64,000 nucleotides of DNA from the NCBI GenBank assembly GCA_010672825.2, contig JAAHFU020000003.1, forward strand, positions 930,001 to 994,000, given 5' to 3'. The translations under genes were made by a program, and so were the position numbers. The notes under the pieces are model-generated. The model was not told where the DNA came from and ran no database searches. It worked only from the letters and a program-made list of their open reading frames with translations. Origin of the DNA: Leptolyngbya sp. SIO1E4 (GTDB lineage Bacteria; Cyanobacteriota; Cyanobacteriia; Phormidesmidales; Phormidesmidaceae). Of this stretch, positions 1 to 64,000 are shown piece after piece; position 1 is the first letter of the stretch, and every line of letters begins with the position of its first letter.

Positions 1-2
1 TG

Positions 3-71
3 GTGCAGGTACTCGGAGCCAGTCAGGTTTCGAGGATGACCCTCAACCTTTGCAGCAAGGAGGGCTCATGA
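3..71 (+). CDS. 3' end of a gene running in from the left edge (partial)
   Basis: A frame open from the window edge ends in TGA at 69-71, which overlaps the ATG of the next small gene (ATGA). A strong AAGGAGG ribosome-binding site for that gene lies inside it at 57-63. The ATGA overlap is the main support for real coding. Only 22 residues are visible and they resemble nothing I recognise. The reading frame of the next gene is also open back to the edge, so which frame is coding upstream remains uncertain. Confidence 0.35.
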   Translation: MQVLGASQVSRMTLNLCSKEGS

Positions 72-187
72 GTAAGCCCTACGCAAGACTCCGAAACCTG
101 GCGGTGAAGCTGGGTTATGAGTTTCACCGCACCAACCGCAGGCAAGCGGCATCCCATAGCGATCAAGAACATCGAAGCAGAGATTAG
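68..187 (+). CDS. Small hypothetical protein of the integrated element (39 aa)
   Basis: The ATG is preceded by a near-perfect AAGGAGG Shine-Dalgarno at 57-63 and overlaps the stop of the preceding frame. The product is short and basic, beginning MSKPYARLRNL and rich in Arg and His, with no recognisable domain. It stops 12 nt before the next gene, so it looks like part of a translationally coupled string of small element genes. Function unknown. Confidence 0.5.
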   Translation: MSKPYARLRNLAVKLGYEFHRTNRRQAASHSDQEHRSRD

Positions 188-199
188 GAGACGGGCCAG

Positions 200-442
200 A
201 TGAATAGCACCAACTTGGCCAAGCAAATCGCCAGCTATATCCAGGCGCAACCAGAAGCCACAACCGAGCTACTGCAAGTGTTAGCGGCCCTGGCTGTGGC
301 TCGGTTGAACGCAGAGGACTTACGTACCCTATCGAACCAGGTACCCGACCTCGACCCAATGGGCAACACCATCAGAGGCAGTCTGCGTTCCCTGGCAAGA
401 GAGCGCGAATCCTTGAACAGCTACTCGTTGGGAGGAAAGTGA
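200..442 (+). CDS. Small hypothetical helical protein (80 aa)
   Basis: Starts at an ATG with GGAG at 187-190 and ends one base before the next small gene. The sequence is predicted helical and rich in Ala, Leu and Gln (for example the stretch ATTELLQVLAALAVARLNAED). It has no Cys and no membrane segment. It sits between two other short genes of the putative integrated element and is probably co-transcribed with them toward the Xis-like gene. I do not recognise the family. Confidence 0.6.
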   Translation: MNSTNLAKQIASYIQAQPEATTELLQVLAALAVARLNAEDLRTLSNQVPDLDPMGNTIRGSLRSLARERESLNSYSLGGK

Positions 443-443
443 G

Positions 444-509
444 ATGCCACTACTCAACGAACAAGACCTCAGGCGCACTCCAGCCATAGGTGATAGGGGG
501 ATGGGGTAA
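444..509 (+). CDS. Very short ORF coupled to the Xis-like gene (21 aa)
   Basis: ATG at 444 follows a GGAGGAAAG ribosome-binding site at 431-439. Its TAA stop at 507-509 overlaps the ATG of the downstream gene (TAATG). It may be a real peptide or mainly a coupling leader that sets translation of the downstream DNA-binding protein. Too short for homology judgement. Confidence 0.35.
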   Translation: MPLLNEQDLRRTPAIGDRGMG

Positions 510-829
510 TGAGCAAAAATCTTGAGGCCAAGATCAAGGCACTGGAAGTGCAAGTGAAACAGTTAACCCAAACCTGTAGGGCGCTAGGGTTGCCCGTATC
601 TCCTTGGGTCAGTCCCCAGCAAGCGGCAACGTTGATGAGTGTGTCGCGATCTCGCATCACCAGCGAAATAGAAAAAGCTGAACATGCTCGCATTCAAGGG
701 CTTAAATACGACCTACTTTGGGGGATTCACTACCGGAAAAACGGGTCTAACTGGCAGATTAGCCCTGTTGAGTTTGAGGCTGTCATCTTCCAACCTCCAG
801 AGCAACGTCCCTGCATAGAAATGCCTTAA
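509..829 (+). CDS. Putative excisionase/MerR-like DNA-binding protein (106 aa)
   Basis: Residues 1-25 form a short coiled-coil-like helix (LEAKIKALEVQVKQLTQ). Residues about 33-55 contain a helix-turn-helix of the excisionase/MerR style (VSPQQAATLMSVSRSRI), followed by a wing-like segment ending in WQISPVEFE. Proteins of this kind act as recombination directionality factors or local repressors in integrated elements. The start overlaps the preceding stop (TAATG). The gene ends 5 nt from the convergent integrase gene. The HTH is visible; the excisionase role is inferred from position. Confidence 0.6.
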   Translation: MSKNLEAKIKALEVQVKQLTQTCRALGLPVSPWVSPQQAATLMSVSRSRITSEIEKAEHARIQGLKYDLLWGIHYRKNGSNWQISPVEFEAVIFQPPEQRPCIEMP

Positions 830-834
830 ACCGA

Positions 835-1914
835 TCAGTAGTCACGATTAGCCCGTCTCCAGATAGCTTCATGTTGGAGCTGGTTGATCGCAGCATGGTA
901 AGTTTCAGCATGCACAGCGACGCTGTGCCCCATCCAACGAGCCGCAATACTATCCGGAACACCCATCACAGCTGATCGAATTGCCCATGCATGACGCAAG
1001 GCATAAGGCTTATGAGGAATTTTCCGATTTTTCGCATTGCAGAGGTTTTGGTTAATTCTCTCTCCAATGCTCTGATTATCTCGCCCTTTAATTTTGATAT
1101 TGGGAAGGACAACCTCAGCTAAGTTGAAGCACGATCGCCATCTATTAGGCAAAGGCCAAACATCTCGCATTCCTGTTTTGGTCTCTTCCAAGATGGTGAT
1201 TTTGCCAGTTTCAGAAGCAATCTTGCTGGTATCGGCAATTCTAAATACCTCGTGAGGACGCAACCCGTAGGTAGCCAGCATGCCATAAACCCATTTCCAA
1301 CCAGGATTAGAGATGGATTCCCAAATGACTTCTATGTCGCTGTCAGCGGGGACGCTATCAGCAGTGACAGGCTTAGGTTTGTAATTGCCCCGAATATCAC
1401 TGAAATCAACGTTAATCCCTGCAAACTTAGCAACCTGCTTAAAGACCATGCAGTCGTTCTTTCGCTTCCAAGTGCTGGGCTTACTACGACTCAGGATATG
1501 GGTGATTAATAGTTCTTCAGTTAGGGGTTTGTTCGGCAAGGAATCCAACGGCTCCTCGTAGTTGGCACTGTAAGAGCTAGCCTGAACCGTTCCGGCCTTG
1601 ATTGTTCCAAACTCCTTTCCCCAAGCATCAGCTGTTTTTTCTCCAACCCCTGAACCTATCTTTTCCCAATCAGCCCACTTGAAACGATCCATGTTCAGAT
1701 CCGATTCGAGACGCTGAGCTTTAGCAAGAGCAACTTTTATCCCGTCAAGATTGGCAAATATTCCTAGTGCTACATAACGTTGCTTGTTGCCTCGACCCTC
1801 ACTCGGTTTCTTAGGCAAAGAGCCTCGTAGCGCTAGCTTGCGGCTCCGACGTTCAATCTTGATTCGGTTCAGCCCCCGGTTAGCCTTAGCGATCGCTCTA
1901 TCTACTCTGTCCAT
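835..1914 (-). CDS. Tyrosine-type site-specific integrase
   Basis: A 359-residue phage-integrase-family recombinase. The catalytic domain occupies roughly residues 190-345. Catalytic residues visible are Arg219 (GLRPHEV), Arg307 in the box-II motif YALRHAWA (Tyr at the usual first His), His330 in WMGH and the nucleophile Tyr339 (ETYH). Residues 1-110 are basic and probably form an arm/core-binding region. It is transcribed away from the tRNA-Ser whose 3' end lies about 125 bp upstream of the start, the normal arrangement for tRNA-targeting integrases. The gene looks intact. Confidence 0.9.
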   Translation of the reverse strand: MDRVDRAIAKANRGLNRIKIERRSRKLALRGSLPKKPSEGRGNKQRYVALGIFANLDGIKVALAKAQRLESDLNMDRFKWADWEKIGSGVGEKTADAWGKEFGTIKAGTVQASSYSANYEEPLDSLPNKPLTEELLITHILSRSKPSTWKRKNDCMVFKQVAKFAGINVDFSDIRGNYKPKPVTADSVPADSDIEVIWESISNPGWKWVYGMLATYGLRPHEVFRIADTSKIASETGKITILEETKTGMRDVWPLPNRWRSCFNLAEVVLPNIKIKGRDNQSIGERINQNLCNAKNRKIPHKPYALRHAWAIRSAVMGVPDSIAARWMGHSVAVHAETYHAAINQLQHEAIWRRANRDY

Positions 1915-2007
1915 TAGCTCAAAACCTGATCTAATTTTGAGCTAATTTTCTACGCAATCACAGTGACTTTGCTATACAAAACTGACTTTATTGCTGTTGA
2001 GCTAATT
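1914..2007. repeat. Inverted and direct TTGAGCTAA repeats in the presumed attachment region
   Basis: TTAGCTCAAAA at 1914-1924 is the exact inverse of TTTTGAGCTAA at 1935-1945, and TTGAGCTAATT recurs directly at 1937-1947 and 1997-2007. The first copy overlaps the integrase start codon. Such repeats between an integrase and its tRNA target are typical of arm-type recombinase/Xis sites or an autorepression operator. The role is inferred. Confidence 0.55.
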
Positions 2008-2039
2008 AACGTGCAAACGCCTAAAAGGCTGAAACACAA

Positions 2040-2126
2040 CGGAGAGGGAGGGATTCGAACCCTCGGAAGGTGTGACCCTTCAATAGATTTCGAGTCTACC
2101 GCATTCGACCACTCTGCCACCTCTCC
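2040..2126 (-). tRNA. trnS-CGA: tRNA-Ser, anticodon CGA
   Basis: Read on the minus strand, GGAGAGG pairs with CCTCTCC to form the acceptor stem, with G as discriminator base (2040). The anticodon loop reads CTCGAAA, giving anticodon CGA (reads UCG). A long variable arm and a T-arm with GGTTCGAATCC are present, as expected for a class II serine tRNA. CCA is not encoded. The gene appears intact and is the likely integration target of the neighbouring element. Confidence 0.95.
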
Positions 2127-2167
2127 AAATGGTGTGTAGTTATCTTACCCCCTGGGAGCTTTGTCGC

Positions 2168-4471
2168 CTAACCCCAAGGCAGCATGTTTCGATGTTTAGC
2201 GTCACGATACCCTTGAAATCCGGTTTGGGCGTCCCAAGTAATGGCTCCATCTCTCGCAGTCCAATGCACCTGGATGTGGGCGTTTCGCAGCTGACGTTCA
2301 ACGAACTGAGGCATCGTACGGCCATAGCAAATGACAACCTCAGGACGAATTGCAGCTAGCAGAGCTTCACTCAGTACGTCCCCATTCCAGACCAGAATCT
2401 GGCTTTGCAGAATAGAGCCAGCATTGGCCAGGTGTTCTTGTAACGCCAGAGGGAGGGCCGGAAGCAACAGCCAGGTCTGTTGCGGGGTAGTTAGGCGCAG
2501 AATCGGGTTGTCAGTCCCCAGAGATTGAACCAAAAGATTTTTAAGGGGGGTGCTTTGTCCAATGTTTAGCTGCTGATATTTTCCGGACATATCCGGCAGA
2601 GGGGAGGTGTCGCTACTGCCATAAAGGCTAGAGACCGGGATTTGTGGCCAGAGGGTCTGCCATCCAGCAGGGTAGTCTTTTTCAAAGGGCAGCGCGATCG
2701 CAGTCTCTATGTGGTTAATCCCCGCCTGCTGTAGAAAAGGCCTGACTGTGTAAAATGTCGTTTTTTCGGTGCCGCTATTGACTAGCGTTGTGCGGCCATG
2801 TTCCCGCATCACCCAAATCAACTCGTCGCCAGCGGCTAAGACCGTGACTTGATACTGGGTCATCATCTGCCACCCCATTGGCAGCAAGAGTAGACCGAGG
2901 AAAATAGCTGGCGCTCCCCGTCTCAAAAGGGGGTGATGAACTTTGCAAATCCCCAAAATCAGTACCCCGTAGAGTCCAGCAAGTTGCCAAATAGAAATTT
3001 GCCCGATCGCGATTGCGCTCCCTGGCAACTGGCGACTCGTCCGAGCCAGCCATAGCAAACCCTGAGCCGGGTAATAGAGCAGGCTCGCAACTAGCTGTCC
3101 GGCCGCTGGCGAGAGCAACGCTAGGGCACTGCTGCCAATACCGCCTAGGCTCATAACAGTCACCAAGGGCGTTGCGATCGCATTCAGGGCAATGCTAAGT
3201 CCCGAAATCACATTGAAGTGATATAGCATCAGCGGCAGAGTCCAGAGGGTAGCCGAGATAGGGACTGCTACCCACGAGGTCAAACCAACCGGTAACCCAT
3301 CCAACCCCTGGGTAATGATGGGTACCATCACAATCAGGCCAAAGGTTGCAGTCACACTGAGTTGAAAGCCGATATCCCAAATCCAGTTGGGATCCCATAA
3401 CAGCAGGATGGTGACCGCAAATAGCAATGCCCCTAAGGGCTTGACCTGACGCTCCATCGCTAGCCCCAACAAAGCCGCTGATCCCATCAGCGCTGCTCGC
3501 ATCACGCTGGCTTGCAGTCCGGTGAGGGTAACATAACCCGCTAAAACGGTCAGACCCACGACTAGCTGCACATTGCCAGGGCGCGAGCGCAACAAAGCCA
3601 GTACTGTCCCCAGCAACAGCGAAACATGGAAGCCAGAGGCCGCGATCGTGTGGGCCAATCCCACTTGCGAAAATAAGTCCTGAATATCGAACGGTAAGTC
3701 AACCGCCCGCCGCCCCAATGCCATGGCACTCACCAGTTGCCCTAAAGGACTGCCTAATGCGCGTACCTGAGTTCGCACGATGCGCTGCCGAACCCGCCAC
3801 AATCCCCAACCCCGATTTTCAGAAAACTGCAGGTCTTGAGCCTGGAAGCCCGCAAATATTTGCTGCTTGGCTAAATAGGTCTGAAAATCAAACCCATTAG
3901 GGTTCATCGCCGCTTGCGGCAGATAAAGCTGTCCCCTGGCCGTGAGCCGCTGACCTGCATGTAGCCCCGTCACCTGTAGCAACGGGGCGGTCACATAGAG
4001 TCGTCCTTGAACAGGAATTTGGAAGGTGACATGGCCCTCAGCATCTTCAACTTTGAGGTGATTCACGGCTAAACGAAATCGCCCTTTCAAATCCCGATTC
4101 AGGCGAGGTTCAGTTATCACCCGGCCCACAACCAGATGAGTAGGCGCGATCGCATCTACTCGCTTTACATAGGTACTGATGTCTTGAGGGCTGGCAACGG
4201 GCGATCGCAGAGAAATATAAAGCGTTGCCAGGGCGCCGACACCAGCCACACAAAGCCAACTACTCACTCGCAGACCCAGTTTCCAGCGCCTAGGTGCGAC
4301 CAAAGCAAATAATAGCGTTAGCGAGAAAAGGATAAAACTAGAGCCAGGAATAGAGGCGCGGCCCAACTGCAGGGCTCCCCCCTCAATGCCTGTACAAAGT
4401 AAACCCACAATGTAGGCAACACAAAGCGCCACACCTAGCGAGACCACCATGGTTTTGCCCAATAGAAACAC
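2168..4471 (-). CDS. comEC: ComEC/Rec2-family DNA uptake channel
   Basis: A 767-residue polytopic membrane protein. Order: N-terminal membrane segments with a DUF4131-like OB/soluble region (about 30-230), the Competence transmembrane core (about 235-530; VGLAHTIAASGFHVSLLLG is a family hallmark), and a C-terminal metallo-beta-lactamase-like region (about 545-767). The C-terminal part lacks the HxHxDH metal-binding motif of active MBL domains, so nuclease activity there is doubtful. It would carry single-stranded DNA across the inner membrane during natural transformation. The called start is GTG at 4471; an in-frame ATG at 4450 is an alternative. It ends 42 bp from the tRNA-Ser gene. Confidence 0.93.
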   Translation of the reverse strand: MFLLGKTMVVSLGVALCVAYIVGLLCTGIEGGALQLGRASIPGSSFILFSLTLLFALVAPRRWKLGLRVSSWLCVAGVGALATLYISLRSPVASPQDISTYVKRVDAIAPTHLVVGRVITEPRLNRDLKGRFRLAVNHLKVEDAEGHVTFQIPVQGRLYVTAPLLQVTGLHAGQRLTARGQLYLPQAAMNPNGFDFQTYLAKQQIFAGFQAQDLQFSENRGWGLWRVRQRIVRTQVRALGSPLGQLVSAMALGRRAVDLPFDIQDLFSQVGLAHTIAASGFHVSLLLGTVLALLRSRPGNVQLVVGLTVLAGYVTLTGLQASVMRAALMGSAALLGLAMERQVKPLGALLFAVTILLLWDPNWIWDIGFQLSVTATFGLIVMVPIITQGLDGLPVGLTSWVAVPISATLWTLPLMLYHFNVISGLSIALNAIATPLVTVMSLGGIGSSALALLSPAAGQLVASLLYYPAQGLLWLARTSRQLPGSAIAIGQISIWQLAGLYGVLILGICKVHHPLLRRGAPAIFLGLLLLPMGWQMMTQYQVTVLAAGDELIWVMREHGRTTLVNSGTEKTTFYTVRPFLQQAGINHIETAIALPFEKDYPAGWQTLWPQIPVSSLYGSSDTSPLPDMSGKYQQLNIGQSTPLKNLLVQSLGTDNPILRLTTPQQTWLLLPALPLALQEHLANAGSILQSQILVWNGDVLSEALLAAIRPEVVICYGRTMPQFVERQLRNAHIQVHWTARDGAITWDAQTGFQGYRDAKHRNMLPWG

Positions 4472-4946
4472 CCATCTCTAGCAATCCCAGACGGAATACC
4501 GATTAATCAGAAAGTAGAGACCCTCTGAAACAGAGCATCATAATTTTCGTTGAGCCAATTTTGGCTTCAGCTTCTGGTGATGCGGCCAAAATCATTCGCT
4601 GCGATCGAAATCAGCCGCTCTCAAAGAATGGGATTCTGAAGACTAAAAGCCTTTTGCTAGTGGAATTCCAGAAATCCCCAGAAAAATGCGGATCAACCCG
4701 ATCATCCAGCTTTCGGAATGTACTTAAGAAGACCAAAAGCCTTTTGCTGAAAGCAGTTCATCACACCATCAGTAAATCTGGAACGGGAAAATAACCTTTG
4801 ATATAGATATCACTTATCAAAATGTTGACCGTTACAGGTAGATGCAAGTCTTTTATAAAGGAAAATTAAAGTTTATTGGCTACTTTTTTAGGTGGCATTT
4901 CTGTCGTGATGACTTCTTGGGCAACGTTATCTTCGAACAGTAACCC
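4472..4946. other. Intergenic region between comEC and a PEP-CTERM gene
   Basis: No convincing gene. It separates divergent comEC and the first surface-protein gene, so it must hold both promoters. It also carries the short repeated GAAGAC(T/C)AAAAGCC element described separately. The right half is AT-rich. Confidence 0.5.
4638..4748. repeat. Pair of 21-bp direct repeats
   Basis: A 21-bp sequence starting GAAGAC(T/C)AAAAGCC and ending TTTTGCT occurs at 4638-4658 and 4728-4748 with one mismatch, 90 bp apart. Each copy has internal dyad symmetry (AAAAG-C-CTTTT). It could be a paired regulator-binding site upstream of the surface-protein gene or a small dispersed repeat. Confidence 0.5.
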
Positions 4947-5807
4947 GTGAAACTCATCAAAACCATGGCTGTTCCTAAAATCGCACTTGCATTGTCACTG
5001 ACCGCTGGAACCTTACTGACACTATCCAGCAGTGCTCAGGCATTCATCTTCGAAACCAACAACTTTGACACAAATCCGTTGTCAGTTTCCGATGCGAAAA
5101 ACGACATTTTTCTTGAGTCTGTCAATGTTCTAGACGCTGACGGTAACGTTACTGAAACCATCACCGACTTTTCATACGTCAATTCAGCCAAGGTCGTCCA
5201 AAACGATAACTATAGTGGTGGCAATTCTGGTGCTGCAAGTGCTGACATTGGGGATAACGCAACGACAGGGGTCAAGGCTGAAGATGCTACAGCAGCTGAT
5301 ATTGTTGCCAATCTCGGTAACAACAACCTCAATAACATCATTGACACTGAAGATAGAGGCAGCTTTCAGCTAGATCTAGGGTTTGATAAGGTCATCGATA
5401 ATCTGCTGATTTGGGAACGTGGCAACGATAGAGATGCTTGGGGTGCAGGCAATAGCGACCTGGCAGTTCAAGCAGTTGATAACGCCGGCAACCTAATCGG
5501 AAACCTTTTGAAGGTTACCCGTGGTCAGTGGAAGAATGCTGGATTCTACATTGACACCCAGGAAATTGGTGGCGCTCAAGAAGTCGGTGCTTTTGGAATC
5601 AATGTCGCTCAAGATTTGGGCGTAGAAGGCGGTGTCTCTAGCCTGCGATTCTTCAGTGAAAAGAGCTTCAATGGGCCTGATTGGAAGTTTGTGGGAACCG
5701 ATGCTGCTCGTGGAGATGTTGCTGATGTCCCTGAGCCTGCCTTCATTCTAGGTTTGGGTATGCTGGGCAGTGCCTTAATGATGCAAAAGCGCTCTCGCAC
5801 TGTTTAA
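4947..5807 (+). CDS. PEP-CTERM surface protein (XDP2-like)
   Basis: A 286-residue exported protein. An N-terminal signal peptide ends near AQAF (about residue 32). A long acidic beta-rich domain follows (about 35-255). A C-terminal PEP-CTERM sorting tail carries VPEP near residue 261, then a hydrophobic helix and a basic end (QKRSR). Such tails are cut by an exosortase, and the protein is displayed on the cell surface or in extracellular matrix. Motifs such as NIIDTED and LLIWERG resemble the cyanobacterial exosortase-dependent family XDP2 as I remember it. The start is GTG at 4947 (MKLIKT...); ATG at 4965 is an alternative. A strong terminator follows. Confidence 0.85.
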   Translation: MKLIKTMAVPKIALALSLTAGTLLTLSSSAQAFIFETNNFDTNPLSVSDAKNDIFLESVNVLDADGNVTETITDFSYVNSAKVVQNDNYSGGNSGAASADIGDNATTGVKAEDATAADIVANLGNNNLNNIIDTEDRGSFQLDLGFDKVIDNLLIWERGNDRDAWGAGNSDLAVQAVDNAGNLIGNLLKVTRGQWKNAGFYIDTQEIGGAQEVGAFGINVAQDLGVEGGVSSLRFFSEKSFNGPDWKFVGTDAARGDVADVPEPAFILGLGMLGSALMMQKRSRTV

Positions 5808-5856
5808 GCAGCGCAGAAGTTAGCTAACCAAACTGCATACTAAGTCCCACCAGAAT

Positions 5857-5891
5857 AAGCAGGATTGACGGTTCATCAATCCTGCTTTTTT
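5857..5891 (+). terminator. Rho-independent terminator of the PEP-CTERM gene
   Basis: AAGCAGGATTGA (5857-5868) pairs perfectly with TCAATCCTGCTT (5876-5887), a 12-bp stem with a 7-nt loop, followed by a T run. Confidence 0.9.
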
Positions 5892-6150
5892 CAATGAAAA
5901 GCTATAAACTCAGGCTTTATAAAGGCTACAGATAATCTCTCGGGAAAATCACTAAGGGAGTCAAGTCATCTCTGAGAATATACTAGCCCAAGCGCAATCT
6001 CCCAGGGTTCTTAGCAGGAACTTACTTAAAATCACAGCCAACGTACCACTAGTCCTACAAAATGGATTAGACCTCTGTAAAGACTTTTTATATTCTGCGT
6101 ATTTCTTGCATTACACCTGTTGCTAAGTAAACGCTATTTTTGGAGGTAGC
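5892..6150. other. Promoter region of the second PEP-CTERM gene
   Basis: No ORF of note. The end is AT-rich and holds a GGAGG ribosome-binding site at 6142-6146. The upstream terminator makes this an independent transcription unit. Confidence 0.4.
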
Positions 6151-6981
6151 TTGATTTCAATCTGGGTGAGTATAATGACATCTCCAAAGTTTAATAAATT
6201 AGCGTTTTTTCAGAAATCAGGGTTAATTTTAGCTTCCCTGAGCGTTTTTATGATACCTGCAGCTGCACAAGCACAAGATGATGTGGCCTTCTCTTCAGGG
6301 TCTGAATCTTATCTTCTTGATTGGGATGAGTACGCTGAAGTAGGCATTGATAGAAATCAGGTAAACACCTTTGATATTGGAAGCGGTACGGTTAATATCG
6401 AATTCCTAAACCCAGAGAACTTTGCCGAGTTTGGTGGGGCAACAACGCCTCAAATCAATAGCATCTTAAATGGTGGGAATGCTGACTCTGATCAATCGCT
6501 ACATTTACAAATTGACCCTAGCGATGAAATCAGCTCAATCACAATGAAGACCAACTTTAGTGACTTTAAGAAAAGTCTGGTGGATGTTTCCTTCGTTCTG
6601 TATGACATTGACATCTCAAGCAGTAACCAGTGGCAAGATCTGGTCACAGTGAAGGGTTACGGCAAGGAAGCTGCAGTGGTTAACCCGATTTTCAACATCT
6701 TAGGAGATACGTTTGAGACAATCGGTGAGAACGCACTGAGTGGTGTGACCAATGCAAACAATGAAAGTGCGCGAGGCAATGTAGCAGTCAGTTTCCGGGG
6801 TGTTAGCGGCTTTGATTTGGTTTTTGCTGATGGCAACGATCTCAATCTTTCTGATCAGACGAGCCATGGCATTGGAATTGGCGACATTGAAGTCAAGGAT
6901 GTTCCAGAACCTACTGCTACGCTAGCGCTTGGCATTGTTGCCCTGGCAACTTTCTCGAAGCGCAAGTTTGCTCGCGACTAG
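6151..6981 (+). CDS. PEP-CTERM surface protein
   Basis: A 276-residue exported protein with a signal peptide ending at AAAQAQ, a beta-rich acidic central domain, and a C-terminal exosortase tail: VPEP near residue 250, a hydrophobic segment, then SKRKFARD. I do not recognise the central domain. The TTG at 6151 is backed by GGAGG at 6142-6146. ATG at 6175 would give a more ordinary signal peptide (MTSPKFNK) but has only a weak ribosome-binding site. It lies next to another PEP-CTERM gene but behind that gene's terminator, so the two are probably transcribed separately. No exosortase gene is in the window. Confidence 0.8.
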   Translation: MISIWVSIMTSPKFNKLAFFQKSGLILASLSVFMIPAAAQAQDDVAFSSGSESYLLDWDEYAEVGIDRNQVNTFDIGSGTVNIEFLNPENFAEFGGATTPQINSILNGGNADSDQSLHLQIDPSDEISSITMKTNFSDFKKSLVDVSFVLYDIDISSSNQWQDLVTVKGYGKEAAVVNPIFNILGDTFETIGENALSGVTNANNESARGNVAVSFRGVSGFDLVFADGNDLNLSDQTSHGIGIGDIEVKDVPEPTATLALGIVALATFSKRKFARD

Positions 6982-7006
6982 TGGGGTACTGGGTTGATTT
7001 CAGCTA

Positions 7007-7057
7007 ACCACCCAAACATCAACACAACCTTTGAGGCCCAGCTAATGTTTGGGTGGT
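7007..7057. terminator. Long inverted repeat between convergent genes
   Basis: ACCACCCAAACAT (7007-7019) and ATGTTTGGGTGGT (7045-7057) form a perfect 13-bp stem with a 25-nt loop, between the PEP-CTERM gene and convergent dapL. There is no strong T run, so a bidirectional terminator is likely but not proven. Confidence 0.6.
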
Positions 7058-7126
7058 CAATGTTGTCTCAACTCGATGCTGAAAGCGCCTATCGTTCCCT
7101 TACAGGAATGGAGGCTAACGGCCTTA

Positions 7127-8362
7127 CTATGCGGTGAACTTATCGATGATGCGCTGCATAGCAGTTTCGACGTTATCTCGACTATTGAAAGCTGAAATAC
7201 GAAAATAGCCTTCTCCTGCCGATCCAAAACCAGAGCCAGGCGTACCCACCACGTGGCAGGTGTGGAGTAACTTGTCGAAAAAGTCCCAGCTGGACAACCC
7301 ATTGGGCGTTTTTACCCAAACATAGGGGGCATTAACGCCTCCATAGGTCGCAATTCCAGCAGCAGAGAGCTTTTCGCAAATGATGCGGGCATTTTCTAAG
7401 TAAAAGCTCACTAACTGCCCAATTTGAGTGCGTCCTTCTGAGCCATATACTGCTTCTGCGCCTCGCTGCACGATGTAAGAGACGCCGTTGAATTTAGTAG
7501 ACTGGCGGCGATTCCACAGGCGATGGAGTTCGACTTCAGTCCCATCTGAGACGGTTACCTTTAAGGATTTGGGCATGACTGTAAACGCACAGCGGGTTCC
7601 GGTAAAACCAGCATTTTTTGAGAATGACCGAAACTCGATCGCGCACTGGCGAGCGCCTGGAATCTCATAAATAGAGTGAGGAATTTCTGGATCCGTGATG
7701 TAGGCCTCGTAAGCGGCATCAAACAAAATGAGAGAGCCATGTTCGCGGGCATAGTTAACCCAGTCTTGCAGGTGTGCTTTTGTTGCGATCGCCCCAGTCG
7801 GGTTGTTGGGGAAGCACAGATAGATGAGATCCACTTTTTGAGTGGGGATGCGAGCGGTGAAATTGTTATCGGCAGAAATCGGCAGGTACACCAAGCCCTG
7901 ATAGATGCCATCTTCTTGGGCAGGGCCAGTGTGTCCAGCCATGACGTTGGTGTCTACATATACTGGATAGACGGGATCTGTCACCGCGATGGTGTTGTCA
8001 TGGCCAAAAATATCGAGGATGTTACCGCAGTCGCATTTAGAGCCATCGGAAATGAAAATCTCATCTGCGGTAATGTCGCATCCACGTGACTGAAAGTCAT
8101 GGCGAACAATTTTCTCCCGTAGCCAGGCATACCCTTGCTCAGGGCCATACCCTTTGAACGTAGCGCGATCGCCCATCTCTTCTACCGCTTTGATCATAGC
8201 GGTGCGGCAAGCTTCGGGTAAGGGTTCTGTCACGTCACCGATACCAAGTTTAATGATGGCTGCCTCAGGATTAGCCTCTGCAAAGGTTTTGACGCGGCGG
8301 GCAATTTCTGGGAAGAGGTAGCCCGCTTTCAGTTTCAAGTAATTCTCGTTGATCGTGACCAT
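7127..8362 (-). CDS. dapL: LL-diaminopimelate aminotransferase
   Basis: A 411-residue fold-type I PLP aminotransferase. It converts tetrahydrodipicolinate directly to LL-diaminopimelate in the lysine/peptidoglycan pathway used by cyanobacteria and plants. DapL features are the N-terminal [29 protein letters not shown] (about 103-111), the PNNPTG substrate/PLP loop (185-190), and the PLP lysine Lys249 in [12 protein letters not shown]. The length is normal. It is a single gene, convergent with the PEP-CTERM gene and divergent from psbA. Confidence 0.96.
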
Positions 8363-8763
8363 AGATGAATGAAATTCTCTTGCGGTGTTGTAGATCAGCT
8401 TACTTCGAACTGGGGTGCCGCGATTCTATAAGTTGCGGCTCTAGTCAAGACAGGCCGATGCAGGAAATATCAATAGCCCTGTTCATTTGAGTTCAGGACA
8501 TCTGGGTCAAGATGGGGCTAGGGTATGTCTTATCTGAATGCAAACCCCTTAATTTTTCAGGGTAACGTCACTGTAATGACCTGCATACCCCTGCCTAGAC
8601 TCGTTTGCAGATTCCTGCTGGTTACATCAACGAGACTTTCAATCCATACAGTAAAAACTTCACTAGCAATATACCCTCCACAATCAGGGCTGTCTTCCTA
8701 ATATCTTCATATTGTTTTGTTCTAATGGTGCCATTCACTTAGATGATTTCATCGTGAAGACCA
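8363..8763. other. Divergent dapL/psbA upstream region
   Basis: A 401-bp region with no gene. It holds one copy of the dispersed C-rich repeat (minus orientation, about 8471-8545) and the AT-rich leader of psbA. I see no strong Shine-Dalgarno before the psbA ATG, only GAAGA. Promoter elements could not be assigned with confidence. Confidence 0.45.
8471..8545 (-). repeat. Dispersed C-rich intergenic repeat, copy 1
   Basis: Read on the minus strand it contains CCCTAGCCCCATCTTGACCC and then AGATGTCCTGAACTCAA, matching copies near 20.4, 45.0, 51.5, 55.4 and 58.9 kb. The heptamer block is degenerate in this copy. Confidence 0.7.
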
Positions 8764-9843
8764 ATGACTACTTCTCTCCAACGTCAAGATATAAGCTCAT
8801 GGGAGAGATTCTGTAATTGGGTGACTAGCATCGAAAACCGACTCTATGTTGGCTGGTTCGGTGTCTTAATGATCCCACTTCTCGGAGTCTCTATCAGCGT
8901 TTTCGTAACAGCGTTTATCGCTGCTCCTCCTGTTGACATTGATGGCATTCGTGAGCCACTCGCTGGTTCGCTGCTCTATGGCAACAACATCATTACTGGA
9001 GCTGTGGTTCCCTCGTCTAATGCAATTGGCCTGCATTTTTATCCAATTTGGGAGGCTGCATCTCTTGATGAATGGCTCTACAACGGTGGGCCTTATCAAA
9101 TGATCGCTTTTCACTACATTCCGGCCCTACTTTGTTACATGGGTCGAGAGTGGGAGTTGAGCTATCGCTTAGGGATGCGCCCTTGGATTTGCGTGGCCTA
9201 TTCTGCGCCAGTGGCTGCAACCTCCTCTGTATTTCTGATTTACCCCATTGGTCAGGGCAGCTTCTCTGATGGCCTACCGATGGGCATCAGCGGGACATTC
9301 AACTTTATGTTCGTCTTCCAGGCAGAGCATAATATCCTGATGCACCCGTTCCATATGCTAGGGGTTGCAGGGGTGTTAGGAGGATCCTTGTTCTGTGCTA
9401 TGCACGGTTCTCTGGTCACTTCTAGCCTCATTCGCGAGACCACCGATCTCCAATCCCAAAACGACGGCTACAAGTTTGGTCAAGAAGCTGAAACTTATAA
9501 TATCCTTGCAGCTCACGGATATTTCGGTCGCTTGATCTTCCAATATGCCAGCTTTAATAACTCACGCTGGCTACACTTCTTCCTGGCAGCATGGCCGGTT
9601 GTGTGTATTTGGTTTGTAGCCCTGGGTATTAGCACCATGGCCTTTAACCTCAACGGATTCAACTTCAATCACTCCATCCTTGATTCTCAAGGGCGCGTGT
9701 TACCTAGTTGGGCCGATGTGGTCAATAGGGCTAACTTAGGCTTTGAAGTTCTGCATGAGCGCAACGCTCACAACTTCCCTCTAGATTTAGCAAGCGGAAC
9801 TGAAGTTCCAGTTGCCTATACGGCTCCTGTAATTCCCGCTTAG
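8764..9843 (+). CDS. psbA: Photosystem II D1 protein, divergent isoform
   Basis: A 359-residue reaction-centre protein of photosystem II, a thylakoid membrane protein with five transmembrane helices. Canonical ligands are present (numbering of ordinary 360-residue D1, this protein plus 1): Tyr161, Asp170, Glu189, His190, His198, His215, Ser264, His272, His332, Glu333, His337, Asp342 and Ala344 before a removable tail. It is therefore a functional D1, not a rogue form lacking the Mn ligands. Position 130 is Glu (high-light type) and Gly80 is kept, unlike the microaerobic D1' form. Unusual residues are the run YIPALL at 119-124, Val at 286, Ala at 243, and helix A ([13 protein letters not shown]). 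It stands alone with its own terminator. Confidence 0.97.
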
Positions 9844-9879
9844 ACCAAGGTTTCCTTGGACGAAATGCGTCAAACATAG

Positions 9880-9907
9880 AGCGTCTTCCCACAAGGAAGG
9901 CGCTTTT
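9880..9907 (+). terminator. psbA terminator
   Basis: AGCGTCTTCC and GGAAGGCGCTTTT form a 9-bp stem (one G-U) with a CACAA loop and a short T run, 37 nt after the psbA stop. A second small CCAAGG-TTT-CCTTGG hairpin lies at 9845-9859. Confidence 0.8.
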
Positions 9908-9993
9908 CTTATGGCTAAGGGACTGGTATGGGATGCTTTCACAATGTCTATCGAACGCTTATTGTGATCGCTATAGCCCCTTAAAACCCTCTG

Positions 9994-10350
9994 ATGGAAA
10001 TCACACAACTGCTCCCTAGCGAACTGACGCCAGCCAATGGGCTGGCAGCACTCCAGGCAAACAATGGGCAGGAATTTGTCCAACTGTTTGACCATGGCAC
10101 GTTAGCAATCGAATATTACAGACCCGAGAAGTATGATCGCCAGCAGCCCCATGAGCGGGACGAAGTTTACGTGGTCGCCTCAGGAACCGGATACTTTGTC
10201 AATGGCGAAACTCGGCATCCTTTCAAGCCGGGTCAGGTGTTGTTTGTGCCTGCAGGTGTCGTTCATCACTTCGAAGACTTCACCGATGATTTTGCGACCT
10301 GGGTTTTCTTCTACGGGCCGGTGGGGGGTGAAAGTAAAGGGGAAGTGTGA
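9994..10350 (+). CDS. Cupin-domain protein (118 aa)
   Basis: A single-domain cupin. Motif 1 reads QPHERDEVYVVASGTGYF (about 50-67) and motif 2 PGQVLFVPAGVVHHFEDF (about 79-96), giving His and Glu positions suitable for a metal site. Small stand-alone cupins bind or convert diverse small molecules, so the substrate cannot be predicted. It precedes, on the same strand with a 60-nt gap, two amino-acid ABC permease genes and may share their transcript. Confidence 0.85.
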   Translation: MEITQLLPSELTPANGLAALQANNGQEFVQLFDHGTLAIEYYRPEKYDRQQPHERDEVYVVASGTGYFVNGETRHPFKPGQVLFVPAGVVHHFEDFTDDFATWVFFYGPVGGESKGEV

Positions 10351-10410
10351 TCAATTGGCTGTGATGAGTCCAACAAAATCGCTGCATTGCCGCTGATAAA
10401 CTCTCCATTT

Positions 10411-11082
10411 ATGGACTATCGCTTTCAATTTCAGGTTATTTGGCAAAATCTGGACCTCCTGGTGTTGGGGGTCTGGCTGACCTTTAAACTCTCAGCGCTG
10501 GCAACGGTTTTGGGACTATGTGTCGGCATGTTGGGAGCCATTGCTCGGATTTCAGGGAACTGGCTGCTGCAGGCGATCGCCACTGGCTATGTTGAGGCCA
10601 TTCGAAACACACCTTTTTTGGTGCAGTTGCTGTTCATATTTTTTGGCATCTCTACGCTGGGGCCAAAACTCGGTGCCGATCAGGCCGCATTACTGGCGCT
10701 GACTATCAATTTTGGCGCCTATGCCACAGAAATTATTCGCGGCGGCATTTTAGGTATTCAACAGGGACAAATTGAGGCAGGCATGTCGCTGGGGTTTAAG
10801 CGGCTACAAGTCTTTCGCCATATTGTTCTCCCTCCGGCGATCGCCACTATCTATCCTGCCTTAACCAGCCAAGTGGTCTTGCTGATGCTGCTTTCTAGCG
10901 TGGTGTCTCAAATCTCGGCAGAGGAGTTGACCTTTACCGGAAATTTCTTGCGATCACGCACCTTCCGAGACTTTGAGGTATATCTGGCGATCGCACTCAT
11001 CTATGCCGTTCTGGCACTGAGCCTTAAGCTGATTGCCCATCTCCTTCAGAAACGACTCTTTCGATTCCAAAGATATCTCTAG
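10411..11082 (+). CDS. Polar amino-acid ABC transporter permease (HisM/GlnP family)
   Basis: A 223-residue inner-membrane permease with about five transmembrane helices. It begins MDYRFQFQVIWQNLDLLVLG, the standard start of the HisMQ family, so ATG 10411 is preferred over an in-frame TTG at 10387. The EAA loop for contact with the ATPase is GGILGIQQGQIEAGMSLGF (about 110-130). It pairs with the second permease 5 nt downstream and the binding protein further on to form a type I importer for polar amino acids. Confidence 0.92.
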   Translation: MDYRFQFQVIWQNLDLLVLGVWLTFKLSALATVLGLCVGMLGAIARISGNWLLQAIATGYVEAIRNTPFLVQLLFIFFGISTLGPKLGADQAALLALTINFGAYATEIIRGGILGIQQGQIEAGMSLGFKRLQVFRHIVLPPAIATIYPALTSQVVLLMLLSSVVSQISAEELTFTGNFLRSRTFRDFEVYLAIALIYAVLALSLKLIAHLLQKRLFRFQRYL

Positions 11083-11087
11083 ACAGC

Positions 11088-11735
11088 ATGCGCGACTTTA
11101 CCTATGCCGAAATCATCTTCGCCCTCCTCTGGGCAACCCGTTGGACAATTCTGTTGTCTGCCATCGCCTTCATCTGCGGAGGGGCGACTGGGATTTTGAT
11201 GACTCTAATGCGCATTTCACCCCTCCGACCTATTCAGTTCGTTGGGCTGGTCTACATTGAAATCATCCAGGGCATTCCCTTACTGATTCAGTTTTTGCTG
11301 GCTTTCTTTGGCCTCAGCGTCATCGGCATTGAAATCTCATCGTGGGCCGCCGCAACTCTGGCCTTAACAACCTTCACGAGTGCGTTTCTGGCAGATATCT
11401 GGCGAGGGTCTATTCAAGCGATTCCCAAAGGTCAGTGGGAGGCCTCTTCGGCCTTAAGTTTGAACTACTTTCAACAGTTAGGGTTGGTTATTTTACCTCA
11501 GGCTGTGCGCACCTCAGTCCCCCCGACGGTGGGGTTTCTAGTACAGGTCATTAAGGGAACTTCCCTGGCTTCAGCCATTGGCTTTATCGAACTTGCTCGC
11601 TCTGCGACCAATATTACCAATGTCACTTTTGAGCCTTTTCTGGTTTACTTGTCAACGGCGATCATTTATTTCTTAATCTGTTTTCCAATTTCCATCTTGA
11701 GCCGTCGTTTAGAAAAACGATTAGCCTATGATTAA
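11088..11735 (+). CDS. Polar amino-acid ABC transporter permease, second subunit
   Basis: A 215-residue HisM/GlnP-type permease. Family marks are YIEIIQGIPLLIQF (about 64-77) and the EAA loop WRGSIQAIPKGQWEASSAL (about 106-124). It starts 5 nt after the stop of the first permease, so the two are co-translated and probably heterodimerise in the membrane. No ATP-binding (GlnQ/HisP) gene follows, so the importer must borrow an ATPase encoded elsewhere. Confidence 0.92.
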   Translation: MRDFTYAEIIFALLWATRWTILLSAIAFICGGATGILMTLMRISPLRPIQFVGLVYIEIIQGIPLLIQFLLAFFGLSVIGIEISSWAAATLALTTFTSAFLADIWRGSIQAIPKGQWEASSALSLNYFQQLGLVILPQAVRTSVPPTVGFLVQVIKGTSLASAIGFIELARSATNITNVTFEPFLVYLSTAIIYFLICFPISILSRRLEKRLAYD

Positions 11736-11935
11736 TTCTGAAGAGAATCCTAAGAAATCTTTTTCCGTAATCGTGAAAGCTGACAGAAGGTTATCTTCAG
11801 TTGATAGTTGAGTCTTGTTGATGTTACCCACCTCAAGGTTCAAAGAACTTTGTTCTAGAGAATAACTGTGATGGCAGCAAAGGCTTCATCAGGGGAAATC
11901 AACGGCTCAAATCATGTGAGTGTGAGGAATTTTAA

Positions 11936-12793
11936 ATGCGACTTTCGATGCCCAAAAGATGGTTCCAGACAATCGCGATCGCCTGTATTGCCTGTCTCTT
12001 TTCCCTGGTGGCAGTATCCTGCACGGGCGGTGGCTCTGCCCCTGATGCAGTAGCCCAAAATACCACCGAAACCAGCAGCTTAGATGCCATCATTGAGGCT
12101 GGTACCATTCAAATTGCAGTGCCTCAAGACTTTGCCCCGTTTGGGTCGGTTGACGCCAACGGTGAACTCGAAGGCTATGACATTGATGTGGCCAAGCTAC
12201 TTGCTGAAGACCTGGGTGTTGACCTCGAACTGGTGCCTGTCACGAGCGATAATCGCATTCCATTTCTACAGACAGGCAAAGTAGATCTGGTCATTTCTAG
12301 TATGGGAGCCAACCCAGAGCGGGCTAAGTCTGTCTTTTTCTCTATTCCCTATGCACCTTTCTTTTCTGGGATATATGGTTCAACGGAGATCACGGGCGTT
12401 GAAAGTTTTGAAGACTTAAGTGGCTACACTATCGGTGTCACTCAGGGCACTTTAGAGGACTTGGAACTCACTGATTCTGCACCTGAAGGTTTAAATATCG
12501 AGCGATTTGCGGACAATAGCCTCACGGCATCAGCCCTCATTTCAGATCAGGTGGAGCTGATCGCAACTGGCAATGTTGTCGCATCTGAACTGGCAAAAAA
12601 CAACCCAGATAAAGCGATCGAAGGTAAGTTCATCATCAAAGAGTCCCCCGCTCATATTGGGATTCGACGCGGTGAAGTTGACCTATTGCAGTGGGTGAAT
12701 ACGTTCGTCTACCACAAACGACTCGGGGGCGAATTAAATGCCTTTTCTGAAACCTGGTTAGGAGAACCCTTACCACTGCTACCCGCCTTCTAG
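11936..12793 (+). CDS. Amino-acid ABC transporter substrate-binding lipoprotein
   Basis: A 285-residue SBP_bac_3 family protein. Its N-terminal signal ends in a lipobox (LVAVSC, Cys about 29), so it is probably lipid-anchored on the periplasmic side. The two-lobe domain begins at GTIQIAVPQDFAPFGSVD and includes GYDIDVAKLLAEDLGV, the family signature. It lies 200 bp behind the two permease genes on the same strand and is the likely ligand-binding partner, possibly with its own promoter. Ligand class is a polar amino acid by family; the exact one is not predictable. Confidence 0.9.
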   Translation: MRLSMPKRWFQTIAIACIACLFSLVAVSCTGGGSAPDAVAQNTTETSSLDAIIEAGTIQIAVPQDFAPFGSVDANGELEGYDIDVAKLLAEDLGVDLELVPVTSDNRIPFLQTGKVDLVISSMGANPERAKSVFFSIPYAPFFSGIYGSTEITGVESFEDLSGYTIGVTQGTLEDLELTDSAPEGLNIERFADNSLTASALISDQVELIATGNVVASELAKNNPDKAIEGKFIIKESPAHIGIRRGEVDLLQWVNTFVYHKRLGGELNAFSETWLGEPLPLLPAF

Positions 12794-12846
12794 ACGGTAT
12801 GTGCAGGGTGTTGATATCAACGCTGTCTGTGTAGACATGATTGAGT

Positions 12847-12882
12847 TTAAGGGGTGTGCCATGGCCATGACACACCCCTTAA
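12847..12882 (+). terminator. Perfect hairpin after the ABC transporter operon
   Basis: TTAAGGGGTGTG (12847-12858) pairs with CACACCCCTTAA (12871-12882), a 12-bp perfect stem with a 12-nt loop, 54 nt after the binding-protein stop. The U tract is weak, so termination is inferred. Confidence 0.65.
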
Positions 12883-13499
12883 CTGTTCTGCATTCAACAA
12901 CAACGGCCACTTGAACCTCGAAACCATTGGCCCCCCTTGAAAAAATCGCCGAGGACTGGTCGAACGGCGTAAACGCGGGAGACCCCGTCTAATTTCCCCT
13001 AATTCCGCTCGGCAAAAGGGAAGAGCTGGGTTTCCCCCCATGCTTTGGCGCAGCCTGCCCGGAGGGCTTATTACACCTGAAGTGCTGGTTAGGACAATCG
13101 GATTTCCTGGAATCCTTATGCAGCAAGGTTTTGCTTTCTGCCTTCTGCTTTCTACCTTTTGCGATAGGAGGGATTAAGAGAGATCATGCAGCACTGAGAT
13201 GGGCCAAACCGAAATGTGTATCAGCAATAGGGTGGGGTGGGGATGTTCAAGAAGATCAAGCTAGAGCATCTGTTCCGCGATGCCTGAGCCGGGCGCCTTC
13301 ACCCAGTGAATTCTGCTCTGATGCACGAGGTTGTCGTTAAGCTCGGATTAGACTCAATCTAGATGAGCAATTACGACGAGAGCAACTGTCTAATTTTATT
13401 TGATCAATGCAGCAGAAAATCTCTTTTTATTCCTTGGGGATAGATCAAAGAGACTCTTTTTGAATCAAATTAAATTAGAAAGATATCAAAAAATATTGG
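12883..13499. other. Long gene-poor region
   Basis: About 0.6 kb without a convincing gene. It holds a C/G-rich stretch at 12930-13060 that looks like decayed sequence, one copy of the GCAGAAG-type repeat (13073-13166, minus), and an AT-rich part with small imperfect hairpins before the terminator at 13500. A short non-coding transcript ending at that terminator is possible. Confidence 0.4.
13073..13166 (-). repeat. Dispersed GCAGAAG-rich repeat, copy 1
   Basis: On the minus strand this reads CGCAAAAGGTAGAAAGCAGA and continues through AACCTTGCTGCATAAGGATT to CAGCACTTCAGGTG. The same order occurs at 20189-20290 and 58738-58815. Confidence 0.8.
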
Positions 13500-13537
13500 A
13501 AGGTGTGTCACTGTTTTGCGTGTCACACCTTTTTTAT
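13500..13537 (+). terminator. Rho-independent terminator without an obvious upstream gene
   Basis: AAGGTGTG (13500-13507) pairs with CACACCTT (13524-13531) and is followed by TTTTTT. An inner GTCAC/GTGTC extension may pair too. No coding gene ends here on the plus strand, which suggests a short non-coding RNA or a lost gene. Confidence 0.7.
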
Positions 13538-13745
13538 TTACTTGCCAAACGGGCCCCTTACGGTTGTCAATTAATAATATCCCTGCCAAAGATCTGTTTA
13601 GATTAGTATCAAAATACGGAATCACAGATTTTAAAACCTTGTTTCCTTAGGGCATCTAGTGTATTCTAGCCAACCCAACTTTCTAATTATTCTCAGTATT
13701 CTTTGTAGCAGCAAATCACCTAAATCCATATGGAGGTCTGGACAA

Positions 13746-15074
13746 ATGGCTAATCCATACATTCCTAGCGATATTACAACATCTCCTATTATGGGTGAAC
13801 CCACCAGAATTGATCAGATAGCGAATCGGCTCAAAGAGAGGGTGCGCAACAATATCATCACCTTCCTCAAAAAAGAGTTTTCAATTTCTGCACTTGATCT
13901 GTTTAGCAGTGGTCAAAAAGGGCTGCAAGCGCGCCCCCCCTTTTCTTTAGAAACTGCAGAGTTGCTGCTTAAAATTGCTGTTTCTCTGATTGATTTTAAC
14001 GGCAGGCGCTTATGCTCAAAAGCAGATGCCCAGAGGTTTACGCCTCTAGCTAGCACCTATCCTAAAGAATTACAGTATCTCTGGATTTTACTACAGCAAA
14101 ATGGACTGGGTGTAGCTTTATTAAATGTGGGTACTGTAATGTTTATCAAGGCTTGCCAGCCAGATATTCTGCCTCGAGAACGGGTGCCTCGCCATGCAGT
14201 TGTTACTCAACCTGGGGGTAAGCAAGCGATTCGAGAGGGAGATTATGATCACCCCCTGATTCATTATTTTGTTCCTTACCCGATTCCTGAATGGCATGAC
14301 TTCGATCATATTGTTGCCACGGTAATTGATGACCGTTTTGGCAACGACCTAGCAACTATTCAAAAAATTCCCAACAAGTATACTCAGCTCAATTCAGCTG
14401 ATCCAAATTATCTGGTTTATCTCGCACCAGATGACATGACTCAGTTCCCAATAGACTCTGACTATGGAGTTTTTCAGCGGATTGCCCCTTGGTTTTATCG
14501 TCGAGCGCTGCTGCAGGGCATGAATGTTGAAGAAACGACAAATTATGTTTGCGATCGCCTCGTCGGGTTTCTGTGCCGTCGTGAGCCTGCAGGAGATTTT
14601 CGGACTGGAAGAAAGCTATTTTTACCTCACTTTAGCGAAGACTATAATGCCCAGAAAAGAGCTGCTTTAGTGTGGGGGTCTTGGGGTGAAGTGCCATCCA
14701 AAGAGGTGTCGCCTTATATCACATTTCTGGATAAAGAAGAGCCGGGGATAACCCCAGGTTTGATCTATTCAGATGAGAAAACAGCGCATAATGCTGTGCG
14801 CATTCTCTTTGCGATCGCAGAGCATGAAGAGTCTCCTCCTACAGCTAGACGGTTGCTAACTGAGTTAGCCTACGCGCGTGCCAGTATGGCCGCGGCAAAA
14901 ATATCCCTCAGTGAAGCCAATGGGCTTGATTCTGAACTGCAAAAAATTCTGATGGCGCTAGTGGATGCCTATAACTTTGAAGCTCCCAACAATCATCAAG
15001 AGCAGCATCCTGTAATTCCACTCCGTCAATGGGCCAATTGGCACCAGAATACAGAACTCTGCCCCAGCCTCTAG
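13746..15074 (+). CDS. Unknown protein of 442 aa
   Basis: I do not recognise this family. The ATG at 13746 has GGAGG at 13731-13735; the frame is open upstream to 13659 but that part looks non-coding. The product has no signal peptide and no clear membrane helix. It has a mixed alpha/beta composition with recognisable stretches such as RRLCSKADAQRFTPLAS, GDYDHPLIHYFVPYPIPEW and CRREPAGDFRTGRKLFLPHF. The region around residues 185-230 is rich in His, Asp and Pro. It is flanked by an upstream terminator and a gene-free downstream region, so it is probably monocistronic. Confidence 0.75.
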   Translation: MANPYIPSDITTSPIMGEPTRIDQIANRLKERVRNNIITFLKKEFSISALDLFSSGQKGLQARPPFSLETAELLLKIAVSLIDFNGRRLCSKADAQRFTPLASTYPKELQYLWILLQQNGLGVALLNVGTVMFIKACQPDILPRERVPRHAVVTQPGGKQAIREGDYDHPLIHYFVPYPIPEWHDFDHIVATVIDDRFGNDLATIQKIPNKYTQLNSADPNYLVYLAPDDMTQFPIDSDYGVFQRIAPWFYRRALLQGMNVEETTNYVCDRLVGFLCRREPAGDFRTGRKLFLPHFSEDYNAQKRAALVWGSWGEVPSKEVSPYITFLDKEEPGITPGLIYSDEKTAHNAVRILFAIAEHEESPPTARRLLTELAYARASMAAAKISLSEANGLDSELQKILMALVDAYNFEAPNNHQEQHPVIPLRQWANWHQNTELCPSL

Positions 15075-15412
15075 CACCGATTCACACTGCACATTTGCCC
15101 ATAGTCAGGCTCGATCAACAAGTTCTCTTTTAGTTTTATGGGGGGATTGCAGCAGCTGTCACAAAACCCGGTAACATCAGCACAAAATCGTCACGACAGA
15201 TCTTTTGCCATAACAGTTTCTTTTCTATAGAGGATAGTGTGTTGTACACTTCTTCGGCAGCACAACTCTCCTCACGAGAGCTGTTTTGAACATAGGAGGC
15301 ACGCTCTCTAGGATCTGCCAGGCAAGCTCGCAACATCCGAGGCTTTGCCCAGAATTTGAGGATCTAACTGCAGGTTCATCCCAGTCATCTGAGCATTAAG
15401 AGGTATCTCATC
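15075..15412. other. Intergenic region before the ZIP-like gene
   Basis: 338 bp with no supported gene. No repeat copy and no clear terminator seen. Confidence 0.4.
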
Positions 15413-16144
15413 ATGCAAGGGCCGGGTCTTATTTTAGCCATGGGTTTAGCGTTGATTCATGCGTTTGTCTCAAAGCTGAATGTCTCTGTCTTGATTCCTG
15501 AGCATCGATGGATTTCATTTGCAGGGGGAGTTTCCATCGGCTATGTCTTTCTAGAAATTTTCCCCGAACTCAGCCATACCCAGGAAGAGCTAGAACATTC
15601 TGCTTTGCCTTTGTTGGCCTACTTGGAAAATCACGTTTATCTCCTGGCCCTCCTAGGTCTGTTAGTTTTTTACGGCCTCGATATTTTGGCCCTCACCTCG
15701 CGGCGACTCAACCGCGCAGCACACGACAGTGATAGCACTGGCTCTGCGGTATTTTGGATCCACATCACAGCGTTTGCCGGGCTGAATGCAATTTTTGGCT
15801 ATCTGCTCCAGGCGTTAAGTGAGCACAGCTTACTTGAGTGCATCTTGTTTTTCACGGCAGTTGCCCTGCACTTTTTCATCATTGATTATGGTTTGCGAGA
15901 ACACCACAAAACCCCCTATGACCAACAGGGGCGCTGGTTGTTGACCGCTGCAATTATGGTAGGCACGATCGCAGGTCAGGTCATTCATCTCAATGAAGCG
16001 GCGATTTCCATTGTCTGGTCATTTTTGGCTGGGAGCATCATTCTCAATATTCTGAAGCGAGAATTGCCGGATGAGCAGAAGAGCTGCTTTGGCTCTTTTG
16101 TGGGGGGAACAGCCCTTTACACTGGATTGCTGTTGTTGCTCTGA
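15413..16144 (+). CDS. ZIP-like multi-pass membrane protein
   Basis: A 243-residue protein with about seven to eight hydrophobic segments. Its layout recalls ZIP metal transporters: a first block FAGGVSIGYVFLEIFPEL (about 39-56) followed by a hydrophilic Glu/His segment, and near the C-terminus HLNEAAISIVWSFLAGSIIL. The helix with ALHFFIIDYGLREHH (about 143-157) takes the place of the ZIP HNxxEG motif, but the canonical metal-ligand motif is not intact. Metal transport is therefore only a suggestion. It is followed 178 bp downstream by an NAD(P)H-dependent oxidoreductase on the same strand. Confidence 0.7.
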   Translation: MQGPGLILAMGLALIHAFVSKLNVSVLIPEHRWISFAGGVSIGYVFLEIFPELSHTQEELEHSALPLLAYLENHVYLLALLGLLVFYGLDILALTSRRLNRAAHDSDSTGSAVFWIHITAFAGLNAIFGYLLQALSEHSLLECILFFTAVALHFFIIDYGLREHHKTPYDQQGRWLLTAAIMVGTIAGQVIHLNEAAISIVWSFLAGSIILNILKRELPDEQKSCFGSFVGGTALYTGLLLLL

Positions 16145-16321
16145 GGAGGCTCGAAGGAGACTCTGAGGGTGAACGATCCAGCCCCCAGGAGAGACATCCA
16201 GAGCACGAAGCTAAGGAAATGGGAGGTGCTTTCGCGATCGCGACCTCCAGTCCCTGCTGTAGGGGTTGAATCCTATCAGACCGTCTAACTGTTGTTTAAC
16301 TCGTGTTTTTAGGAGAAAGGA

Positions 16322-17107
16322 ATGCCAGATATCTCAAATTCCACCCCAATGTCAGAACAGCTGGCACAGATCACCGACCGTCAATGCAAAACAGCCCCGG
16401 CAAAATACGATGATTTGAAGGCCCTTTTCTTAAACTGCACGCTGAATCGCACACCGATTTTATCCCACACTCGTGGAGTGATTAACATTGCCAAAGCGAT
16501 TTTCGATGCCAATGGGGTACAAACCAAAGTCATTCGCCCGGTGGATTACGAAATCCCGGCAGGTTTAGGGTTAGATATGTCTCAAACCCCCGAGTGGGAC
16601 AGAGACGATTGGCCCCAACTCCAAAAAGAAATTGATGCGACTGATATTTTGGTGCTCTGCACATCAGTTTGGCTCGGGGAGAAAAGCTCTGTTTGCAACC
16701 GAGTCTTAGAGCGGATGTATGGATACACCCATGTGTTGAACGAGAAAGGCCAATACCGGGACTATGGCAAAGTGGGGGCAACGCTCATCACCGGCAATGA
16801 AGATGGCGTTAAGCATTGTGCTATGAACATTCTGTTTTCTCTGTCTCACATTGGCTACACCATTCCCCCCCAAGTTGATGCCGGGTGGTTGGGAGAAGTG
16901 GGACCCGGCCCTTCTTATTTAGATCCTGGATCAGGTGGCCCAGAGAATGATTTCACCAATCGCAACACCACCTTCTTGGCCTGGAACTGTATGCATATGG
17001 CCCGCCTGTTAAAAGACAACGGCGGCATTCCCGCCCATGGGAATCAGCCAGATACCTGGGATGCCGGGTGTAAAACTGACTTTAAAAACCCAGAACACAA
17101 AAGATAA
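16322..17107 (+). CDS. Flavodoxin-like NAD(P)H-dependent FMN reductase family protein
   Basis: A 261-residue protein with the FMN_red/flavodoxin-like fold. The first strand and phosphate loop read LKALFLNCTLNRTPILSHTR (about 36-55). A second flavin-contact loop is TSVWLGEKSSVCNRVLERM (about 118-136), and GATLITGNEDGVKH follows near 156. Family members reduce quinones, FMN or azo compounds in the cytoplasm. A GGAG ribosome-binding site precedes ATG 16322. It stands 214 bp upstream of the large LGFP protein. Confidence 0.85.
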   Translation: MPDISNSTPMSEQLAQITDRQCKTAPAKYDDLKALFLNCTLNRTPILSHTRGVINIAKAIFDANGVQTKVIRPVDYEIPAGLGLDMSQTPEWDRDDWPQLQKEIDATDILVLCTSVWLGEKSSVCNRVLERMYGYTHVLNEKGQYRDYGKVGATLITGNEDGVKHCAMNILFSLSHIGYTIPPQVDAGWLGEVGPGPSYLDPGSGGPENDFTNRNTTFLAWNCMHMARLLKDNGGIPAHGNQPDTWDAGCKTDFKNPEHKR

Positions 17108-17321
17108 CGGATTCAGCTGTCATCCTCAGGCATCCTTGTTCAGGTGTTGAGAGATGCAGTCTTGGGGGATTCCTGCACTTCCCGACATTTTCACGATCGC
17201 TCATTACGGTCAAAACACGCTTCCAGGGAATGCCTGTGGTTCCCCCAGTGTGTTCTCCCGCAGCCGCGATCGCGTTTCCTGGAGGCGTCTCACCTGTTAC
17301 TCTGCAAGGAATCCCCACACT

Positions 17322-20183
17322 ATGGTTACGCAAGAACTCTCTCAGGTCTCGCTTGAGACCCTGGGCATTAGAACCCGGCTCAATGAGCGGTTAACCACCC
17401 TAGACAATCAGCTCACCCCTCAGCTCGATCCAGACAGCCCCATCGGACAAAAATACGCCGCAGTTGACGGAGCTAAAACCCTCGGTAAACCGGTTGAAGC
17501 AGCCCAGCCAACCCCTGACCGCAAGGGGCAATACCAACAGTTTGAAAAGGGCGCAATTTTTCACACCGCCGCCTACGGCGCAATGATGATTCACGCGGTT
17601 ATTTTTGCCAAGTGGAAAACCCTTTCTGTGGGCCAGCAGCGCCAGCTCGGGGCCCCGGTGCAAGATTCCTTTGGTCACCGAATCGGCAAAATTTCGGGCC
17701 AGATTGCCTATTTTGAAAAAGGCATGCTGGGGGGGCGCACCAGCCACATTTATCGGGTGCAAAATCACATTTATGTTCACTACCGCAACCTGGGCGGGCC
17801 AGGGGTGCTCGGGTTTCCGACCTCTGATCCAGAATCAGTGACCGGGGGTGGACTGCGATCGCGCTTTCTCCAAGGTCAGATCTATTGGCATAGCCGCACC
17901 GGAGCCAGCCTGGTGAAAGGCGCAATTCTCAACCGTTGGCGGGCCATCGGTGGTATCGGCTTCTTTGGCTACCCGACAACCGATGAGACGCCTATATACA
18001 AAGGTCGCAGAGAAGTGGGGCGATACAGCCGCTTTGAAAAAGGGACGATTTACTGGAGTCCAGCCACAGGGGCCCAGGATGTTTACGGGGCGATTCGCGA
18101 CTGTTGGGAACGGGAACTGGGCGGCGTCACCGGCTCCCTAGGGTTTCCCAAATCTGGCGAAACCGCAACGCCCCGCTCGGGAGGACGTTACAACAACTTT
18201 GAAGGGGGGGTGATTGTCTGGCACCCTGGGGACCACCCATTTGCAGGCGTGCGCGTCATCCGTGGGATCAAGCTGTTTATGGATCGCTTTGCCACCAAAG
18301 GCGACGATGGCTGGCTGCGGGGCGGGCAAGATCTTTACGTCAAAGTTGATATCCAAGCTTCCACGGGTCAGCAGTTTAAGCAGCGTCTGCCTCGCAGCGG
18401 CGACTACGGGTCAGATGAGGAAATTGACCGGGTCTTTCTGCGGGTGCCCGTTGCCCAAAGTGACCTGGTAATTACCGTCAAGATGGAAGGCTGGGATTCA
18501 GATTCTCCTGATAGAGATGATCGCTTAGGCGTGATTAATGAGCGGTATACCCTCGACAACCTTTGGGGCCTCTATACCAGCAACAGCCATTGGAACGGCA
18601 ACTTCCTAGCCGTCTATCGGATGCAGTCAGGGGGCATTATTAATCGCCATAAGCTCTTCCGAGAGCAGTTTTTCTGGCCCTTTAGAAACTTCTCAACCGC
18701 ATCGCTCTCCTTCAGCCAGTATGCACAAACCTTCCGAGACGTGGCTGATCTGAAAGCCTCGGCAACTGACCCAAGCACCTGGCGTCCCTTCGATCGCCTG
18801 TTCTATGAGGTGGCCTATAAAGGCATCGCGGGCGGCGGCAACTGCTTTGGCGTGTGCTTAGAGTCGGTATATGCCCATGTGGGGCGATCGCTCTATGACG
18901 AACCGATTTATCGCTTTGGCCCCAAGGGCAGCCGACCGGATCCTGCTCGGGCAAGCGATCGCGATTTAATCAATGAGATTAACCTCAAGCACGGCTACCA
19001 GGTCGGGGCTGGCATCATCAACTGGTTCTTGGGGCAGTTCGCACTCGGGAGAACCCACAATCCCAAATATGTCTTTGAAGCCAGTCGCGATGCCTTCCGC
19101 CGGGGTGACTATCCTATCCTGGTGCTCACCGGAGGCTACTTCAACGTCGGAGGCCACGTCGTGCGGCCCTATGAATGGGATACCCGCGACCCTGATCGAT
19201 GGATTATGCGCATTGCTGACCCCAATGTGCCCTATCAAACTCAGGCCAATAAAAACCATAAGCGCTGCATCGTGGAGGTCAACCCCAGAACCAATAGGTT
19301 TAAGTACTACCACCGCGATGACGAAATCTGGAGCGGTAGTGGCTGGAGCGGCGGTCGCATGTATGCGATTCCCTTCTCCGTGTTGTGTCGTCAGCCCCGC
19401 ACCCCCTTCTGGGAAGTGCTGACACTACTGACCAGCGGCACCCTCTTGCTGCTCGGGGATGAAGGGGAAACGGAACAGATCACCGATGCGTTTGGCCGCA
19501 ACTTCTATGATGCGTCCATAAAGGGGCGTCCTAGCCAGTGGCAGCATATTCAGCAGTCGCGGCGAATTCCTCGCATGGCCCGCGTGCCGCTACTAGATTT
19601 TGACCGCTCTGGTCAACCACCGGAGCTTTACTCCCTGGAAGGAAAATACGCCAAAAACCTCGATCATCAGATCAGCCGTCGTCGCGGTCAGGACTATCGC
19701 TGGGCAATGCAGTCCGCCAACTTATCAGCCTTTGCGCGGGTGGTAGAGTCCTCTGGCAGCGATACCCTACGAGTAGAAGATATCAACTCGGAAAGCCCTG
19801 CGATCGCACTGACCTCGGCAGCCTCAAGTCGAGACAAAGCCGTTACGCTGGCAATGGCCGGGGGCCTAGAACAGCAAAAAGAGTTCGAACTCAAGAACAT
19901 CCTTGTGCGGGCTGGTCGCACCCTAAAAACCCGCCTGGATGATGCAGGTCAACAGCTCCTGCTAGAAAACGATGGCCCTGACACAGAAGTCGAAATCCAG
20001 GTCACGACCCGCAATCTCAAACCGGGGACTGCTCGCCCTCGTCAGGTGAAGCTAGCAGCCGGCAAGGCCGCTCGTCTGCGTCCTGCCGATTGGTCAGCGG
20101 GCGCTATCAACAAAGCCCCCCTAAAAGTCGATGTTTTGGACGACCTGCGAGGCCCCGTCCGCCATCGATTTGAGGTGAAATAG
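17322..20183 (+). CDS. Large LGFP-repeat protein with a putative papain-like cysteine peptidase core
   Basis: 953 residues from ATG 17322, which has AAGGA at 17306-17310. The frame is open to ATG 17154, but those extra 56 codons look non-coding. Residues about 60-300 hold four or five LGFP repeats (motifs QLGAPVQD, VLGFPTSDPE, FFGYPTTDE, SLGFPKSGE), each with a partner such as RFEKGTIYWSPATGAQ; LGFP repeats are thought to bind cell-wall or surface polymers. The middle contains GGGNCFGVCLES (Cys508), GGHVVRPYEW (His612) and IADPN (Asp633, Asn635), which fits a papain-fold Cys-His-Asp/Asn site. The last 150 residues look like beta-sandwich. No Sec signal is seen, so the site of action is unclear. 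Confidence 0.85.
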   Translation: MVTQELSQVSLETLGIRTRLNERLTTLDNQLTPQLDPDSPIGQKYAAVDGAKTLGKPVEAAQPTPDRKGQYQQFEKGAIFHTAAYGAMMIHAVIFAKWKTLSVGQQRQLGAPVQDSFGHRIGKISGQIAYFEKGMLGGRTSHIYRVQNHIYVHYRNLGGPGVLGFPTSDPESVTGGGLRSRFLQGQIYWHSRTGASLVKGAILNRWRAIGGIGFFGYPTTDETPIYKGRREVGRYSRFEKGTIYWSPATGAQDVYGAIRDCWERELGGVTGSLGFPKSGETATPRSGGRYNNFEGGVIVWHPGDHPFAGVRVIRGIKLFMDRFATKGDDGWLRGGQDLYVKVDIQASTGQQFKQRLPRSGDYGSDEEIDRVFLRVPVAQSDLVITVKMEGWDSDSPDRDDRLGVINERYTLDNLWGLYTSNSHWNGNFLAVYRMQSGGIINRHKLFREQFFWPFRNFSTASLSFSQYAQTFRDVADLKASATDPSTWRPFDRLFYEVAYKGIAGGGNCFGVCLESVYAHVGRSLYDEPIYRFGPKGSRPDPARASDRDLINEINLKHGYQVGAGIINWFLGQFALGRTHNPKYVFEASRDAFRRGDYPILVLTGGYFNVGGHVVRPYEWDTRDPDRWIMRIADPNVPYQTQANKNHKRCIVEVNPRTNRFKYYHRDDEIWSGSGWSGGRMYAIPFSVLCRQPRTPFWEVLTLLTSGTLLLLGDEGETEQITDAFGRNFYDASIKGRPSQWQHIQQSRRIPRMARVPLLDFDRSGQPPELYSLEGKYAKNLDHQISRRRGQDYRWAMQSANLSAFARVVESSGSDTLRVEDINSESPAIALTSAASSRDKAVTLAMAGGLEQQKEFELKNILVRAGRTLKTRLDDAGQQLLLENDGPDTEVEIQVTTRNLKPGTARPRQVKLAAGKAARLRPADWSAGAINKAPLKVDVLDDLRGPVRHRFEVK

Positions 20184-20188
20184 CGCCT

Positions 20189-20290
20189 CTAGCAAAAGGC
20201 AGAAATCAGAAAGCAGAAGGCAGAAATCAAAACCTTGCTGCATAAGGATTTCAGGGAATTTGACTTTCCTAACCAGCACTTCAGGTGCAA
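20189..20290 (+). repeat. Dispersed GCAGAAG-rich repeat, copy 2
   Basis: Starts AGCAAAAGGCAGAAATCAGA, continues through AACCTTGCTGCATAAGGATT and ends CAGCACTTCAGGTG. It begins right after the LGFP-gene stop and is followed by a palindrome and then the C-rich module. Confidence 0.8.
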
Positions 20291-20304
20291 TATCTCAATA
20301 CCGC

Positions 20305-20336
20305 CGGTAGGGACAGCAAATTTGCTGTCCCTACCG
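20305..20336. repeat. 32-nt perfect palindrome
   Basis: The arm CGGTAGGGACAGCAAA (20305-20320) is followed immediately by its exact inverse (20321-20336). The core GGGACAGC resembles the palindrome at 54752-54783. Two ATTGGGATCT units follow in tandem. It may act as the terminator of the LGFP gene. Confidence 0.85.
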
Positions 20337-20404
20337 ATTGGGATCTATTGGGATCTATTGGGCGTCCCTAAACGAAACTGATATCGCAGCACGCATTTGT
20401 GTTA

Positions 20405-20500
20405 TCGCGGTATGCAGGCTGATCAAGTACACCCTAGACCCCAAACCCTAGACCCTGTCTCAGCCAAGATGTACCGGACTCAACTGAACAGAGCCATAGA
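20405..20500 (+). repeat. Dispersed C-rich heptamer repeat, copy 2
   Basis: Begins CGCGGTATGCAGGCTGATCA, then a heptamer block CCCTAGA-CCCCAAA-CCCTAGA-CCC (20433-20456), then AGATGTACCGGACTCAACTG. The C-rich block has four runs of at least three C, so the other strand can in principle fold as a G-quadruplex. Confidence 0.8.
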
Positions 20501-20580
20501 ACAGTCCAGATAACTCAACTGCCCTCTAATCCAGCGTTTCATTCATCCTGCTGCCTTTTGCGAGACAACCAGCGTCGGAT

Positions 20581-21243
20581 TTACAACAATCCCCGATAGC
20601 GAATAAATACCAAAATAGCGGCCCAAGACCCCAAAGCGACTTTGACCGCAACCAGAATATTCAGCAGCGGAATCCATCCACCGCTGACCAAGGTTCCCAG
20701 CTCACCATGGGGTAATTCCATGCCGATCAGGGTCAGCACCGCCAGCACAATGAAAATCAGCACTGAAACCTTCTCTAAGATGGCGGCTCGCCAACGCTTA
20801 TAGATCGCCTCCATCCATTGTGAGGATGACGTAATGGCCACCAGGCCGATCGCGGTGCCGCCCGCAACCCCCGCCGCAAACCCGCCGCCGGGGCTCAAAT
20901 GGCCCCGAATGGCCAGCTCAATACTGACTAAAGCGGCAATGGTGGCCCCCAACCGTGCCAACACAATCGAGGGTTTATCGTTAAATTGGTACACGGTGCA
21001 AGACGGTTGTTCATCTGCCAAAAGAAACCGTGCCCCCATAATCGAAAGGGTAAAGACCACAACCTCAAAGATGGTGTCATAGAGTCGGTTTCTGAAGATA
21101 ATGCCAGAAACGGCATTGGGCACCCCGCTATCTTGCACCACCAACTCCACCGCCGACAGTTCAGCTGAGTCTATCGCTGGACTCGGGAAGACCAGCATTT
21201 TGATGTATAGCGCTATCCCGGCTGCAATATAAATCCACTTCAT
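20581..21243 (-). CDS. mrpB: Mrp Na+/H+ antiporter subunit B
   Basis: A 220-residue membrane protein ending in an MnhB domain. The signature GHLSPGGGFAAGVAGGTAIGL (about residues 115-135) is clear. The N-terminal 80 residues form extra membrane segments, including VSGIIFRNRLYDTIFEV. It starts within the stop of the upstream short MrpA-like gene (4-nt overlap) and is the last gene of the Mrp operon. It acts in the multi-subunit membrane antiporter that exchanges Na+ for H+. Confidence 0.9.
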   Translation of the reverse strand: MKWIYIAAGIALYIKMLVFPSPAIDSAELSAVELVVQDSGVPNAVSGIIFRNRLYDTIFEVVVFTLSIMGARFLLADEQPSCTVYQFNDKPSIVLARLGATIAALVSIELAIRGHLSPGGGFAAGVAGGTAIGLVAITSSSQWMEAIYKRWRAAILEKVSVLIFIVLAVLTLIGMELPHGELGTLVSGGWIPLLNILVAVKVALGSWAAILVFIRYRGLL

Positions 21244-21944
21244 AGCTTAGCCTCCGCTGGATCGGGCAGCCCTGGCCCTGAGAAACGGACATCAGCCGGG
21301 CTGAGGTTAGTCGGGTTGAGATAACTCAGGCTGGTCAACTCGGACGGAAGTTCGGCCTGCATCAGCTCGTAAAGTCGTCGGACTCGGGTCTCTAAGTGGT
21401 AGGGGGGCTGTCCTGCCGCTGAGGGGAAGGGAGGCAACTCTCCGACACCCCCTACTTCCGATGCCACGCAGGTGGTATGAATGTCTTTTGCTATCAGGGC
21501 CGACTGCAACGCCTGCAGATTGGTATAAGAAACCAGTTCAAGGCGCATATAATGCTGACCCAGCATTTTGCGTAAAGCTGAGAGCATTGCCTCAGAAGCG
21601 TGTCCAGACTCTAAAGCGTCTATATTTTCAGGAGATAAACTGCTAGAGATGCCAAAGTGCCCTTTTGACAGCGTGTTTATGCCATGGTCGAGTACCCCCA
21701 TACGCATGCTCAGGGACGATCGCACCGCCACCGCATAGAGGGTAATGGAGAGCATGGTGCCCACCAGGGCTTCGGTCAAGGCCACATCTGCCGCCCCTAA
21801 GAGAGCATAGACCAACGCCGCCACAGCCCCTAAAATGCCGCGAATCACCAAGGCATGATAAGGGTTGACCTGCAGTACTAAGCTACAGGCCGATACAGGC
21901 AGTAGCGCCGTAATTAGCAAAACATAGAAATCCTCAGGCATCAT
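21240..21944 (-). CDS. mrpA: Short MrpA-like subunit (DUF4040/MbhD domain)
   Basis: About 234 residues. The first 75 residues form three membrane helices of the DUF4040/MbhD type, ending in LLGAADVALTEALVGTMLSI. This corresponds to the C-terminal part of full-length MrpA. A soluble tail of about 150 residues follows, which I do not recognise. The proton-conducting NuoL-like body of MrpA is absent, as in other cyanobacterial Mrp operons. The frame is open to 21977, but GGAGGGG just before the ATGATG at 21944/21941 favours this start, giving an 11-nt overlap with mrpG. Confidence 0.8.
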   Translation of the reverse strand: MMPEDFYVLLITALLPVSACSLVLQVNPYHALVIRGILGAVAALVYALLGAADVALTEALVGTMLSITLYAVAVRSSLSMRMGVLDHGINTLSKGHFGISSSLSPENIDALESGHASEAMLSALRKMLGQHYMRLELVSYTNLQALQSALIAKDIHTTCVASEVGGVGELPPFPSAAGQPPYHLETRVRRLYELMQAELPSELTSLSYLNPTNLSPADVRFSGPGLPDPAEAKL

Positions 21945-22212
21945 CCCCTCCACTGCTAGAACAATAAGCCAACACATACCCCAGCACCGTGTTCCAAATG
22001 GTCAGGGAAATGAGCGCCAGAACTAGCAATGGCCATTCTCGGGGGATTTCGAGAAGTAGCCCCACAACAATGCTCATTGAACCTAAGGTGTCTGCGACTG
22101 AAAGGCTATGGAGTTTGAATAAAACAGAGCGATGGCCCAGTAATGGCCAGGTTCCCCAAAACCAGAAGACAATGCCCACCCCGATACAGAAATAACTCAG
22201 GTGATTAGTCAT
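21934..22212 (-). CDS. mrpG: Mrp antiporter subunit G
   Basis: A 92-residue protein with three transmembrane helices of the MnhG/PhaG family. The stretch LHSLSVADTLGSMSIVVGLLL matches the family's conserved HAxxxAxTLG-type segment. It overlaps mrpF by 4 nt and the MrpA-like gene by 11 nt. Structural subunit of the antiporter. Confidence 0.9.
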   Translation of the reverse strand: MTNHLSYFCIGVGIVFWFWGTWPLLGHRSVLFKLHSLSVADTLGSMSIVVGLLLEIPREWPLLVLALISLTIWNTVLGYVLAYCSSSGGDDA

Positions 22213-22460
22213 AGTTCATTCATCCGTCTCAGTACGTGGGCCAAAAGCATGAGGGATGCATTTCCCACGCTCAAAATCAACACCCCAACCACCCCAATCA
22301 TCCAGTCATCGCGCAGGACAGAAATCACCAGAATCATGATGGATGTTTTGGTGGCAATGCTGGCAAAGGCCAACATTTTTTGCCAAATGTCGTCATCCTG
22401 CCAGGCTTCATAGATGGGAATCAGCAGTGCCAAAATCATGGCAATCAATATCCAATTCAT
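22209..22460 (-). CDS. mrpF: Mrp antiporter subunit F
   Basis: An 83-residue protein with three transmembrane helices, of MnhF/PhaF type. Conserved acidic positions are visible in YEAWQDDDIWQKMLAF, and the last helix is VGVLILSVGNASLMLLAHVL. It overlaps mrpG by 4 nt; 107 bp separate it from mrpE upstream. Confidence 0.85.
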   Translation of the reverse strand: MNWILIAMILALLIPIYEAWQDDDIWQKMLAFASIATKTSIMILVISVLRDDWMIGVVGVLILSVGNASLMLLAHVLRRMNEL

Positions 22461-22567
22461 TCCTGGTTCACCTCACCCTCGTTATCACGTCTGCTCTATG
22501 GGTAGGACAGCATAGGGAGACTCATTTCTGACAAGATTTCAGACATTTGTGTCCCCAGGCTTGACCC

Positions 22568-22978
22568 TTATTCGTCTCCTTTTAATCGCTTTAATCGCTT
22601 TCGTCGTCGGATTCGATGCACTTCATACCAACCGTGTTCGTGGTATTTCAAAACAATGGTTTTGGGCGTAAAAGTAATAAGAAAAATATCCAGAAAGATC
22701 AGCCCAGGGGTGCGCTGGGGTTTAACTCGCTCCATCATGGTGTCTTCCCGGTTATGGGGCCGAACCATGATTTCAACGGCCTCAATGTAGGCCTGAGGAA
22801 TGGCCACAATAATTTCCCAAAGCACCCGCAGCCAGTCTTTTAAGATGGCTGGCGTGCCGCGACCACGCGGCAAGAGCAGCGCGACACAAATCCCAATCAC
22901 AATATTGGCTGGGCTCACATCAGCGGTCAGCAAAAACCAGATAACTAATCGCAAGAGCAAATCGAGATATCCAATCAT
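22568..22978 (-). CDS. mrpE: Mrp antiporter subunit E
   Basis: 136 residues. The first half is two to three hydrophobic helices and the second half a soluble MnhE domain with TPGLIFLDIFLITFTPKTIV (the family TPGT-like segment). The end is very basic (RIRRRKRLKRLKGDE), suiting a cytoplasmic membrane-proximal tail. It starts in a 4-nt overlap with the mrpD stop. Confidence 0.88.
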   Translation of the reverse strand: MIGYLDLLLRLVIWFLLTADVSPANIVIGICVALLLPRGRGTPAILKDWLRVLWEIIVAIPQAYIEAVEIMVRPHNREDTMMERVKPQRTPGLIFLDIFLITFTPKTIVLKYHEHGWYEVHRIRRRKRLKRLKGDE

Positions 22979-24435
22979 GCCAACACCATCCCAAAGAGCA
23001 GGATTAACATCAAACTCATCACCCCAATCAGATGCTCAAATTGCTCTAGCGTTCGCGGCAGTTTGAGGGTGAGCTTCTGGAAAATTAAGAGATAGGCGAG
23101 CCAACCTCCGGCAATTTTGGCTGCCGCCTTGACGATGTTCATCGCCGTATAGCCTTCGAGATAAAGGCTATTAGCCACTATCAACCCCCCTAGCAACAGC
23201 ACCATGGCTCCCCAAAAGCCAGCTTTGCTCTTTGGGCGGGAGACCGTCGGCTCTGCGGGTTCACTCAAAGGCTGCTTTTTCGGCAAAAAGATGAATTTAG
23301 CAAAGGCGATCGCGGTGCCGACCGCAGCCACGTTCATCACCACCCCCTGCCAGGGAACTAACTCCTTGAGGGCCAAGACTTTAGCCCCAAAGCCAGCCAA
23401 TAATGGCAGCCCTGAGATCGATAAACTGGCGATCGCCAGCACCATCCACATGGATCGAGATATCGGGTGCCGCCGCAGTTCGTCAATATTGCGGCTGGGG
23501 AGGTTGCCAGCAATTAAAAAGAGGGAGGCTTTAGCCAGCCCATGGGTGAGGGCATAAAAACCTGCAGCAGCCGGGGCTGCCAAGACAAACCCTAACTGTG
23601 AAATGGTGCTTGAGGCCAGCATGCGCTTGGTATCTTTCTCAAAGATGGCGTAGCTAACCCCCAACAGGGCGGTGCCGACGCTAAAGAGGCGAATCATGGG
23701 ATCGATTTCCTCGATCACCAGGGCACACCGCACCAGCGGAAAGACCCCCGTTTTGACCACTACGCCCGACAGCAATGCCGACACCGGGGTTTCCGATTCG
23801 GAGTGGGTTAACGGCAGCCATAACCCTGAGACGAAAACGCCCCCCTTAGTCAGCAGCCCCAGAAAGATGAGCGAGATCGCCTCCGTTGGCGCCCCCTGCA
23901 GCCCAGTAAATGCAAAAGATTGCTGCGTTTGATAGACCAGCACCGCCCCAATCAGGTAAAGCAGCATGGCCGTATTGCTGACAAAGAGGTAGCGCAAACC
24001 AACCCAAATCGAACGATCTGTGCGAGGGTAGGCAATCAGCAGAAAAGCCGCCACTCCAATCACTTCTAAAGCCACATACAGGCTCATAAAGTCGGCACAG
24101 ACAAAGACGGCATTGACGCTGCCGTGCAAAATAATGGTCTGCGTGAAGAAAAAAGCCGTTTTATTCTGCTGCCAACAGTAGAGAACAACCGCCGCAGTGA
24201 CAACGGCATTGGTCACGATGAAGTAGCCGCTTAAGGAATCGACGACTAGCGTGACGCCAAAGTGATCGAGCAGCTCTAAGGTCAGGGGCACTGGGTCGAA
24301 CATTCGCGATAGCCCATACCCCAGGGAAACCAGGGCTACGCCTAAGGCGAAGGTGCGATCGAGTTTAGGAAAAAGATAGCTGCTAAACCCAACAAACAGC
24401 GGTAGAGCAATCCAGGCGAGGGTGATGGTAGTCAT
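22975..24435 (-). CDS. mrpD: Mrp antiporter subunit D (NuoN/NuoM-like)
   Basis: 486 residues with about 13-14 transmembrane helices of the proton-conducting membrane transporter family. Typical features are the helix with YVALEVIGVAAFLLIAYPR (conserved Glu in TM5), the lysine-bearing segment LTKGGVFVSGLWLPLTHSE (about 194-212), and SSTISQLGFVLAAPAAAGFY. It overlaps mrpC and mrpE by 4 nt each. It supplies the ion-translocating unit of the complex; no second MrpD or full MrpA is present. Confidence 0.93.
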   Translation of the reverse strand: MTTITLAWIALPLFVGFSSYLFPKLDRTFALGVALVSLGYGLSRMFDPVPLTLELLDHFGVTLVVDSLSGYFIVTNAVVTAAVVLYCWQQNKTAFFFTQTIILHGSVNAVFVCADFMSLYVALEVIGVAAFLLIAYPRTDRSIWVGLRYLFVSNTAMLLYLIGAVLVYQTQQSFAFTGLQGAPTEAISLIFLGLLTKGGVFVSGLWLPLTHSESETPVSALLSGVVVKTGVFPLVRCALVIEEIDPMIRLFSVGTALLGVSYAIFEKDTKRMLASSTISQLGFVLAAPAAAGFYALTHGLAKASLFLIAGNLPSRNIDELRRHPISRSMWMVLAIASLSISGLPLLAGFGAKVLALKELVPWQGVVMNVAAVGTAIAFAKFIFLPKKQPLSEPAEPTVSRPKSKAGFWGAMVLLLGGLIVANSLYLEGYTAMNIVKAAAKIAGGWLAYLLIFQKLTLKLPRTLEQFEHLIGVMSLMLILLFGMVLA

Positions 24436-24773
24436 GGCGTATTACTCTTCTCGATCTCGTGGGTTTCCAGGGTCGGATTATCCCGAGCTAGCTTCATGAC
24501 ACCGACCAGCATTAATGCCTGGATCGAAAAGCCAATCACGATCGCGGTCAAGATCACGGCCTGGGGCACCGGATCGGCATAAGCAACCGCCTCCGCCTCC
24601 GCAGCAATGGGTGTATGCAGCCCCCCTCGCGACGCCACCAAAACGTAATAGGCAATCACCCCAGTACTCATCACATCCATGGCGATGATCTTCATCATCA
24701 GATTCTTTTTTAGGATGATGCCGAAAAACCCGAACAGAACAGTCGCAAAGAGGCAGGCTTCTAAGACAGACAT
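24432..24773 (-). CDS. mrpC: Mrp antiporter subunit C (NuoK-like)
   Basis: 113 residues with three transmembrane helices of the NuoK/MnhC family. The C-terminal helix carries DPVPQAVILTAIVIGFSIQA, the diagnostic MnhC motif (DPLPQALVLTAIVI type). It is the first gene of the compact mrpCDEFGAB cluster and overlaps mrpD by 4 nt. A GGAG ribosome-binding site lies just upstream (minus strand, about 24778-24783). Confidence 0.92.
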   Translation of the reverse strand: MSVLEACLFATVLFGFFGIILKKNLMMKIIAMDVMSTGVIAYYVLVASRGGLHTPIAAEAEAVAYADPVPQAVILTAIVIGFSIQALMLVGVMKLARDNPTLETHEIEKSNTP

Positions 24774-24846
24774 AGCTCCTTAAATAAGGGGTAAATAGCA
24801 ACTATTTCTGACCGCCGTTACGCCGGTCAAAACGTTAAATGTAAAT

Positions 24847-24885
24847 TTACGGTAAGCGCTAGGTGCCGCCATACGCTTACCGTAA
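24847..24885. promoter_or_regulatory. 12-bp inverted repeat between nhaS3 and mrpC
   Basis: TTACGGTAAGCG (24847-24858) and CGCTTACCGTAA (24874-24885) are exact inverses with a 15-nt loop, 75 nt upstream of the mrpC start and within the 270-bp gap after nhaS3. It could be a terminator/attenuator for the upstream gene or a regulator site for the Mrp operon. No T run follows on the minus strand. Confidence 0.55.
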
Positions 24886-25043
24886 GCCCCAGACACCGGG
24901 GTCTTCCAGATGGGGTTGCAATCCCTGCCTTACATCAAAAGGGGAGTCGTCATAGCAGGGGGTCGAGAAACCGGATGCCTTGTGAAAACAGTTAACGACA
25001 CTTGGGCACTGGATAAAAGCACTCCGGTTTCTATCATGTCACC

Positions 25044-26459
25044 TTACTCAACCGCAGGGACAGTTGTGTCCTCCGCAGCTGCGGATGTTTCCTGACCTTT
25101 CAATGCTACCTGCAACAGCGGGGGGGCTAAGAACGTGGTCAAAATCACCATCACGATAATGGCTGCCTCCAGAGGCTTATCCAAGACACCGCTGGCTGAC
25201 CCAATGCCCGCGAACACCAGACCCACTTCCCCTCGGGGAATCATCCCGAAGCCGATCGCCAGGCGATTGATACCAGGCTTTCCAAAGACGGCCCAGCCGG
25301 TAACCACTTTCCCGACGATGGCCACCACAATCAAGAAGCTAGCAATAATCAGCCCAGCTCGATTGTCAGCTACCGCTGGATTCAAGACACCCAAATCAGC
25401 CTTCGCACCAACGGTGACAAAGAAAATAGGCACCAGAATATCGGCAATAGGCATCACCTGCTGATCCAGTTCTTTGCGCTTGTCGGTTTCATCCAGCACC
25501 AAGCCAGCCGCAAAGGCTCCCAAAATCGCTTCCAGATGAATGATATTGGCCAAGAATGCCATGGCCAAGGCAAAGGTAAACGCAGGAATCAACAAGGCTC
25601 CCCGAGTTTGCAACTTATCTGCGATCGCGACAAAACTTTTGTTAAAAAACTTACCCAGCAGAATCGCACCCAACAGAAAACCACTGGCGCTGATAATCAG
25701 GTAAACCACGTTGAGCAAATCAACTTCGCCAGTTTTAGCGAGACTAGCCACAACAGCCAGAACAATGATGCCCAGCACGTCATCAATAACGGCAGCCCCA
25801 ACAATAATCTGGCCTTCCGTTGATTTCAGGTGCCCCAGTTCTGAGAGCACCTTTGAGGTAATCCCAATACTTGTCGCCGTGAGCGCAGCCCCAGCAAACA
25901 CCGCAGGAATCACCGGGACATGGAACAGCATGACCAGCCCTACCGTCCCTAAAATAAAGGGAGCAGCTACCCCAACCACAGCAACCAGGGCCGCTTGAGA
26001 CCCCACTTTACTCAGCTCTCGTAAATCAGATTCCAACCCGATTTCAAACAGCAGCACAATTACCCCTAGCTCAGCCAAAACCGAGATCACCTCGCTTTGG
26101 CTTTGAAAGATATGGGTAACGGCCTCTGCATCTAGATCACCGAGCCCTTGCAACACCGTCATGATGACGGAATCAGCGGCAGTTGCTCCCGCCTCAGGAA
26201 ACACCAACAGGTGAAGGGCCGAAACGCCCACCACGACACCCCCGACTAACTCACCTAAAACAGGCGGTAAATCAAGGCGTTTGGAAAGTTCGCCCCCGAG
26301 CTTACTCATGATGTAAACAACAACTAGTGTCAGCAAAACACCAGCCATCACAAAGGAGCCATAGTTCGCCTCTGGCGTCGTGGCCAAAACAGGTGATAGA
26401 GAGGGCCACCCATCAACCCAGGTTGATGGTGGGAGGCTAGAAATCAGGTTTGGTAGCAT
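25044..26459 (-). CDS. nhaS3: NhaS3-type cation/proton antiporter (CPA2)
   Basis: A 471-residue membrane antiporter of the Na+/H+ exchanger/KefB (CPA2) class with about 12 helices. Visible motifs are LPPVLGELVGGVVVGVSAL in the first third, ELGVIVLLFEIGLESDL (about 131-147), the paired acidic ion-binding motif in AAVIDDVLGIIVLA, and GFGMIPRGEVGLVFAGIG near 410. The sequence is very close to what I remember of Synechocystis NhaS3, a thylakoid Na+/H+ antiporter. It lies between bicA and the Mrp operon on the same strand, so it fits Na+ recycling after Na+-dependent bicarbonate uptake. Confidence 0.88.
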   Translation of the reverse strand: MLPNLISSLPPSTWVDGWPSLSPVLATTPEANYGSFVMAGVLLTLVVVYIMSKLGGELSKRLDLPPVLGELVGGVVVGVSALHLLVFPEAGATAADSVIMTVLQGLGDLDAEAVTHIFQSQSEVISVLAELGVIVLLFEIGLESDLRELSKVGSQAALVAVVGVAAPFILGTVGLVMLFHVPVIPAVFAGAALTATSIGITSKVLSELGHLKSTEGQIIVGAAVIDDVLGIIVLAVVASLAKTGEVDLLNVVYLIISASGFLLGAILLGKFFNKSFVAIADKLQTRGALLIPAFTFALAMAFLANIIHLEAILGAFAAGLVLDETDKRKELDQQVMPIADILVPIFFVTVGAKADLGVLNPAVADNRAGLIIASFLIVVAIVGKVVTGWAVFGKPGINRLAIGFGMIPRGEVGLVFAGIGSASGVLDKPLEAAIIVMVILTTFLAPPLLQVALKGQETSAAAEDTTVPAVE

Positions 26460-26839
26460 AATCGACTGTCCTAAATGCGTAGATAGTCAGCGGGCTGGGG
26501 CTGGCAACAGGCTCACTCGCCCCCAAAGGGGCAGCTTGCCCAGGTCCCTGAACCAGGCAAATCTGCTTCAGGGATGCCAAAGAAAATCCGCAAAGGTGAT
26601 TTAGAGTCTGTACTCGGGGTATCCCATAACCAGATCCCAAAAAGATGGGCCGGTATCAGGCTTTTATCCATCGGGATACACCGTTGCGGCCCTTGAGCGA
26701 GGACACTTAAGAAGCCAGCACTGTAAATGACTCAGGCATAGACCTCATCAATGGGTTCCAGATACTTGCCCAGGGTGGCAAAGACAAAGGCAACAACCAA
26801 CAACAGGAGTCATGTCATCATTCTTTCCCGCCGGTAACG
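26460..26839. other. bicA-nhaS3 intergenic region
   Basis: 380 bp. Apart from the possible broken small peptide at 26732-26813 I see no gene and no strong terminator, so read-through from bicA into nhaS3 is possible, as is a separate nhaS3 promoter. Confidence 0.4.
26732..26813 (-). pseudogene. Possible frameshifted small membrane peptide between bicA and nhaS3
   Basis: 27 nt after the bicA stop, the minus strand reads ATGACTCC and then, one frame off, a stretch ending LVVAFVFATLGKYLEPID-EVYA with a stop at 26732. The hydrophobic segment looks like real protein, but the only ATG (26813) is out of frame with it and an in-frame stop lies just upstream. It may be a small TM gene with a one-base lesion or sequencing error, use a TTG/CTG start, or be chance. 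Confidence 0.3.
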
Positions 26840-28531
26840 TTAAACAACAGATGAGGCACCGACATTTGCAGCTTGGTCAACCATCTGGGGTGAGAGGGTA
26901 GAGACCGCAGACCTCAAGGCTTCAGCCCGATCCATAAACAGGTGATTGGGCGGCACCAACCCGAAGACTTTCAGCTTGGTCAGACGACGCTTAGTCTGTC
27001 CGGCAGCGCCCACAATAAAGACCTGACGACCTTTCTCAACCGCTTCCTCAATGGCATTTTCCAGGGTCAAAGAGGCTGTCACACCCAGATGGGGAACTTC
27101 ACCCAGGTCAAAGACAATGGCATCACAGTCTCCAATGGCATTGTGCTCACGGGCGATCGCCTTAGCGACCCCAAAAATCATAGGCCCGCTCAATTGGAAC
27201 AGGAGCACACGACCATTCGCCTCATCAAGCCAGCGTTTTTCCTCAGAATTCAGCAGGATGGCATCGTCAGCATCGGTAATTGTCTGCACAGACTGCGATT
27301 GCAAATTGCTCATGCGTTCGATGGTCAAAATATTGGCCACGAAAACGCCAATCCCCACCGCTGCAATCAGGTCAACCAGCACCGTTAGCAGAATCACCCC
27401 ATACATAATCAGGGCACCTTTGATAGAAACCTGGTGCGCCCGCTTCAAGAAACCCCAGTCAATAATGTCAATACCAACCTTGAGGGCAATCCCCGCCAAA
27501 ACCGCTAGGGGAATCGTCGCCGCTAAATTCGCCGCCCCTAAAATCACAACCAACAAGACACCCGCCCGGGTCAAGCCCGAGAGAGCTGAGCGACCCCCAG
27601 TTTGGATGTTGACCACCGTACCCATGGTGGCACCCGCTCCAGCAATCCCCCCAAACAAACCAGACATCAAGTTGCCCAAGCCTTGCCCAATCAACTCTTT
27701 GTTGGAGTCATGCTCGGTACGGGTCAAACTATCCGCAACCAGAGACGTTAACAACGCGTCAATACAGCCCAACATGCCTAATACAGCCGCATCGACAAAC
27801 ATGAGCCGCAGCTGATCGGCGCTAAAAGTGGGCATTTGCAGCGCCGGAAAGCCAGCGGGAATTTCCCCAATCCGACGAATATCGATCCCTGGGAACAGGA
27901 TGAGTGACAACACTGTACCGGCAATGAGGGCAACCAACTGCGGCGGCACAATCCGCTTCAGCTTGGAGGGCATGAACCAGATGATAGCCACCGTAATGAC
28001 GGCTAAAGCTGTTTCTGCTGGCTGAATGTTGGTCAGCAGATCAGGTATCGACTGCAACGTTCCAACAACCCCTCCCGGAGGACTGGCCTGGCCCAGGAAA
28101 GGCGCCAGCTGCAAAATCACCAGGATGATGCCGATACCGGACATAAAGCCCGAAATCACGGTATAGGGCATCATCGTGACGTATTTACCCAGTCGCAAGG
28201 CTCCAAAAATAATTTGGAAAACCCCAGCCATCATCACAACAGTGAAGGCCATGGCTAAGCCATTTTCAGGATCAGCCGCAGTTAAGTTCGCAATCACAGC
28301 CGTCATGACCACGGTCATGGGGCCAGTGGGCTCAGAAATCAGGGTGGGAGTTCCCCCAAATAAGGCCGCGAAAAAACCGACTAAAACAGCGCCCCAGAGA
28401 CCCGCAATGGCACCGGCACCGGAAGCAACACCGAAGGCCAGAGCCATCGGCAACGCGATGATGGCAGCGGTAACACCTCCGAAGATGTCACCGCGTAAAT
28501 TTCGAAAATGAATCTTGTTGGTAAGTTGCAT
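26840..28531 (-). CDS. bicA: BicA Na+-dependent bicarbonate transporter (SulP family)
   Basis: A 563-residue SulP transporter very similar along its length to the BicA sequence I remember. It starts MQLTNKIHFRNLRGDIFGG, then has TPTLISEPTGPMTVVMTAVI (about 62-81), and the substrate-site helices with GCIDALLTSLVADSLTRTEH (about 253-272). A cytoplasmic STAS domain covers about 430-540 (LFQLSGPMIFGVAKAIAREH). It imports HCO3- together with Na+ at the plasma membrane for the CO2-concentrating mechanism. It lies upstream of nhaS3 and the Mrp operon on the same strand, with 380 bp before nhaS3. Confidence 0.96.
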   Translation of the reverse strand: MQLTNKIHFRNLRGDIFGGVTAAIIALPMALAFGVASGAGAIAGLWGAVLVGFFAALFGGTPTLISEPTGPMTVVMTAVIANLTAADPENGLAMAFTVVMMAGVFQIIFGALRLGKYVTMMPYTVISGFMSGIGIILVILQLAPFLGQASPPGGVVGTLQSIPDLLTNIQPAETALAVITVAIIWFMPSKLKRIVPPQLVALIAGTVLSLILFPGIDIRRIGEIPAGFPALQMPTFSADQLRLMFVDAAVLGMLGCIDALLTSLVADSLTRTEHDSNKELIGQGLGNLMSGLFGGIAGAGATMGTVVNIQTGGRSALSGLTRAGVLLVVILGAANLAATIPLAVLAGIALKVGIDIIDWGFLKRAHQVSIKGALIMYGVILLTVLVDLIAAVGIGVFVANILTIERMSNLQSQSVQTITDADDAILLNSEEKRWLDEANGRVLLFQLSGPMIFGVAKAIAREHNAIGDCDAIVFDLGEVPHLGVTASLTLENAIEEAVEKGRQVFIVGAAGQTKRRLTKLKVFGLVPPNHLFMDRAEALRSAVSTLSPQMVDQAANVGASSVV

Positions 28532-29070
28532 TGACTAGACCACCTAACGGAATGAACTGGGCTAAGACCTGACGAACGCAAGAACAAGCTGACACCAGCA
28601 CGCTGCCCCTTGCCAGAGCATCGATGGATGTAAAGCAAGCACTTATCGGCGGGATCACAGAAAACCTGCTAAATCAGCCCAAAAACGTAAACACCTGTCT
28701 CATAGATTAAAGTCTATCAGAAAATCAAAATTCATTAGTTAAAATCTAAACACAAAAAGGACAGCGCAAAATATACGCGATTTGATTATTTGTGATAGAA
28801 AACAAAAGTCAGGCTTATCATTCGCTGTGCTGGCAGCAGCTATTCTTATGGCTGCGTTCCTCTCACCACTATTTATCAGCGTGATGGAGCAACCCGAGCA
28901 GGGGAACTGTGAGTTCATAAAACGCAAAGGATTCTCAAGCACCTGAAACCAGAAGCCCTTGCCAGCTAAAAGACAGAGCCGATGTTCTTTTTCTTGAATA
29001 GTACAAATAAACTATTTCAGGTATGCTGTCGATATTCCGATGTCATCCCATCTCTCGTTAGGAGGTTGCC
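28532..29070. other. Divergent upstream region of bicA and the glyoxalase-like gene
   Basis: 539 bp, AT-rich in the middle (28680-28760). No gene supported. It contains the AATAGTACAAATAAACTATT element at 28994-29020 and GGAGG at 29061-29065 before the ATG at 29071. The bicA promoter must lie in the left part. Confidence 0.45.
28994..29020 (+). repeat. Dyad element, copy 1 (AATAGT...ACTATT)
   Basis: Contains TGAATAGTACAAATAAACTA followed by TTTCAG. The same element occurs in inverted orientation at 34835-34862. The two copies bracket the 5.8-kb block from the glyoxalase-like gene to the small gene upstream of moeA. Confidence 0.6.
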
Positions 29071-29448
29071 ATGAACCCGTTTGAACAGCAGGGTGCGTTT
29101 AGCTGGTGTGAGCTGATTACGCCTGATGTCGCTGCTGCTCAAGAGTTTTACGGTTCACTGTTTGGGTGGACGCTCAAAGAAGGGCCAGTCCCCGGGGTGC
29201 CTTATACAGTAATTGAGGCGGCGGGAAAGCAGATTGGGGGGATGGCACCACCGCCTCCGAGTCAGCCCAATATGCCCCCGATGTGGGGAATCTATATCAC
29301 TGTGAATGATGTCGATGCGATCGCGGAAAAGGCGAAGTCTTTGGGGGGTGAGGTCTTATTGCCTCCGATGCAAATTGAATCAGTAGGGCGTCTCTCACTG
29401 ATTAAAGACCCTCAAGGGGCCACTTTCTGCGCGATTCAATATCGCTAG
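29071..29448 (+). CDS. VOC/glyoxalase-like protein (125 aa)
   Basis: A single VOC-superfamily domain. It opens FSWCELITPDVAAAQEFYGS, then LFGWTLKEGPVPGVPYTVIE, a Pro-rich loop with Met, GIYITVNDVDAIAEKAKSLG, and a final DPQGATFCAIQY strand. These are the usual two beta-alpha-beta-beta-beta units. Proteins of this length occur as stand-alone members with unknown substrate (often annotated as glyoxalase or hydroxylase-like). GGAGG lies 6 nt before the ATG. Confidence 0.9.
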   Translation: MNPFEQQGAFSWCELITPDVAAAQEFYGSLFGWTLKEGPVPGVPYTVIEAAGKQIGGMAPPPPSQPNMPPMWGIYITVNDVDAIAEKAKSLGGEVLLPPMQIESVGRLSLIKDPQGATFCAIQYR

Positions 29449-29589
29449 CGATAACGGGCGATCGCGTTTGTACTTGTTGGGTGCGTTGTCGATTAATTCA
29501 AGCCTTGGGCTGTTCTCAATCATCATTGGGGCAGCCCTTCAATTGTGATCAGGCAACTGAAATCCCTTTGTAGCTGATATACTCTCTCC

Positions 29590-29735
29590 ATCGGTTCTAG
29601 TGGAGAGCAGCCACTAGAGGTAACGGGGAAAGTCCGGTGTGAATCCGGCGCTGTCCCGCAGCTGTGAAGGGGGTTTCAACGCCTCTCAGTCAGAATGCCC
29701 GCCGGTGAATCGTTCATGTTCTACGACATCTGCGA
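29590..29735 (+). promoter_or_regulatory. Cobalamin (B12) riboswitch
   Basis: Conserved blocks appear in order: GGTAACGGGGAAAGTCCGGTGTGAATCCGG with the paired CCGG arms, GCGCTGTCCCGCAGCTGTGAAG, and the B12 box TCAGAATGCCCGCC (29692-29705). This is the adenosyl/methyl-cobalamin aptamer. Downstream, CATCTG/CAGATG (29727-29745) can form a small hairpin, with a T7 run about 10 nt later at 29756. The only large gene on this strand downstream is metE, 0.9 kb away. Repressing a B12-independent methionine synthase when B12 is present is a known use of this riboswitch. Confidence 0.93.
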
Positions 29736-29841
29736 GGTACAGATGATGACTCAATATTTTTTTGATTGCGGTCTTTTGACTGTGATTCGTTTCCTTTATA
29801 TCGATGACGTTCCTGGTCCATTGCGCTACGCGGGTGCTTAA
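29716..29841 (+). CDS. Short ORF directly after the riboswitch (41 aa)
   Basis: ATG at 29716 lies at the end of the aptamer, with a second ATG pair at 29743/29746 inside. The product (MFYDICEVQMM... then a hydrophobic run ending in PGPLRYAGA) is not recognised. It may be an upstream ORF in the metE leader or chance. Its position at the riboswitch exit is the only support. Confidence 0.25.
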   Translation: MFYDICEVQMMTQYFFDCGLLTVIRFLYIDDVPGPLRYAGA

Positions 29842-30626
29842 TTAGCGGGCTAGGAAAGGCATCTTACAGGCTTTGCTTAGCAGGGCTGCTTCGGTTAGGG
29901 AGTAGCGTTGGCTGCATGTGAAATCCCCACGGAATCCACTGTACGGGGATTCGACAATTCAGAACTCGGCACCCAAAACTCGGCACTCAAAGCTGAGAGC
30001 TGGGATAAACCGTTCTCTGGTCAAGCGTTGCCTTCATCTTCCTGCCTACTGCTACGCAGAAGCAAGCTACATCGTTCTGCCTTTTGCGATACCCCCTTTT
30101 TGGGAAACAGAGAACTTGGGCAAGCATAAGTGCCATGGGGCACGGTTAATTTCTGGAGTCAAAAATTACTGGACGCCACTCAGGGCAGAGCTACTCGAGT
30201 CTCTAAGTGTCTCAGAAAACCTCATCAAAGAATGAGCCCAATTCCTAAATTGTTCAGGAATTTGCGGGTTAGTAACCCGCCGGGACATAGGTTGGGCTTT
30301 GTCAAACCTATGCAGACAGAATCTTCCATGAATGGAATTGATTTAACTGCAAACCCTTTGGCATCCGCCAAGTAAATTGTGTCAATCAATTCGACGGGTA
30401 TTTGAACCTCTTGCACGAATAAAATGAGGCCCCCCCCTGTCTGCCAATTTTGGGAGAGGCCGCGTATCAACAGTTAAAAGAAGATACGCAGAAAGTGTCT
30501 AGAAGCCTCCCAATTTCAGGATTGAGGCAAGAGGTCTTTTCAATCGTTTAACGAACGTTTAATTCAGTGGAATCTTTGGATTCCACCTCACTTCATGACC
30601 CTTCAAACCAATAGGAAACCTCTCAG
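29842..30626 (+). other. Long leader/intergenic region between riboswitch and metE
   Basis: About 0.8 kb with no convincing gene. It contains AACTCGGCACC/AACTCGGCACT tandem units (29961-29988), a short TCTGCCTTTTGCGATA piece of the dispersed repeat, hairpins GCGGGTTA-G-TAACCCGC near 30264-30280 and CATAGGTT/AACCTATG near 30288-30314, and GTGGAATC-TTTG-GATTCCAC (30567-30586), 40 nt before the metE ATG. It looks like an expanded leader or inserted repeat DNA. Confidence 0.5.
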
Positions 30627-32876
30627 ATGACTATTCAAACCACGACCCTGGGCTATGCCCGCATGGGAAAACGCCGCGAAGTCAAGAAAGCGCTTGAAGC
30701 CTTTTGGAACGGCACTTTAGAGGCTGATGCCCTGCTGACAACAGTGCACGACATCGAAACCCACGGGTGGAAAACCCAGTTAGATGCGGGCCTCGATCGC
30801 GTCGCGGTGGATGACCAAACCCTCTACGATCAGGTGCTGGATTGGGCCGTCCGTTTGGGGTTGATTCCCCCTCGGTTCCAGGGTTTGACCGGGCTCGATC
30901 GCTACTTTGCCATGGCTCGGGGGAAGGACGGCATTCCGGCCCTAGAGATGACCAAATGGTTTGACACTAACTATCACTACCTGGTACCAGAAATTGCGGC
31001 GGATGCCAGTCCCCAAGAAAACTTCAGCGATTTCCTAGAAACCGTTAAGCGATCGCAAGTCTGGCTGGCAAACCGGGCAACGCCTGTGGTGCTAAGCCCA
31101 GTGACGCTGCTGAGCTTGAGTCGGCGCTCTGGAGAGTTCACCACAGACCTGGCCAAGCTATTGCCCCTATATAGGGCGCTGCTGGAGCAGCTTAAAACCC
31201 TGGGCATCAGCGAAGTGCAGATTCATGATCCGATTCTGGTGACAAGCAGCGCGGGCAGTCTACAAAATGCAGTGGAGCAGACTTACGAGCAATTAGCCGC
31301 TGTGGGAATACCGATTCACCTGGTCACCTATTTTGATGACCTGGGAGACAGCTATCGCTGGATAACACAGTTACCGGTGACCGGCATCAGCTTGGACTTT
31401 ACGCGGGGTCAGAATCTGGAGTGGGCAAAAACCCATGGCTTCCCAGCAGAGAAGATCCTGGGGGCTGGCGTGGTGGATGGGCGCAACGTGTGGCAAAGCC
31501 ACCCAGAGGCAGCGCTGACGATGCTACAAGCGCTGCGGGAAATTGCCCCTAATCTACGGGTGCAGCCCTCGGCCTCCCTACAATTTGTGCCCCATGACGC
31601 AACACTAGAAACCCAGCTGCCCGCACCCCTGCGCCAGGTTCTCAGCTTCGCCGAGCAAAAGCTAGCGGAAGTGGTTTTTCTGGCACGGACTTTGAACGGG
31701 GAAGACACCACAGCGCAGCAAGCCCAAATCCAGCACCACTGGCAGGTGTTTGAGCACTTTAATCCGCCCAACCTGGCGGTACAGGGGGCCTTGAAAAAGC
31801 TAACTGTTGAGGACTTTCAGCGATCGCTCTCCCATTCTCTACGCCTAGGCCAGCAGGTAAAGCTGCCCCCCCTGCCCACCACCACAATTGGGTCCTTCCC
31901 TCAAACCCAGGCCGTGCGAAAACTGCGGGTGCAGCATAAACAGGGCAAACTGTCCGAAGCGGAGTATCAGACCGCCATTGACGCACAGATTGCAGCGTGC
32001 ATCAAAATCCAAGAAGAGATTGGGCTGGATGTGCTGGTGCATGGGGAATTTGAGCGCACCGACATGGTGGAATACTTTGGTCAGCAGCTAGCAGGCTTTG
32101 CCTTCACCGTTCATGGGTGGGTGCAAAGCTATGGGAGTCGCTGTGTGCGGCCACCCATCATCTACGGTGATGTGTCTCGCCCTCACCCCATGACTGTGCG
32201 CGAGTTTCAGGTGGCGCAGTCCCTCACTCAAAAGCCTGTGAAAGGGATGCTCACCGCTCCTATTACCATTCTCAATTGGTCATTTCCCCGTGCCGATATT
32301 CCCCGGCGAGAACAGGCGTTTCAAATTGCCCTTGCGCTGCGGCAGGAAATTGCTGATCTAGAAGCGGCAGGGGCGCAGATTATCCAGGTGGATGAACCCG
32401 CATTGCGAGAAGGGTTGCCCCTTAAGGTGCAGCGCTGGAATGAATACCTGTCTTGGGCGGTGGATGCGTTTCGCCTGGCCACGGCGATCGCCCAACCCCG
32501 GACACAGATTCACACCCATATGTGCTACTGCGAGTTTGGTGACATTATTCACGACATTGAGCGCCTAGATGCAGATGTGATCTCCATTGAAAACAGCCGC
32601 AGCAATAATCGCACGTTGCAAGAAGTGACGGCAGCGGGCTATTCCCATCAAATCGGCAATGGGGTTTATGACATCCACAGCCCGGTCGTGCCCAGCACAG
32701 AACAATTGGTACAGCAGTTAACAGCAGGCATTGCTCAGCTCCCAGCCCAACAAATCTGGGTAAATCCAGACTGTGGGCTGAAAACGCGCCGCTGGGAAGA
32801 AGTGGTTCCAGCGCTGAAAAACATGGTGGAAGCAGCACGACAACTGCGGGAGGAAAACCATGCGACCGCAAGATAG
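30627..32876 (+). CDS. metE: Cobalamin-independent methionine synthase
   Basis: 749 residues, normal MetE length. It transfers the methyl group of 5-methyltetrahydropteroyl-triglutamate to homocysteine to make methionine, in the cytoplasm, without B12. The N-terminal half begins TLGYARMGKRREVKKALEAF. The catalytic C-terminal half begins near LPTTTIGSFPQT. Zinc ligands are all visible: His631 and Cys633 (THMC), Glu655 (SIENSRS) and Cys716 (NPDCGLKTR). EFERTDMVEYFG is the homocysteine-site motif. It lies downstream of a cobalamin riboswitch on the same strand. Confidence 0.96.
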   Translation: MTIQTTTLGYARMGKRREVKKALEAFWNGTLEADALLTTVHDIETHGWKTQLDAGLDRVAVDDQTLYDQVLDWAVRLGLIPPRFQGLTGLDRYFAMARGKDGIPALEMTKWFDTNYHYLVPEIAADASPQENFSDFLETVKRSQVWLANRATPVVLSPVTLLSLSRRSGEFTTDLAKLLPLYRALLEQLKTLGISEVQIHDPILVTSSAGSLQNAVEQTYEQLAAVGIPIHLVTYFDDLGDSYRWITQLPVTGISLDFTRGQNLEWAKTHGFPAEKILGAGVVDGRNVWQSHPEAALTMLQALREIAPNLRVQPSASLQFVPHDATLETQLPAPLRQVLSFAEQKLAEVVFLARTLNGEDTTAQQAQIQHHWQVFEHFNPPNLAVQGALKKLTVEDFQRSLSHSLRLGQQVKLPPLPTTTIGSFPQTQAVRKLRVQHKQGKLSEAEYQTAIDAQIAACIKIQEEIGLDVLVHGEFERTDMVEYFGQQLAGFAFTVHGWVQSYGSRCVRPPIIYGDVSRPHPMTVREFQVAQSLTQKPVKGMLTAPITILNWSFPRADIPRREQAFQIALALRQEIADLEAAGAQIIQVDEPALREGLPLKVQRWNEYLSWAVDAFRLATAIAQPRTQIHTHMCYCEFGDIIHDIERLDADVISIENSRSNNRTLQEVTAAGYSHQIGNGVYDIHSPVVPSTEQLVQQLTAGIAQLPAQQIWVNPDCGLKTRRWEEVVPALKNMVEAARQLREENHATAR

Positions 32877-33269
32877 CCGCCATTGGCACGGAAGCGATCT
32901 TTTTGCTGGAATCATGCCAGCAGGTCACCTTTTTCTACCTGAAAAATCTACCCATTGCGCCCCCTCAATGCTACGAGCAGGTTTGCAAAGTGTGGGCAGA
33001 ATTTCAACCCGCTGTTTGTCGATTGCCGGAGAACAACCTGCGGCAATCATAACTATCGCTACCGGCTCTCAATCACTCAATCAAAACCCATGCTCAAATA
33101 TTATCTGCACCGCCGTGGAAAAATTCCCACATCGATTCATCCATTCGTCAAACAAGCTTCTCCCTGTCAGACACCCCCTTCTGCCCACTCCCGTCCTGCG
33201 GGAATCGTCAATCGCCTTCGCAAATTCTTATTGCGTGGTTTGCGATCGCGCGACATCGTTTAGCAGCCA
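32877..33269. other. metE-moeA convergent region with protein-like fragments
   Basis: A frame starting ATG 32860 has a good GGAGG ribosome-binding site inside the metE end but gives an unconvincing product. Another frame from about 32871 to 33042 reads like real protein (AIGTEAIFLLESCQQ, then FFYLKNLPIAPPQCYEQVC) but has no start codon. A third frame continues from 32955 to 33263. This pattern suggests a small gene broken by frameshifts, or overlapping chance frames. Confidence 0.35.
32955..33263 (+). CDS. Doubtful ORF with a Cys/His motif (102 aa)
   Basis: A TTG-start frame containing KCGQNFNPLFVDC followed by CGNHNYRYRLS, a possible Cys-rich zinc-ribbon-like piece, then a basic C-terminal half. 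No clear ribosome-binding site. It may be the distal part of a frameshifted gene that starts near 32860. I do not recognise the family. Confidence 0.25.
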   Translation: MRPLNATSRFAKCGQNFNPLFVDCRRTTCGNHNYRYRLSITQSKPMLKYYLHRRGKIPTSIHPFVKQASPCQTPPSAHSRPAGIVNRLRKFLLRGLRSRDIV

Positions 33270-34532
33270 TCAGCGATTGCCTATCAGCCCTTCGCTGCCA
33301 ATCCATAAAACGCGAACCTGAGACCCTGCCTCAATTTCAGTGACGCCAATGGGCACGACCGCTAACCCTTGAGTGCCCATGATATTGATCAAGTTGCCGG
33401 AGCTGTGGCTGCCCTGTGACAGGCTAAATTCTAGCCCGGTGGGGGTGGTGTGCAGCTGGCCCCATAAGTAGGTTTCGCGTCTGCCACCGGCTTTAAGGGC
33501 ATGGCGCGATCGCGCAGTGACAAATGTAGGCTGCCAGTTATCGGCTCGCCCCGATAGCTTCTTGAGGGCAGGGGCCACAAATCGCCAAAAACTCACCAAT
33601 GCCGACACCGGATTCCCCGGTAGCCCAAAGTACAGTAGGGGCGGCGTCCGACCTGGAATCGTCGCAACCGTCAACGGTTTCCCCGGCTTCACTGCCACAG
33701 AACGAATCTGTAGCGTTGCCCCCAAATCGCTCAAGATTTTATCGACATAGTCATAATCCCCCACGGACACGCCCCCCGAAGACAGAACCATATCCGCCTG
33801 TTCCATGGCCTGCTCGATCGCCTGCTGCAGCTGGACCGGGTCATCCGGCACAATGCCCTGGCAAAGGGGCACTGCTCCCATCTGCTGCACTAACGCAGCC
33901 AGTGCATATTGATTAGAGTCTACGATTTGCCCCGGCTGCAGTGGCTGATCGGGCAGTACCAGTTCATCCCCCGTAGACAGGATCGCGACCCGAGGTCGTC
34001 GATACACCTGCAACTCCGGACGTTGAGCCGCCGCCAGCACAGCAATCTCAGGCGGGGTGAGTTCATAGCCTGTGGACAGCAGTCGTTCTCCCGATTGCAG
34101 AAATGCCCCCTGCTCTCGAATAAAGGCTCTGGGTTCGGGGGCCACGAGAATTTGCACACGATCGCCCGTGCGACGGGTATTTTCTTGAATCACAATGGTG
34201 TCTGCACCAGGAGGCACCATTGACCCGGTCAAAATACGAGCGGTCTGCCCGGCAGCCACCGTTTGTTGCGGAGGCTTACCGGCAGGAATCTCTTCAATCA
34301 CGGTTAGCTCTACCGGCGTTTCTGAAGAAGCCCCTTGTACATCCTCATAGCGAACGGCATAGCCATCCATGGCCGAATTATCCCAGTGGGGAAAATTTAG
34401 CGGACTAATAACAGATTCCGCCAGAATACGCCCCGTTGCATCCAGCAAAGAAACCGTTTCTAGATCGCGGCGAGAGTCGAGCGGCACGACCAAATCGAGA
34501 ATTTGAGTGGTGGCGGTATCAGCAGGAATCAT
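33270..34532 (-). CDS. moeA: Molybdopterin molybdenumtransferase MoeA
   Basis: 420 residues. It inserts molybdate into adenylated molybdopterin in the last step of molybdenum cofactor synthesis. Domain order: MoeA_N (1-165; PHWDNSAMDGYAVR and ILTGSMVPPGADTIV), the MoCF-biosynthesis domain (about 170-320; VAILSTGDEL, LSSGGVSVGDYDYV, KPGKPLTVATI, YFGLPGNPVSALVSFW), and a C-terminal beta domain (about 340-415). Length is normal. It is probably co-transcribed with the small gene 30 nt upstream. No other Moco genes are in the window. Confidence 0.95.
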   Translation of the reverse strand: MIPADTATTQILDLVVPLDSRRDLETVSLLDATGRILAESVISPLNFPHWDNSAMDGYAVRYEDVQGASSETPVELTVIEEIPAGKPPQQTVAAGQTARILTGSMVPPGADTIVIQENTRRTGDRVQILVAPEPRAFIREQGAFLQSGERLLSTGYELTPPEIAVLAAAQRPELQVYRRPRVAILSTGDELVLPDQPLQPGQIVDSNQYALAALVQQMGAVPLCQGIVPDDPVQLQQAIEQAMEQADMVLSSGGVSVGDYDYVDKILSDLGATLQIRSVAVKPGKPLTVATIPGRTPPLLYFGLPGNPVSALVSFWRFVAPALKKLSGRADNWQPTFVTARSRHALKAGGRRETYLWGQLHTTPTGLEFSLSQGSHSSGNLINIMGTQGLAVVPIGVTEIEAGSQVRVLWIGSEGLIGNR

Positions 34533-34562
34533 CAGAACCCATTGCAGTCCTCTTTCGTCATC

Positions 34563-34793
34563 CTACAGCGGTTTCTGGCCTGGGGGTGCACCCTGACTTG
34601 TGGTTTTCTGAGGAGACACCTCGGGCATCGCCAACTGGGTAACCCGTACACACAATTGAATATGACGCGGCCAGTTCGGCTGCCGAATCCAGGCGCGATC
34701 GCTTTTGCAGTGCATCACCAAAAAGTCGGGCACATGGAAGGGTTGCCGCTTTAACCGCACCGATACCCCAGGACGCACAAGCAAAGAAGGCAT
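34563..34793 (-). CDS. Small conserved-looking protein upstream of moeA (76 aa)
   Basis: The start ATG 34793 is chosen because GAGGTG lies 6-7 nt before it; the frame extends to 34826 without support. It begins MPSLLVRPGVSVRLKRQPFH, a compact beta-like domain, with RQPNWPRHIQLCVRVTQL near the middle and a Pro/Gln-rich tail. It looks like a short cyanobacterial hypothetical family but I cannot name it. It ends 30 nt before moeA on the same strand. Confidence 0.6.
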   Translation of the reverse strand: MPSLLVRPGVSVRLKRQPFHVPDFLVMHCKSDRAWIRQPNWPRHIQLCVRVTQLAMPEVSPQKTTSQGAPPGQKPL

Positions 34794-34834
34794 GACACAC
34801 CTCAGTTCAGTGACCTTGGTCGGCATTCTAGCAT

Positions 34835-34862
34835 CCTGAATAGTTTATTTGTACTATTCAGG
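34835..34862 (-). repeat. Dyad element, copy 2 (CCTGAATAGT...ACTATTCAGG)
   Basis: CCTGAATAGT (34835-34844) and ACTATTCAGG (34853-34862) form a perfect 10-bp stem with an 8-nt loop. It is the inverse of the element at 28994-29020. It lies just upstream of the start of the small-gene/moeA unit, as copy 1 lies just upstream of the glyoxalase-like gene, so both could be binding sites of one regulator. Confidence 0.65.
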
Positions 34863-35009
34863 ATATCCCTTAACGTTTAGCGCGCAGCAGGGGGGTAGGG
34901 GGTAGAGGGGACGGTGTCTTGCCACAGCGTCATTAGCCATCAGCCATCAATTTCTGATTTGTGACGTCCGCCCCTGCCCAGGTTTGCACGCGCAAGTCAG
35001 ATGCTTGCT

Positions 35010-35192
35010 TCAATGGCGTTTTCGAGCTTTCCAGGTTCCTCCGTAGGTATAGTGGGGGTTATTTTGCTGAACCGTTGGCCAGCAGCGATCGCACACGAAC
35101 TGCCAGTGTCCAGACGGGTCAAGCTGTACGCGATAGAGAACCGAGGCTTGGGTGCCGCAGCGATCGCAGGCTTTTTCACGGATTCGTCTCAT
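35010..35192 (-). CDS. Small zinc-ribbon protein (60 aa)
   Basis: Begins MRRIREKACDRCGTQ and has two CxxC pairs (ACDRCG and VCDRCW) 20 residues apart, a classic zinc-ribbon layout, then a basic tail ending KARKRH. ATG 35192 is preferred over upstream in-frame starts, whose added sequence is hydrophobic and unconvincing. Such short zinc ribbons are common in cyanobacteria with unknown roles, often nucleic-acid or ribosome associated. Confidence 0.7.
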   Translation of the reverse strand: MRRIREKACDRCGTQASVLYRVQLDPSGHWQFVCDRCWPTVQQNNPHYTYGGTWKARKRH

Positions 35193-35955
35193 CCTGTCAA
35201 TAGTTGTCTTTGAAAGATAGAAAAGTGACTTTACAAGAATCTGGATGCAATTTTGAATGCTTACCAACTGCCATCTTTAACTGAAACTAACAAAGCTGCT
35301 TCAAGGTTTTCTTCGTAAATCAACTGCTCAAAAAGTAAATTCCGTAATCAAAGATCGGCTAGTTCATTAGAACTATTCAAAAACGACATTGCGCAACTAG
35401 TGGATTAAAACTGTTAATATCTCACCTACAATCTATACAATTTCTGAAATAAAAAATTCAAGAGAGGTTTCCGGAAAAATTACACATTCCTTAAATGAGA
35501 AGCCTCTGTTAAGAATTCGTATAGTTATCAACATCCATCAAGGCATCTTGCTAAATTTGCAATGAAGTTTAGGCTGTATTGCATTAAAGCAATACTCCAG
35601 TACTCATACTGAAGATGACAGTCAGTCAGTTTTAAACTGAGATGAATTTTTGGATTGTGGTCTGTATTAATTCAGGAACGATAAGTTCAGGGCGTGCGTC
35701 TCCATATAGGTGAAAGCTGTATGGCACTTTCACATAGTGAACGTAGAGCTAGTTAGGTGCTCATTTACCTCTAGTTAGGATATTTAAGCAATTCAAGGTG
35801 TTGGGACTGTTGTTAGTGACCGGAACTAACAACATAACAAGCTTGCAAAATTCATTTGCAACTTCTTAGAGAGATCTAAGATTTTAAGAGGGGTATGTCT
35901 ACCTCAACCGTTGAAGGATGTATCTACCTCAACCGTTGAGTGTAGGATCACTGCA
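35193..35955. other. AT-rich gene-poor region
   Basis: About 0.76 kb, low GC and no convincing gene. It contains TAGTTCATTAGAACTA (35362-35377, a 6-bp dyad with 4-nt loop) and a 16-bp direct repeat CTACCTCAACCGTTGA (35899-35914, 35924-35939) just ahead of the small secreted-type ORF. Base composition is lower in GC than the metE-moeA block, which together with the following kinase region may indicate a different origin. Confidence 0.45.
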
Positions 35956-36174
35956 ATGAAGACCTTTCTCAAAATACCAGTAACACGTTTCTCAAAGTTC
36001 AGTCCGATAACTTTAGCTTTCACTCTTTTCACTTTTCTTGCATCTTTCCAAGGTGATATTTACGGCAGTTTAGCTGAATATGTTCCAACACAAGATTCAG
36101 GAAGGCCACCTATTCCGCCAACAATTGCTAAATTTGATCTAGAAGTTAATTCGACTCAGTTTGTATCTCTTTGA
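35956..36174 (+). CDS. Small exported or membrane-anchored peptide (72 aa)
   Basis: Begins MKTFLKIPVTRF, followed by a hydrophobic helix (about residues 18-32) and a soluble tail with TQDSGRPPIPPTIAKFDLEV. This reads as a signal peptide or anchor plus a short periplasmic segment. Its 3' end overlaps the convergent CHASE2 kinase gene by 29 nt, and a strong hairpin inside the kinase gene (36209-36239) could terminate it. It could be a ligand or accessory factor for the kinase, but that is only positional inference. Confidence 0.45.
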   Translation: MKTFLKIPVTRFSKFSPITLAFTLFTFLASFQGDIYGSLAEYVPTQDSGRPPIPPTIAKFDLEVNSTQFVSL

Positions 36175-38119
36175 GTAAGTTTTTATTTTGAATTTGCCAC
36201 TTTAGACTACAACAAGTTCCTTCACCAGGAACTTGTTGTCGATTGAACTTACCATTTAATTTCTCTGCTAATTTCAAAGCATGCTTTGTTCCTTCACCTT
36301 GCCCACTACTTGGAAACCTAATATTTCCATTATCTTGGACGGTCAATGTATAACAACTTTGGCAGTATTTTCCTGTAACTATGAGTGATGTGGCGGCAAA
36401 TGAATGTTTACCGACATTGCAAATAGCTTCTTCTAAATATCTGCATAACTCTCTTTTCTGCTCAAAATCTATATTCTCTGAAGAGATTTCATCAAATGAG
36501 CGAACTTTGATATTGATTTTCTTGAAGGCCGAGAAACCACGTTCCAGTGTTTTGCTGTAAACTTGGTGAAAAAGTTCATGCAATTCATTATTAAGATCCA
36601 ATTTCTCTCCATTCTTCAAATACAGACTTTTATCGTAAGTCAGCTCCTCTTCCTTTAAGCAATCACCAATCTTCCGAACATCTTGACTAAGATCTTCTAA
36701 CTCCTTTTCAACAGAAAAACTACCTTTCTGACTATTTCTGATATTGTTTAAAATAATGGATATTTTTTGCAGTGGGCCATTGTGAATAATATTAAACGTT
36801 CTTTCAATCACTTTTCTCCGCTCTTCTACACGTATTAAGCTCTGATCTAATTCATGCTGCGCCTGAACCAATTCATATTGTGCCTGAATTAATTCATACC
36901 GTGCTTTATCTTCCAATGATTTATATTGATAGAAAAATAATGAATAAACAGGGTAATTTAAAGTAATTATGGTTATTACTGGAACTATAATCAGCCAAAA
37001 TCCATAAATCAAAAGAATAATATAGCTAACTGCTAAAAACAGCAAAATCATCAGGATCGATACCATTAAAAATTTTAGTGGTTGAGAATTTTTGATCAAA
37101 GGCCATATAACGATTATGGTCCCGAAAGCCGATATAAAAATATATTCATAAAATCCTTTCCAGCTCTTAATCAATAATCTATTGTCTAAGACGGCACTAA
37201 TAATTTGACTAGTGAAATGGGCTTGCATGTCCAATCCATCCATTAGTCTAGAGTCAATATCTCTACCAGAGCCTAAAGGTGTATTTAAACTAATTCGTCT
37301 TTTTGGATCAGTGACACCAATTATAACAATCTTGTTTTCAATATCTGAAGCTTCGAATTTTTTGTTTTTGAAGTCTCCCAGTGTAACTTTTTTGAATGGT
37401 GATTCCCCAGATCTATAATTCACTAAAGTTTGAATGCCACCATTATCTACACGGATATACCCTCCAGTATTTGGATATACTCTAGGAATTTCAATGTCCC
37501 CAAATCGCATTGCAGTTTTATCAGATCTGCCATTCTCTAAGATGTAACCTTTTTCTTCAAGATATAATTTTGCTAAAAGCAAGGAAAAAGAAAATTTAAA
37601 GCCACTTTCATCCTGGAAATCTTCTGATCCAAGAATCGAACGTCTGATGTGTAAGTCCTGATCTGGTAAAACATCTACAAACCCAACTCTTTCAGACTCA
37701 ATTTCAGGTAATGGGTAGATGAATGGAGGAAGGAATTTTTCTGCGACGATGATGTTTTTCTGGCTTGCCAACAAATTGTTTAATTCTTCACTAGATTCAT
37801 CAGAATTGCTTATTAAGTCAGTCAATACGTTAAATCCTATGATAGCAGGCTTATGTTCTTGAACTTGATTGACTAAATCAATTAGTTCTTTTGAAGGAAT
37901 TTGGGGGGATTTTCCAATATCTAAATTATCATTTCCATCTATGTCAATCAGAAATATGCGATCGTCTTGGTGTTCTGACACACGTAGTTTAAGCATTAAG
38001 TCAAAGTAAAAAAATTCCAGAGGTTCTAGTAAACCTAGGAGACGTGAAAATAAAACAATAAAGATAACGAAGAATCCAGGCAAAATCCTAAAAGCTAAAT
38101 TATTCCTTTCTAATGACAT
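36146..38119 (-). CDS. CHASE2-domain sensor histidine kinase
   Basis: About 657 residues. A first transmembrane helix near 15-35 is followed by an extracytoplasmic CHASE2 domain (about 50-330; RIFLIDIDGNDN at the start and IVIIGVTDPKRRISLNTPLG near the end). Three closely spaced transmembrane helices (about 335-405) lead to a short coiled coil with QAQYELVQAQHELDQ repeats. The dimerisation/phosphoacceptor box is IHNGPLQKISIILNNIR, followed by an HATPase_c domain with N-box EEAICNVGKHS and VQDNGN. The NarL-type arrangement fits its LuxR-type partner. The ATG at 38119 overlaps the regulator's end by 20 nt, so the pair is coupled. Confidence 0.88.
   Translation of the reverse strand: MSLERNNLAFRILPGFFVIFIVLFSRLLGLLEPLEFFYFDLMLKLRVSEHQDDRIFLIDIDGNDNLDIGKSPQIPSKELIDLVNQVQEHKPAIIGFNVLTDLISNSDESSEELNNLLASQKNIIVAEKFLPPFIYPLPEIESERVGFVDVLPDQDLHIRRSILGSEDFQDESGFKFSFSLLLAKLYLEEKGYILENGRSDKTAMRFGDIEIPRVYPNTGGYIRVDNGGIQTLVNYRSGESPFKKVTLGDFKNKKFEASDIENKIVIIGVTDPKRRISLNTPLGSGRDIDSRLMDGLDMQAHFTSQIISAVLDNRLLIKSWKGFYEYIFISAFGTIIVIWPLIKNSQPLKFLMVSILMILLFLAVSYIILLIYGFWLIIVPVITIITLNYPVYSLFFYQYKSLEDKARYELIQAQYELVQAQHELDQSLIRVEERRKVIERTFNIIHNGPLQKISIILNNIRNSQKGSFSVEKELEDLSQDVRKIGDCLKEEELTYDKSLYLKNGEKLDLNNELHELFHQVYSKTLERGFSAFKKINIKVRSFDEISSENIDFEQKRELCRYLEEAICNVGKHSFAATSLIVTGKYCQSCYTLTVQDNGNIRFPSSGQGEGTKHALKLAEKLNGKFNRQQVPGEGTCCSLKWQIQNKNLLKEIQTESN
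36209..36239. terminator. 12-bp perfect hairpin inside the kinase 3' end
   Basis: ACAACAAGTTCC (36209-36220) and GGAACTTGTTGT (36228-36239) are exact inverses with a 7-nt loop. It is within the kinase coding sequence but 35 nt downstream of the stop of the convergent small ORF, so it may be that gene's terminator. No T run follows. Confidence 0.45.
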
Positions 38120-38804
38120 CTTCAATAAGCCCCATCTTTCTAGCTTCAATTCCAGTCTGAATACGCAGATTTATTTGTCCACCATAATCTTCAGGGTAAA
38201 TGCCTAATGCATCTTGTAGCTTATTGAAATACAGGCGAACAGTTCGAGTAGAGATAGACATTTTCTCTGCAATCGCTTTATCTTGTAAACCATGTTCAAA
38301 TGCCAACTTTAGAACCTGTAGCCACTCAGGTCTAAGTTCAATTCCAGCTCTAATTCCTTTAACATCCTTCGTATGAGTAATACCTTGAAGCGCCCATCTC
38401 ACTCTCATTATCATTTCCGCTGCAGGAAGATTTTTGTCGACCACAGTGAATCCACCAGCATGACGTTCAATCCTACTGACAATCATGATCAATCTCTGAA
38501 TGTAGCTACTAAGAACAGTCACGTTTAAATCTTCAGTTTGTTCCATTAGTTGTTTGAGCAAACTGAGCCCTATTTCTGTCTTTGCATGACCTCCCTCTGT
38601 TGAGGGAATTGAGAGATCAAGCAGGAGTAAATCAGGTTGATTGTTTTTTATCCTTGCAAGTGCAAGTTCTGCTGAGGAAGCAGTTTCAATATCTGAATCA
38701 GGAAAACTTTCTTGTAATTCAGAGACAGTTCCTTTCAGAACCGTTGCATGATCATCAACAATAAGGAATTTAAGCTGTGAAAACTTTGGTAGATCTTGTC
38801 CCAT
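38100..38804 (-). CDS. Response regulator with LuxR/NarL-type HTH
   Basis: 234 residues. The receiver domain covers about 10-130: LKFLIVDDHATVLKGTV has the acidic pocket, LLLLDLSIPS the phosphoacceptor Asp, and VVDKNLPA the conserved Lys. A NarL/FixJ-type DNA-binding domain follows (about 160-215; EHGLQDKAIAEKMSISTRTV). Encoded directly upstream of and overlapping the CHASE2 kinase, it should be that kinase's target and a transcription regulator. Targets are unknown. Confidence 0.92.
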   Translation of the reverse strand: MGQDLPKFSQLKFLIVDDHATVLKGTVSELQESFPDSDIETASSAELALARIKNNQPDLLLLDLSIPSTEGGHAKTEIGLSLLKQLMEQTEDLNVTVLSSYIQRLIMIVSRIERHAGGFTVVDKNLPAAEMIMRVRWALQGITHTKDVKGIRAGIELRPEWLQVLKLAFEHGLQDKAIAEKMSISTRTVRLYFNKLQDALGIYPEDYGGQINLRIQTGIEARKMGLIEDVIRKE

Positions 38805-39378
38805 TATGCGATTTCAGGAATGTAGGTTTTATTTACCATACGAATTTTCATTGCAAAACAGGAGCGTTGATAAACGCCCTTTGTTGCACATGAAAACACC
38901 CTGAATCCATAAGAAACTGACGCCTACTTTTCAGAGAAACCTGAGTTAGTAAGCGATACTGAGATGCTTTAAATAAATGTTGGGTAAGTCTGCCCCAAAT
39001 ATGTTGATACGATGAAGAACCTTGCCGCATCTTAGCTCACGTGATCTCTGAATGAGAACCTCTATTACCAAATATGTTCAGTATTTTTACGAGGTTGTAA
39101 CGTGGATGCAGTTTCAAGGGGTAGACTTGTCTGGCATCAAAATCCTTCAGCGAATCCGAGAAAGCTCCGAAGGGAGAGGGTTTGGAGAGTTTTTGGCATT
39201 TTGTGTCACATGCGATCTTTTGCTGCCAGATCTTTGGGTTGCCTAAAAGTGCAGATACTATATCCGTAATCGGCAGGTGCCATTTCCAGTGCTTGCACTG
39301 AAACCTACATAAAGGGTTCATGAAGACTCCGTGATTGCTCCCCTAGCATCAGCACATAGTCATTAGGGATATCTTTCT
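38805..39378. other. Intergenic region upstream of the response regulator and NfeD-like gene
   Basis: 574 bp with no supported gene. It is moderately AT-rich and separates divergent transcription units, so both promoters should be here. No repeat copy recognised. Confidence 0.4.
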
Positions 39379-39630
39379 ATGAGCCTTACTACATTTTTGG
39401 AGAACTCAAAGGGACGCTCCTTCAGCAATTTTGGTCGAGTTGAGCGAACAATTAACGGATATTATCCTGGCCGAGTCTACTTCAAAGCAACTTATTGGCC
39501 TGCCAGGCTACAACAACCCCAGGAAACTTGCAAGCTCTCTCCAGGGAGTTGGGTGAGAGTAATGGGAAGAGAGGGTTTAACGCTACTAGTATCCCCAGTT
39601 CAGGACACCTCGTTGTCTACACATGTGTGA
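39379..39630 (+). CDS. Small NfeD-like OB-fold protein (83 aa)
   Basis: The pattern GRVERTINGYYPGRVYFKAT, then WPARL, then LSPGSWVRVMGREGLTLLV and SPV matches the C-terminal OB-fold domain of NfeD proteins (Gly-Val, Gly-Arg-Val, W-x-A, G-x-x-V-x-V, L-x-V spacing). It stands alone without the membrane part of NfeD. Family members work near stomatin/flotillin-like membrane proteins; no such gene is nearby. The ribosome-binding site is weak. Confidence 0.65.
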   Translation: MSLTTFLENSKGRSFSNFGRVERTINGYYPGRVYFKATYWPARLQQPQETCKLSPGSWVRVMGREGLTLLVSPVQDTSLSTHV

Positions 39631-39968
39631 AGTTGGACGTGTGTGAAATTGGATTAGTGCCAAATGTCTCCTTTTAAGGAAACTTATGAAGAGTCGAAAA
39701 ATGAATTTTTGGATCTCAGATATTTTGACACAGGCTGAGATTCTACAGCCGATTGTTTCGGATTAGGTTGATGTTGGGCTGATTGAAATAAACAATTAAG
39801 GTGTTTTATTAAAAGTTGATGCCTTAAATCGACCCAATCCTCCCTGCAATTCCAAGTTGGTTTGTTTTAACACAGAATAAAGCGAAATAATTCAAGACAG
39901 CAACTGCATGCTTAATACAGATGCATAGGTCTAGCAGAGGATGAAAAATAGGGACTTCTTAAAGGTTG
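39631..39968. other. Intergenic region between the NfeD-like gene and the WD40 gene
   Basis: 338 bp, AT-rich. No gene, repeat copy or clear terminator recognised. Confidence 0.4.
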
Positions 39969-40988
39969 CTAGCGAGTCCAGATTTTGATTTGCCCATCCC
40001 AGTCACCGCTCACCAGTGTGCGACTATCTGGGGCAAAGGCAACTGACCAAACCCAGCTCTTGTGCCCCTCTAGCACACCGACCAGCCGACCCGTCTCAAT
40101 GTGCCACAGGCGAATGGTTTTATCATGGCTGGCCGTGGCCAATAACTCGCCATCGGGGCTAAAGGTGACACAGTTGATGGAGGCGGGGTGGGCGCGAAAC
40201 TGCGTAATCTGGCGCCCGCTATTGAGTTTCCAGAAACGTACTGTGCAGTCAGCCCCCGCACTGGCCAAGAGCCAGTTATTAGGGCTCACCGCCACAGAAT
40301 GCACTTCCGCCGTGTGCCCTTCTAGCACATGGTTAGTGCCCTTGCCTCGCAGGCGATGAATGCGGATTTGGGCATCCTGACTGCCGCTGACCAGGGTTGA
40401 CCCATCTGGACTCACCGCGATCGCGCAGACCCAATGACGATGCCCCGTCAAGGTTTTAAGGGGGGTTGACGTGCCCACTTTCCAAACCCGCACCGTGGTG
40501 TCTTGGCTACCACTCAATAGATAGCGACCGTCTGCACTAAACGTTACGGCCCTGACCCAGTCGGTATGCCCAGTTAAGACATCAACCAGGTTGCCTGTCG
40601 CCACTTCCCAGAGGCGAATCGTGTTGTCGTTGGTAGCACTGGCCAGAAGCTTGCTATCCGGGCTAAAGGCAATGCAGCGGACCCAGGCAGTATGGTCGGT
40701 TAATCTGGCAATCTGTTTGCCCTCCGGAAATGTCCAGAGGGCAACTGTTTTATCCCCACTACCACTGGCCAGGTATCGCCCATCTGGACTCACCGCAACC
40801 GTGCGCACCCAACTACTATGACCTGCCAGCGTTTTCATACAGCGCCATCCTCCTGCTTGGGGCAGAGAATCTCTTGAAGCCTGAAAGGTGGATGCTGCTG
40901 ATACGCGCCTTAGAGGCAGCGCTGAGTTAACACGACAACGATGGGAGTCGAGCATGGGATTCGGCAAAAGCATGGCAGGCGAGTTCAT
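39969..40988 (-). CDS. Seven-repeat WD40 protein
   Basis: 339 residues: a 45-residue unstructured N-terminus and then seven WD40 repeats of about 42 residues. Each runs from a GH-type turn (AGHSSWVRTV, TDHTAWVRCI, TGHTDWVRAV, TGHRHWVCAI, EGHTAEVHSV, RAHPASINCV, EGHKSWVWSV) to a WD-like end such as IRLWEV or IKIWTR. Seven blades make one complete propeller, a protein-protein interaction platform. No signal peptide or enzymatic domain is present. It stands alone, so its partner is unknown. Confidence 0.93.
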   Translation of the reverse strand: MNSPAMLLPNPMLDSHRCRVNSALPLRRVSAASTFQASRDSLPQAGGWRCMKTLAGHSSWVRTVAVSPDGRYLASGSGDKTVALWTFPEGKQIARLTDHTAWVRCIAFSPDSKLLASATNDNTIRLWEVATGNLVDVLTGHTDWVRAVTFSADGRYLLSGSQDTTVRVWKVGTSTPLKTLTGHRHWVCAIAVSPDGSTLVSGSQDAQIRIHRLRGKGTNHVLEGHTAEVHSVAVSPNNWLLASAGADCTVRFWKLNSGRQITQFRAHPASINCVTFSPDGELLATASHDKTIRLWHIETGRLVGVLEGHKSWVWSVAFAPDSRTLVSGDWDGQIKIWTR

Positions 40989-41073
40989 TGCAGTCAGTAG
41001 TCACACCCAGTGGTCGGCAAATCCACTTGCGTGAGAGTGACTACAGAGCGGGTAGAAGCAATTCCGTGAATAG

Positions 41074-42264
41074 TTAGGCAATGCTACCGCGCTTGCGGGC
41101 TTCTTTGTACGAGGTGCCCACGTTTTGCAGCCCCGCACGAATCATTTCTCGTTCTAGCAAGGCAAAGAAGCGAGTGCGATCGCCGCCTCTGACCACCGCC
41201 TGATTGTGAGCTTCAGCTAAGGCAACAGGATAGCCATATCCCTTTTGTACCTGCGTAACCACCATATGTAGAGCGGCATCCCGCAGGGTCGGCTCTGTTG
41301 CAACCCACCCGGGCATTTCGACGCGAGCCACCTCAGTTCCTACATGGACATAGCAAAAATACACCTGATGTTGCCCATAGTTCTCTAAAATGCTGGCAGA
41401 ACTGCGCCACAGGGGGCCTCGCTGGCCAGGGTCTAACCGTGTAGCCCAGAGGGTGGCATCCCGCAGCGGATCACAGACCTGGCAAGGCGCATTCTCAGTT
41501 TTGCCCGGGCAGTGGGTCAGGCAGTCAGGGGCGTCAAAGGGGCAACTCTGCAGGCGCAAAAAGTTCAAGGCTTCTCCACTGCGGGAGGCACTGACATAAC
41601 CCACCAGGGGAATTCCCGCTGCTTGCAAACCATCCCAAGCAGCCAGAATCGGCGGCAAAATGCGATCGCGGGCCTCTAACGGCAGATCTTCTAAAAACCA
41701 ATAGATCAAGGAGCCATCAGTCAGGGCCAGGGTAGGGCAAGGGGGTGCAGCCGCAGCCGCTGATACGGAAAGCGCTAACTCTGCCAGCGCTTCCGCCTCA
41801 GACACCGTGCGGCGATACCCCATCCATTCCTCTATGCGAATGCCCCACTGGCGTGAAACGTAGAGGTCTTCAGGCCGGTAAACCACCTCCGGCAGACTAT
41901 CCAATAGAGGATAGCGATGCTGCCCATAATGCAGTACCACCCGCCCAACATTTAGCAAATAGCAGTAGGCAATTTCGTGATGACTGGGGGAAATTTGAGA
42001 ACCATCCGTTGCCAACACAGTATGTGCCTCAGGAGCCACCTGGAGCGCAATGCGAGTATCCAGAGGCTCCACAGGGCAGGCGATCGCAAAAGGAATGCGA
42101 TCGCGCCAGGTTTCCAATGCCGTCACCAACGCCGCTTGATCAGCTTGGGCCTGAACCATCAGATCATTCGCCAATGCCACCCGACGACTCGCCGCCGCCG
42201 CCTCTTGACTCAAATGGGTGCTGATACCCTGCATTTGCCGAGCCAGCTTCATCAAATCCAACAT
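41074..42264 (-). CDS. nurA: NurA-domain nuclease with a Cys-rich insert
   Basis: 396 residues. NurA is a Mn-dependent single- and double-strand nuclease that works with the HerA helicase in DNA end processing. Active-site motifs are LATDGSQISPSHH (Asp87), ALTDGSLIYW (Asp183) and, near the end, the EAHN segment (His353) before the C-terminal helix. Between residues 241 and 264 is a cysteine cluster with spacing C-x6-C-x3-C-x8-C-x2-C, which could bind zinc or an Fe-S cluster. No herA gene is in the window. The length is within the range for bacterial NurA-domain proteins. Confidence 0.88.
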   Translation of the reverse strand: MLDLMKLARQMQGISTHLSQEAAAASRRVALANDLMVQAQADQAALVTALETWRDRIPFAIACPVEPLDTRIALQVAPEAHTVLATDGSQISPSHHEIAYCYLLNVGRVVLHYGQHRYPLLDSLPEVVYRPEDLYVSRQWGIRIEEWMGYRRTVSEAEALAELALSVSAAAAAPPCPTLALTDGSLIYWFLEDLPLEARDRILPPILAAWDGLQAAGIPLVGYVSASRSGEALNFLRLQSCPFDAPDCLTHCPGKTENAPCQVCDPLRDATLWATRLDPGQRGPLWRSSASILENYGQHQVYFCYVHVGTEVARVEMPGWVATEPTLRDAALHMVVTQVQKGYGYPVALAEAHNQAVVRGGDRTRFFALLEREMIRAGLQNVGTSYKEARKRGSIA

Positions 42265-42376
42265 AGTTGCATGTCCATGTTGCGCAGCACAGAGAGTAGA
42301 AGTCGCCAGTAACCCAGCCCCTCTCCGTCTCTCCCCCCAATCCCCTAATCCTCTCTCCCCCTAATCCCCTTACTCC

Positions 42377-43174
42377 CTACTTCACAACCGTCCACGCAGA
42401 GAACTCTCGTACTAGTTGGGATAACGATAACAGATGAATGCGAGAATCGCGCTGTGCCTGTTCCTTCTCAGCCTGGGTGTTGTAGCCCCAATCCCCTAAA
42501 AACAGGGAAACATCTGCCAAATCTGCCTCGGCTTTCACCTTTTCCAAGGTCTTGAAACGGTCTTCTAAAAACCAAACAATCGGCGGCTCAGAGCCGATGA
42601 CAGGCGGAGACTGCAGCAGCTGCCTCAAGGTTTTGGTTTTGGGCTGCTTAATTTCTTTACCAATGATTTGGGCGGGGGCAAGTTCAACCCCGGCACGGGC
42701 TAGCAAGGCCTGGATAAATCGCCCCTCTTTAGTGGAAATGATGACCGGATAAACACCCGTTGAGATCGCCTGCTGCACTCTCTCAAGGACGCCGGGATAA
42801 AACCGATGCAGGCTCAGCCATCCTTCCAGATCGGTCTGAATCCAGGTATCGCGCACCCCATCCACGATGGCCATCGCAGGCCCAGGCTGGATGCCGGTTT
42901 CTGTCAGAATTTCCTGCACCAGGGTAGGCCAGTGATCTAGCACAGCAGCCTCGTCTACGCCCTGCAGCAGAGCATGGAGCAGAAGCGGCATTTCCCAGCC
43001 AGTCTCAATCACCGGGCGCAGGGGATAAAACCGCTCTGCTAAACCAGGGGGAGGGGTTTTTTCAGCCCTGGCAAATAGCTGACAATAAGCTTTCCACGCC
43101 GTTTGAAAATATTCAATCAGACCATCACAGAGAACACCATCGAAGTCCAAAGCTAAGAGGGTCGGGGCTGCCAT
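42377..43174 (-). CDS. HAD-superfamily hydrolase (265 aa)
   Basis: HAD motif I is LLALDFDGVLCDG (nucleophile Asp10), motif II VIISTKEGRF, motif III a Lys in GKEIKQPKTK, and motif IV VWFLEDRFKTLEKV. The substrate is unknown, probably a small phosphorylated metabolite. Its start lies 4 nt after the end of the upstream histidine kinase gene, so the two form one operon. The C-terminal 60 residues (GDWGYNTQAEKEQA) complete the Rossmann fold. Confidence 0.88.
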   Translation of the reverse strand: MAAPTLLALDFDGVLCDGLIEYFQTAWKAYCQLFARAEKTPPPGLAERFYPLRPVIETGWEMPLLLHALLQGVDEAAVLDHWPTLVQEILTETGIQPGPAMAIVDGVRDTWIQTDLEGWLSLHRFYPGVLERVQQAISTGVYPVIISTKEGRFIQALLARAGVELAPAQIIGKEIKQPKTKTLRQLLQSPPVIGSEPPIVWFLEDRFKTLEKVKAEADLADVSLFLGDWGYNTQAEKEQAQRDSRIHLLSLSQLVREFSAWTVVK

Positions 43175-43178
43175 AGGG

Positions 43179-44657
43179 TTAGTTCGGAGTCAGGACACGA
43201 TCAAGATCGTTCACTGTATTATCTCTAACCAACGGTTTTCCAAACAGCTCTTGAGACGGCGTTCCAGTCAGCGGGGTGATGGGCAGCAAAATTTCAAACT
43301 CAGTGCCTCGGCCCGGTTCTTCCGAACTGGGAAACAGATAGGGCGATCGCAACACTAAATGCCCTTGATGTTTTTCGGTCACAATTTGCTTCGTAATCGG
43401 TAACCCCAGCCCGGTGCCTTCTCCCACGGGTTTCGTTGTGAAAAAGTCTTCGAAAATTTTAGATTGAATCTCAGCCGGAATCCCAGGGCCGTTGTCCTGA
43501 ATGCGAATCGAGACCCAACCTCCAGCCATCTCCTTGGGGTCTAGCACATCCTCCGGAAGGTGATCGCGGGTTGCCGTGATCAGGGTGATACAAGGTTCCC
43601 AGGGGCGACTAGGGGTAAGGGCTAGCCCCATGCTGTAGTGCTGAGCCAATCCTTTTTTTTGCGCCAGGTTGGCATCGTACTCTAGCAGGGCATCAATGGC
43701 ATTGCTAATGATGTTCATGAAGACCTGCCCCATCTGACCGCTATAGCAGGGCACGACGGGAAGATCGCCATATTCTTTTTGAACCGTAATGCCCTCTTTC
43801 AACCGATTATTCAGAATCAGCAGCGTGCTGTCTAAATTCTGGTGCAGATCTGTCGGCGTCTGCTTGATTTCATCCATGCGGGAAAAGGTGCGCAGACTCG
43901 TCACTAAATTCCGTAATCGATCCGTCCCGGTTTCAATGCTTTGAATTACATTCGGCAGATCTTGCAGCAAAAACTCTAGATCAATTTTTTTCTTGAGCTT
44001 CTTGAGTTTTTTGCTAGGCGCCTCTACTTCTTTTTCAAAGGCTTGGATGAGGGTGGTGAGGTCTTCTGTGTAATCGGAAATGTATTTCAGATTGCCCCAA
44101 ATAAAGTTCACAGGGTTGCGAATTTCATGGGCGACCCCAGCCATCATTTTGCCTAGACTTGCCATTTTTTCGGTCTGCATCATTTCAGACCGCGTCTTCT
44201 CTTGCAGCAGTTCAGTGGTGAGTTGGTGAATCGTTGACTGCGCCTGCAAAAGCTCGTGGCTATCTAAAAGAAAGTAGCTGCTGCCCGTTGGGGTGTCGCA
44301 GTCTACCACAATCGGTTCATAGAGAAGCTCCGAAGGTCGGGCGATCGCCAGGTGTGCCGCTTCGGTAACGGGTGTGCTTCCCGGCAAATGCAGAATCTCT
44401 CGATCCACAAATTTATAAAGCACCCACACCGAACGACGCAGGAATAGCTCTCGACCATAGGCCCGACTCATGGCCTCTAAAAAGCGACGGCGCGAGATCA
44501 TGCCAACAAGGGCATTATCTTGGGCTAGCACAACCCCTGGCAACAAAGAATTCTCTTCAAAATGCCGGTAAACACATTGCCCTGAACAGCTCGCGTCTAC
44601 GACAAATGAGTGGAGGTTGAGATCCTCCAGCTGCGAGTAAATATGGAGTCGCTTCAT
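43179..44657 (-). CDS. Sensor histidine kinase with CBS-like N-terminal region
   Basis: 492 residues, no transmembrane helix, so cytoplasmic. The N-terminal 120 residues look like a CBS-pair or related ligand-sensing domain (LAQDNALVGMISRRRFLEAM). A helix leads to HisKA with the phosphoacceptor His177 in MAGVAHEIRNPVNF. The HATPase_c domain has N-box NIISNAIDAL, G1 DNGPGIPAEIQSKIFEDFFT and G2 GEGTGLGLPI. No response regulator is adjacent; the next gene is a HAD phosphatase 4 nt downstream. Confidence 0.9.
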   Translation of the reverse strand: MKRLHIYSQLEDLNLHSFVVDASCSGQCVYRHFEENSLLPGVVLAQDNALVGMISRRRFLEAMSRAYGRELFLRRSVWVLYKFVDREILHLPGSTPVTEAAHLAIARPSELLYEPIVVDCDTPTGSSYFLLDSHELLQAQSTIHQLTTELLQEKTRSEMMQTEKMASLGKMMAGVAHEIRNPVNFIWGNLKYISDYTEDLTTLIQAFEKEVEAPSKKLKKLKKKIDLEFLLQDLPNVIQSIETGTDRLRNLVTSLRTFSRMDEIKQTPTDLHQNLDSTLLILNNRLKEGITVQKEYGDLPVVPCYSGQMGQVFMNIISNAIDALLEYDANLAQKKGLAQHYSMGLALTPSRPWEPCITLITATRDHLPEDVLDPKEMAGGWVSIRIQDNGPGIPAEIQSKIFEDFFTTKPVGEGTGLGLPITKQIVTEKHQGHLVLRSPYLFPSSEEPGRGTEFEILLPITPLTGTPSQELFGKPLVRDNTVNDLDRVLTPN

Positions 44658-45171
44658 GACTCACGCTAGGAATAAATGACTATAAACCGCTCAAGCAGAT
44701 GCTCTGAAACTATCTTCAACTGTCTTCTTAGGGGGCGGTATCAATCAGCATGAAGACATGACTAAACTAGCATCGCTTTTTAAGCAGGGAGGTTATCTAA
44801 AATTAAAAGGAAATTAACTCGGCGTTAAGCTTTGAGCAACTATCCCAGATCAAAATCAGGCAATCACAGTGTAGAAAAGGGTTTCGTTCATAACAATCGA
44901 ACCTGATACAGCGTTTCTGAATCCAGTGAGGTACACAGATCTACCTAGAACCCTTGATCTCAGGAAATATAGCGGTATGCAGGCTAATCAAGCACACCCC
45001 AAACCCCAAACCCCAAACCCTAGCCCCTGCCTTGACCCAGATGTACTGGACTCACCTGAACAAGGCTATAAGCTGTACCTCACCTAGAAAGGAAATGCTG
45101 TAAAAGGCGTTAGAAAGTCTCTGGCTAGACCTGTTCATATGAAGAATTTTGGACATGACACCCACAGGCCA
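44658..45171. other. Intergenic region with a C-rich repeat copy
   Basis: 514 bp without a gene. The left part holds the kinase promoter; the right part carries copy 3 of the dispersed repeat (44971-45070) before the 3' end of the CDF gene. Confidence 0.5.
44971..45070 (+). repeat. Dispersed C-rich heptamer repeat, copy 3
   Basis: Begins AGCGGTATGCAGGCTAATCA, then a heptamer array with CCCCAAA repeated three times and CCCTAGC, then CTTGACCCAGATGTACTGGA and a CTGAACAAGGCTATA end. This copy has the longest uniform heptamer run. Confidence 0.85.
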
Positions 45172-46161
45172 TTAGCTTTCAGGAAAGTTTTCGGGTTCAG
45201 ACCATTGATGGTCAGGGTAGTCAAGATAGGCGGAAGGATCCGGCTGGGCTTCTTCTACCCAGATCTGAGTCCGAAGGGGGCCGTACTGCAGCCGCAGGGC
45301 TGCATCAACCCGTTCTCCAACAATATGGGCGACCCCTAAAAACTCAGGATGGATAGCCAAATGTAGCTCGATCCAGACCTGACGACCCACTAACCCCCGT
45401 GACCGAATGCGCACACAGCGGGTCACCCCTTCAACTTGATTGGCCACATGGGCGATCGCTTCTGGGGCAATCGCCATGGGGCGCAGCAGGGTCGGGAGTT
45501 GTTCGTGCAGAACCCGCCAAAGGCTACGTATAGCAAAGAGAGTGAGCAGAAACGCAAGACAGGGATCCACCCAGTACTGTTGTTGCCAAATGGCAATCAT
45601 GCCCGCGATGGCCGTGCCCGAAAGCCAGGCATCCCCCAAAACATGTTGAGTATGGAAGGTGAGCGCTAAGCTGCCCAAATAACGGCTGCGATAGTAAACA
45701 TAAACCGCAAAGATCAGAGACAGCGCAATCACCACCACCGTTAGGTAAACCATTGACCGGTCAATCGAGACCGGAAAAGGCACCGACTGCCCCGCAAAGG
45801 CATTCGCGGTCTGCTGCAGGGCAGCAAAGATAAGGCTGAGCCCAGTAAACCCCAGAAATGTCACAACGCCTAAGGTTCCAGCCACCTCTGCTCGACCATG
45901 GCCCCACACCTCACGCCCTAAAGGTCGGTGGGGTGATGCCACGGCAATCAGACTGAGAACCGTACTAAAAGCATCAATAAAAGTATGGATGGCTTCGGCG
46001 AGTAACAGCAGCGATTGGGTGATCCAGCCTGCGATCGCCTCAATGCCCAGCACCAATAAAGTGAGCCAGAGCCACGTCAGCAGCAAGCGATAACAAATAC
46101 GACGTTGACGATCTGCAGCAGCAATCACCAGACACTCTACCCCAGCAATTTCAATGGGCAA
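45172..46161 (-). CDS. Cation diffusion facilitator (CDF) transporter
   Basis: 329 residues with about six transmembrane helices and a C-terminal cytoplasmic domain. Metal-site motifs are HTFID in helix 2 (His59, Asp63) and HVLGD in helix 5 (His173, Asp177). GHGRAEVAGTLGV marks the loop after helix 2. CDF proteins export divalent metals such as Zn, Fe, Mn or Co in exchange for protons. The mixed HxxxD/HxxxD site does not settle the metal. Single gene, possibly ending by reading into a repeat. Confidence 0.9.
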   Translation of the reverse strand: MPIEIAGVECLVIAAADRQRRICYRLLLTWLWLTLLVLGIEAIAGWITQSLLLLAEAIHTFIDAFSTVLSLIAVASPHRPLGREVWGHGRAEVAGTLGVVTFLGFTGLSLIFAALQQTANAFAGQSVPFPVSIDRSMVYLTVVVIALSLIFAVYVYYRSRYLGSLALTFHTQHVLGDAWLSGTAIAGMIAIWQQQYWVDPCLAFLLTLFAIRSLWRVLHEQLPTLLRPMAIAPEAIAHVANQVEGVTRCVRIRSRGLVGRQVWIELHLAIHPEFLGVAHIVGERVDAALRLQYGPLRTQIWVEEAQPDPSAYLDYPDHQWSEPENFPES

Positions 46162-46341
46162 TCAGGGGGACGGGGCATCAGGGGAATGAGTGATAGGGGA
46201 GATTAGGCCTGCACCCTCACGATCCATGACCGACTCCCCCGTACCGATGCCCTAATGCCCGATGCCCCCAGCCCCCAGTAGCTTCTTCGATGCGTGACTT
46301 TAGCACGAAGCGCTGAAAACAGACGATTTTGCCCTTGAGAT

Positions 46342-47277
46342 TTAAGCCTCTGCCAGAATTTGATCGTCCAAGGTGAAATCCGCCTCTGCCTGATTGCGAC
46401 CCGATGCGAGGAAATCATTTTGAAAAGAGTCCTTCAGGCCACTAATCAGATCGAACTGGGGCTGCCATCCCAACTCTGCCTTAGCTTTCGCGATGGAGGT
46501 GAAGAAGTGCTGCACCCGCATGGGAAAAGCTTTGCGTTTGCCAAAGTCAAACTGTTTGGGGTCGTAGTGAACGATTTTTAGGCTCTCCGGGGCTTTCCCC
46601 GCTGCCGTCGCGCAGGCCCGCGCCAGGCCATCAAAGCTGACGGCCTTCTCTCCAGAAATGTTGTAAATTTGCCCGATCGCAGCCTCGTTCCCCAAGACCG
46701 CTGCCATCGCTCGGGCCAAATCTTCGATGTGGCCCAGTTGAGTTAGAGCCATGCCATTGCCGGGGATGGGAATGGGGTGATCGCGCACAATGCGATCGAA
46801 AAACCACGCTTCTAGGTCATTGTAATTTTGCGGGCCATAAATATAAACCGGGCGCACGGAGGTGAACGGCACCCCTTCTGAAATCAGGTAATTTTCGGTT
46901 TCAAACTTGCCCTTATGGCGACTTTTAGAATCCACAGCATCCCCTTCGATATGGGGCATCTCGTCCGTTTTGAGGTAGACCCCAGCAGAGCTCACGTAAA
47001 CAAAATGCTTGACCTTACCATTGAAAAGCTCCACCAGCGGCTGAGTGTCGCTGAGTTCACGACCGTTATTGTCAAAAATCGCATCAAAGGAAGTCCCCGC
47101 CAGCTTTTCTTTGAGGGTTGCGGTGTCTTTGCGATCGCCGTGAATCTGTGTCACCCCAGCAACGGGCGCGGGTTTGCTGCCTCGGTTAAACAACACCACC
47201 TCATGCCCCTGGCCCACCAACAACCGTGTGAGGGACACCCCGATAAAGCGGGTTCCTCCCATCATCAGAATGCGCAT
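46342..47277 (-). CDS. NAD-dependent epimerase/CSP41b-like protein
   Basis: 311 residues from ATG 47277, chosen because GGGAG lies 6 nt upstream and the protein then begins with the Rossmann strand MRILMMGGTRFIGVSLTRLL. The extended SDR Tyr/Lys motif is present in modified form (FVYVSSAGVYLKTD). The sequence matches the cyanobacterial relatives of the chloroplast RNA-binding/endonuclease protein CSP41b (for example YIYGPQNYNDLEAWFFDRI). The family function in cyanobacteria is unclear, with links to RNA and transcription. Confidence 0.85.
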   Translation of the reverse strand: MRILMMGGTRFIGVSLTRLLVGQGHEVVLFNRGSKPAPVAGVTQIHGDRKDTATLKEKLAGTSFDAIFDNNGRELSDTQPLVELFNGKVKHFVYVSSAGVYLKTDEMPHIEGDAVDSKSRHKGKFETENYLISEGVPFTSVRPVYIYGPQNYNDLEAWFFDRIVRDHPIPIPGNGMALTQLGHIEDLARAMAAVLGNEAAIGQIYNISGEKAVSFDGLARACATAAGKAPESLKIVHYDPKQFDFGKRKAFPMRVQHFFTSIAKAKAELGWQPQFDLISGLKDSFQNDFLASGRNQAEADFTLDDQILAEA

Positions 47278-47575
47278 GACGTTCTCCCAACCGCTAATAC
47301 TGCTTGTCTTTAGGTATCTTAGGATGCGGTAGCAGCCAGAACAGCGGCGATGGGGGCCGAGTTTGCCCGTCAATAGTTAAATCCTCTTAATAGATCTGTT
47401 GACGAAAGCTTAAGCGAATGGGCAAAAAGTGGCGCATCTTCGTGCATTCGCTTAGTCTGAAGCCAGCATAGCTATCACAGCATTACAGTCGTCCCCCTAC
47501 AATAGGGTTGAAATCGAAGGGCTACTGAGATAGCTCTTACAGTGATTGCAGCGTGCACATCAACAGCGAAGCTTA

Positions 47576-48739
47576 ATGCAAGAGCTAGAAAATGCCTATC
47601 GATTATTGGACTTAGAGCCGGGTGCCTCGATGGAGGAGGTGAACCAGGCTTATAAGGACTTGGTGTTTATCTGGCACCCAGATCGCCTGCCGAAGGAAAA
47701 TACCCGCCTGATCGCTAAGGCCCAAGAGAAAATTAAGCAGCTCAACCAGGTTCGAGATTATCTGCGAACCCATGCTCGGGTGGGGGCTCGTTCTCAAAGC
47801 GGGGCTGGCTATCGTTCGCGCACGCGTCCTTACGCCAGAACCTACCCGAATGCGACCTATCGCCAGCGATCGGCAGACAGGCCCGCTGAAGAAGCGAGCC
47901 GCAGACCCCAGTACAATCCTTACCAGTCGTACCAGTCTCGGTACGCTCAATCGTCCTACGGCACCTATGGGGCTTATCGCAGCTCCCATAGCAGCACCGG
48001 TGCCAATAACGGCAGTACAAACCCCAACCATTCGTCTAACCACACTGGCAACGGCACAGGGTATCACAACCCCAGTGCTAACTACAGCACTCAAAATGGG
48101 GCTCAAAATGGGGCCAGTACCTCGGCCTATCATCACCAGGATGGCTGGAATAACTACACCACTCCCCGCCCGAACCCGAGCAGCTACCCTCGCTCTGGCT
48201 ACAGCAGCTCCAATGCTGGCTACAGCAGTTCTAACGGCAGCCGTTCTCCTAGCAGCGGTTCTAACCAAAGCAGCTACACGGCTTCAAGCAATGGCTACAG
48301 AGACTCAAGCCGTGAGCGGGCGGCTTCGGCATCAAGTTCTCACAGCAGCAACTCCCATCGCGCCCGTAAGAAAGATCCAGATTTAAGCGGGTCTGACTTC
48401 CGGGGGGCCAACCTCCGGGAAAAGGATTTTTCTGGGCGAAACCTCAGCAGCGCTGACCTCAGCGGCGCTGATCTCCAAGACACGTTTTTGCACGGCATCA
48501 ATCTGAATCGCGCCAATCTTTCTAAGGCCAATCTGTTTCGGGCAAATCTGCTACAGGCAAATCTCAGCCATGCTAATTTGCGCGGCGCTAATCTGATTGG
48601 GGCAGACCTGAGCGGGGCAGACCTGAGCGGGGCAGACCTGAGCGGGGCGAAGGTTAGTGTGGGCGATCGCGTGATGGTAAAACTCACCGGCACCATCCTC
48701 CGAGGCACCATCATGCCCGACGGAACCATCAACACTTAG
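47576..48739 (+). CDS. J-domain / low-complexity / pentapeptide-repeat fusion protein
   Basis: 387 residues from ATG 47576 (the frame is open to TTG 47546). Residues 1-65 are a J-domain with the Hsp70-activating HPD motif (FIWHPDR, His34-Pro35-Asp36). Residues about 70-260 are a Ser/Tyr/Asn/Gly/Arg-rich low-complexity segment, with YQSYQSRYAQSSYGTYGAY. Residues about 268-350 are pentapeptide repeats A(D/N)Lxx that form a right-handed beta helix. The last 35 residues are a small SH3-like strand region (VGDRVMVKLTGTILRGTI). The gene ends in three perfect 15-bp tandem units (48602-48646). It probably recruits DnaK to a client or assembly; the client is unknown. Confidence 0.88.
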   Translation: MQELENAYRLLDLEPGASMEEVNQAYKDLVFIWHPDRLPKENTRLIAKAQEKIKQLNQVRDYLRTHARVGARSQSGAGYRSRTRPYARTYPNATYRQRSADRPAEEASRRPQYNPYQSYQSRYAQSSYGTYGAYRSSHSSTGANNGSTNPNHSSNHTGNGTGYHNPSANYSTQNGAQNGASTSAYHHQDGWNNYTTPRPNPSSYPRSGYSSSNAGYSSSNGSRSPSSGSNQSSYTASSNGYRDSSRERAASASSSHSSNSHRARKKDPDLSGSDFRGANLREKDFSGRNLSSADLSGADLQDTFLHGINLNRANLSKANLFRANLLQANLSHANLRGANLIGADLSGADLSGADLSGAKVSVGDRVMVKLTGTILRGTIMPDGTINT

Positions 48740-48787
48740 GAAACAGCTCGCAAGTTAACAATGAAAGGCTGATCCACATACAGGAAT

Positions 48788-50068
48788 CTATTCATTCTCT
48801 TCGAGTAATGCTTGAAAGCGTGGATCGTCGCGAACTGCATCAAAGTCGGTGTCGGTCTTTGCCATATCACGGTATTCAGAGGCTAGGGCAATGGCTTCTT
48901 GCAAAAATTTAACCGCATTTTCGACATCGCCTTGCAGGCCATAACAACAGGCTTTGTTGTAAAGCGCTCTGTAATAGCTAGGCCTGATAGTTAAAGCTTG
49001 GTCATAACAGGCTAGTGCCATTGCATAACGGCTCAAGGCAGCCATCGCAGTTCCTTTGTTGTTAAGCGCTTCGTGATAGTTTGGCTTGAAGACTAAGGCT
49101 TTGTCATAACAAATAATTGCTGCCTCTTTTTGACCCAAGGCAGCTAGCGCAATACCTTTGTTGTAGAGCGCTGCAGTGTGATCAGGCTTGATACTGAGAG
49201 CCCGGTCGTATTTGTTGATTGCCTCCTCATAGTGCTTCATTTTTCCAAGCGCAACTCCCCAATTATGCCAGGCTGAGCGGTAGTCGGGCTTGAGAGCGAC
49301 AGCCCTCTCAAAAGAGATTGCAGCAATACTATATTTATTAGATGCTGCAAAAAGTGACCCTTGCTCAAACAAAAGTTTTGCCTGAGTTTTAATAACTATC
49401 TCTTGCTCTTCTAACAGAGCGTGAATTTGGAGGATTCTCTGACTACGTTCCTCTGAAGACCAATTGCAATAGGCATCATAATCAGCTTCCTGTAAAATCC
49501 TTGCGGATTCCTGGGCCAGAGTTTTGGGGTCTGAGGCATATTCAAACATGCCAGAACGCCAGTCAAAAAAGTCTGGAGCACGGTGGACGACATATTTGAT
49601 GGCGTATTGAGGTAGCAAAAACACTAAGCAACATTGAAAGCTGTCCCGGAAGCGTTCCCGCTGTTGATTCAGGTTAGTCAGTACTGTGGGTACTTCGCGC
49701 CAGTTGCGAGTTTCAATGGCTTTGTCGCTCCAGCCCAGGCGTTTTTTCGTCTCTTCAGCATCAAATAAAGAATTTTCTAACCCTTGAATAAACAGCACAT
49801 CAATAGGGCTACCTTCCTGTAAAAAGGCATTGACCCGCTTAAAAACGTTGCCGTCGGCAATCGGTTTCTCAAACTTCAGGACATCAATGTTTTTGTCCAT
49901 TAGGTCAGCTTTTACGCGCTCAACGAGCTTGTCACCACTGAAGGGTGAACACTGCACAAAAAATAATCCGAAGCCTTGGGATCGTTTGAGCCCATTCAGC
50001 AGGGCTTGATACTCCTCTTCGGAGTCTATTTGCAAGTCTTCATCCCAATCGAGCAGGTCAGTGGTCAT
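48788..50068 (-). CDS. TPR protein with a P-loop-less NTPase-like N-terminal domain
   Basis: 426 residues. Residues about 1-190 look like an alpha/beta NTPase-type domain (GFGLFFVQCSPFSGDKLVERV at the P-loop position lacks the GxxxxGKS/T motif; VLFIQGLENSLFD at the Walker-B position). A linker leads to about five tetratricopeptide repeats (residues about 235-400, such as SAWHNWGVALGKMKHYEEAI and AALYNKGIALAALGQKEAAI). It begins in a 4-nt overlap with the upstream NTPase gene, so the two products are made together and probably interact. Confidence 0.85.
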   Translation of the reverse strand: MTTDLLDWDEDLQIDSEEEYQALLNGLKRSQGFGLFFVQCSPFSGDKLVERVKADLMDKNIDVLKFEKPIADGNVFKRVNAFLQEGSPIDVLFIQGLENSLFDAEETKKRLGWSDKAIETRNWREVPTVLTNLNQQRERFRDSFQCCLVFLLPQYAIKYVVHRAPDFFDWRSGMFEYASDPKTLAQESARILQEADYDAYCNWSSEERSQRILQIHALLEEQEIVIKTQAKLLFEQGSLFAASNKYSIAAISFERAVALKPDYRSAWHNWGVALGKMKHYEEAINKYDRALSIKPDHTAALYNKGIALAALGQKEAAIICYDKALVFKPNYHEALNNKGTAMAALSRYAMALACYDQALTIRPSYYRALYNKACCYGLQGDVENAVKFLQEAIALASEYRDMAKTDTDFDAVRDDPRFQALLEENE

Positions 50069-51390
50069 GGCTGCACAGTTGCTTGCGCCTCTTTAAACTC
50101 AGGAATCGCCTTGATCAAAGGATGAACGTCATACCAGCACTGCAGATTGCTGTCTTCATCAAAGTAGCGATATTCCATCAGGCAGCGGCGGAACAGCAAG
50201 TCTCGGTGGGCTTCATCGTTGTCGATACTTCGATCTTGCGCCACTTTTGCTAAAGTTGCCCACTGCTCTTTTTCTACCGTGCGGCGATAGGTATCGCGGG
50301 TTTCAGCAATGGCCCGGCGGACGGCCCGAGTCGGGATGGGCAAGTCATTGGCACGGTTCATGGCTTCCTTCATCAGCAGCAGTAACTCCCGCACATGGCC
50401 GCCGCTGGCAAGGCAGAGTTGCTTAACCACCTCTGGATCTTCAAAAATGTCGCGCCCTAAGCTCACCCCTGGCACAAAAGGCCGAATGCGCCGGCGCAGA
50501 ATTTCCTTCATTTTCTCAAACCCTGGCTCGTGGAGGGCACCCTCTGGGGTTTGAATCATGATCATGGGCAGCAGTTCAGGGTTGCCGTAAATCTCCTTGA
50601 GATCGTTGGCTCGGTTGGAATACACCATCGAAATGGGAACGGTGTAGATCATATGGCAGTCAAGCCCCTGGAGCTGTTCGCTGCGATCCAGAAAGATCTC
50701 GTCGTGGTTGCTGCGCCCATAATCATCGTGGATCGGCACAATGCGATCCAGGTTGTCGGCAATGATCACCAGTTGAGTCTTACCCGAGGGCAGTTTGCTT
50801 TTGCCATCAGCAATGAACTCATTCAGAGCCTTCACCAGGGTGATGGTGTGGGGGTTAACCAGGTCTCGGATCTTTCTACGCTGACTAGGAACTGCGCGGA
50901 TGGTTGCGGTCATTTGCGCAAATTGGCTGGCCAAAACATTTACATCCAGAGAGTCCATCTGGATTTGGGTTTGCCCAATGTCGTAGAGGGCTTGCCCTCG
51001 TTCCTTGAACCAGCTCACTAAAGGGGTGGGATCAGCGGGTTTGAGATCTTCTAACAGGTGTCGGGTACAGGCCAGCAAAATATCGGTGTACTGCACATCT
51101 TGCGGATCAATATCGCCGTCTTCACCGACAGCGGCAAAATACACCACAAAGCAGCCTTTGGCCTCCAAGTCTGCCTTTAATCGCAACAACTCGGTAGATT
51201 TGCCTGCGCCGCGATGGCCCGCATAAAGCTGACAGGTATAGCGCTCAGAGCGAATGACGCTGGGGCCTAAATCCAGCAGAATGTTGGCGTCTCCTCGTTC
51301 AGCCTCACAGTCTACATAGGCTGGGTTATTAGGCTCTAGAGGACGAAAGGGATCAACCGCGTTGTAAATCTGCGTCAGAACATCGCTCAT
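50065..51390 (-). CDS. STAND/AAA-like P-loop NTPase
   Basis: 441 residues. Walker A is GHRGAGKST (Lys64), Walker B is LVIIADNLDRI (Asp212/Asp215). An Arg/Ser sensor-like segment MIYTVPISMVYSNRAND follows. A helical and winged-helix-like tail (LCLASGGHVRELLLLMKEAM, about 335-354, a STAND-type motif) ends the protein. Such ATPases act as switches in signalling or defence. The start of the TPR partner overlaps its stop by 4 nt. No clear effector domain is present in either protein. Confidence 0.85.
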   Translation of the reverse strand: MSDVLTQIYNAVDPFRPLEPNNPAYVDCEAERGDANILLDLGPSVIRSERYTCQLYAGHRGAGKSTELLRLKADLEAKGCFVVYFAAVGEDGDIDPQDVQYTDILLACTRHLLEDLKPADPTPLVSWFKERGQALYDIGQTQIQMDSLDVNVLASQFAQMTATIRAVPSQRRKIRDLVNPHTITLVKALNEFIADGKSKLPSGKTQLVIIADNLDRIVPIHDDYGRSNHDEIFLDRSEQLQGLDCHMIYTVPISMVYSNRANDLKEIYGNPELLPMIMIQTPEGALHEPGFEKMKEILRRRIRPFVPGVSLGRDIFEDPEVVKQLCLASGGHVRELLLLMKEAMNRANDLPIPTRAVRRAIAETRDTYRRTVEKEQWATLAKVAQDRSIDNDEAHRDLLFRRCLMEYRYFDEDSNLQCWYDVHPLIKAIPEFKEAQATVQP

Positions 51391-51862
51391 ATCAGGGAAA
51401 CAAGGGCATTTTGCCCCTCATATTAGCCAATGTCGTCGGCATCGCTGCGCTTACTAGCGGTGGGCATCTGGATAAACACACCCAAGACCCCATACCCAAG
51501 ACCCTGTCTTGACCCAAGGGTGCTGCACTCAGCTGAGGCCATAAGACATCACGCCATAACAAATGAAGCACTCAGGCAGCTAATACCCATTCTCGTTTCT
51601 AAAGCTACAGATCAGACCCCTCCCAGCCTCCCCTTGGCAAGGGGAGGTGCCGCAGGCGTTGGGGTGGCGATGTGTAGCGCTGATTTGGAGAATTGGTATA
51701 ACCCGATCGCCATCAAAGCCATCCACTTACTGCTTTAGAACAATTAGGTGAATACACGGGGACTCAACTTGTTGTAGAGTTTGCCAGAGAAAGCCCTTGT
51801 ATCCTTAACTACAACGAGATAGGGTAATTTCTTCGATTGCTTATGTGAGTCTTCGTGAGTCT
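51391..51862. other. Divergent intergenic region with a C-rich repeat copy
   Basis: 472 bp with no gene. It contains repeat copy 4 (about 51448-51546) and, at about 51616-51666, a CCTCCCCTTGGCAAGGGGAGG hairpin with a 21-nt palindrome-like core, a common cyanobacterial intergenic motif. Confidence 0.5.
51448..51546 (+). repeat. Dispersed C-rich heptamer repeat, copy 4
   Basis: Begins AGCGGTGGGCATCTGGATAA, has CCCAAGA-CCCCATA-CCCAAGA-CCC heptamers, then TGTCTTGACCCAAGGGTGCT and CACTCAGCTGAGGCCATAAG. It is a diverged copy of the same element. Confidence 0.75.
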
Positions 51863-52663
51863 ATGCAGCCCGCCCTTAAAGCCCCCCCGTCTCCCCTACG
51901 CTTACCCAAACGTCCCCGTCATCGCTGGCTTCGGTATTGTGCAATTGTTATCGCGATCGCCGTGCTCGTCTCCACTTGGGAGCCTTACCTCTGGTCTAAC
52001 CGCTACCGGGTTCCGTGGGTCTTTGGCGAAGTCGTCTATAAAGTGCAAACCCCAGACAAGGTGGTTGCCCTCACCTTTGATGATGGCCCTGACCCCCGCT
52101 ACACCGAGCAAATTTCTCAACTTCTGGTCGATGCCGGGGTTCGCAGCACCTTCTTTGTCATGGGCCGCCATGCCGAACAGCACCCAGAACTGATCGACAC
52201 CCTCATTCAGCACGGTCACGAATTGGGTAATCACACCTGGAACCACCCCAGCCTCCGCCTAACTCCCCCCAACAGAATTCGTGCAGAACTAGAATCAACC
52301 GATCGCCTGTTGCGAGAACACGGCTATCAGCAGCCCATCCCCTTTCGAGCCCCCTATGGCCATAGCTGGTTTGTGCTGCCCCAGATCCTTAAGCAGCGGC
52401 AGCAATCTAACATCCTGTGGACCGTGCAGCTCAATGACTGGAAGCCTGAGCGCCCAGACGTCATGATGGATTTATTGGAGCCTAAATTTGACAACGGGGC
52501 CATTATCTTGCTCCATGATGGGGATGGAGAGTCTGAAGGCGCCGATCGCGCCAACACCGTTGAAGTGGTTAAGCTGATTTTAGAGAAGTATATTCCCCAG
52601 GGATATCAATTCGTCACCGTCTCAGAACTCCTGACCCATGGAAACCCTCTGCCCTATCAGTAG
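51863..52663 (+). CDS. Polysaccharide deacetylase (NodB-homology)
   Basis: 266 residues from ATG 51863 (the frame is open to GTG 51845). A basic, Pro-rich N-terminus and one transmembrane helix (about 25-42) place the enzyme on the outer face of the membrane. The NodB domain has motif 1 ALTFDDGPDPRYT (catalytic Asp pair), motif 2 GNHTWNHPSL (metal His pair), motif 3 FRAPYGHSW and motif 5 IILLHDG. It removes acetyl groups from peptidoglycan or exopolysaccharide amino sugars. The substrate is not determined. Confidence 0.92.
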   Translation: MQPALKAPPSPLRLPKRPRHRWLRYCAIVIAIAVLVSTWEPYLWSNRYRVPWVFGEVVYKVQTPDKVVALTFDDGPDPRYTEQISQLLVDAGVRSTFFVMGRHAEQHPELIDTLIQHGHELGNHTWNHPSLRLTPPNRIRAELESTDRLLREHGYQQPIPFRAPYGHSWFVLPQILKQRQQSNILWTVQLNDWKPERPDVMMDLLEPKFDNGAIILLHDGDGESEGADRANTVEVVKLILEKYIPQGYQFVTVSELLTHGNPLPYQ

Positions 52664-52840
52664 GCGATTTTCCAGCCAGTTCTTAACCTGCTCTTGATGG
52701 ACGCCTTGACGGTGATCCCACAAGATTAATACCGTAGGTATTTATGCTCTCTTAAAACTCTTTTTAAGATATCCAGGTCAAGAACCGCTTCCAACTCCAT
52801 CCGCTTTTGTCCACACTCGTTCGCTAAAAGGCACCCACCT

Positions 52841-54745
52841 ATGACGACTTCCTTCCCCATCGATCTCGGCGCATACCAACGCATCACCTTAGATCCCGCC
52901 GTGCCGACCCTGACTGATGAGCAACGGTCTGCCCTCAAGGCCAATATTGAACTCTGCCGCGATGCGATCGTGTTCTTTACCGCTACCGGTGCCGCGAGAG
53001 GGGTCGGCGGTCATACGGGTGGCCCCTACGACACCGTGCCTGAGGTGATGATCCTGGACGCACTTTTCCGCGGCAGCCCCGATCAATTTGTGCCCACCTT
53101 CTTTGATGAAGCCGGGCACCGGGTGGCTACCCAGTACCTGATGGCGACCTTAAATGGAGATCTGCCCGCAGAACAGCTGATGCGCTACCGTGAAGCCCAC
53201 CAAAAGCTGCCGGGTCACCCAGAACTGGGCCTCACCCCCGGGGTGAAATTTAGCTCTGGTCGCCTGGGGCACATGTGGCCCTACGTTAACGGGGTGGCCC
53301 TGGCGAACCCGGGTAAAGCCGTATTTTGCCTCGGGTCTGATGGCTCTCAACAAGAAGGAAACGATGCAGAAGCGGCGCGGCTAGCGGTGGCAAACCACAT
53401 CAACGTCAAGCTCATCATTGACGATAACGACGTTACCATTGCCGGTCATCCTTCAACGTACATGGGCGGCTACAGCGTCAAGAAAACCTTAGAAGGCCAT
53501 GGGTTGACCGTTCTAGAAGGGGATGGGGAAGATCTCGATGGTCTGTATGCCAATATCTGCAAAGCTATGAGTACCCCTGGGCCAGTGGCGATCATTAACA
53601 AGCGGGCCATGGCCGTGGGCATTGAAGGCATTGAAGGCAGCACCCACGGGCATGATGTGATCCCGGTCGATGCAGCCATCAAGTACTTAGAAGCTAAGGG
53701 CCGTACAGAAGCGGTTGCGTTCCTCAAAGGCATTGAAAAGCCCAAGAATCCCTACAAATTCTTGGGAGCCTCTGAAAAGGTTGGATCTAACCGCAATACC
53801 TTTGGCGAAGCCGTTGTAGATGTTCTCAGCACCATGAGCGAAACAGAGCGCAAGAACAGCGTTCTGGTAGTCGACAGTGACCTGGAAGGCTCCTGCGGGT
53901 TGGCTCAAATTCGCAAGGCCAATCCAGAAGTCTTTGTCAGTGGCGGCATTCAGGAGCGAGGCAACCTCTCAGCCGCCGCTGGCTTCGGCATGGAAAAAGG
54001 CAAACAGGGAATTTTTGCCACTTTTAGCGCCTTCTTAGAAATGTGTATTTCTGAGATCACCATGGCGCGGTTGAACTATTCCAACCTGCTGTGTCACTTC
54101 TCCCATGCGGGCATTGATGACATGGCTGACAATACCTGCCATTTCGGCATCAACAATATGTTTGCTGACAATGGGCTAGATGATGGCTATGAAACCCGCC
54201 TGTATTTCCCCGCGGATGCCAACCAGATGCGGGCTGTGGTGAAGGCTATTTTCAACGATCCGGGGCTTCGGTTTATCTTTTCCACCCGTTCCAAGGTGCC
54301 CATGATTTTGGACACCCAGGGGAATGACTTGTTTGGTGGTGACTACACCTTTACCCCTGGCAAGGATGAGGTCATCCGAGAGGGCTCGGCGGGCTACATT
54401 GTCACCTTCGGAGATTCTCTGTATCGGGCGCTGGATGCCGTCGAGCGCTTAAAGCAGGAAGGTATTGAAGTGGGCCTCATCAACAAAGCCACGCTGAATG
54501 TGGTGGATGAAGACATGATGGCGAAGGTGGGCAAGGCACCCTTTGTCCTGGTGACGGAGGCCTTTAACCGTCGCACAGGGTTAGGCAGCCGCTTTGGCTC
54601 GTGGTTGCTAGAGCGCGGCTACACGCCGAAGTTTGCTTACCTGGGCACCCATGAAGAAGGCTGCGGCGGCCTTTGGGAGCAGTTCCCCCATCAGGGCATT
54701 GACCCCACAGGCATTATGGCTAAGGTGAAAGCACTCATGGGTTAA
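52841..54745 (+). CDS. Transketolase-family enzyme (non-canonical)
   Basis: 634 residues, shorter and of different sequence from the usual Calvin-cycle transketolase. TPP binding is by LGSDGSQQEGNDAEAARLA (about 161-179) with IIDDNDVTIAGH (about 193-204). The pyrimidine-binding domain covers about 310-480 (SGGIQERGNLSAAAGFGMEK, SHAGIDDMADNTCHFG), and the C-terminal transketolase domain about 500-625. The initial segment GHTGGPYDTVPEVMILDALF shows the conserved His/Gly site. It may act on sugar phosphates in the pentose-phosphate/Calvin network or a related ketol transfer, but the substrate is uncertain. A 32-nt palindrome follows its stop. Confidence 0.85.
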   Translation: MTTSFPIDLGAYQRITLDPAVPTLTDEQRSALKANIELCRDAIVFFTATGAARGVGGHTGGPYDTVPEVMILDALFRGSPDQFVPTFFDEAGHRVATQYLMATLNGDLPAEQLMRYREAHQKLPGHPELGLTPGVKFSSGRLGHMWPYVNGVALANPGKAVFCLGSDGSQQEGNDAEAARLAVANHINVKLIIDDNDVTIAGHPSTYMGGYSVKKTLEGHGLTVLEGDGEDLDGLYANICKAMSTPGPVAIINKRAMAVGIEGIEGSTHGHDVIPVDAAIKYLEAKGRTEAVAFLKGIEKPKNPYKFLGASEKVGSNRNTFGEAVVDVLSTMSETERKNSVLVVDSDLEGSCGLAQIRKANPEVFVSGGIQERGNLSAAAGFGMEKGKQGIFATFSAFLEMCISEITMARLNYSNLLCHFSHAGIDDMADNTCHFGINNMFADNGLDDGYETRLYFPADANQMRAVVKAIFNDPGLRFIFSTRSKVPMILDTQGNDLFGGDYTFTPGKDEVIREGSAGYIVTFGDSLYRALDAVERLKQEGIEVGLINKATLNVVDEDMMAKVGKAPFVLVTEAFNRRTGLGSRFGSWLLERGYTPKFAYLGTHEEGCGGLWEQFPHQGIDPTGIMAKVKALMG

Positions 54746-54751
54746 AAACGC

Positions 54752-54783
54752 CAATAGGGGCAGCCCATGGGCTGCCCCTATTG
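54752..54783 (+). terminator. 32-nt perfect palindrome after the transketolase-family gene
   Basis: The arm CAATAGGGGCAGCCCA (54752-54767) is followed by its exact inverse (54768-54783). It starts 7 nt after the stop and could end transcription from either side, though no T run follows. The core GGGGCAGC is related to the palindrome at 20305-20336. Confidence 0.75.
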
Positions 54784-54824
54784 CAAACGACTCAGTACAT
54801 TTAGTTTGCTTAAACCAAACGGGG

Positions 54825-55214
54825 TTAAACCAAACTCTGGGGGCAATATCCTAGCCCAGCGACAAATTTTGTTTGAAAACAGCTGACCGCAGCCGGGTTC
54901 GGCGCACCATGGGACACAATGGCAACGTGGTGTCGACTCATGGCCTGATTAGGAGCACAGCCTGCACTCAGGTCTTTGAGGGCAAGGGTAATGGCTGAGG
55001 GCGGACAATAGGGAAGACCATTTTCGCTCAGAACAGCCCAGCAGTCATTGTAGGGTTCTAAATCTAAGGATGCCTTGAGCTTTAGGTGCACCACCCAGCG
55101 ATCGTTGAAGAAAATGACTGTGACGCAATCAATGTGCGATCGCAGCTTGCTCAGCAGATAAGTCAATATCCTTTGAGTCAGACTGGCGTTGGCAAAACAG
55201 TACAAAAATTCCAC
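54825..55214 (-). CDS. Hypothetical protein (about 129 aa)
   Basis: Not recognised. GTG 55214 is preferred as the start, with AGGTTGAG upstream; the frame is open to TTG 55280. The product has mixed composition with a beta-like centre (CVTVIFFNDRWVVHLKLKA) and several Cys. It has no signal peptide. It lies between a palindrome and a repeat-bearing gap, with no co-directional neighbour close by. It may be a genuine small gene, but the support is only an open frame with protein-like composition. Confidence 0.45.
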   Translation of the reverse strand: MEFLYCFANASLTQRILTYLLSKLRSHIDCVTVIFFNDRWVVHLKLKASLDLEPYNDCWAVLSENGLPYCPPSAITLALKDLSAGCAPNQAMSRHHVAIVSHGAPNPAAVSCFQTKFVAGLGYCPQSLV

Positions 55215-55380
55215 GGGGCTCAACCTAGGGTGCTTTAGCCTCAGTCTAAGAAAACAATCTAAGGAAACGATGAAGAACAACGACTATTTCGGAGTTTCTT
55301 AGCGGTTAGACAGTATTTAAGGCAAAAAATAACCTGATTAGCGACGGCCAAATACCCTGCAGAACTGTTGACAGCCTTTT

Positions 55381-55447
55381 GCAGCTGAGTGAGGTACATT
55401 CTGGTCGCAATCGGGGCTAGGGTCTGGGGTTTGGGGTCTAAGGCTAG
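55381..55447 (-). repeat. Dispersed C-rich heptamer repeat, copy 5 (partial)
   Basis: On the minus strand it reads CCTTAGACCCCAAACCCCAG, then ACCCTAGCCCCGATTGCGAC, then AGAATGTACCTCACTCAGCT, matching the heptamer block and the conserved tail of the other copies. It lies just downstream of the GCS2-family gene. Confidence 0.7.
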
Positions 55448-55500
55448 TACTTCATCAGAGTGAGAAATGCGGTATCTTTGCCGGGCGATCGCCCAACGCG

Positions 55501-56622
55501 TCACAGGAGCCCTCGGGTCGTCTGCTCAACCAGATAATCAACAATGGCGTGGCGGGTTCCCTCACTTTGGTAGACCTGGCGCTGCCGCTGGGCGCTATTC
55601 CCCTGGGTGAGAATGCTTTCAATCTGCTGGCTCACCGCCTCCCAATCACCATGCGCTTTTAAGGCAGGCTGAATATAGGCAAGCAGGGCGTGAATCGACT
55701 CCGTCGCGGCAACTGGTTGGAGCGCGGTGAAATTGATGAGTTCCCCCTGAGTTCCATAGCGGGCGGCTTGCCACATTGCCGCTTTGAGCAATTCTGAGCG
55801 AATCTCAGGGTAGGGGGTGTGATTTTGATAGTCTTGGTAACAGGTTTGGGCTAAGGCGCGAACGACCCCAGCAAACATCACGGCTTCATCCACCGTGCCA
55901 CACACATCAGCGACGCGAAATTCTACGGTGGGAAACCGTTCTGACAGTCGAATGTCCCAATAAATTTTGGTTGGATCGTCGGTAATATCAGTATCAATAA
56001 GCTGTTGAATGAAGGCTTGATAATCGCCATGGTTTTTAAAGTGAGGCGGTGGCCCTGCCGTTGGCAAACGGCACCATAGCTCCATCCGATAACTGTGATA
56101 CCCGGTATCACGCCCCAACCAAAAAGGTGAATTGGCCGTGAGCGCAAGCAACGTAGGCAACCACTGTCGGGCTCGGTTCACGACCTCAACCGCTGCTTCT
56201 CGATCGGCAATGCCCACGTGGACGTGGCAGCCAAAGATAACCATTTCTCGAATCAGCTGCTGCATCACTTCATCGAGGTTGCGATAGCGATCCTTGGGGG
56301 TCACTTTTTGGTTTTGCCACCGCGAGAAGGGATGAGTTCCCGCAGCGGCGATCGCAAGCCCATGCTCCTGCGCTGCCATCATGGCTGATCGTCTTGCCTG
56401 GACGAGTTCCCGGCGGACATCTCCCAAGGTTCGACAAACACCGGTGGCAATTTCAACCTGGCAGCGATGCAGCTCGTAGAGTAAGTCCTGAGTCTGACCA
56501 TTATGCTGGTTAGCTGTGATCAGTTTGCCTGACTTGCCAGCAAGCTCTCGCGTGTGGGGGTTGATAATTTGATACTCTTCTTCCACACCGATAGTGAACG
56601 CGGCTGCATCTGACTTTGACAT
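55501..56622 (-). CDS. Carboxylate-amine ligase of the GCS2/YbdK family
   Basis: 373 residues from ATG 56622 (the frame is open to GTG 56637). It belongs to the glutamate-cysteine-ligase-2 fold, which joins a carboxylate to an amine with ATP. Family features are FTIGVEEEYQIINPHTREL at the N-terminus, HRCQVEIATGVCRTLGDVRR, GCHVHVGIADREAAVEVVNR and FPTVEFRVADVCGTVDEAV. The substrate in cyanobacteria is not known; weak gamma-glutamyl-cysteine activity is reported for relatives. It lies 41 nt downstream of the Nif11-domain gene on the same strand if read as an operon (Nif11 stop at 56678). Confidence 0.88.
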   Translation of the reverse strand: MSKSDAAAFTIGVEEEYQIINPHTRELAGKSGKLITANQHNGQTQDLLYELHRCQVEIATGVCRTLGDVRRELVQARRSAMMAAQEHGLAIAAAGTHPFSRWQNQKVTPKDRYRNLDEVMQQLIREMVIFGCHVHVGIADREAAVEVVNRARQWLPTLLALTANSPFWLGRDTGYHSYRMELWCRLPTAGPPPHFKNHGDYQAFIQQLIDTDITDDPTKIYWDIRLSERFPTVEFRVADVCGTVDEAVMFAGVVRALAQTCYQDYQNHTPYPEIRSELLKAAMWQAARYGTQGELINFTALQPVAATESIHALLAYIQPALKAHGDWEAVSQQIESILTQGNSAQRQRQVYQSEGTRHAIVDYLVEQTTRGLL

Positions 56623-56677
56623 AGACTGATGCCCCACAAAACGAGCTTAAGTGGATGGATGCAAGGCTGATTTTCCG

Positions 56678-56971
56678 TTACGGGTTGGGATTCGGATCCC
56701 CAGTGAACGGCTGTACCCCAGTCGCCGGGTAGTCATCATGATCTGGGCTAAAAAGCTCAAGAATTGCTTCGGCCAGCGCCCCAAAGAATCCTGGCTTTTG
56801 CTTGAGTTCTGTTAATACTTCATCGACATGCTCAGCAGAAAAATCATAGCCTGCTTGGCTGCCGACGCCAACCACCTCATCTTGGGTTGAGGTGGTTTGT
56901 AATTGCGCTTTAAGGTCATCATCCTTAGCAGCTTTAAACAGAAAGCTCAATACGTTTTCCTTAGACATCAT
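56678..56971 (-). CDS. Nif11-domain peptide
   Basis: 97 residues. Residues 1-65 form the Nif11 leader-like domain: MMSKENVLSFLFKAAKDDDL, then VGSQAGYDFSAEHVDEVLTE. In many cyanobacteria this domain is the leader of ribosomally made peptides ending in a GG-type cut site. Here no GG site and no Cys/Ser/Thr-rich core follow; the tail is hydrophobic and then acidic and Pro/Asn-rich (SPDHDDYPATGVQPFTGDP). A RiPP precursor is possible but unproven. The nearest gene in the same direction is the GCS2-type ligase 55 nt downstream. Confidence 0.85.
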   Translation of the reverse strand: MMSKENVLSFLFKAAKDDDLKAQLQTTSTQDEVVGVGSQAGYDFSAEHVDEVLTELKQKPGFFGALAEAILELFSPDHDDYPATGVQPFTGDPNPNP

Positions 56972-57163
56972 GAGTATCCCAAAAACGACAAGAATTACGA
57001 CTTAATAGACACCTTTAACGTTAGAGAACTGCCCCTAAGACACCACTCAAATTCGTTGAGTGCAAGATTCAGCTTTCTCACCTCAGCCAGGTAACCCCCG
57101 ACCCCTCATCCTTAAACCTCTGTCTCAATCCAACCATCCCGCACTTGACGAAAACAGGCGTCA

Positions 57164-57751
57164 TCATGGATTAGCGCCAGTCCCTTGACGCGGCTGAATC
57201 ACCCCATACCCTCCATGATTACGTTCGTAAACCACATTAATTTCCCCGGTTTCTGCATTGCGGAACATATAGAAATCATGATCAACGAGCTGCAGATTTT
57301 CCAACGCTTCGTGCATGGACATCGGGGGCATGGCAAAGAACTTATTGCGCAGCACTTTAGGCGGCAGCTCTGGGGTTCGATCTTGGGTGAGATCTGTCGG
57401 GACAAGCGACTGATCGAGATCGGTGCGCTGGCTTTCCTTTGGCTGAGACCGACGCTGCCGTCTATCTTTATATTTCTGTAGCTGACGGGTAAGCTTGTCG
57501 GCTACGAGATCAATGCTGGCGTAGAGGTTTTCATGGTTCTCTTCTGCCCGAATGACGGTGCCATTTGCGTACACGGTTACCTCAGCGATTTGCTGAGGTT
57601 GTTTCTTGGAGTGATTGGGCACCGACAGCTTGACATCTACCTCTGTCATTAAGCCTTCAAAATGCTCCATGGCTTTGCCAATCTTTTGATCCACATAGCC
57701 ATGGATAGCATCTGTGATTTTGATGTTTTTCCCTTGAATAAGCAGCCTCAT
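57164..57751 (-). CDS. hpf: Long ribosome hibernation-promoting factor (LrtA/HPF)
   Basis: 195 residues. The N-terminal HPF/YfiA domain (1-100: [20 protein letters not shown], then [20 protein letters not shown]) binds the 30S subunit. A Gln/Pro-rich linker leads to the C-terminal domain of long HPFs (about 135-190; [20 protein letters not shown] and [16 protein letters not shown]), which dimerises ribosomes into 100S particles. In cyanobacteria this is the light-repressed gene lrtA. A long upstream region without genes fits a regulated leader. Confidence 0.94.
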
Positions 57752-58290
57752 CTAGGCATCGCCTCCTCGTTCTGTTATGAAAGACTCAGAGTTGGCAGCT
57801 TAACTGTCAAATGAGCGTAAATACCTGAACGTTTTTCAATGAACGGATCTACGCTGAGGCAATCGCTCGTTCTGAATCGAAGGAACCCAAAAAGCCGACT
57901 TGGAACTTGGCAATAAACCTTTAGAGGTGAATTTCATCCTTCAAGGTTCCTGGATTGATTCCTGCAATTACCTTGAGTTCATAATAGGGGATTTCAGTAC
58001 ATTTTTTCGTTTCTTTAAAAAAAGAAACGTCAAACTTTCAAAGATTAATTCTTACTGAAATTCTTGCCAAAATAACAGAAAAATTAGGCAGTACACAGCT
58101 GGTCTTAGGCTCGTGTGTGCTGTACGACGATGCCAGAGTTCTATCAGGAGCTAGCGGTGCTCCAGCAAAAATTGATCGCCTATGGTTAGCATTACCTTTT
58201 CACTAAGAGATCGCCCATTGAACTCTTTTTTAATTCTACTGAACTCTTTTTTAATTCTAAAGACAGGAGATAAAAAGCGCGCTTAGGGTC
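57752..58290. other. Upstream region of hpf
   Basis: 539 bp, AT-rich. It contains a CGTTTCTTT/AAAGAAACG hairpin (58008-58029) and a 19-codon plus-strand ORF (58130-58189) that I do not accept as a gene. It is probably the hpf promoter and long leader. Confidence 0.45.
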
Positions 58291-58437
58291 TTAGAGCGGT
58301 CGGGAAAGTTTCAAAATCCACCAAAATTTTTGCCGATCTTTTTTAAAGTCGGCCACATAACCTGGGATGGTCAGACAGGCTGAATAACCATCGCCCGCTT
58401 GCTGAATTTGATAGCGGTGCGAGTGGGGCAACGTCAT
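58291..58437 (-). CDS. Very small protein (48 aa)
   Basis: ATG 58437 to TAA 58291, 15 nt after the preceding small gene on the same strand. It begins MTLPHSHRYQIQQAGDGYSA and ends in FKKDRQKFWWILKLSRPL, a soluble beta-like start and a basic, aromatic end. The translation is clearly protein-like and the spacing fits a two-gene operon. Not recognised; too short for most ORF length cut-offs. Confidence 0.6.
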   Translation of the reverse strand: MTLPHSHRYQIQQAGDGYSACLTIPGYVADFKKDRQKFWWILKLSRPL

Positions 58438-58452
58438 TCGCGAGTCGCGCAA

Positions 58453-58671
58453 TCAGCCATTCACCTTAACCGTCACTCGCTCCTGAACATCTTCACGCTT
58501 AGCGACCGGCACAACCGGGCGTGAAGCAGCGGTTAGAGGCATCGCCGCGGTCGCCTGAGTGCCCCTGGGCTGCTCTAGATCATCACAAATGGCCTTGGCC
58601 AACACCGCAGCAAAATAAGTCGCACCGAGATAGAGAACGATATCGAAAGCCCCAAAATACAGGTGGAACAT
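58453..58671 (-). CDS. Small single-span membrane protein (72 aa)
   Basis: ATG 58671 is chosen because GGGAGGG lies 8 nt upstream; the frame extends to 58698. It begins MFHLYFGAFDIVLYLGATYF, an N-terminal transmembrane helix, then a hydrophilic Ala/Pro/Val-rich tail ending RVTVKVNG. Followed 15 nt later by another tiny gene. Not recognised. Confidence 0.6.
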   Translation of the reverse strand: MFHLYFGAFDIVLYLGATYFAAVLAKAICDDLEQPRGTQATAAMPLTAASRPVVPVAKREDVQERVTVKVNG

Positions 58672-58737
58672 GAAACGGCCCTCCCTGGTTTGCTTCACCT
58701 CATATCATAGCGAGTCTGTTTAAGCAAATCCACGGTA

Positions 58738-58913
58738 TCGCAAAAGGTAGAAAGCAGAAGGCAGAAGGCAGAAATCAAAGCCTTGCTGCATCAGGATTTC
58801 AGGAAATCCGATTATCCTATAGCGGTGTGCATTCGGATCAAGCACACCCTAGACCCCAAACCCTAGACCCTGTCTTGACCCAGATGTACTGGACTCAACT
58901 GAACAAGGCTATA
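58738..58913 (+). repeat. Composite dispersed repeat: GCAGAAG module plus C-rich module (copies 3 and 6)
   Basis: 58738-58815 is the GCAGAAG-rich module (AAGCAGAAGGCAGAAGGCAG, CCTTGCTGCATCAGGATTTC). It runs directly into the C-rich module at 58820-58913 (AGCGGTGTGCATTCGGATCA, CCCTAGA-CCCCAAA-CCCTAGA-CCC, CTTGACCCAGATGTACTGGA). The same two-module order is seen at 20189-20500. Confidence 0.85.
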
Positions 58914-58959
58914 TCCCTACACCTGAATAAATGTGCAAACAGATAGGGCGGATACTCCG

Positions 58960-59667
58960 TTAACAATGGGGGCTGAGCTGAGATCGCACCTGAGACACAA
59001 TCGCAGCCACCGCCGCCTCCAGGTTATCCACAATAAAGTCAGGGTCGTAAGTTTGCAGGCGATCGCGATCGCGAATCCCGCTGAGGACTGCCACCACCGG
59101 TAAATCATGGGCCCGGGCCGCAGCAATGTCTGCCTCTGTATCGCCAATCATCCAGGTTTCACAGGCTTCAGGCAGTTCTGCCAGGGCTTTTTCCATCAGT
59201 CGGGTTTTTTCCACCACGTCGTGGGTTTTCACATAGTCATCGGGCAAGCAATACCGCACCTCCGGCGGAAAGAATCGCTCCAAGTTATGGTGCGCCAGGG
59301 CTAAATTGAGCGCATGGACACGGCGCATCGTCATCACGGCCAGGTGGTAGTTCAGCGCCTGGATTTTTTCCAACGCTTCTACAGCCCCCGGAATCAGGCA
59401 ATCATGCCCCAGGTAAGCGAGATTGTGGACAGTTTCTCGCCGGAGCATCGCAAATTGTCGCGCCTGGTCATCGTGGAGCCCTGAGATATGGCCGATTTGT
59501 CGTTCTGGCACCTGGGCCCGTTTGAGCTGCCAAAAGGCTTCCTTTGACAAGGTATTGACCGGTTGTACGGGTTCCTTAGCCTCGCTGAGGCAGTATTGAT
59601 ACACCTGATAGTAGCGCTCCGACACATCCATAATCGGGCCGTCAAAATCAGTAAAGATGCGCAACAT
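58960..59667 (-). CDS. HAD-superfamily hydrolase (235 aa)
   Basis: Motif I is IFTDFDGPIMDVSERY (nucleophile Asp), with a helical cap (about 20-95), motif II VMTMRRVHA, a Lys after the cap and motif IV WMIGDTEADIAAARAHD. The layout resembles phosphoglycolate-phosphatase-like HADs. The substrate cannot be assigned. Downstream of hppD on the same strand, 102 bp away. Confidence 0.88.
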   Translation of the reverse strand: MLRIFTDFDGPIMDVSERYYQVYQYCLSEAKEPVQPVNTLSKEAFWQLKRAQVPERQIGHISGLHDDQARQFAMLRRETVHNLAYLGHDCLIPGAVEALEKIQALNYHLAVMTMRRVHALNLALAHHNLERFFPPEVRYCLPDDYVKTHDVVEKTRLMEKALAELPEACETWMIGDTEADIAAARAHDLPVVAVLSGIRDRDRLQTYDPDFIVDNLEAAVAAIVSQVRSQLSPHC

Positions 59668-59769
59668 ATCCGGTGAATTTCCTTTTTAGAGGCGAGCAAT
59701 AACTTAGACGTGGCAGCACCGCGCATGAGTGAAGATTTACCACAGGCTACCCTAATCTATCCTTTCATC

Positions 59770-60945
59770 TCACAGGCTTCCTCGCTGCTGTTGTTCTCGT
59801 TCAATGGCCTCAAATAGGGCTTGAAAGTTGCCAGCGCCAAACCCTTCTGCCCGTTTAATGCCCGCCGGGGTGACTTTGGTTTGTCGCTCTATCAACTCCC
59901 AAAAGAACGTGGGGCGCTCAAAGAGGGGTTGCATAAACGTTTGCAAAAGTCGAGTTTGCGGCTCTTCTGGGGGCCAATCGACTAAGATTTGCTGCTGGGC
60001 GATCGCCTCCCAATCTCCGGCTTCATGCCAAAACCCTGGTCGGGTTTGCAGTTCCTCATAGTAAGTAGACGGCACGGACAAAAAAGGCACCCCTCGCTGC
60101 CGTAATCGGGCTACGGTCTTCACCAGACTAGTGGTCTGTAACGCCACATGTTGAATCCCTGCTCCCCGGTTGAGATCTAAGAATTCCTGGATCTGAGAAT
60201 TTTGAGAGGTCGGTTCATTAATCGGGAGCGTGGCGCTGCCCTCAGGATGTTTGAGCACAAAACTCCGTAACCCTGATTGGGCTGTGGCGATCGCAAATTG
60301 CTGTTGCCGAACAAAGCCCAAGTGCGTCTCATACCAGGTGACAGCAGGCTCTAGTTCACCCACCGGCACATTTAAAACTGCATGATCAATGCTGAGCCAG
60401 GGCAAATCAGGTGCCTCAGCCTCGGGTTCGGTTTCCACAAACGAAGCCCCATCGCAGGGTAGGGCATTGCCCCCGGCCCCGGCTAGATCAAGCACCTCGC
60501 TGACCCTGCTCCCCTGAGATGCTGCCCAGGGGTCAATCGGCTTCTCTGGAGGCTGGTCGAACTCAATCAGGGTATGGCTGACACTTCCCCACCCCTGTAT
60601 CTGGCACCAGCGAAAATCACCAGTTGGGCTCTCCTGAGACTGTACGGGATGGGTTAGCTGCCCCCCCGCCCGCTGCACCTGCGCCACAATTCCATCGAGA
60701 TGCCTCACTCGAAAGGCCACATCGGCAACCCCTTCAGCATAGTGGTGCAAAAAGGGTTTAACCGCAGGGTTGCCGGTTTGCTCAGAGGAAATCAAAATCA
60801 AAATCTGACCACTCTGAAGAGCAAATTCACTCAGCCCGTTTAAGGGGTGGGTCGAGAGCGGCTGAAAAGTGAGTTTCTCGACAAACCAATCGCGCCATAG
60901 GGGGGCATTTTTCACATAAAGGTGCAGATATTCAATATCCATCAC
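59770..60945 (-). CDS. hppD: 4-hydroxyphenylpyruvate dioxygenase
   Basis: 391 residues, two VOC-type domains. It converts 4-hydroxyphenylpyruvate to homogentisate for tocopherol synthesis in cyanobacteria. The iron triad is His188 (SIDHAVLNV), His266 (IQHVALQT) and Glu350 (FFWELIER). The C-terminal helix ends GFGAGNFQALFEAIEREQ, the family's gate helix. The first ATG (60945) or the second (60942) may be used. Co-directional with a HAD gene downstream and an unknown gene upstream (48-bp gap). Confidence 0.93.
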   Translation of the reverse strand: MMDIEYLHLYVKNAPLWRDWFVEKLTFQPLSTHPLNGLSEFALQSGQILILISSEQTGNPAVKPFLHHYAEGVADVAFRVRHLDGIVAQVQRAGGQLTHPVQSQESPTGDFRWCQIQGWGSVSHTLIEFDQPPEKPIDPWAASQGSRVSEVLDLAGAGGNALPCDGASFVETEPEAEAPDLPWLSIDHAVLNVPVGELEPAVTWYETHLGFVRQQQFAIATAQSGLRSFVLKHPEGSATLPINEPTSQNSQIQEFLDLNRGAGIQHVALQTTSLVKTVARLRQRGVPFLSVPSTYYEELQTRPGFWHEAGDWEAIAQQQILVDWPPEEPQTRLLQTFMQPLFERPTFFWELIERQTKVTPAGIKRAEGFGAGNFQALFEAIEREQQQRGSL

Positions 60946-60993
60946 CCAAACTGCACCTTTTTGGAACTACAGGGATACTGTAAGCACTGAAGC

Positions 60994-61806
60994 TTAAATT
61001 TGTGTAGGTGCGGGCTTCTCTAATAGGGCAATGACCTGGTCATGGGTCTTCGGGCGATACGAGTTGGCCACGTACTGATCGAGATGGCGGAAAATAGCCA
61101 CGGGTGGAACAACACGACATGAAAAGAATTCCACCAGCACAGATTGATCAGGGTGCATTTTGACCTTGGGAGACAAATCTTTGACCGGGGCAGATCGCCA
61201 CTGCCAGGTCTGTTTCGACGGCATTACAGCAATTAGCCGGTGGTGAGACCACCGGCAATTGGAACCGGTGCGACCCAGTTCTTTCAACTCTCTCAACAGC
61301 AGGGAAGCTGAAATAAAGGAGGCGGGTGTTTTTTCTCCCTTAATGCTTTCCATCACGTGCCCCAAGGCCCCTCTAGGATGGGGAGGGATAGCACCATTGC
61401 CCGTCGATTCTAGGGCTAACTCTAATTGCTCAGTCGTGCTCATGAGTTCAGGCAATGCCCAGGTGACCCCCATGCCACCCCCCGGTCGCCGTTGCAGGTA
61501 GGTGACCAGTCGCACCCGAGATTTTAGGGATAATCCGGGTAATTTGCCAATGCTAGCAGCGGGATCAATCGTGCTAATAAACCAGCGCCCCTCATCATTG
61601 GGTGCTGGCACGTCCTCATCGACAAAGCCTCCGACCCGAAAGAGATCACCCAGGGCATCTAAGGATGCAGGCTCTACACTGCTGGCAGCGATCGCCCTGT
61701 CTTCTTCCTTAACAGGTTGTTGCTCCGAGGGTGGTAACGCCAATTGAGCACTGATGTGCTGACGTACCTTTTGCACGGCTTCTAGCGAAAATGTTTGCAG
61801 GGCCAT
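60994..61806 (-). CDS. Conserved-looking hypothetical protein (270 aa)
   Basis: Not recognised. The N-terminal 55 residues are helical and acidic; the centre is beta-rich with RVGGFVDEDVPAPNDEGRWF and RVRLVTYLQRRPGGGMGVTW; the end contains VLVEFFSCRVVPPVAIFRHL. No signal peptide or membrane helix. It lies 48 bp upstream of hppD on the same strand and may be co-transcribed with it. Confidence 0.75.
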   Translation of the reverse strand: MALQTFSLEAVQKVRQHISAQLALPPSEQQPVKEEDRAIAASSVEPASLDALGDLFRVGGFVDEDVPAPNDEGRWFISTIDPAASIGKLPGLSLKSRVRLVTYLQRRPGGGMGVTWALPELMSTTEQLELALESTGNGAIPPHPRGALGHVMESIKGEKTPASFISASLLLRELKELGRTGSNCRWSHHRLIAVMPSKQTWQWRSAPVKDLSPKVKMHPDQSVLVEFFSCRVVPPVAIFRHLDQYVANSYRPKTHDQVIALLEKPAPTQI

Positions 61807-61993
61807 GTCAGAGCTTGCTTGAGAAGTCTAGATACTATTAAGCCCGATTGCGAAGGCAAAGGCTCATACCAGGAAACTTTTACTAAATTTTGCGATTGAA
61901 TTCCACTATTTTAAGCTAGCAGAGAGTATGCATTTAGGATCCTTTTTCACGCTGGGGCCATTTCAGTTAAGCAGGGCGGGTATGGATATAGGA

Positions 61994-63082
61994 TTAGAGG
62001 CTGACATCCATCCAGCCGCCGCGCTGGTGAGACTGATGTGCTAAATCCATCAGCAGTTGAGAATAGACCCCTTCAGCCATTGCTGGGGCGCTGGCCTGTC
62101 CTTGCTCAATGCAGGCAACCCAGTGATCCACCGTGCGAATAAACGGGGCTAGCCGACCATCTTCAAAGGTTTTGGGAAAGGCCAGGCGTTCTGGCACCGG
62201 CAGTTCTGCCAGGGGGGCTCCTGCTTCGGCACCATACAGCTTAAACCCGTGGACATAGTCTTTAAGATTGTCGCTGCCAAGCACCAGGGTGCCGCGATCG
62301 CCATACACTTCCACCCAATGCCCCCGGCCCCCATAGGTCACCGAGCTAATGGTGATCTGGCAGGGAGTTCCATCCAGCAGCTCCAGCATCAGGGTGCAGG
62401 TATCGTCAGCATCCACAGGCTTCAGGTCACCCGTCGCCGGGTCTGGACGCTGGGGAATCGCCGTCTTCAGGTTGGCACACAGCCGTTTAGCAGGGCCAAA
62501 GAGCCAAGCCAGATAGTCAAAGGTGTGGGAGGCAAAGGCACCGAGGGTGCCCCCCCCTTGGTCTTGACGGGCATACCAGTTCCAGGCCCGCGTGGGGTCT
62601 GCCCGCCCTGGCACCATCCAGTCCACCTTGATCAGGCGAGGACTGCCAACATAGCCCTCAGCGAGCAGTTCTGCCAATCGCTGCCAGGCTGGAACAAAGC
62701 GAAACTCAAAGTCCATGACAGCAACCCGCTGGTGCTGCTGCGCGAGGAGTTCAATTTTTCTAGCTTCTTCGACCGATAAGGCCGTGGGCTTTTCGAGCAA
62801 GATATGCTTGCCTGCCTGCAGGGCCTCTGTTGCCATGGAGAGATGCAAAAAGGGAGGCGTGGCAATGCTAACGGCATCGACATCTGCTAAGGCCAACACC
62901 GCTGCCAAGGTGCTGCACCCATGGGGGATATCGTGCTTGGCTGCGATCGCCTGGGCCGTTTCAGCGTCTCGATGATAGACCGCCACAACTTGAGTCCGAT
63001 GGTGAATCTGAAACCCAGGAATATGAACCTTTTGCCCAAAACCAGTGCCCACAACGGCAATGCCAAGGGGGGGCGCAGCCAT
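61994..63082 (-). CDS. Gfo/Idh/MocA-family oxidoreductase
   Basis: 362 residues. The N-terminal Rossmann domain begins GIAVVGTGFGQKVHIPGFQI and has HILLEKPTALSVEEARKIEL (catalytic Lys of the EKP motif). The C-terminal alpha/beta domain has GTLGAFASHTFDYLAWLFGP (family His) and a dimer-forming sheet. It probably acts on a sugar or inositol with NAD(P). Divergent from the efflux adaptor gene. Product specificity unknown. Confidence 0.92.
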   Translation of the reverse strand: MAAPPLGIAVVGTGFGQKVHIPGFQIHHRTQVVAVYHRDAETAQAIAAKHDIPHGCSTLAAVLALADVDAVSIATPPFLHLSMATEALQAGKHILLEKPTALSVEEARKIELLAQQHQRVAVMDFEFRFVPAWQRLAELLAEGYVGSPRLIKVDWMVPGRADPTRAWNWYARQDQGGGTLGAFASHTFDYLAWLFGPAKRLCANLKTAIPQRPDPATGDLKPVDADDTCTLMLELLDGTPCQITISSVTYGGRGHWVEVYGDRGTLVLGSDNLKDYVHGFKLYGAEAGAPLAELPVPERLAFPKTFEDGRLAPFIRTVDHWVACIEQGQASAPAMAEGVYSQLLMDLAHQSHQRGGWMDVSL

Positions 63083-63218
63083 AACAATCTCCTATCGATG
63101 CAATCGGTACCTAACCTTACTGGCTGCGGGCAGCCCATCACAATACCTCCTGAGAACAATTCATCTCGCTATAGTGAGAGCAGATGGCTTTATTTCGAGG
63201 TTTATCCGACATTTGTCC

Positions 63219-64000
63219 ATGCACATTCCGATGGTTGGAAAGGTTCGTCACCCGCTGCCTTGGGTTTTGAGCTTAATGGCCCTGGGCCTAATTGGGGCTG
63301 GGACGATTGCCTTTGTGGTCAACCGAAACCGTGGCCCTGCCTACGACGTTAATGCCCTGACTGTGCCGGTAGAAGCCACAGCCTTAACGGTGCGCATCAC
63401 TGCTAGCGGCACCGTAGAGCCTGTGCAAACGGTGAACCTGAGCCCTAAAGCCTCTGGCATTTTAGAGCAGCTGTTGGTGGAACAAGGGGATCGCGTCACC
63501 CAGGGCCAACTCATCGCCCAGATGGAAAATCGAGATGTGGCAGCTCAACTGCGACAGCGGGAAGCCGCTGTCGCCGAAGCCGAGGCACAGTTGGCCGACG
63601 TCCGTCAGGGGGCTGACCCTGAGGCGATCGCCCAGGCCGAAGCCGCCATGCAGGCAGCGGAGGCCCAGGTGCGGGATGCAGAGGCCCGGCTGGAGCTAGC
63701 CGAGGCACAGCTGACCCGCAATCGCGATCTCCAGCGTCAGGGAGCCATCTCCATTGATGAACTGGATAACTTTGCCCAAACTGCCCGCAGTGCTCAGGCT
63801 ACCCTAGACAGCGCTCAGTTTCAGGCGCGCGAGGCCCGTGAGCGCCTGGCCGATCTGCGCAACGATCCAGATCCGGAAGAGCTGGCCCAGACGGAGGCAC
63901 GGCTGGCCCAGGCGCAGGCACAGCTCCAGGCCACTGAAGTACAGTTTTCAGATACTCAGATTAGGGCCCCCTTTGCCGGCACCATTACCCAAAAATTCGC
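63219..64000 (+). CDS. HlyD/RND-type efflux periplasmic adaptor (5' part, runs off the right edge)
   Basis: Open from ATG 63219 to the window end (260 codons seen). A short basic N-terminus, one transmembrane helix (about 14-36), then a biotinyl-lipoyl half (TVPVEATALTVRITASGTVE and VEQGDRVTQGQLIAQMENRD) and a long Ala/Glu/Gln-rich coiled-coil hairpin (about 105-240), closing with the second lipoyl half IRAPFAGTITQKFA. These proteins link an inner-membrane pump to an outer-membrane channel. The transporter itself should lie to the right. Confidence 0.92.
   Translation, partial: MHIPMVGKVRHPLPWVLSLMALGLIGAGTIAFVVNRNRGPAYDVNALTVPVEATALTVRITASGTVEPVQTVNLSPKASGILEQLLVEQGDRVTQGQLIAQMENRDVAAQLRQREAAVAEAEAQLADVRQGADPEAIAQAEAAMQAAEAQVRDAEARLELAEAQLTRNRDLQRQGAISIDELDNFAQTARSAQATLDSAQFQAREARERLADLRNDPDPEELAQTEARLAQAQAQLQATEVQFSDTQIRAPFAGTITQKF

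What the first reader, a model, noticed from the sequence alone, without database searches (positions are those of the whole stretch)
20189..20500. Composite dispersed repeat with telomere-like heptamers
Two modules recur in intergenic DNA. Module A (GCAGAAG/GCAGAAA heptads, then CTTGCTGCAT(A/C)AGGATTTC) is at 13073 (minus), 20189 and 58738. Module B (AGCGGTATGCAGGCT..., heptamers CCCTAGA/CCCCAAA, then CTTGACCCAGATGTACTGGA) is at 8471 (minus), 20405, 44971, 51448, 55381 (minus) and 58820. A precedes B at 20.2 and 58.7 kb. The heptamer arrays resemble cyanobacterial STRR sequences, and the complementary strand has four GGG runs with 3-4 nt loops, so a G-quadruplex is possible. About six copies in 64 kb implies hundreds per genome.
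Basis: seen in the sequence. Interest (0 to 1): 0.6.

Follow-up and report, generated by a model that had tools for sequence, protein, structure and literature searches.

The report
IS630 mini-transposons with seven-base-repeat cores
The repeats are two families of very short, non-coding jumping DNA elements of a known transposon type, scattered in hundreds of copies through a cyanobacterial genome, and unusually each carries a run of seven-base repeats inside.

Summary
In detail: all nine reported copies are real (profile E 1.9e-11 or better; none in 20 shuffled windows). In a 1.264-Mb sample of the 8.22-Mb genome module B gives 119 hits and module A 51, extrapolating to about 770 and 330. 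Both are MITEs. Intact copies read TA-NNGC…GCNN-TA. Of 61 intact copies, nine find a gapless empty site in the genome when exactly one TA is kept; five other junctions give 0 to 3. B's 5' end matches terminal repeats of an IS630 lineage in this genome and in named cyanobacteria. A's 3' end shares an inner TIR motif with a second IS630 lineage; its 5' end does not. "A then B" is nesting, seen in both directions. B overlaps 72 of 157 canonical G-quadruplex motifs on 0.79% of the DNA. Relatives keep the seven-base period while unit sequences differ, some without enough G-tracts for a G4; but heptad cores are a minority (5 of 30 array-free loci). Free heptad arrays in another genome have no such ends (0 of 20). 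No host function is shown; a role for the core stays open.

The parts
20190..20290 (+). Module A MITE: TAGCAAAAGG, GCAGAA-type heptads, CTTGCTGCATAAGGATTTC, ...CCTAACCAGCACTTCAGGTGCAA; TA on the right at 20291-20292, left TA reads TC (decayed)
   Evidence: profile hit E 4.9e-28; ends read
20384..20563 (-). Older A-type MITE relic, interrupted by B (NNGC...AGGAC end at 20384; ...TTTTGC end near 20563)
   Evidence: A hit 20561-20483 E 3e-4; copy without B at L034:3766-3835, 87% over 70 nt, gapless; outer limits read by eye
20405..20496 (+). Module B MITE (92 nt), TA at 20403-20404 and 20497-20498, inserted at GTTA/GGAC of the A-type relic
44970..45068 (+). Module B MITE with one extra heptad (99 nt), TA at 44968-44969 and 45069-45070
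   Evidence: empty site 80 of 80 identical at L017:1382-1461
44909..45100 (+). Outer repeat 'D' (CAGCGTTTCTGAATCCAGTGAGGTACA...GTACCTCACCTAGAAAGGAAATGCTG) split by B; MITE-like ends resembling another IS630 TIR type (e.g. CAGCATTTATCATAAAGATGAGGTACA in L139)
   Evidence: limits read by eye
58738..58819 (+). Module A MITE, 5' part, TA at 58736-58737; B follows at the TA of ATCCTA. An A 3' remainder after B could not be recognised here
   Evidence: hit 58738-58823
58820..58911 (+). Module B MITE (92 nt), TA at 58818-58819 and 58912-58913
   Evidence: E 5.3e-30
13072..13165 (-). Module A MITE
   Evidence: E 1.6e-25
8473..8548 (-). Old B copy with a shortened array (ACCCTAGCCCC), between a PF00155 gene (7127-8362) and a PF00124 photosynthetic reaction-centre gene (8764-9843)
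   Evidence: E 9.7e-14
51455..51536 (+). Old B copy
   Evidence: E 3.2e-16
55372..55468 (-). Old, divergent B copy (GCATTTCTCACTCTGATGAAGTACT subfamily)
   Evidence: E 1.9e-11
58847..58870 (-). Heptad core of the B at 58820; G-rich strand GGGTCTAGGGTTTGGGGTCTAGGG (four G-tracts), example of the potential G4
   Evidence: read; motif counts

Best explanation
Modules A and B are two families of non-autonomous miniature transposons (MITEs, about 101 and 92 bp) of the IS630 (Tc1/mariner-like) type. Each intact copy ends NNGC...GCNN and sits between duplicated TA dinucleotides. Module B has the terminal inverted repeat of an IS630 lineage (TAGCGGTRTGCA...AAGYACA). Module A carries at its 3' end the inner motif of a second IS630 lineage's TIR (GC, then AGGAC at positions 21-25). 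A DDE transposase supplied in trans would cut them out and insert them at TA; they insert into each other and into other repeats, which makes the 'composite'. Between the ends lies a short tandem array of 7-nt units that gains and loses whole units; in B the G-rich strand often matches a four-tract G-quadruplex motif. Shown: copy number, TA duplication with in-genome empty sites, TIR match (B) or partial match (A), nesting, 7-nt periodicity. Inferred: mobilisation by these particular transposases, slippage as the cause of unit number changes. Not shown: any G4 fold or any host function.
For: TA-NNGC...GCNN-TA at both ends in 61 of 106 copies examined (52 of 87 B, 9 of 19 A). Joined flanks with a single TA gave gapless empty-site matches for 9 of 61 (8 B, 1 A; one weak, 75% over 53 nt) against 1, 1, 3, 0 and 2 for five other junctions; the 44970 copy's empty site is identical over 80 nt. 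Bases outside the ends are close to random. L095, an IS630-type (PF13358) element of the same genome, has TA-TAGCGGTGTGCA... at both ends; its right end inward matches B's left end at 23 of 27 positions. Of 20 relatives of its transposase inspected for ends, six (L127-L130, L133, L161; among them CCT1, Leptolyngbya SIOISBB, Oscillatoria CS-180, Pleurocapsa MO_192) are 1,020-1,061 bp with TAGCGGT...TGC-type or closely similar TIRs. The L093 IS630 lineage has TA-NNGC-N16-AGGAC at both ends in 7 of 16 loci examined, at one end in 4, not in 5; A's 3' end has it at the same offset. A-into-B and B-into-A insertions.
Against: No intact source was found in this genome: the two B-type IS copies seen (L094, L095) each have an in-frame stop early in the first reading frame, and L095 also appears split by another insertion; but only 12 of the 21 PF13358 matches were inspected for ends. 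A's 5' end shares only TAGC with the second lineage's TIR. 45 of 106 copies do not keep both exact ends, which I take as decay. B's 3' end matches the IS TIR only imperfectly. The terminal dinucleotide is TA in 38 of 67 left ends and 51 of 67 right ends of stronger copies, more variable than a simple cut-and-paste model predicts. No same-genus genome was held, so strain polymorphism could not be tested.
Confidence: 0.9

Rival explanations
1. The element is kept for a host function, such as a transcription terminator, RNA-stability element or G4 switch at gene ends.
For: B is mostly intergenic (96 of 105 stronger hits) and enriched between convergent genes: 37 of 92 classified copies against 15% of intergenic bases. 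On a tree of full copies C-tract columns change less than C columns outside the array (terminal 2.54 vs 4.64 per column, internal 0.77 vs 2.79). 72 of 157 G4 motifs overlap B.
Against: No orientation preference between tandem genes (21 opposite, 18 same). Ordinary fold energies on both strands (z -0.3 to -1.6). Flanks random, many copies decayed. Rare substitutions (seen in one or two copies) are not fewer in C-tracts: 17 over 13 columns against 88 over the other 80 (from the list). Convergent placement is also what removal of harmful insertions near promoters would give. Gene calls were a crude longest-ORF set.
Confidence: 0.07
2. They are ordinary heptad tandem repeats (STRR) that arose in place by slippage, not mobile elements.
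For: Seven-base arrays are common in cyanobacteria (PMC4692102, abstract, passages and two sections read), and free-standing ones are abundant in genome G353.
Against: Similarity extends over about 92-101 bp with fixed ends, TA duplications, empty sites and IS630 TIRs.
Confidence: 0.02
3. They are REPIN- or IS200/IS605-type single-strand elements moved by a Y1 (HUH) transposase.
For: Y1_Tnp matches exist in the genome (4); the elements are small and intergenic.
Against: TA is duplicated and B's ends are inverted repeats of a DDE (IS630) element. Reading the B consensus I see no GTAG/GTGG tetranucleotide of the REP type (that feature as given in passages of PMC6006769); folds are ordinary.
Confidence: 0.02

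Closest known systems
IS630-family (Tc1/mariner-like) MITEs of bacteria; family description recalled
   Same: Size, TA duplication, TIR shared with an IS630 element, no coding capacity, high copy, intergenic bias
   Different: The inside is a seven-base tandem array whose period recurs in related elements of other genera; copy number near 770 for B. My full-text searches listed no paper that ties heptad arrays to IS630 MITEs; of the papers listed I opened four
G-rich heptamer repeats of Nostoc PCC 7120 and Xanthomonas (Rehm et al. 2015, PMC4692102; abstract, passages, sections 11 and 16 read)
   Same: Seven-base units, G/C tracts, G4 motif, preference for four units, mostly intergenic, under-represented between divergent genes
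   Different: There the arrays are treated as simple-sequence repeats, with no transposon link in the parts I read; here they are the inside of TA-flanked MITEs
STRR sequences of heterocystous cyanobacteria (Mazel 1990, recalled, not read)
   Same: Tandem heptanucleotides dispersed in the genome
   Different: A/B arrays have fixed transposon ends; 0 of 20 CCCCA(G/A)T arrays in G353 have TATAGC left and GCTATA right
Cyanobacterial MITEs: Nezha (seen only in the reference list of PMC10969869) and the Anabaena sp. 90 MITEs (PMC3542288, passages read)
   Same: Short non-coding dispersed elements with terminal inverted repeats
   Different: The Anabaena 90 MITEs are called type II, without matching IS ends; B has matching IS630 ends; no heptad core is mentioned in the passages seen

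Membership tests
IS630-type MITE (module B) | TA target duplicated on insertion | tested here: met
   8 B insertions with gapless single-TA empty sites (one weak); other junctions 0-3 in all
IS630-type MITE (module B) | Terminal inverted repeats shared with an IS630 transposase-bearing element | tested here: met
   L095 (23 of 27 at the 5' end), L127-L130, L133, L161; 3' end matches only imperfectly
IS630-type MITE (module B) | No transposase of its own; moved in trans | tested here: inconclusive
   About 92 bp, too short for a transposase; intact source not found among 12 of 21 PF13358 matches inspected; trans mobilisation not testable
IS630-type MITE (module A) | TA target duplicated on insertion | tested here: met
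   L065:7441 empty site (this case also matched at offsets 0, 3 and 6 because its host repeat is abundant); L004 by reading
IS630-type MITE (module A) | Both ends match an IS630 TIR | tested here: inconclusive
   3' end has GC-N16-AGGAC of the L093 lineage, GGTTAGGAC in full as at one end of several of its relatives; 5' end shares only TAGC
STRR / heptad simple-sequence repeat | Head-to-tail seven-base units | tested here: met
   B in G000: lag-7 identity 0.69 over 18 copies, highest of lags 3-12
STRR / heptad simple-sequence repeat | Array stands alone without transposon ends | tested here: not met
   In the intact copies printed the array lies between the element ends
G-quadruplex element | Four G3+ tracts with loops of 1-7 | tested here: met
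   71 of 119 B hits; the other 48 do not
G-quadruplex element | Folds into a G4 in vitro or in vivo | not testable with these tools
   Needs circular dichroism or G4 mapping
REPIN / IS200-IS605 derivative | No target duplication, foldback ends, Y1 transposase (features partly recalled) | tested here: not met
   TA duplication; ordinary folds

The most novel reading that the evidence does not exclude
The seven-base array is a working part of these mini-transposons, not ballast. Between genera the unit sequence is replaced (TAGA/CAAA, TATT/TGCT, TACA/TATA loops; CACCTGA; TAGTCTC) while the period of seven and the place between the ends are kept, and in the closer relatives the C-tract spacing is largely kept too. 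The array may act as an adjustable spacer, or as a G4/i-motif that exposes the ends during replication and so favours transposition.
Probability: 0.23. Interest if true: 0.7.

Novelty: new variant of a known kind. Interest (0 to 1): 0.42.

Why it matters
It explains what disperses one class of heptad, G4-capable repeats in a cyanobacterial genome: IS630-type transposition. Nearly half of the canonical G4 motifs in the sample overlap one MITE family (72 of 157), so surveys of G4 motifs or simple repeats in such bacteria may partly be counting transposons. The recurrence of seven-base cores with changing sequence makes it testable whether the array helps the element move.

Tried and rejected
Composite A+B as one mobile unit: of the seven composite loci and the 20.2-kb window site read (the 58.8-kb site is L001), A's 3' remainder follows B in L002 and L003, and A lies inside B in L004; L065 is a further A-in-B case. 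At 58.8 kb (L001), L005 and L006 an A remainder could not be recognised, so a composite unit is not excluded there.

All cyanobacterial heptad arrays are MITE cores: not supported. Of 20 CCCCA(G/A)T arrays fetched from one genome (G353), one has TATAGC within 90 nt on the left (L364), none GCTATA on the right, none both; inverted similarity of TA-anchored flanks is no higher than for swapped flanks (mean 8.60 against 9.04 of 20).

Heptad core universal in this MITE group: not supported. With an array-free 3' model (R2) 41 of 338 class genomes, own genome included, had hits at E <= 0.01. One locus each from 30 of the 41 was examined (those the tool returned); 5 of 30 (G000, G022, G047, G332, G306) have a lag-7 core at shuffle p <= 0.01. 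The rest have palindromic or unrelated cores, or may be chance hits or bare IS630 ends; G325 and G134 have period 8.

G4 as the conserved feature: weakened. Selected G332 and G307 copies keep period 7 with no run of three C3+ tracts 7 apart (0 of 3, 0 of 2), although another G332 locus has GGGGCTA units (L295) and one has CCCCTAG units (L297). In G022 only 2 of 14 copies have four tracts 7 apart (8 of 14 have three); G006 7 of 9 and 9 of 9; G047 2 of 2; G000 14 of 18 and 16 of 18. The G022, G006 and G047 copies were found with a model that includes the array (R1), so their array retention is biased by the search.

Hairpin RNA/DNA: no unusual stability. Rate test: slower C-tracts on the tree but no deficit of rare substitutions; alignment gaps and search bias could contribute.

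Full report
Setting. The window is C3:930001-994000 of an 8.22-Mb, 12-contig genome, G000. It holds a photosynthetic reaction-centre gene (PF00124, 8764-9843), and the nearest hits of its IS630 transposase in named genomes are filamentous cyanobacteria, so I take the host to be a cyanobacterium. One genome of the same family, G047, has a contig of exactly the length of the Leptolyngbya sp. SIOISBB contig (7,873,556 bases), so I take G047 to be that organism.

Observation. All nine copies were confirmed by BLAST and by profile, with no hit in 20 dinucleotide shuffles. In the window plus 60 systematically placed 20-kb stretches of contigs C1-C5 (1.264 Mb), an iterated profile finds 119 B hits (93 near full length) and 51 A hits (38 near full length). 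That extrapolates to about 770 and 330 per genome, fragments included.

Boundaries. Aligned copies lose similarity abruptly at TA-NNGC on the left and GCNN-TA on the right. Of 106 copies with both ends in the profile and enough flank, 61 keep both exact ends (52 of 87 B, 9 of 19 A); the other 45 were not used in the empty-site test. The commonest distance between TAs is 92 nt for B (38 of 52) and 101 nt for A (7 of 9).

Target duplication. With the flanks of the 61 joined and one TA kept, nine find a gapless empty site in other sequence held from this genome: B at L032, L079, L069, L062, L036 (two), window 20404 and window 44969, and A at L065; one (L036:5391) is weak, 75% over 53 nt. Five other ways of joining gave 1, 1, 3, 0 and 2, partly the same sites (the L065 case, in an abundant repeat, matched at several offsets). 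The 44970 copy matches its empty site in L017 at 80 of 80 positions. At least six of the nine empty sites are in other copies of repeats, where an unfilled copy can be found inside one genome. No same-genus genome was held.

Parents. The genome has 21 PF13358 (DDE_3) matches, 20 over the cut-off; 12 were returned as loci and inspected for ends. L095 is an IS630 element with TA-TAGCGGTGTGCA... at both ends. Its right end inward, TAGCGGTGTGCAGATCAATCAAGCACA, differs from B's left end, TAGCGGTATGCAGGCTAATCAAGCACA, at four of 27 positions. L094 carries the same left end. Both have an in-frame stop, and L095 appears split by another insertion. Of 552 confirmed relatives of the transposase domain 80 were kept and 20 inspected for ends; six are 1,020-1,061 bp with the same TIR type (L127-L130, L133, L161), others have (C/T)AGCA...GAGGTACA-type ends (e.g. 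L139, L142, L176), like the outer repeat that hosts the 44970 copy, and in a few no convincing ends were found. A second IS630 lineage (L093) has TA-NNGC-N16-AGGAC at both ends in seven of 16 loci inspected (L377-L381, L396, L400), at one end in four (L382, L397, L399, L401) and not in five. A's 3' end, TTGCACCTGAAGTGCTGGTTAGGAC, has AGGAC at the same place, and the longer GGTTAGGAC as at one end of L378-L380, L396 and L397; this genome's own L093 copy has ATTAGGAC and AGCAGGAC. A's 5' end shares only TAGC, so A's assignment is less firm than B's.

Nesting. At 20.4 kb B sits at GTTA/GGAC of an A-type relic. L002 and L003 show A continuing after B; L004 and L065 show A inside B. In three composites the A remainder could not be seen.

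The core. B's array is CCCTAGA CCCCAAA CCCTAGA CCC, with gain and loss of whole units (lengths 78, 92, 99 and 106 among others). The sample has 157 canonical G4 motifs; 72 overlap B (within 10 bp), and 71 of 119 B hits carry one, while B covers 0.79% of the DNA. On a tree of full copies C-tract columns changed less (2.54 terminal, 0.77 internal per column) than C columns outside (4.64, 2.79). Against this, rare substitutions are not fewer in C-tracts (17 over 13 columns; 88 over the other 80; list).

Relatives. With a B model that includes the array (R1), 6 of 57 family genomes had hits at E <= 0.001, own genome included (G000, G022, G006, G065, G047, G016). Copies fetched from three of them (20 from G022, 18 from G006, 2 from G047) have the same layout with other units: CCCCATT/CCCTATT/CCCTGCT in G022, CCCTACA/CCCCACA/CCCTATA in G006, CCCTGTT/CCCTACT/CCCTATT in G047. 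In G006 both TIR halves differ from B's in parallel (TATAGCGGTTTTCATTTGCATTGACTACA with TATAGCAATTCTCGCTTGTGTTGAATACA), as expected if ends follow their own transposase (by reading). With an array-free 3' model (R2), hits occurred in 41 of 338 class genomes; of one locus each from 30 of them, 5 had a lag-7 core at shuffle p <= 0.01. Further G332 and G307 copies have period-7 cores, some without three regularly spaced C3+ tracts. Over chosen copies in six genomes (18, 14, 9, 2, 3 and 2) lag 7 is the highest of lags 3-12 in every genome, 0.65-0.84. The G332 and G307 copies there were picked because they looked periodic, so they are illustrations, not a rate. A-type hits occur in 33 of 57 family genomes at E <= 0.01; many may match only the GCAGAAG repeat, but loci of G009, G015 and G047 extend into the TGTCC(T/G)AA end.

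Free arrays elsewhere. Genome G353 (which I call Nostoc-type only from its CCCCA(G/A)T arrays, a recalled trait) has 192 and 198 pattern matches on the two strands. None of 20 arrays fetched has TATAGC left and GCTATA right; one has TATAGC on the left only. So MITE dispersal accounts for the A and B arrays, not for heptad arrays in general.

Context. With crude longest-ORF gene calls, 96 of 105 stronger B hits and 31 of 37 A hits are intergenic, although 82% of the sample is called coding. B is over-represented between convergent genes (37 of 92 against 15% of intergenic bases) and shows no strand preference between tandem genes (21 against 18). This fits insertion in many places with removal of costly insertions; a role at gene ends is not excluded.

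Literature. Full-text searches of the open library listed no paper that ties heptad arrays to IS630 MITEs. The nearest is Rehm et al. 2015 (PMC4692102; abstract, passages, sections 11 and 16 read), which describes G4-forming heptamers in Nostoc and Xanthomonas with a preference for four units and leaves their role open. PMC3542288, PMC6006769 and PMC10969869 were seen in passages only. Elhai 2008 on small dispersed repeats and Mazel 1990 on STRR are recalled, not read.

Verdict. Ordinary in kind (IS630 MITEs), unusual in copy number and in the heptad core. Unexplained: the terminal dinucleotide of B is TA in only 38 of 67 left ends but 51 of 67 right ends, and why period seven persists in several lineages while the unit sequence turns over.

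Noticed in passing
window 51583-51699: A third dispersed repeat of about 120 bp (ATACCMRTTCTC...GAGAATTGGTAT), with inverted ends and at least a dozen relatives in the 1.264-Mb sample; B is inserted in one copy at L079:9439.
   Followed up: partly
window 44909-45100: Outer MITE-like repeat D (CAGCGTTTCTGAATCCAGTGAGGTACA...) that hosts the 44970 B copy; a copy without B is in L017.
   Followed up: partly
window 20305-20336: A 32-bp perfect palindrome between the A copy and the nested B copy.
   Followed up: no
B copies in the sample, terminal dinucleotides: The two bases inside the left TA vary (TA 38, CA 9, TC 8, TT 4, others 8 of 67), also among copies otherwise nearly identical; inside the right TA they are TA in 51 of 67.
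   Followed up: partly
L042:2939-4288: A B copy appears split inside its heptad array by a 1.3-kb insertion with ends TAGTGGTGCAGAAAA...TTTTCTGCACCAC, probably another IS.
   Followed up: no
G353 and G307: Genomes with very many CCCCA(G/A)T array matches (192 and 198 in G353, 523 and 818 in G307, by strand, overlapping matches counted); 20 arrays of G353 have no paired transposon-like ends.
   Followed up: partly
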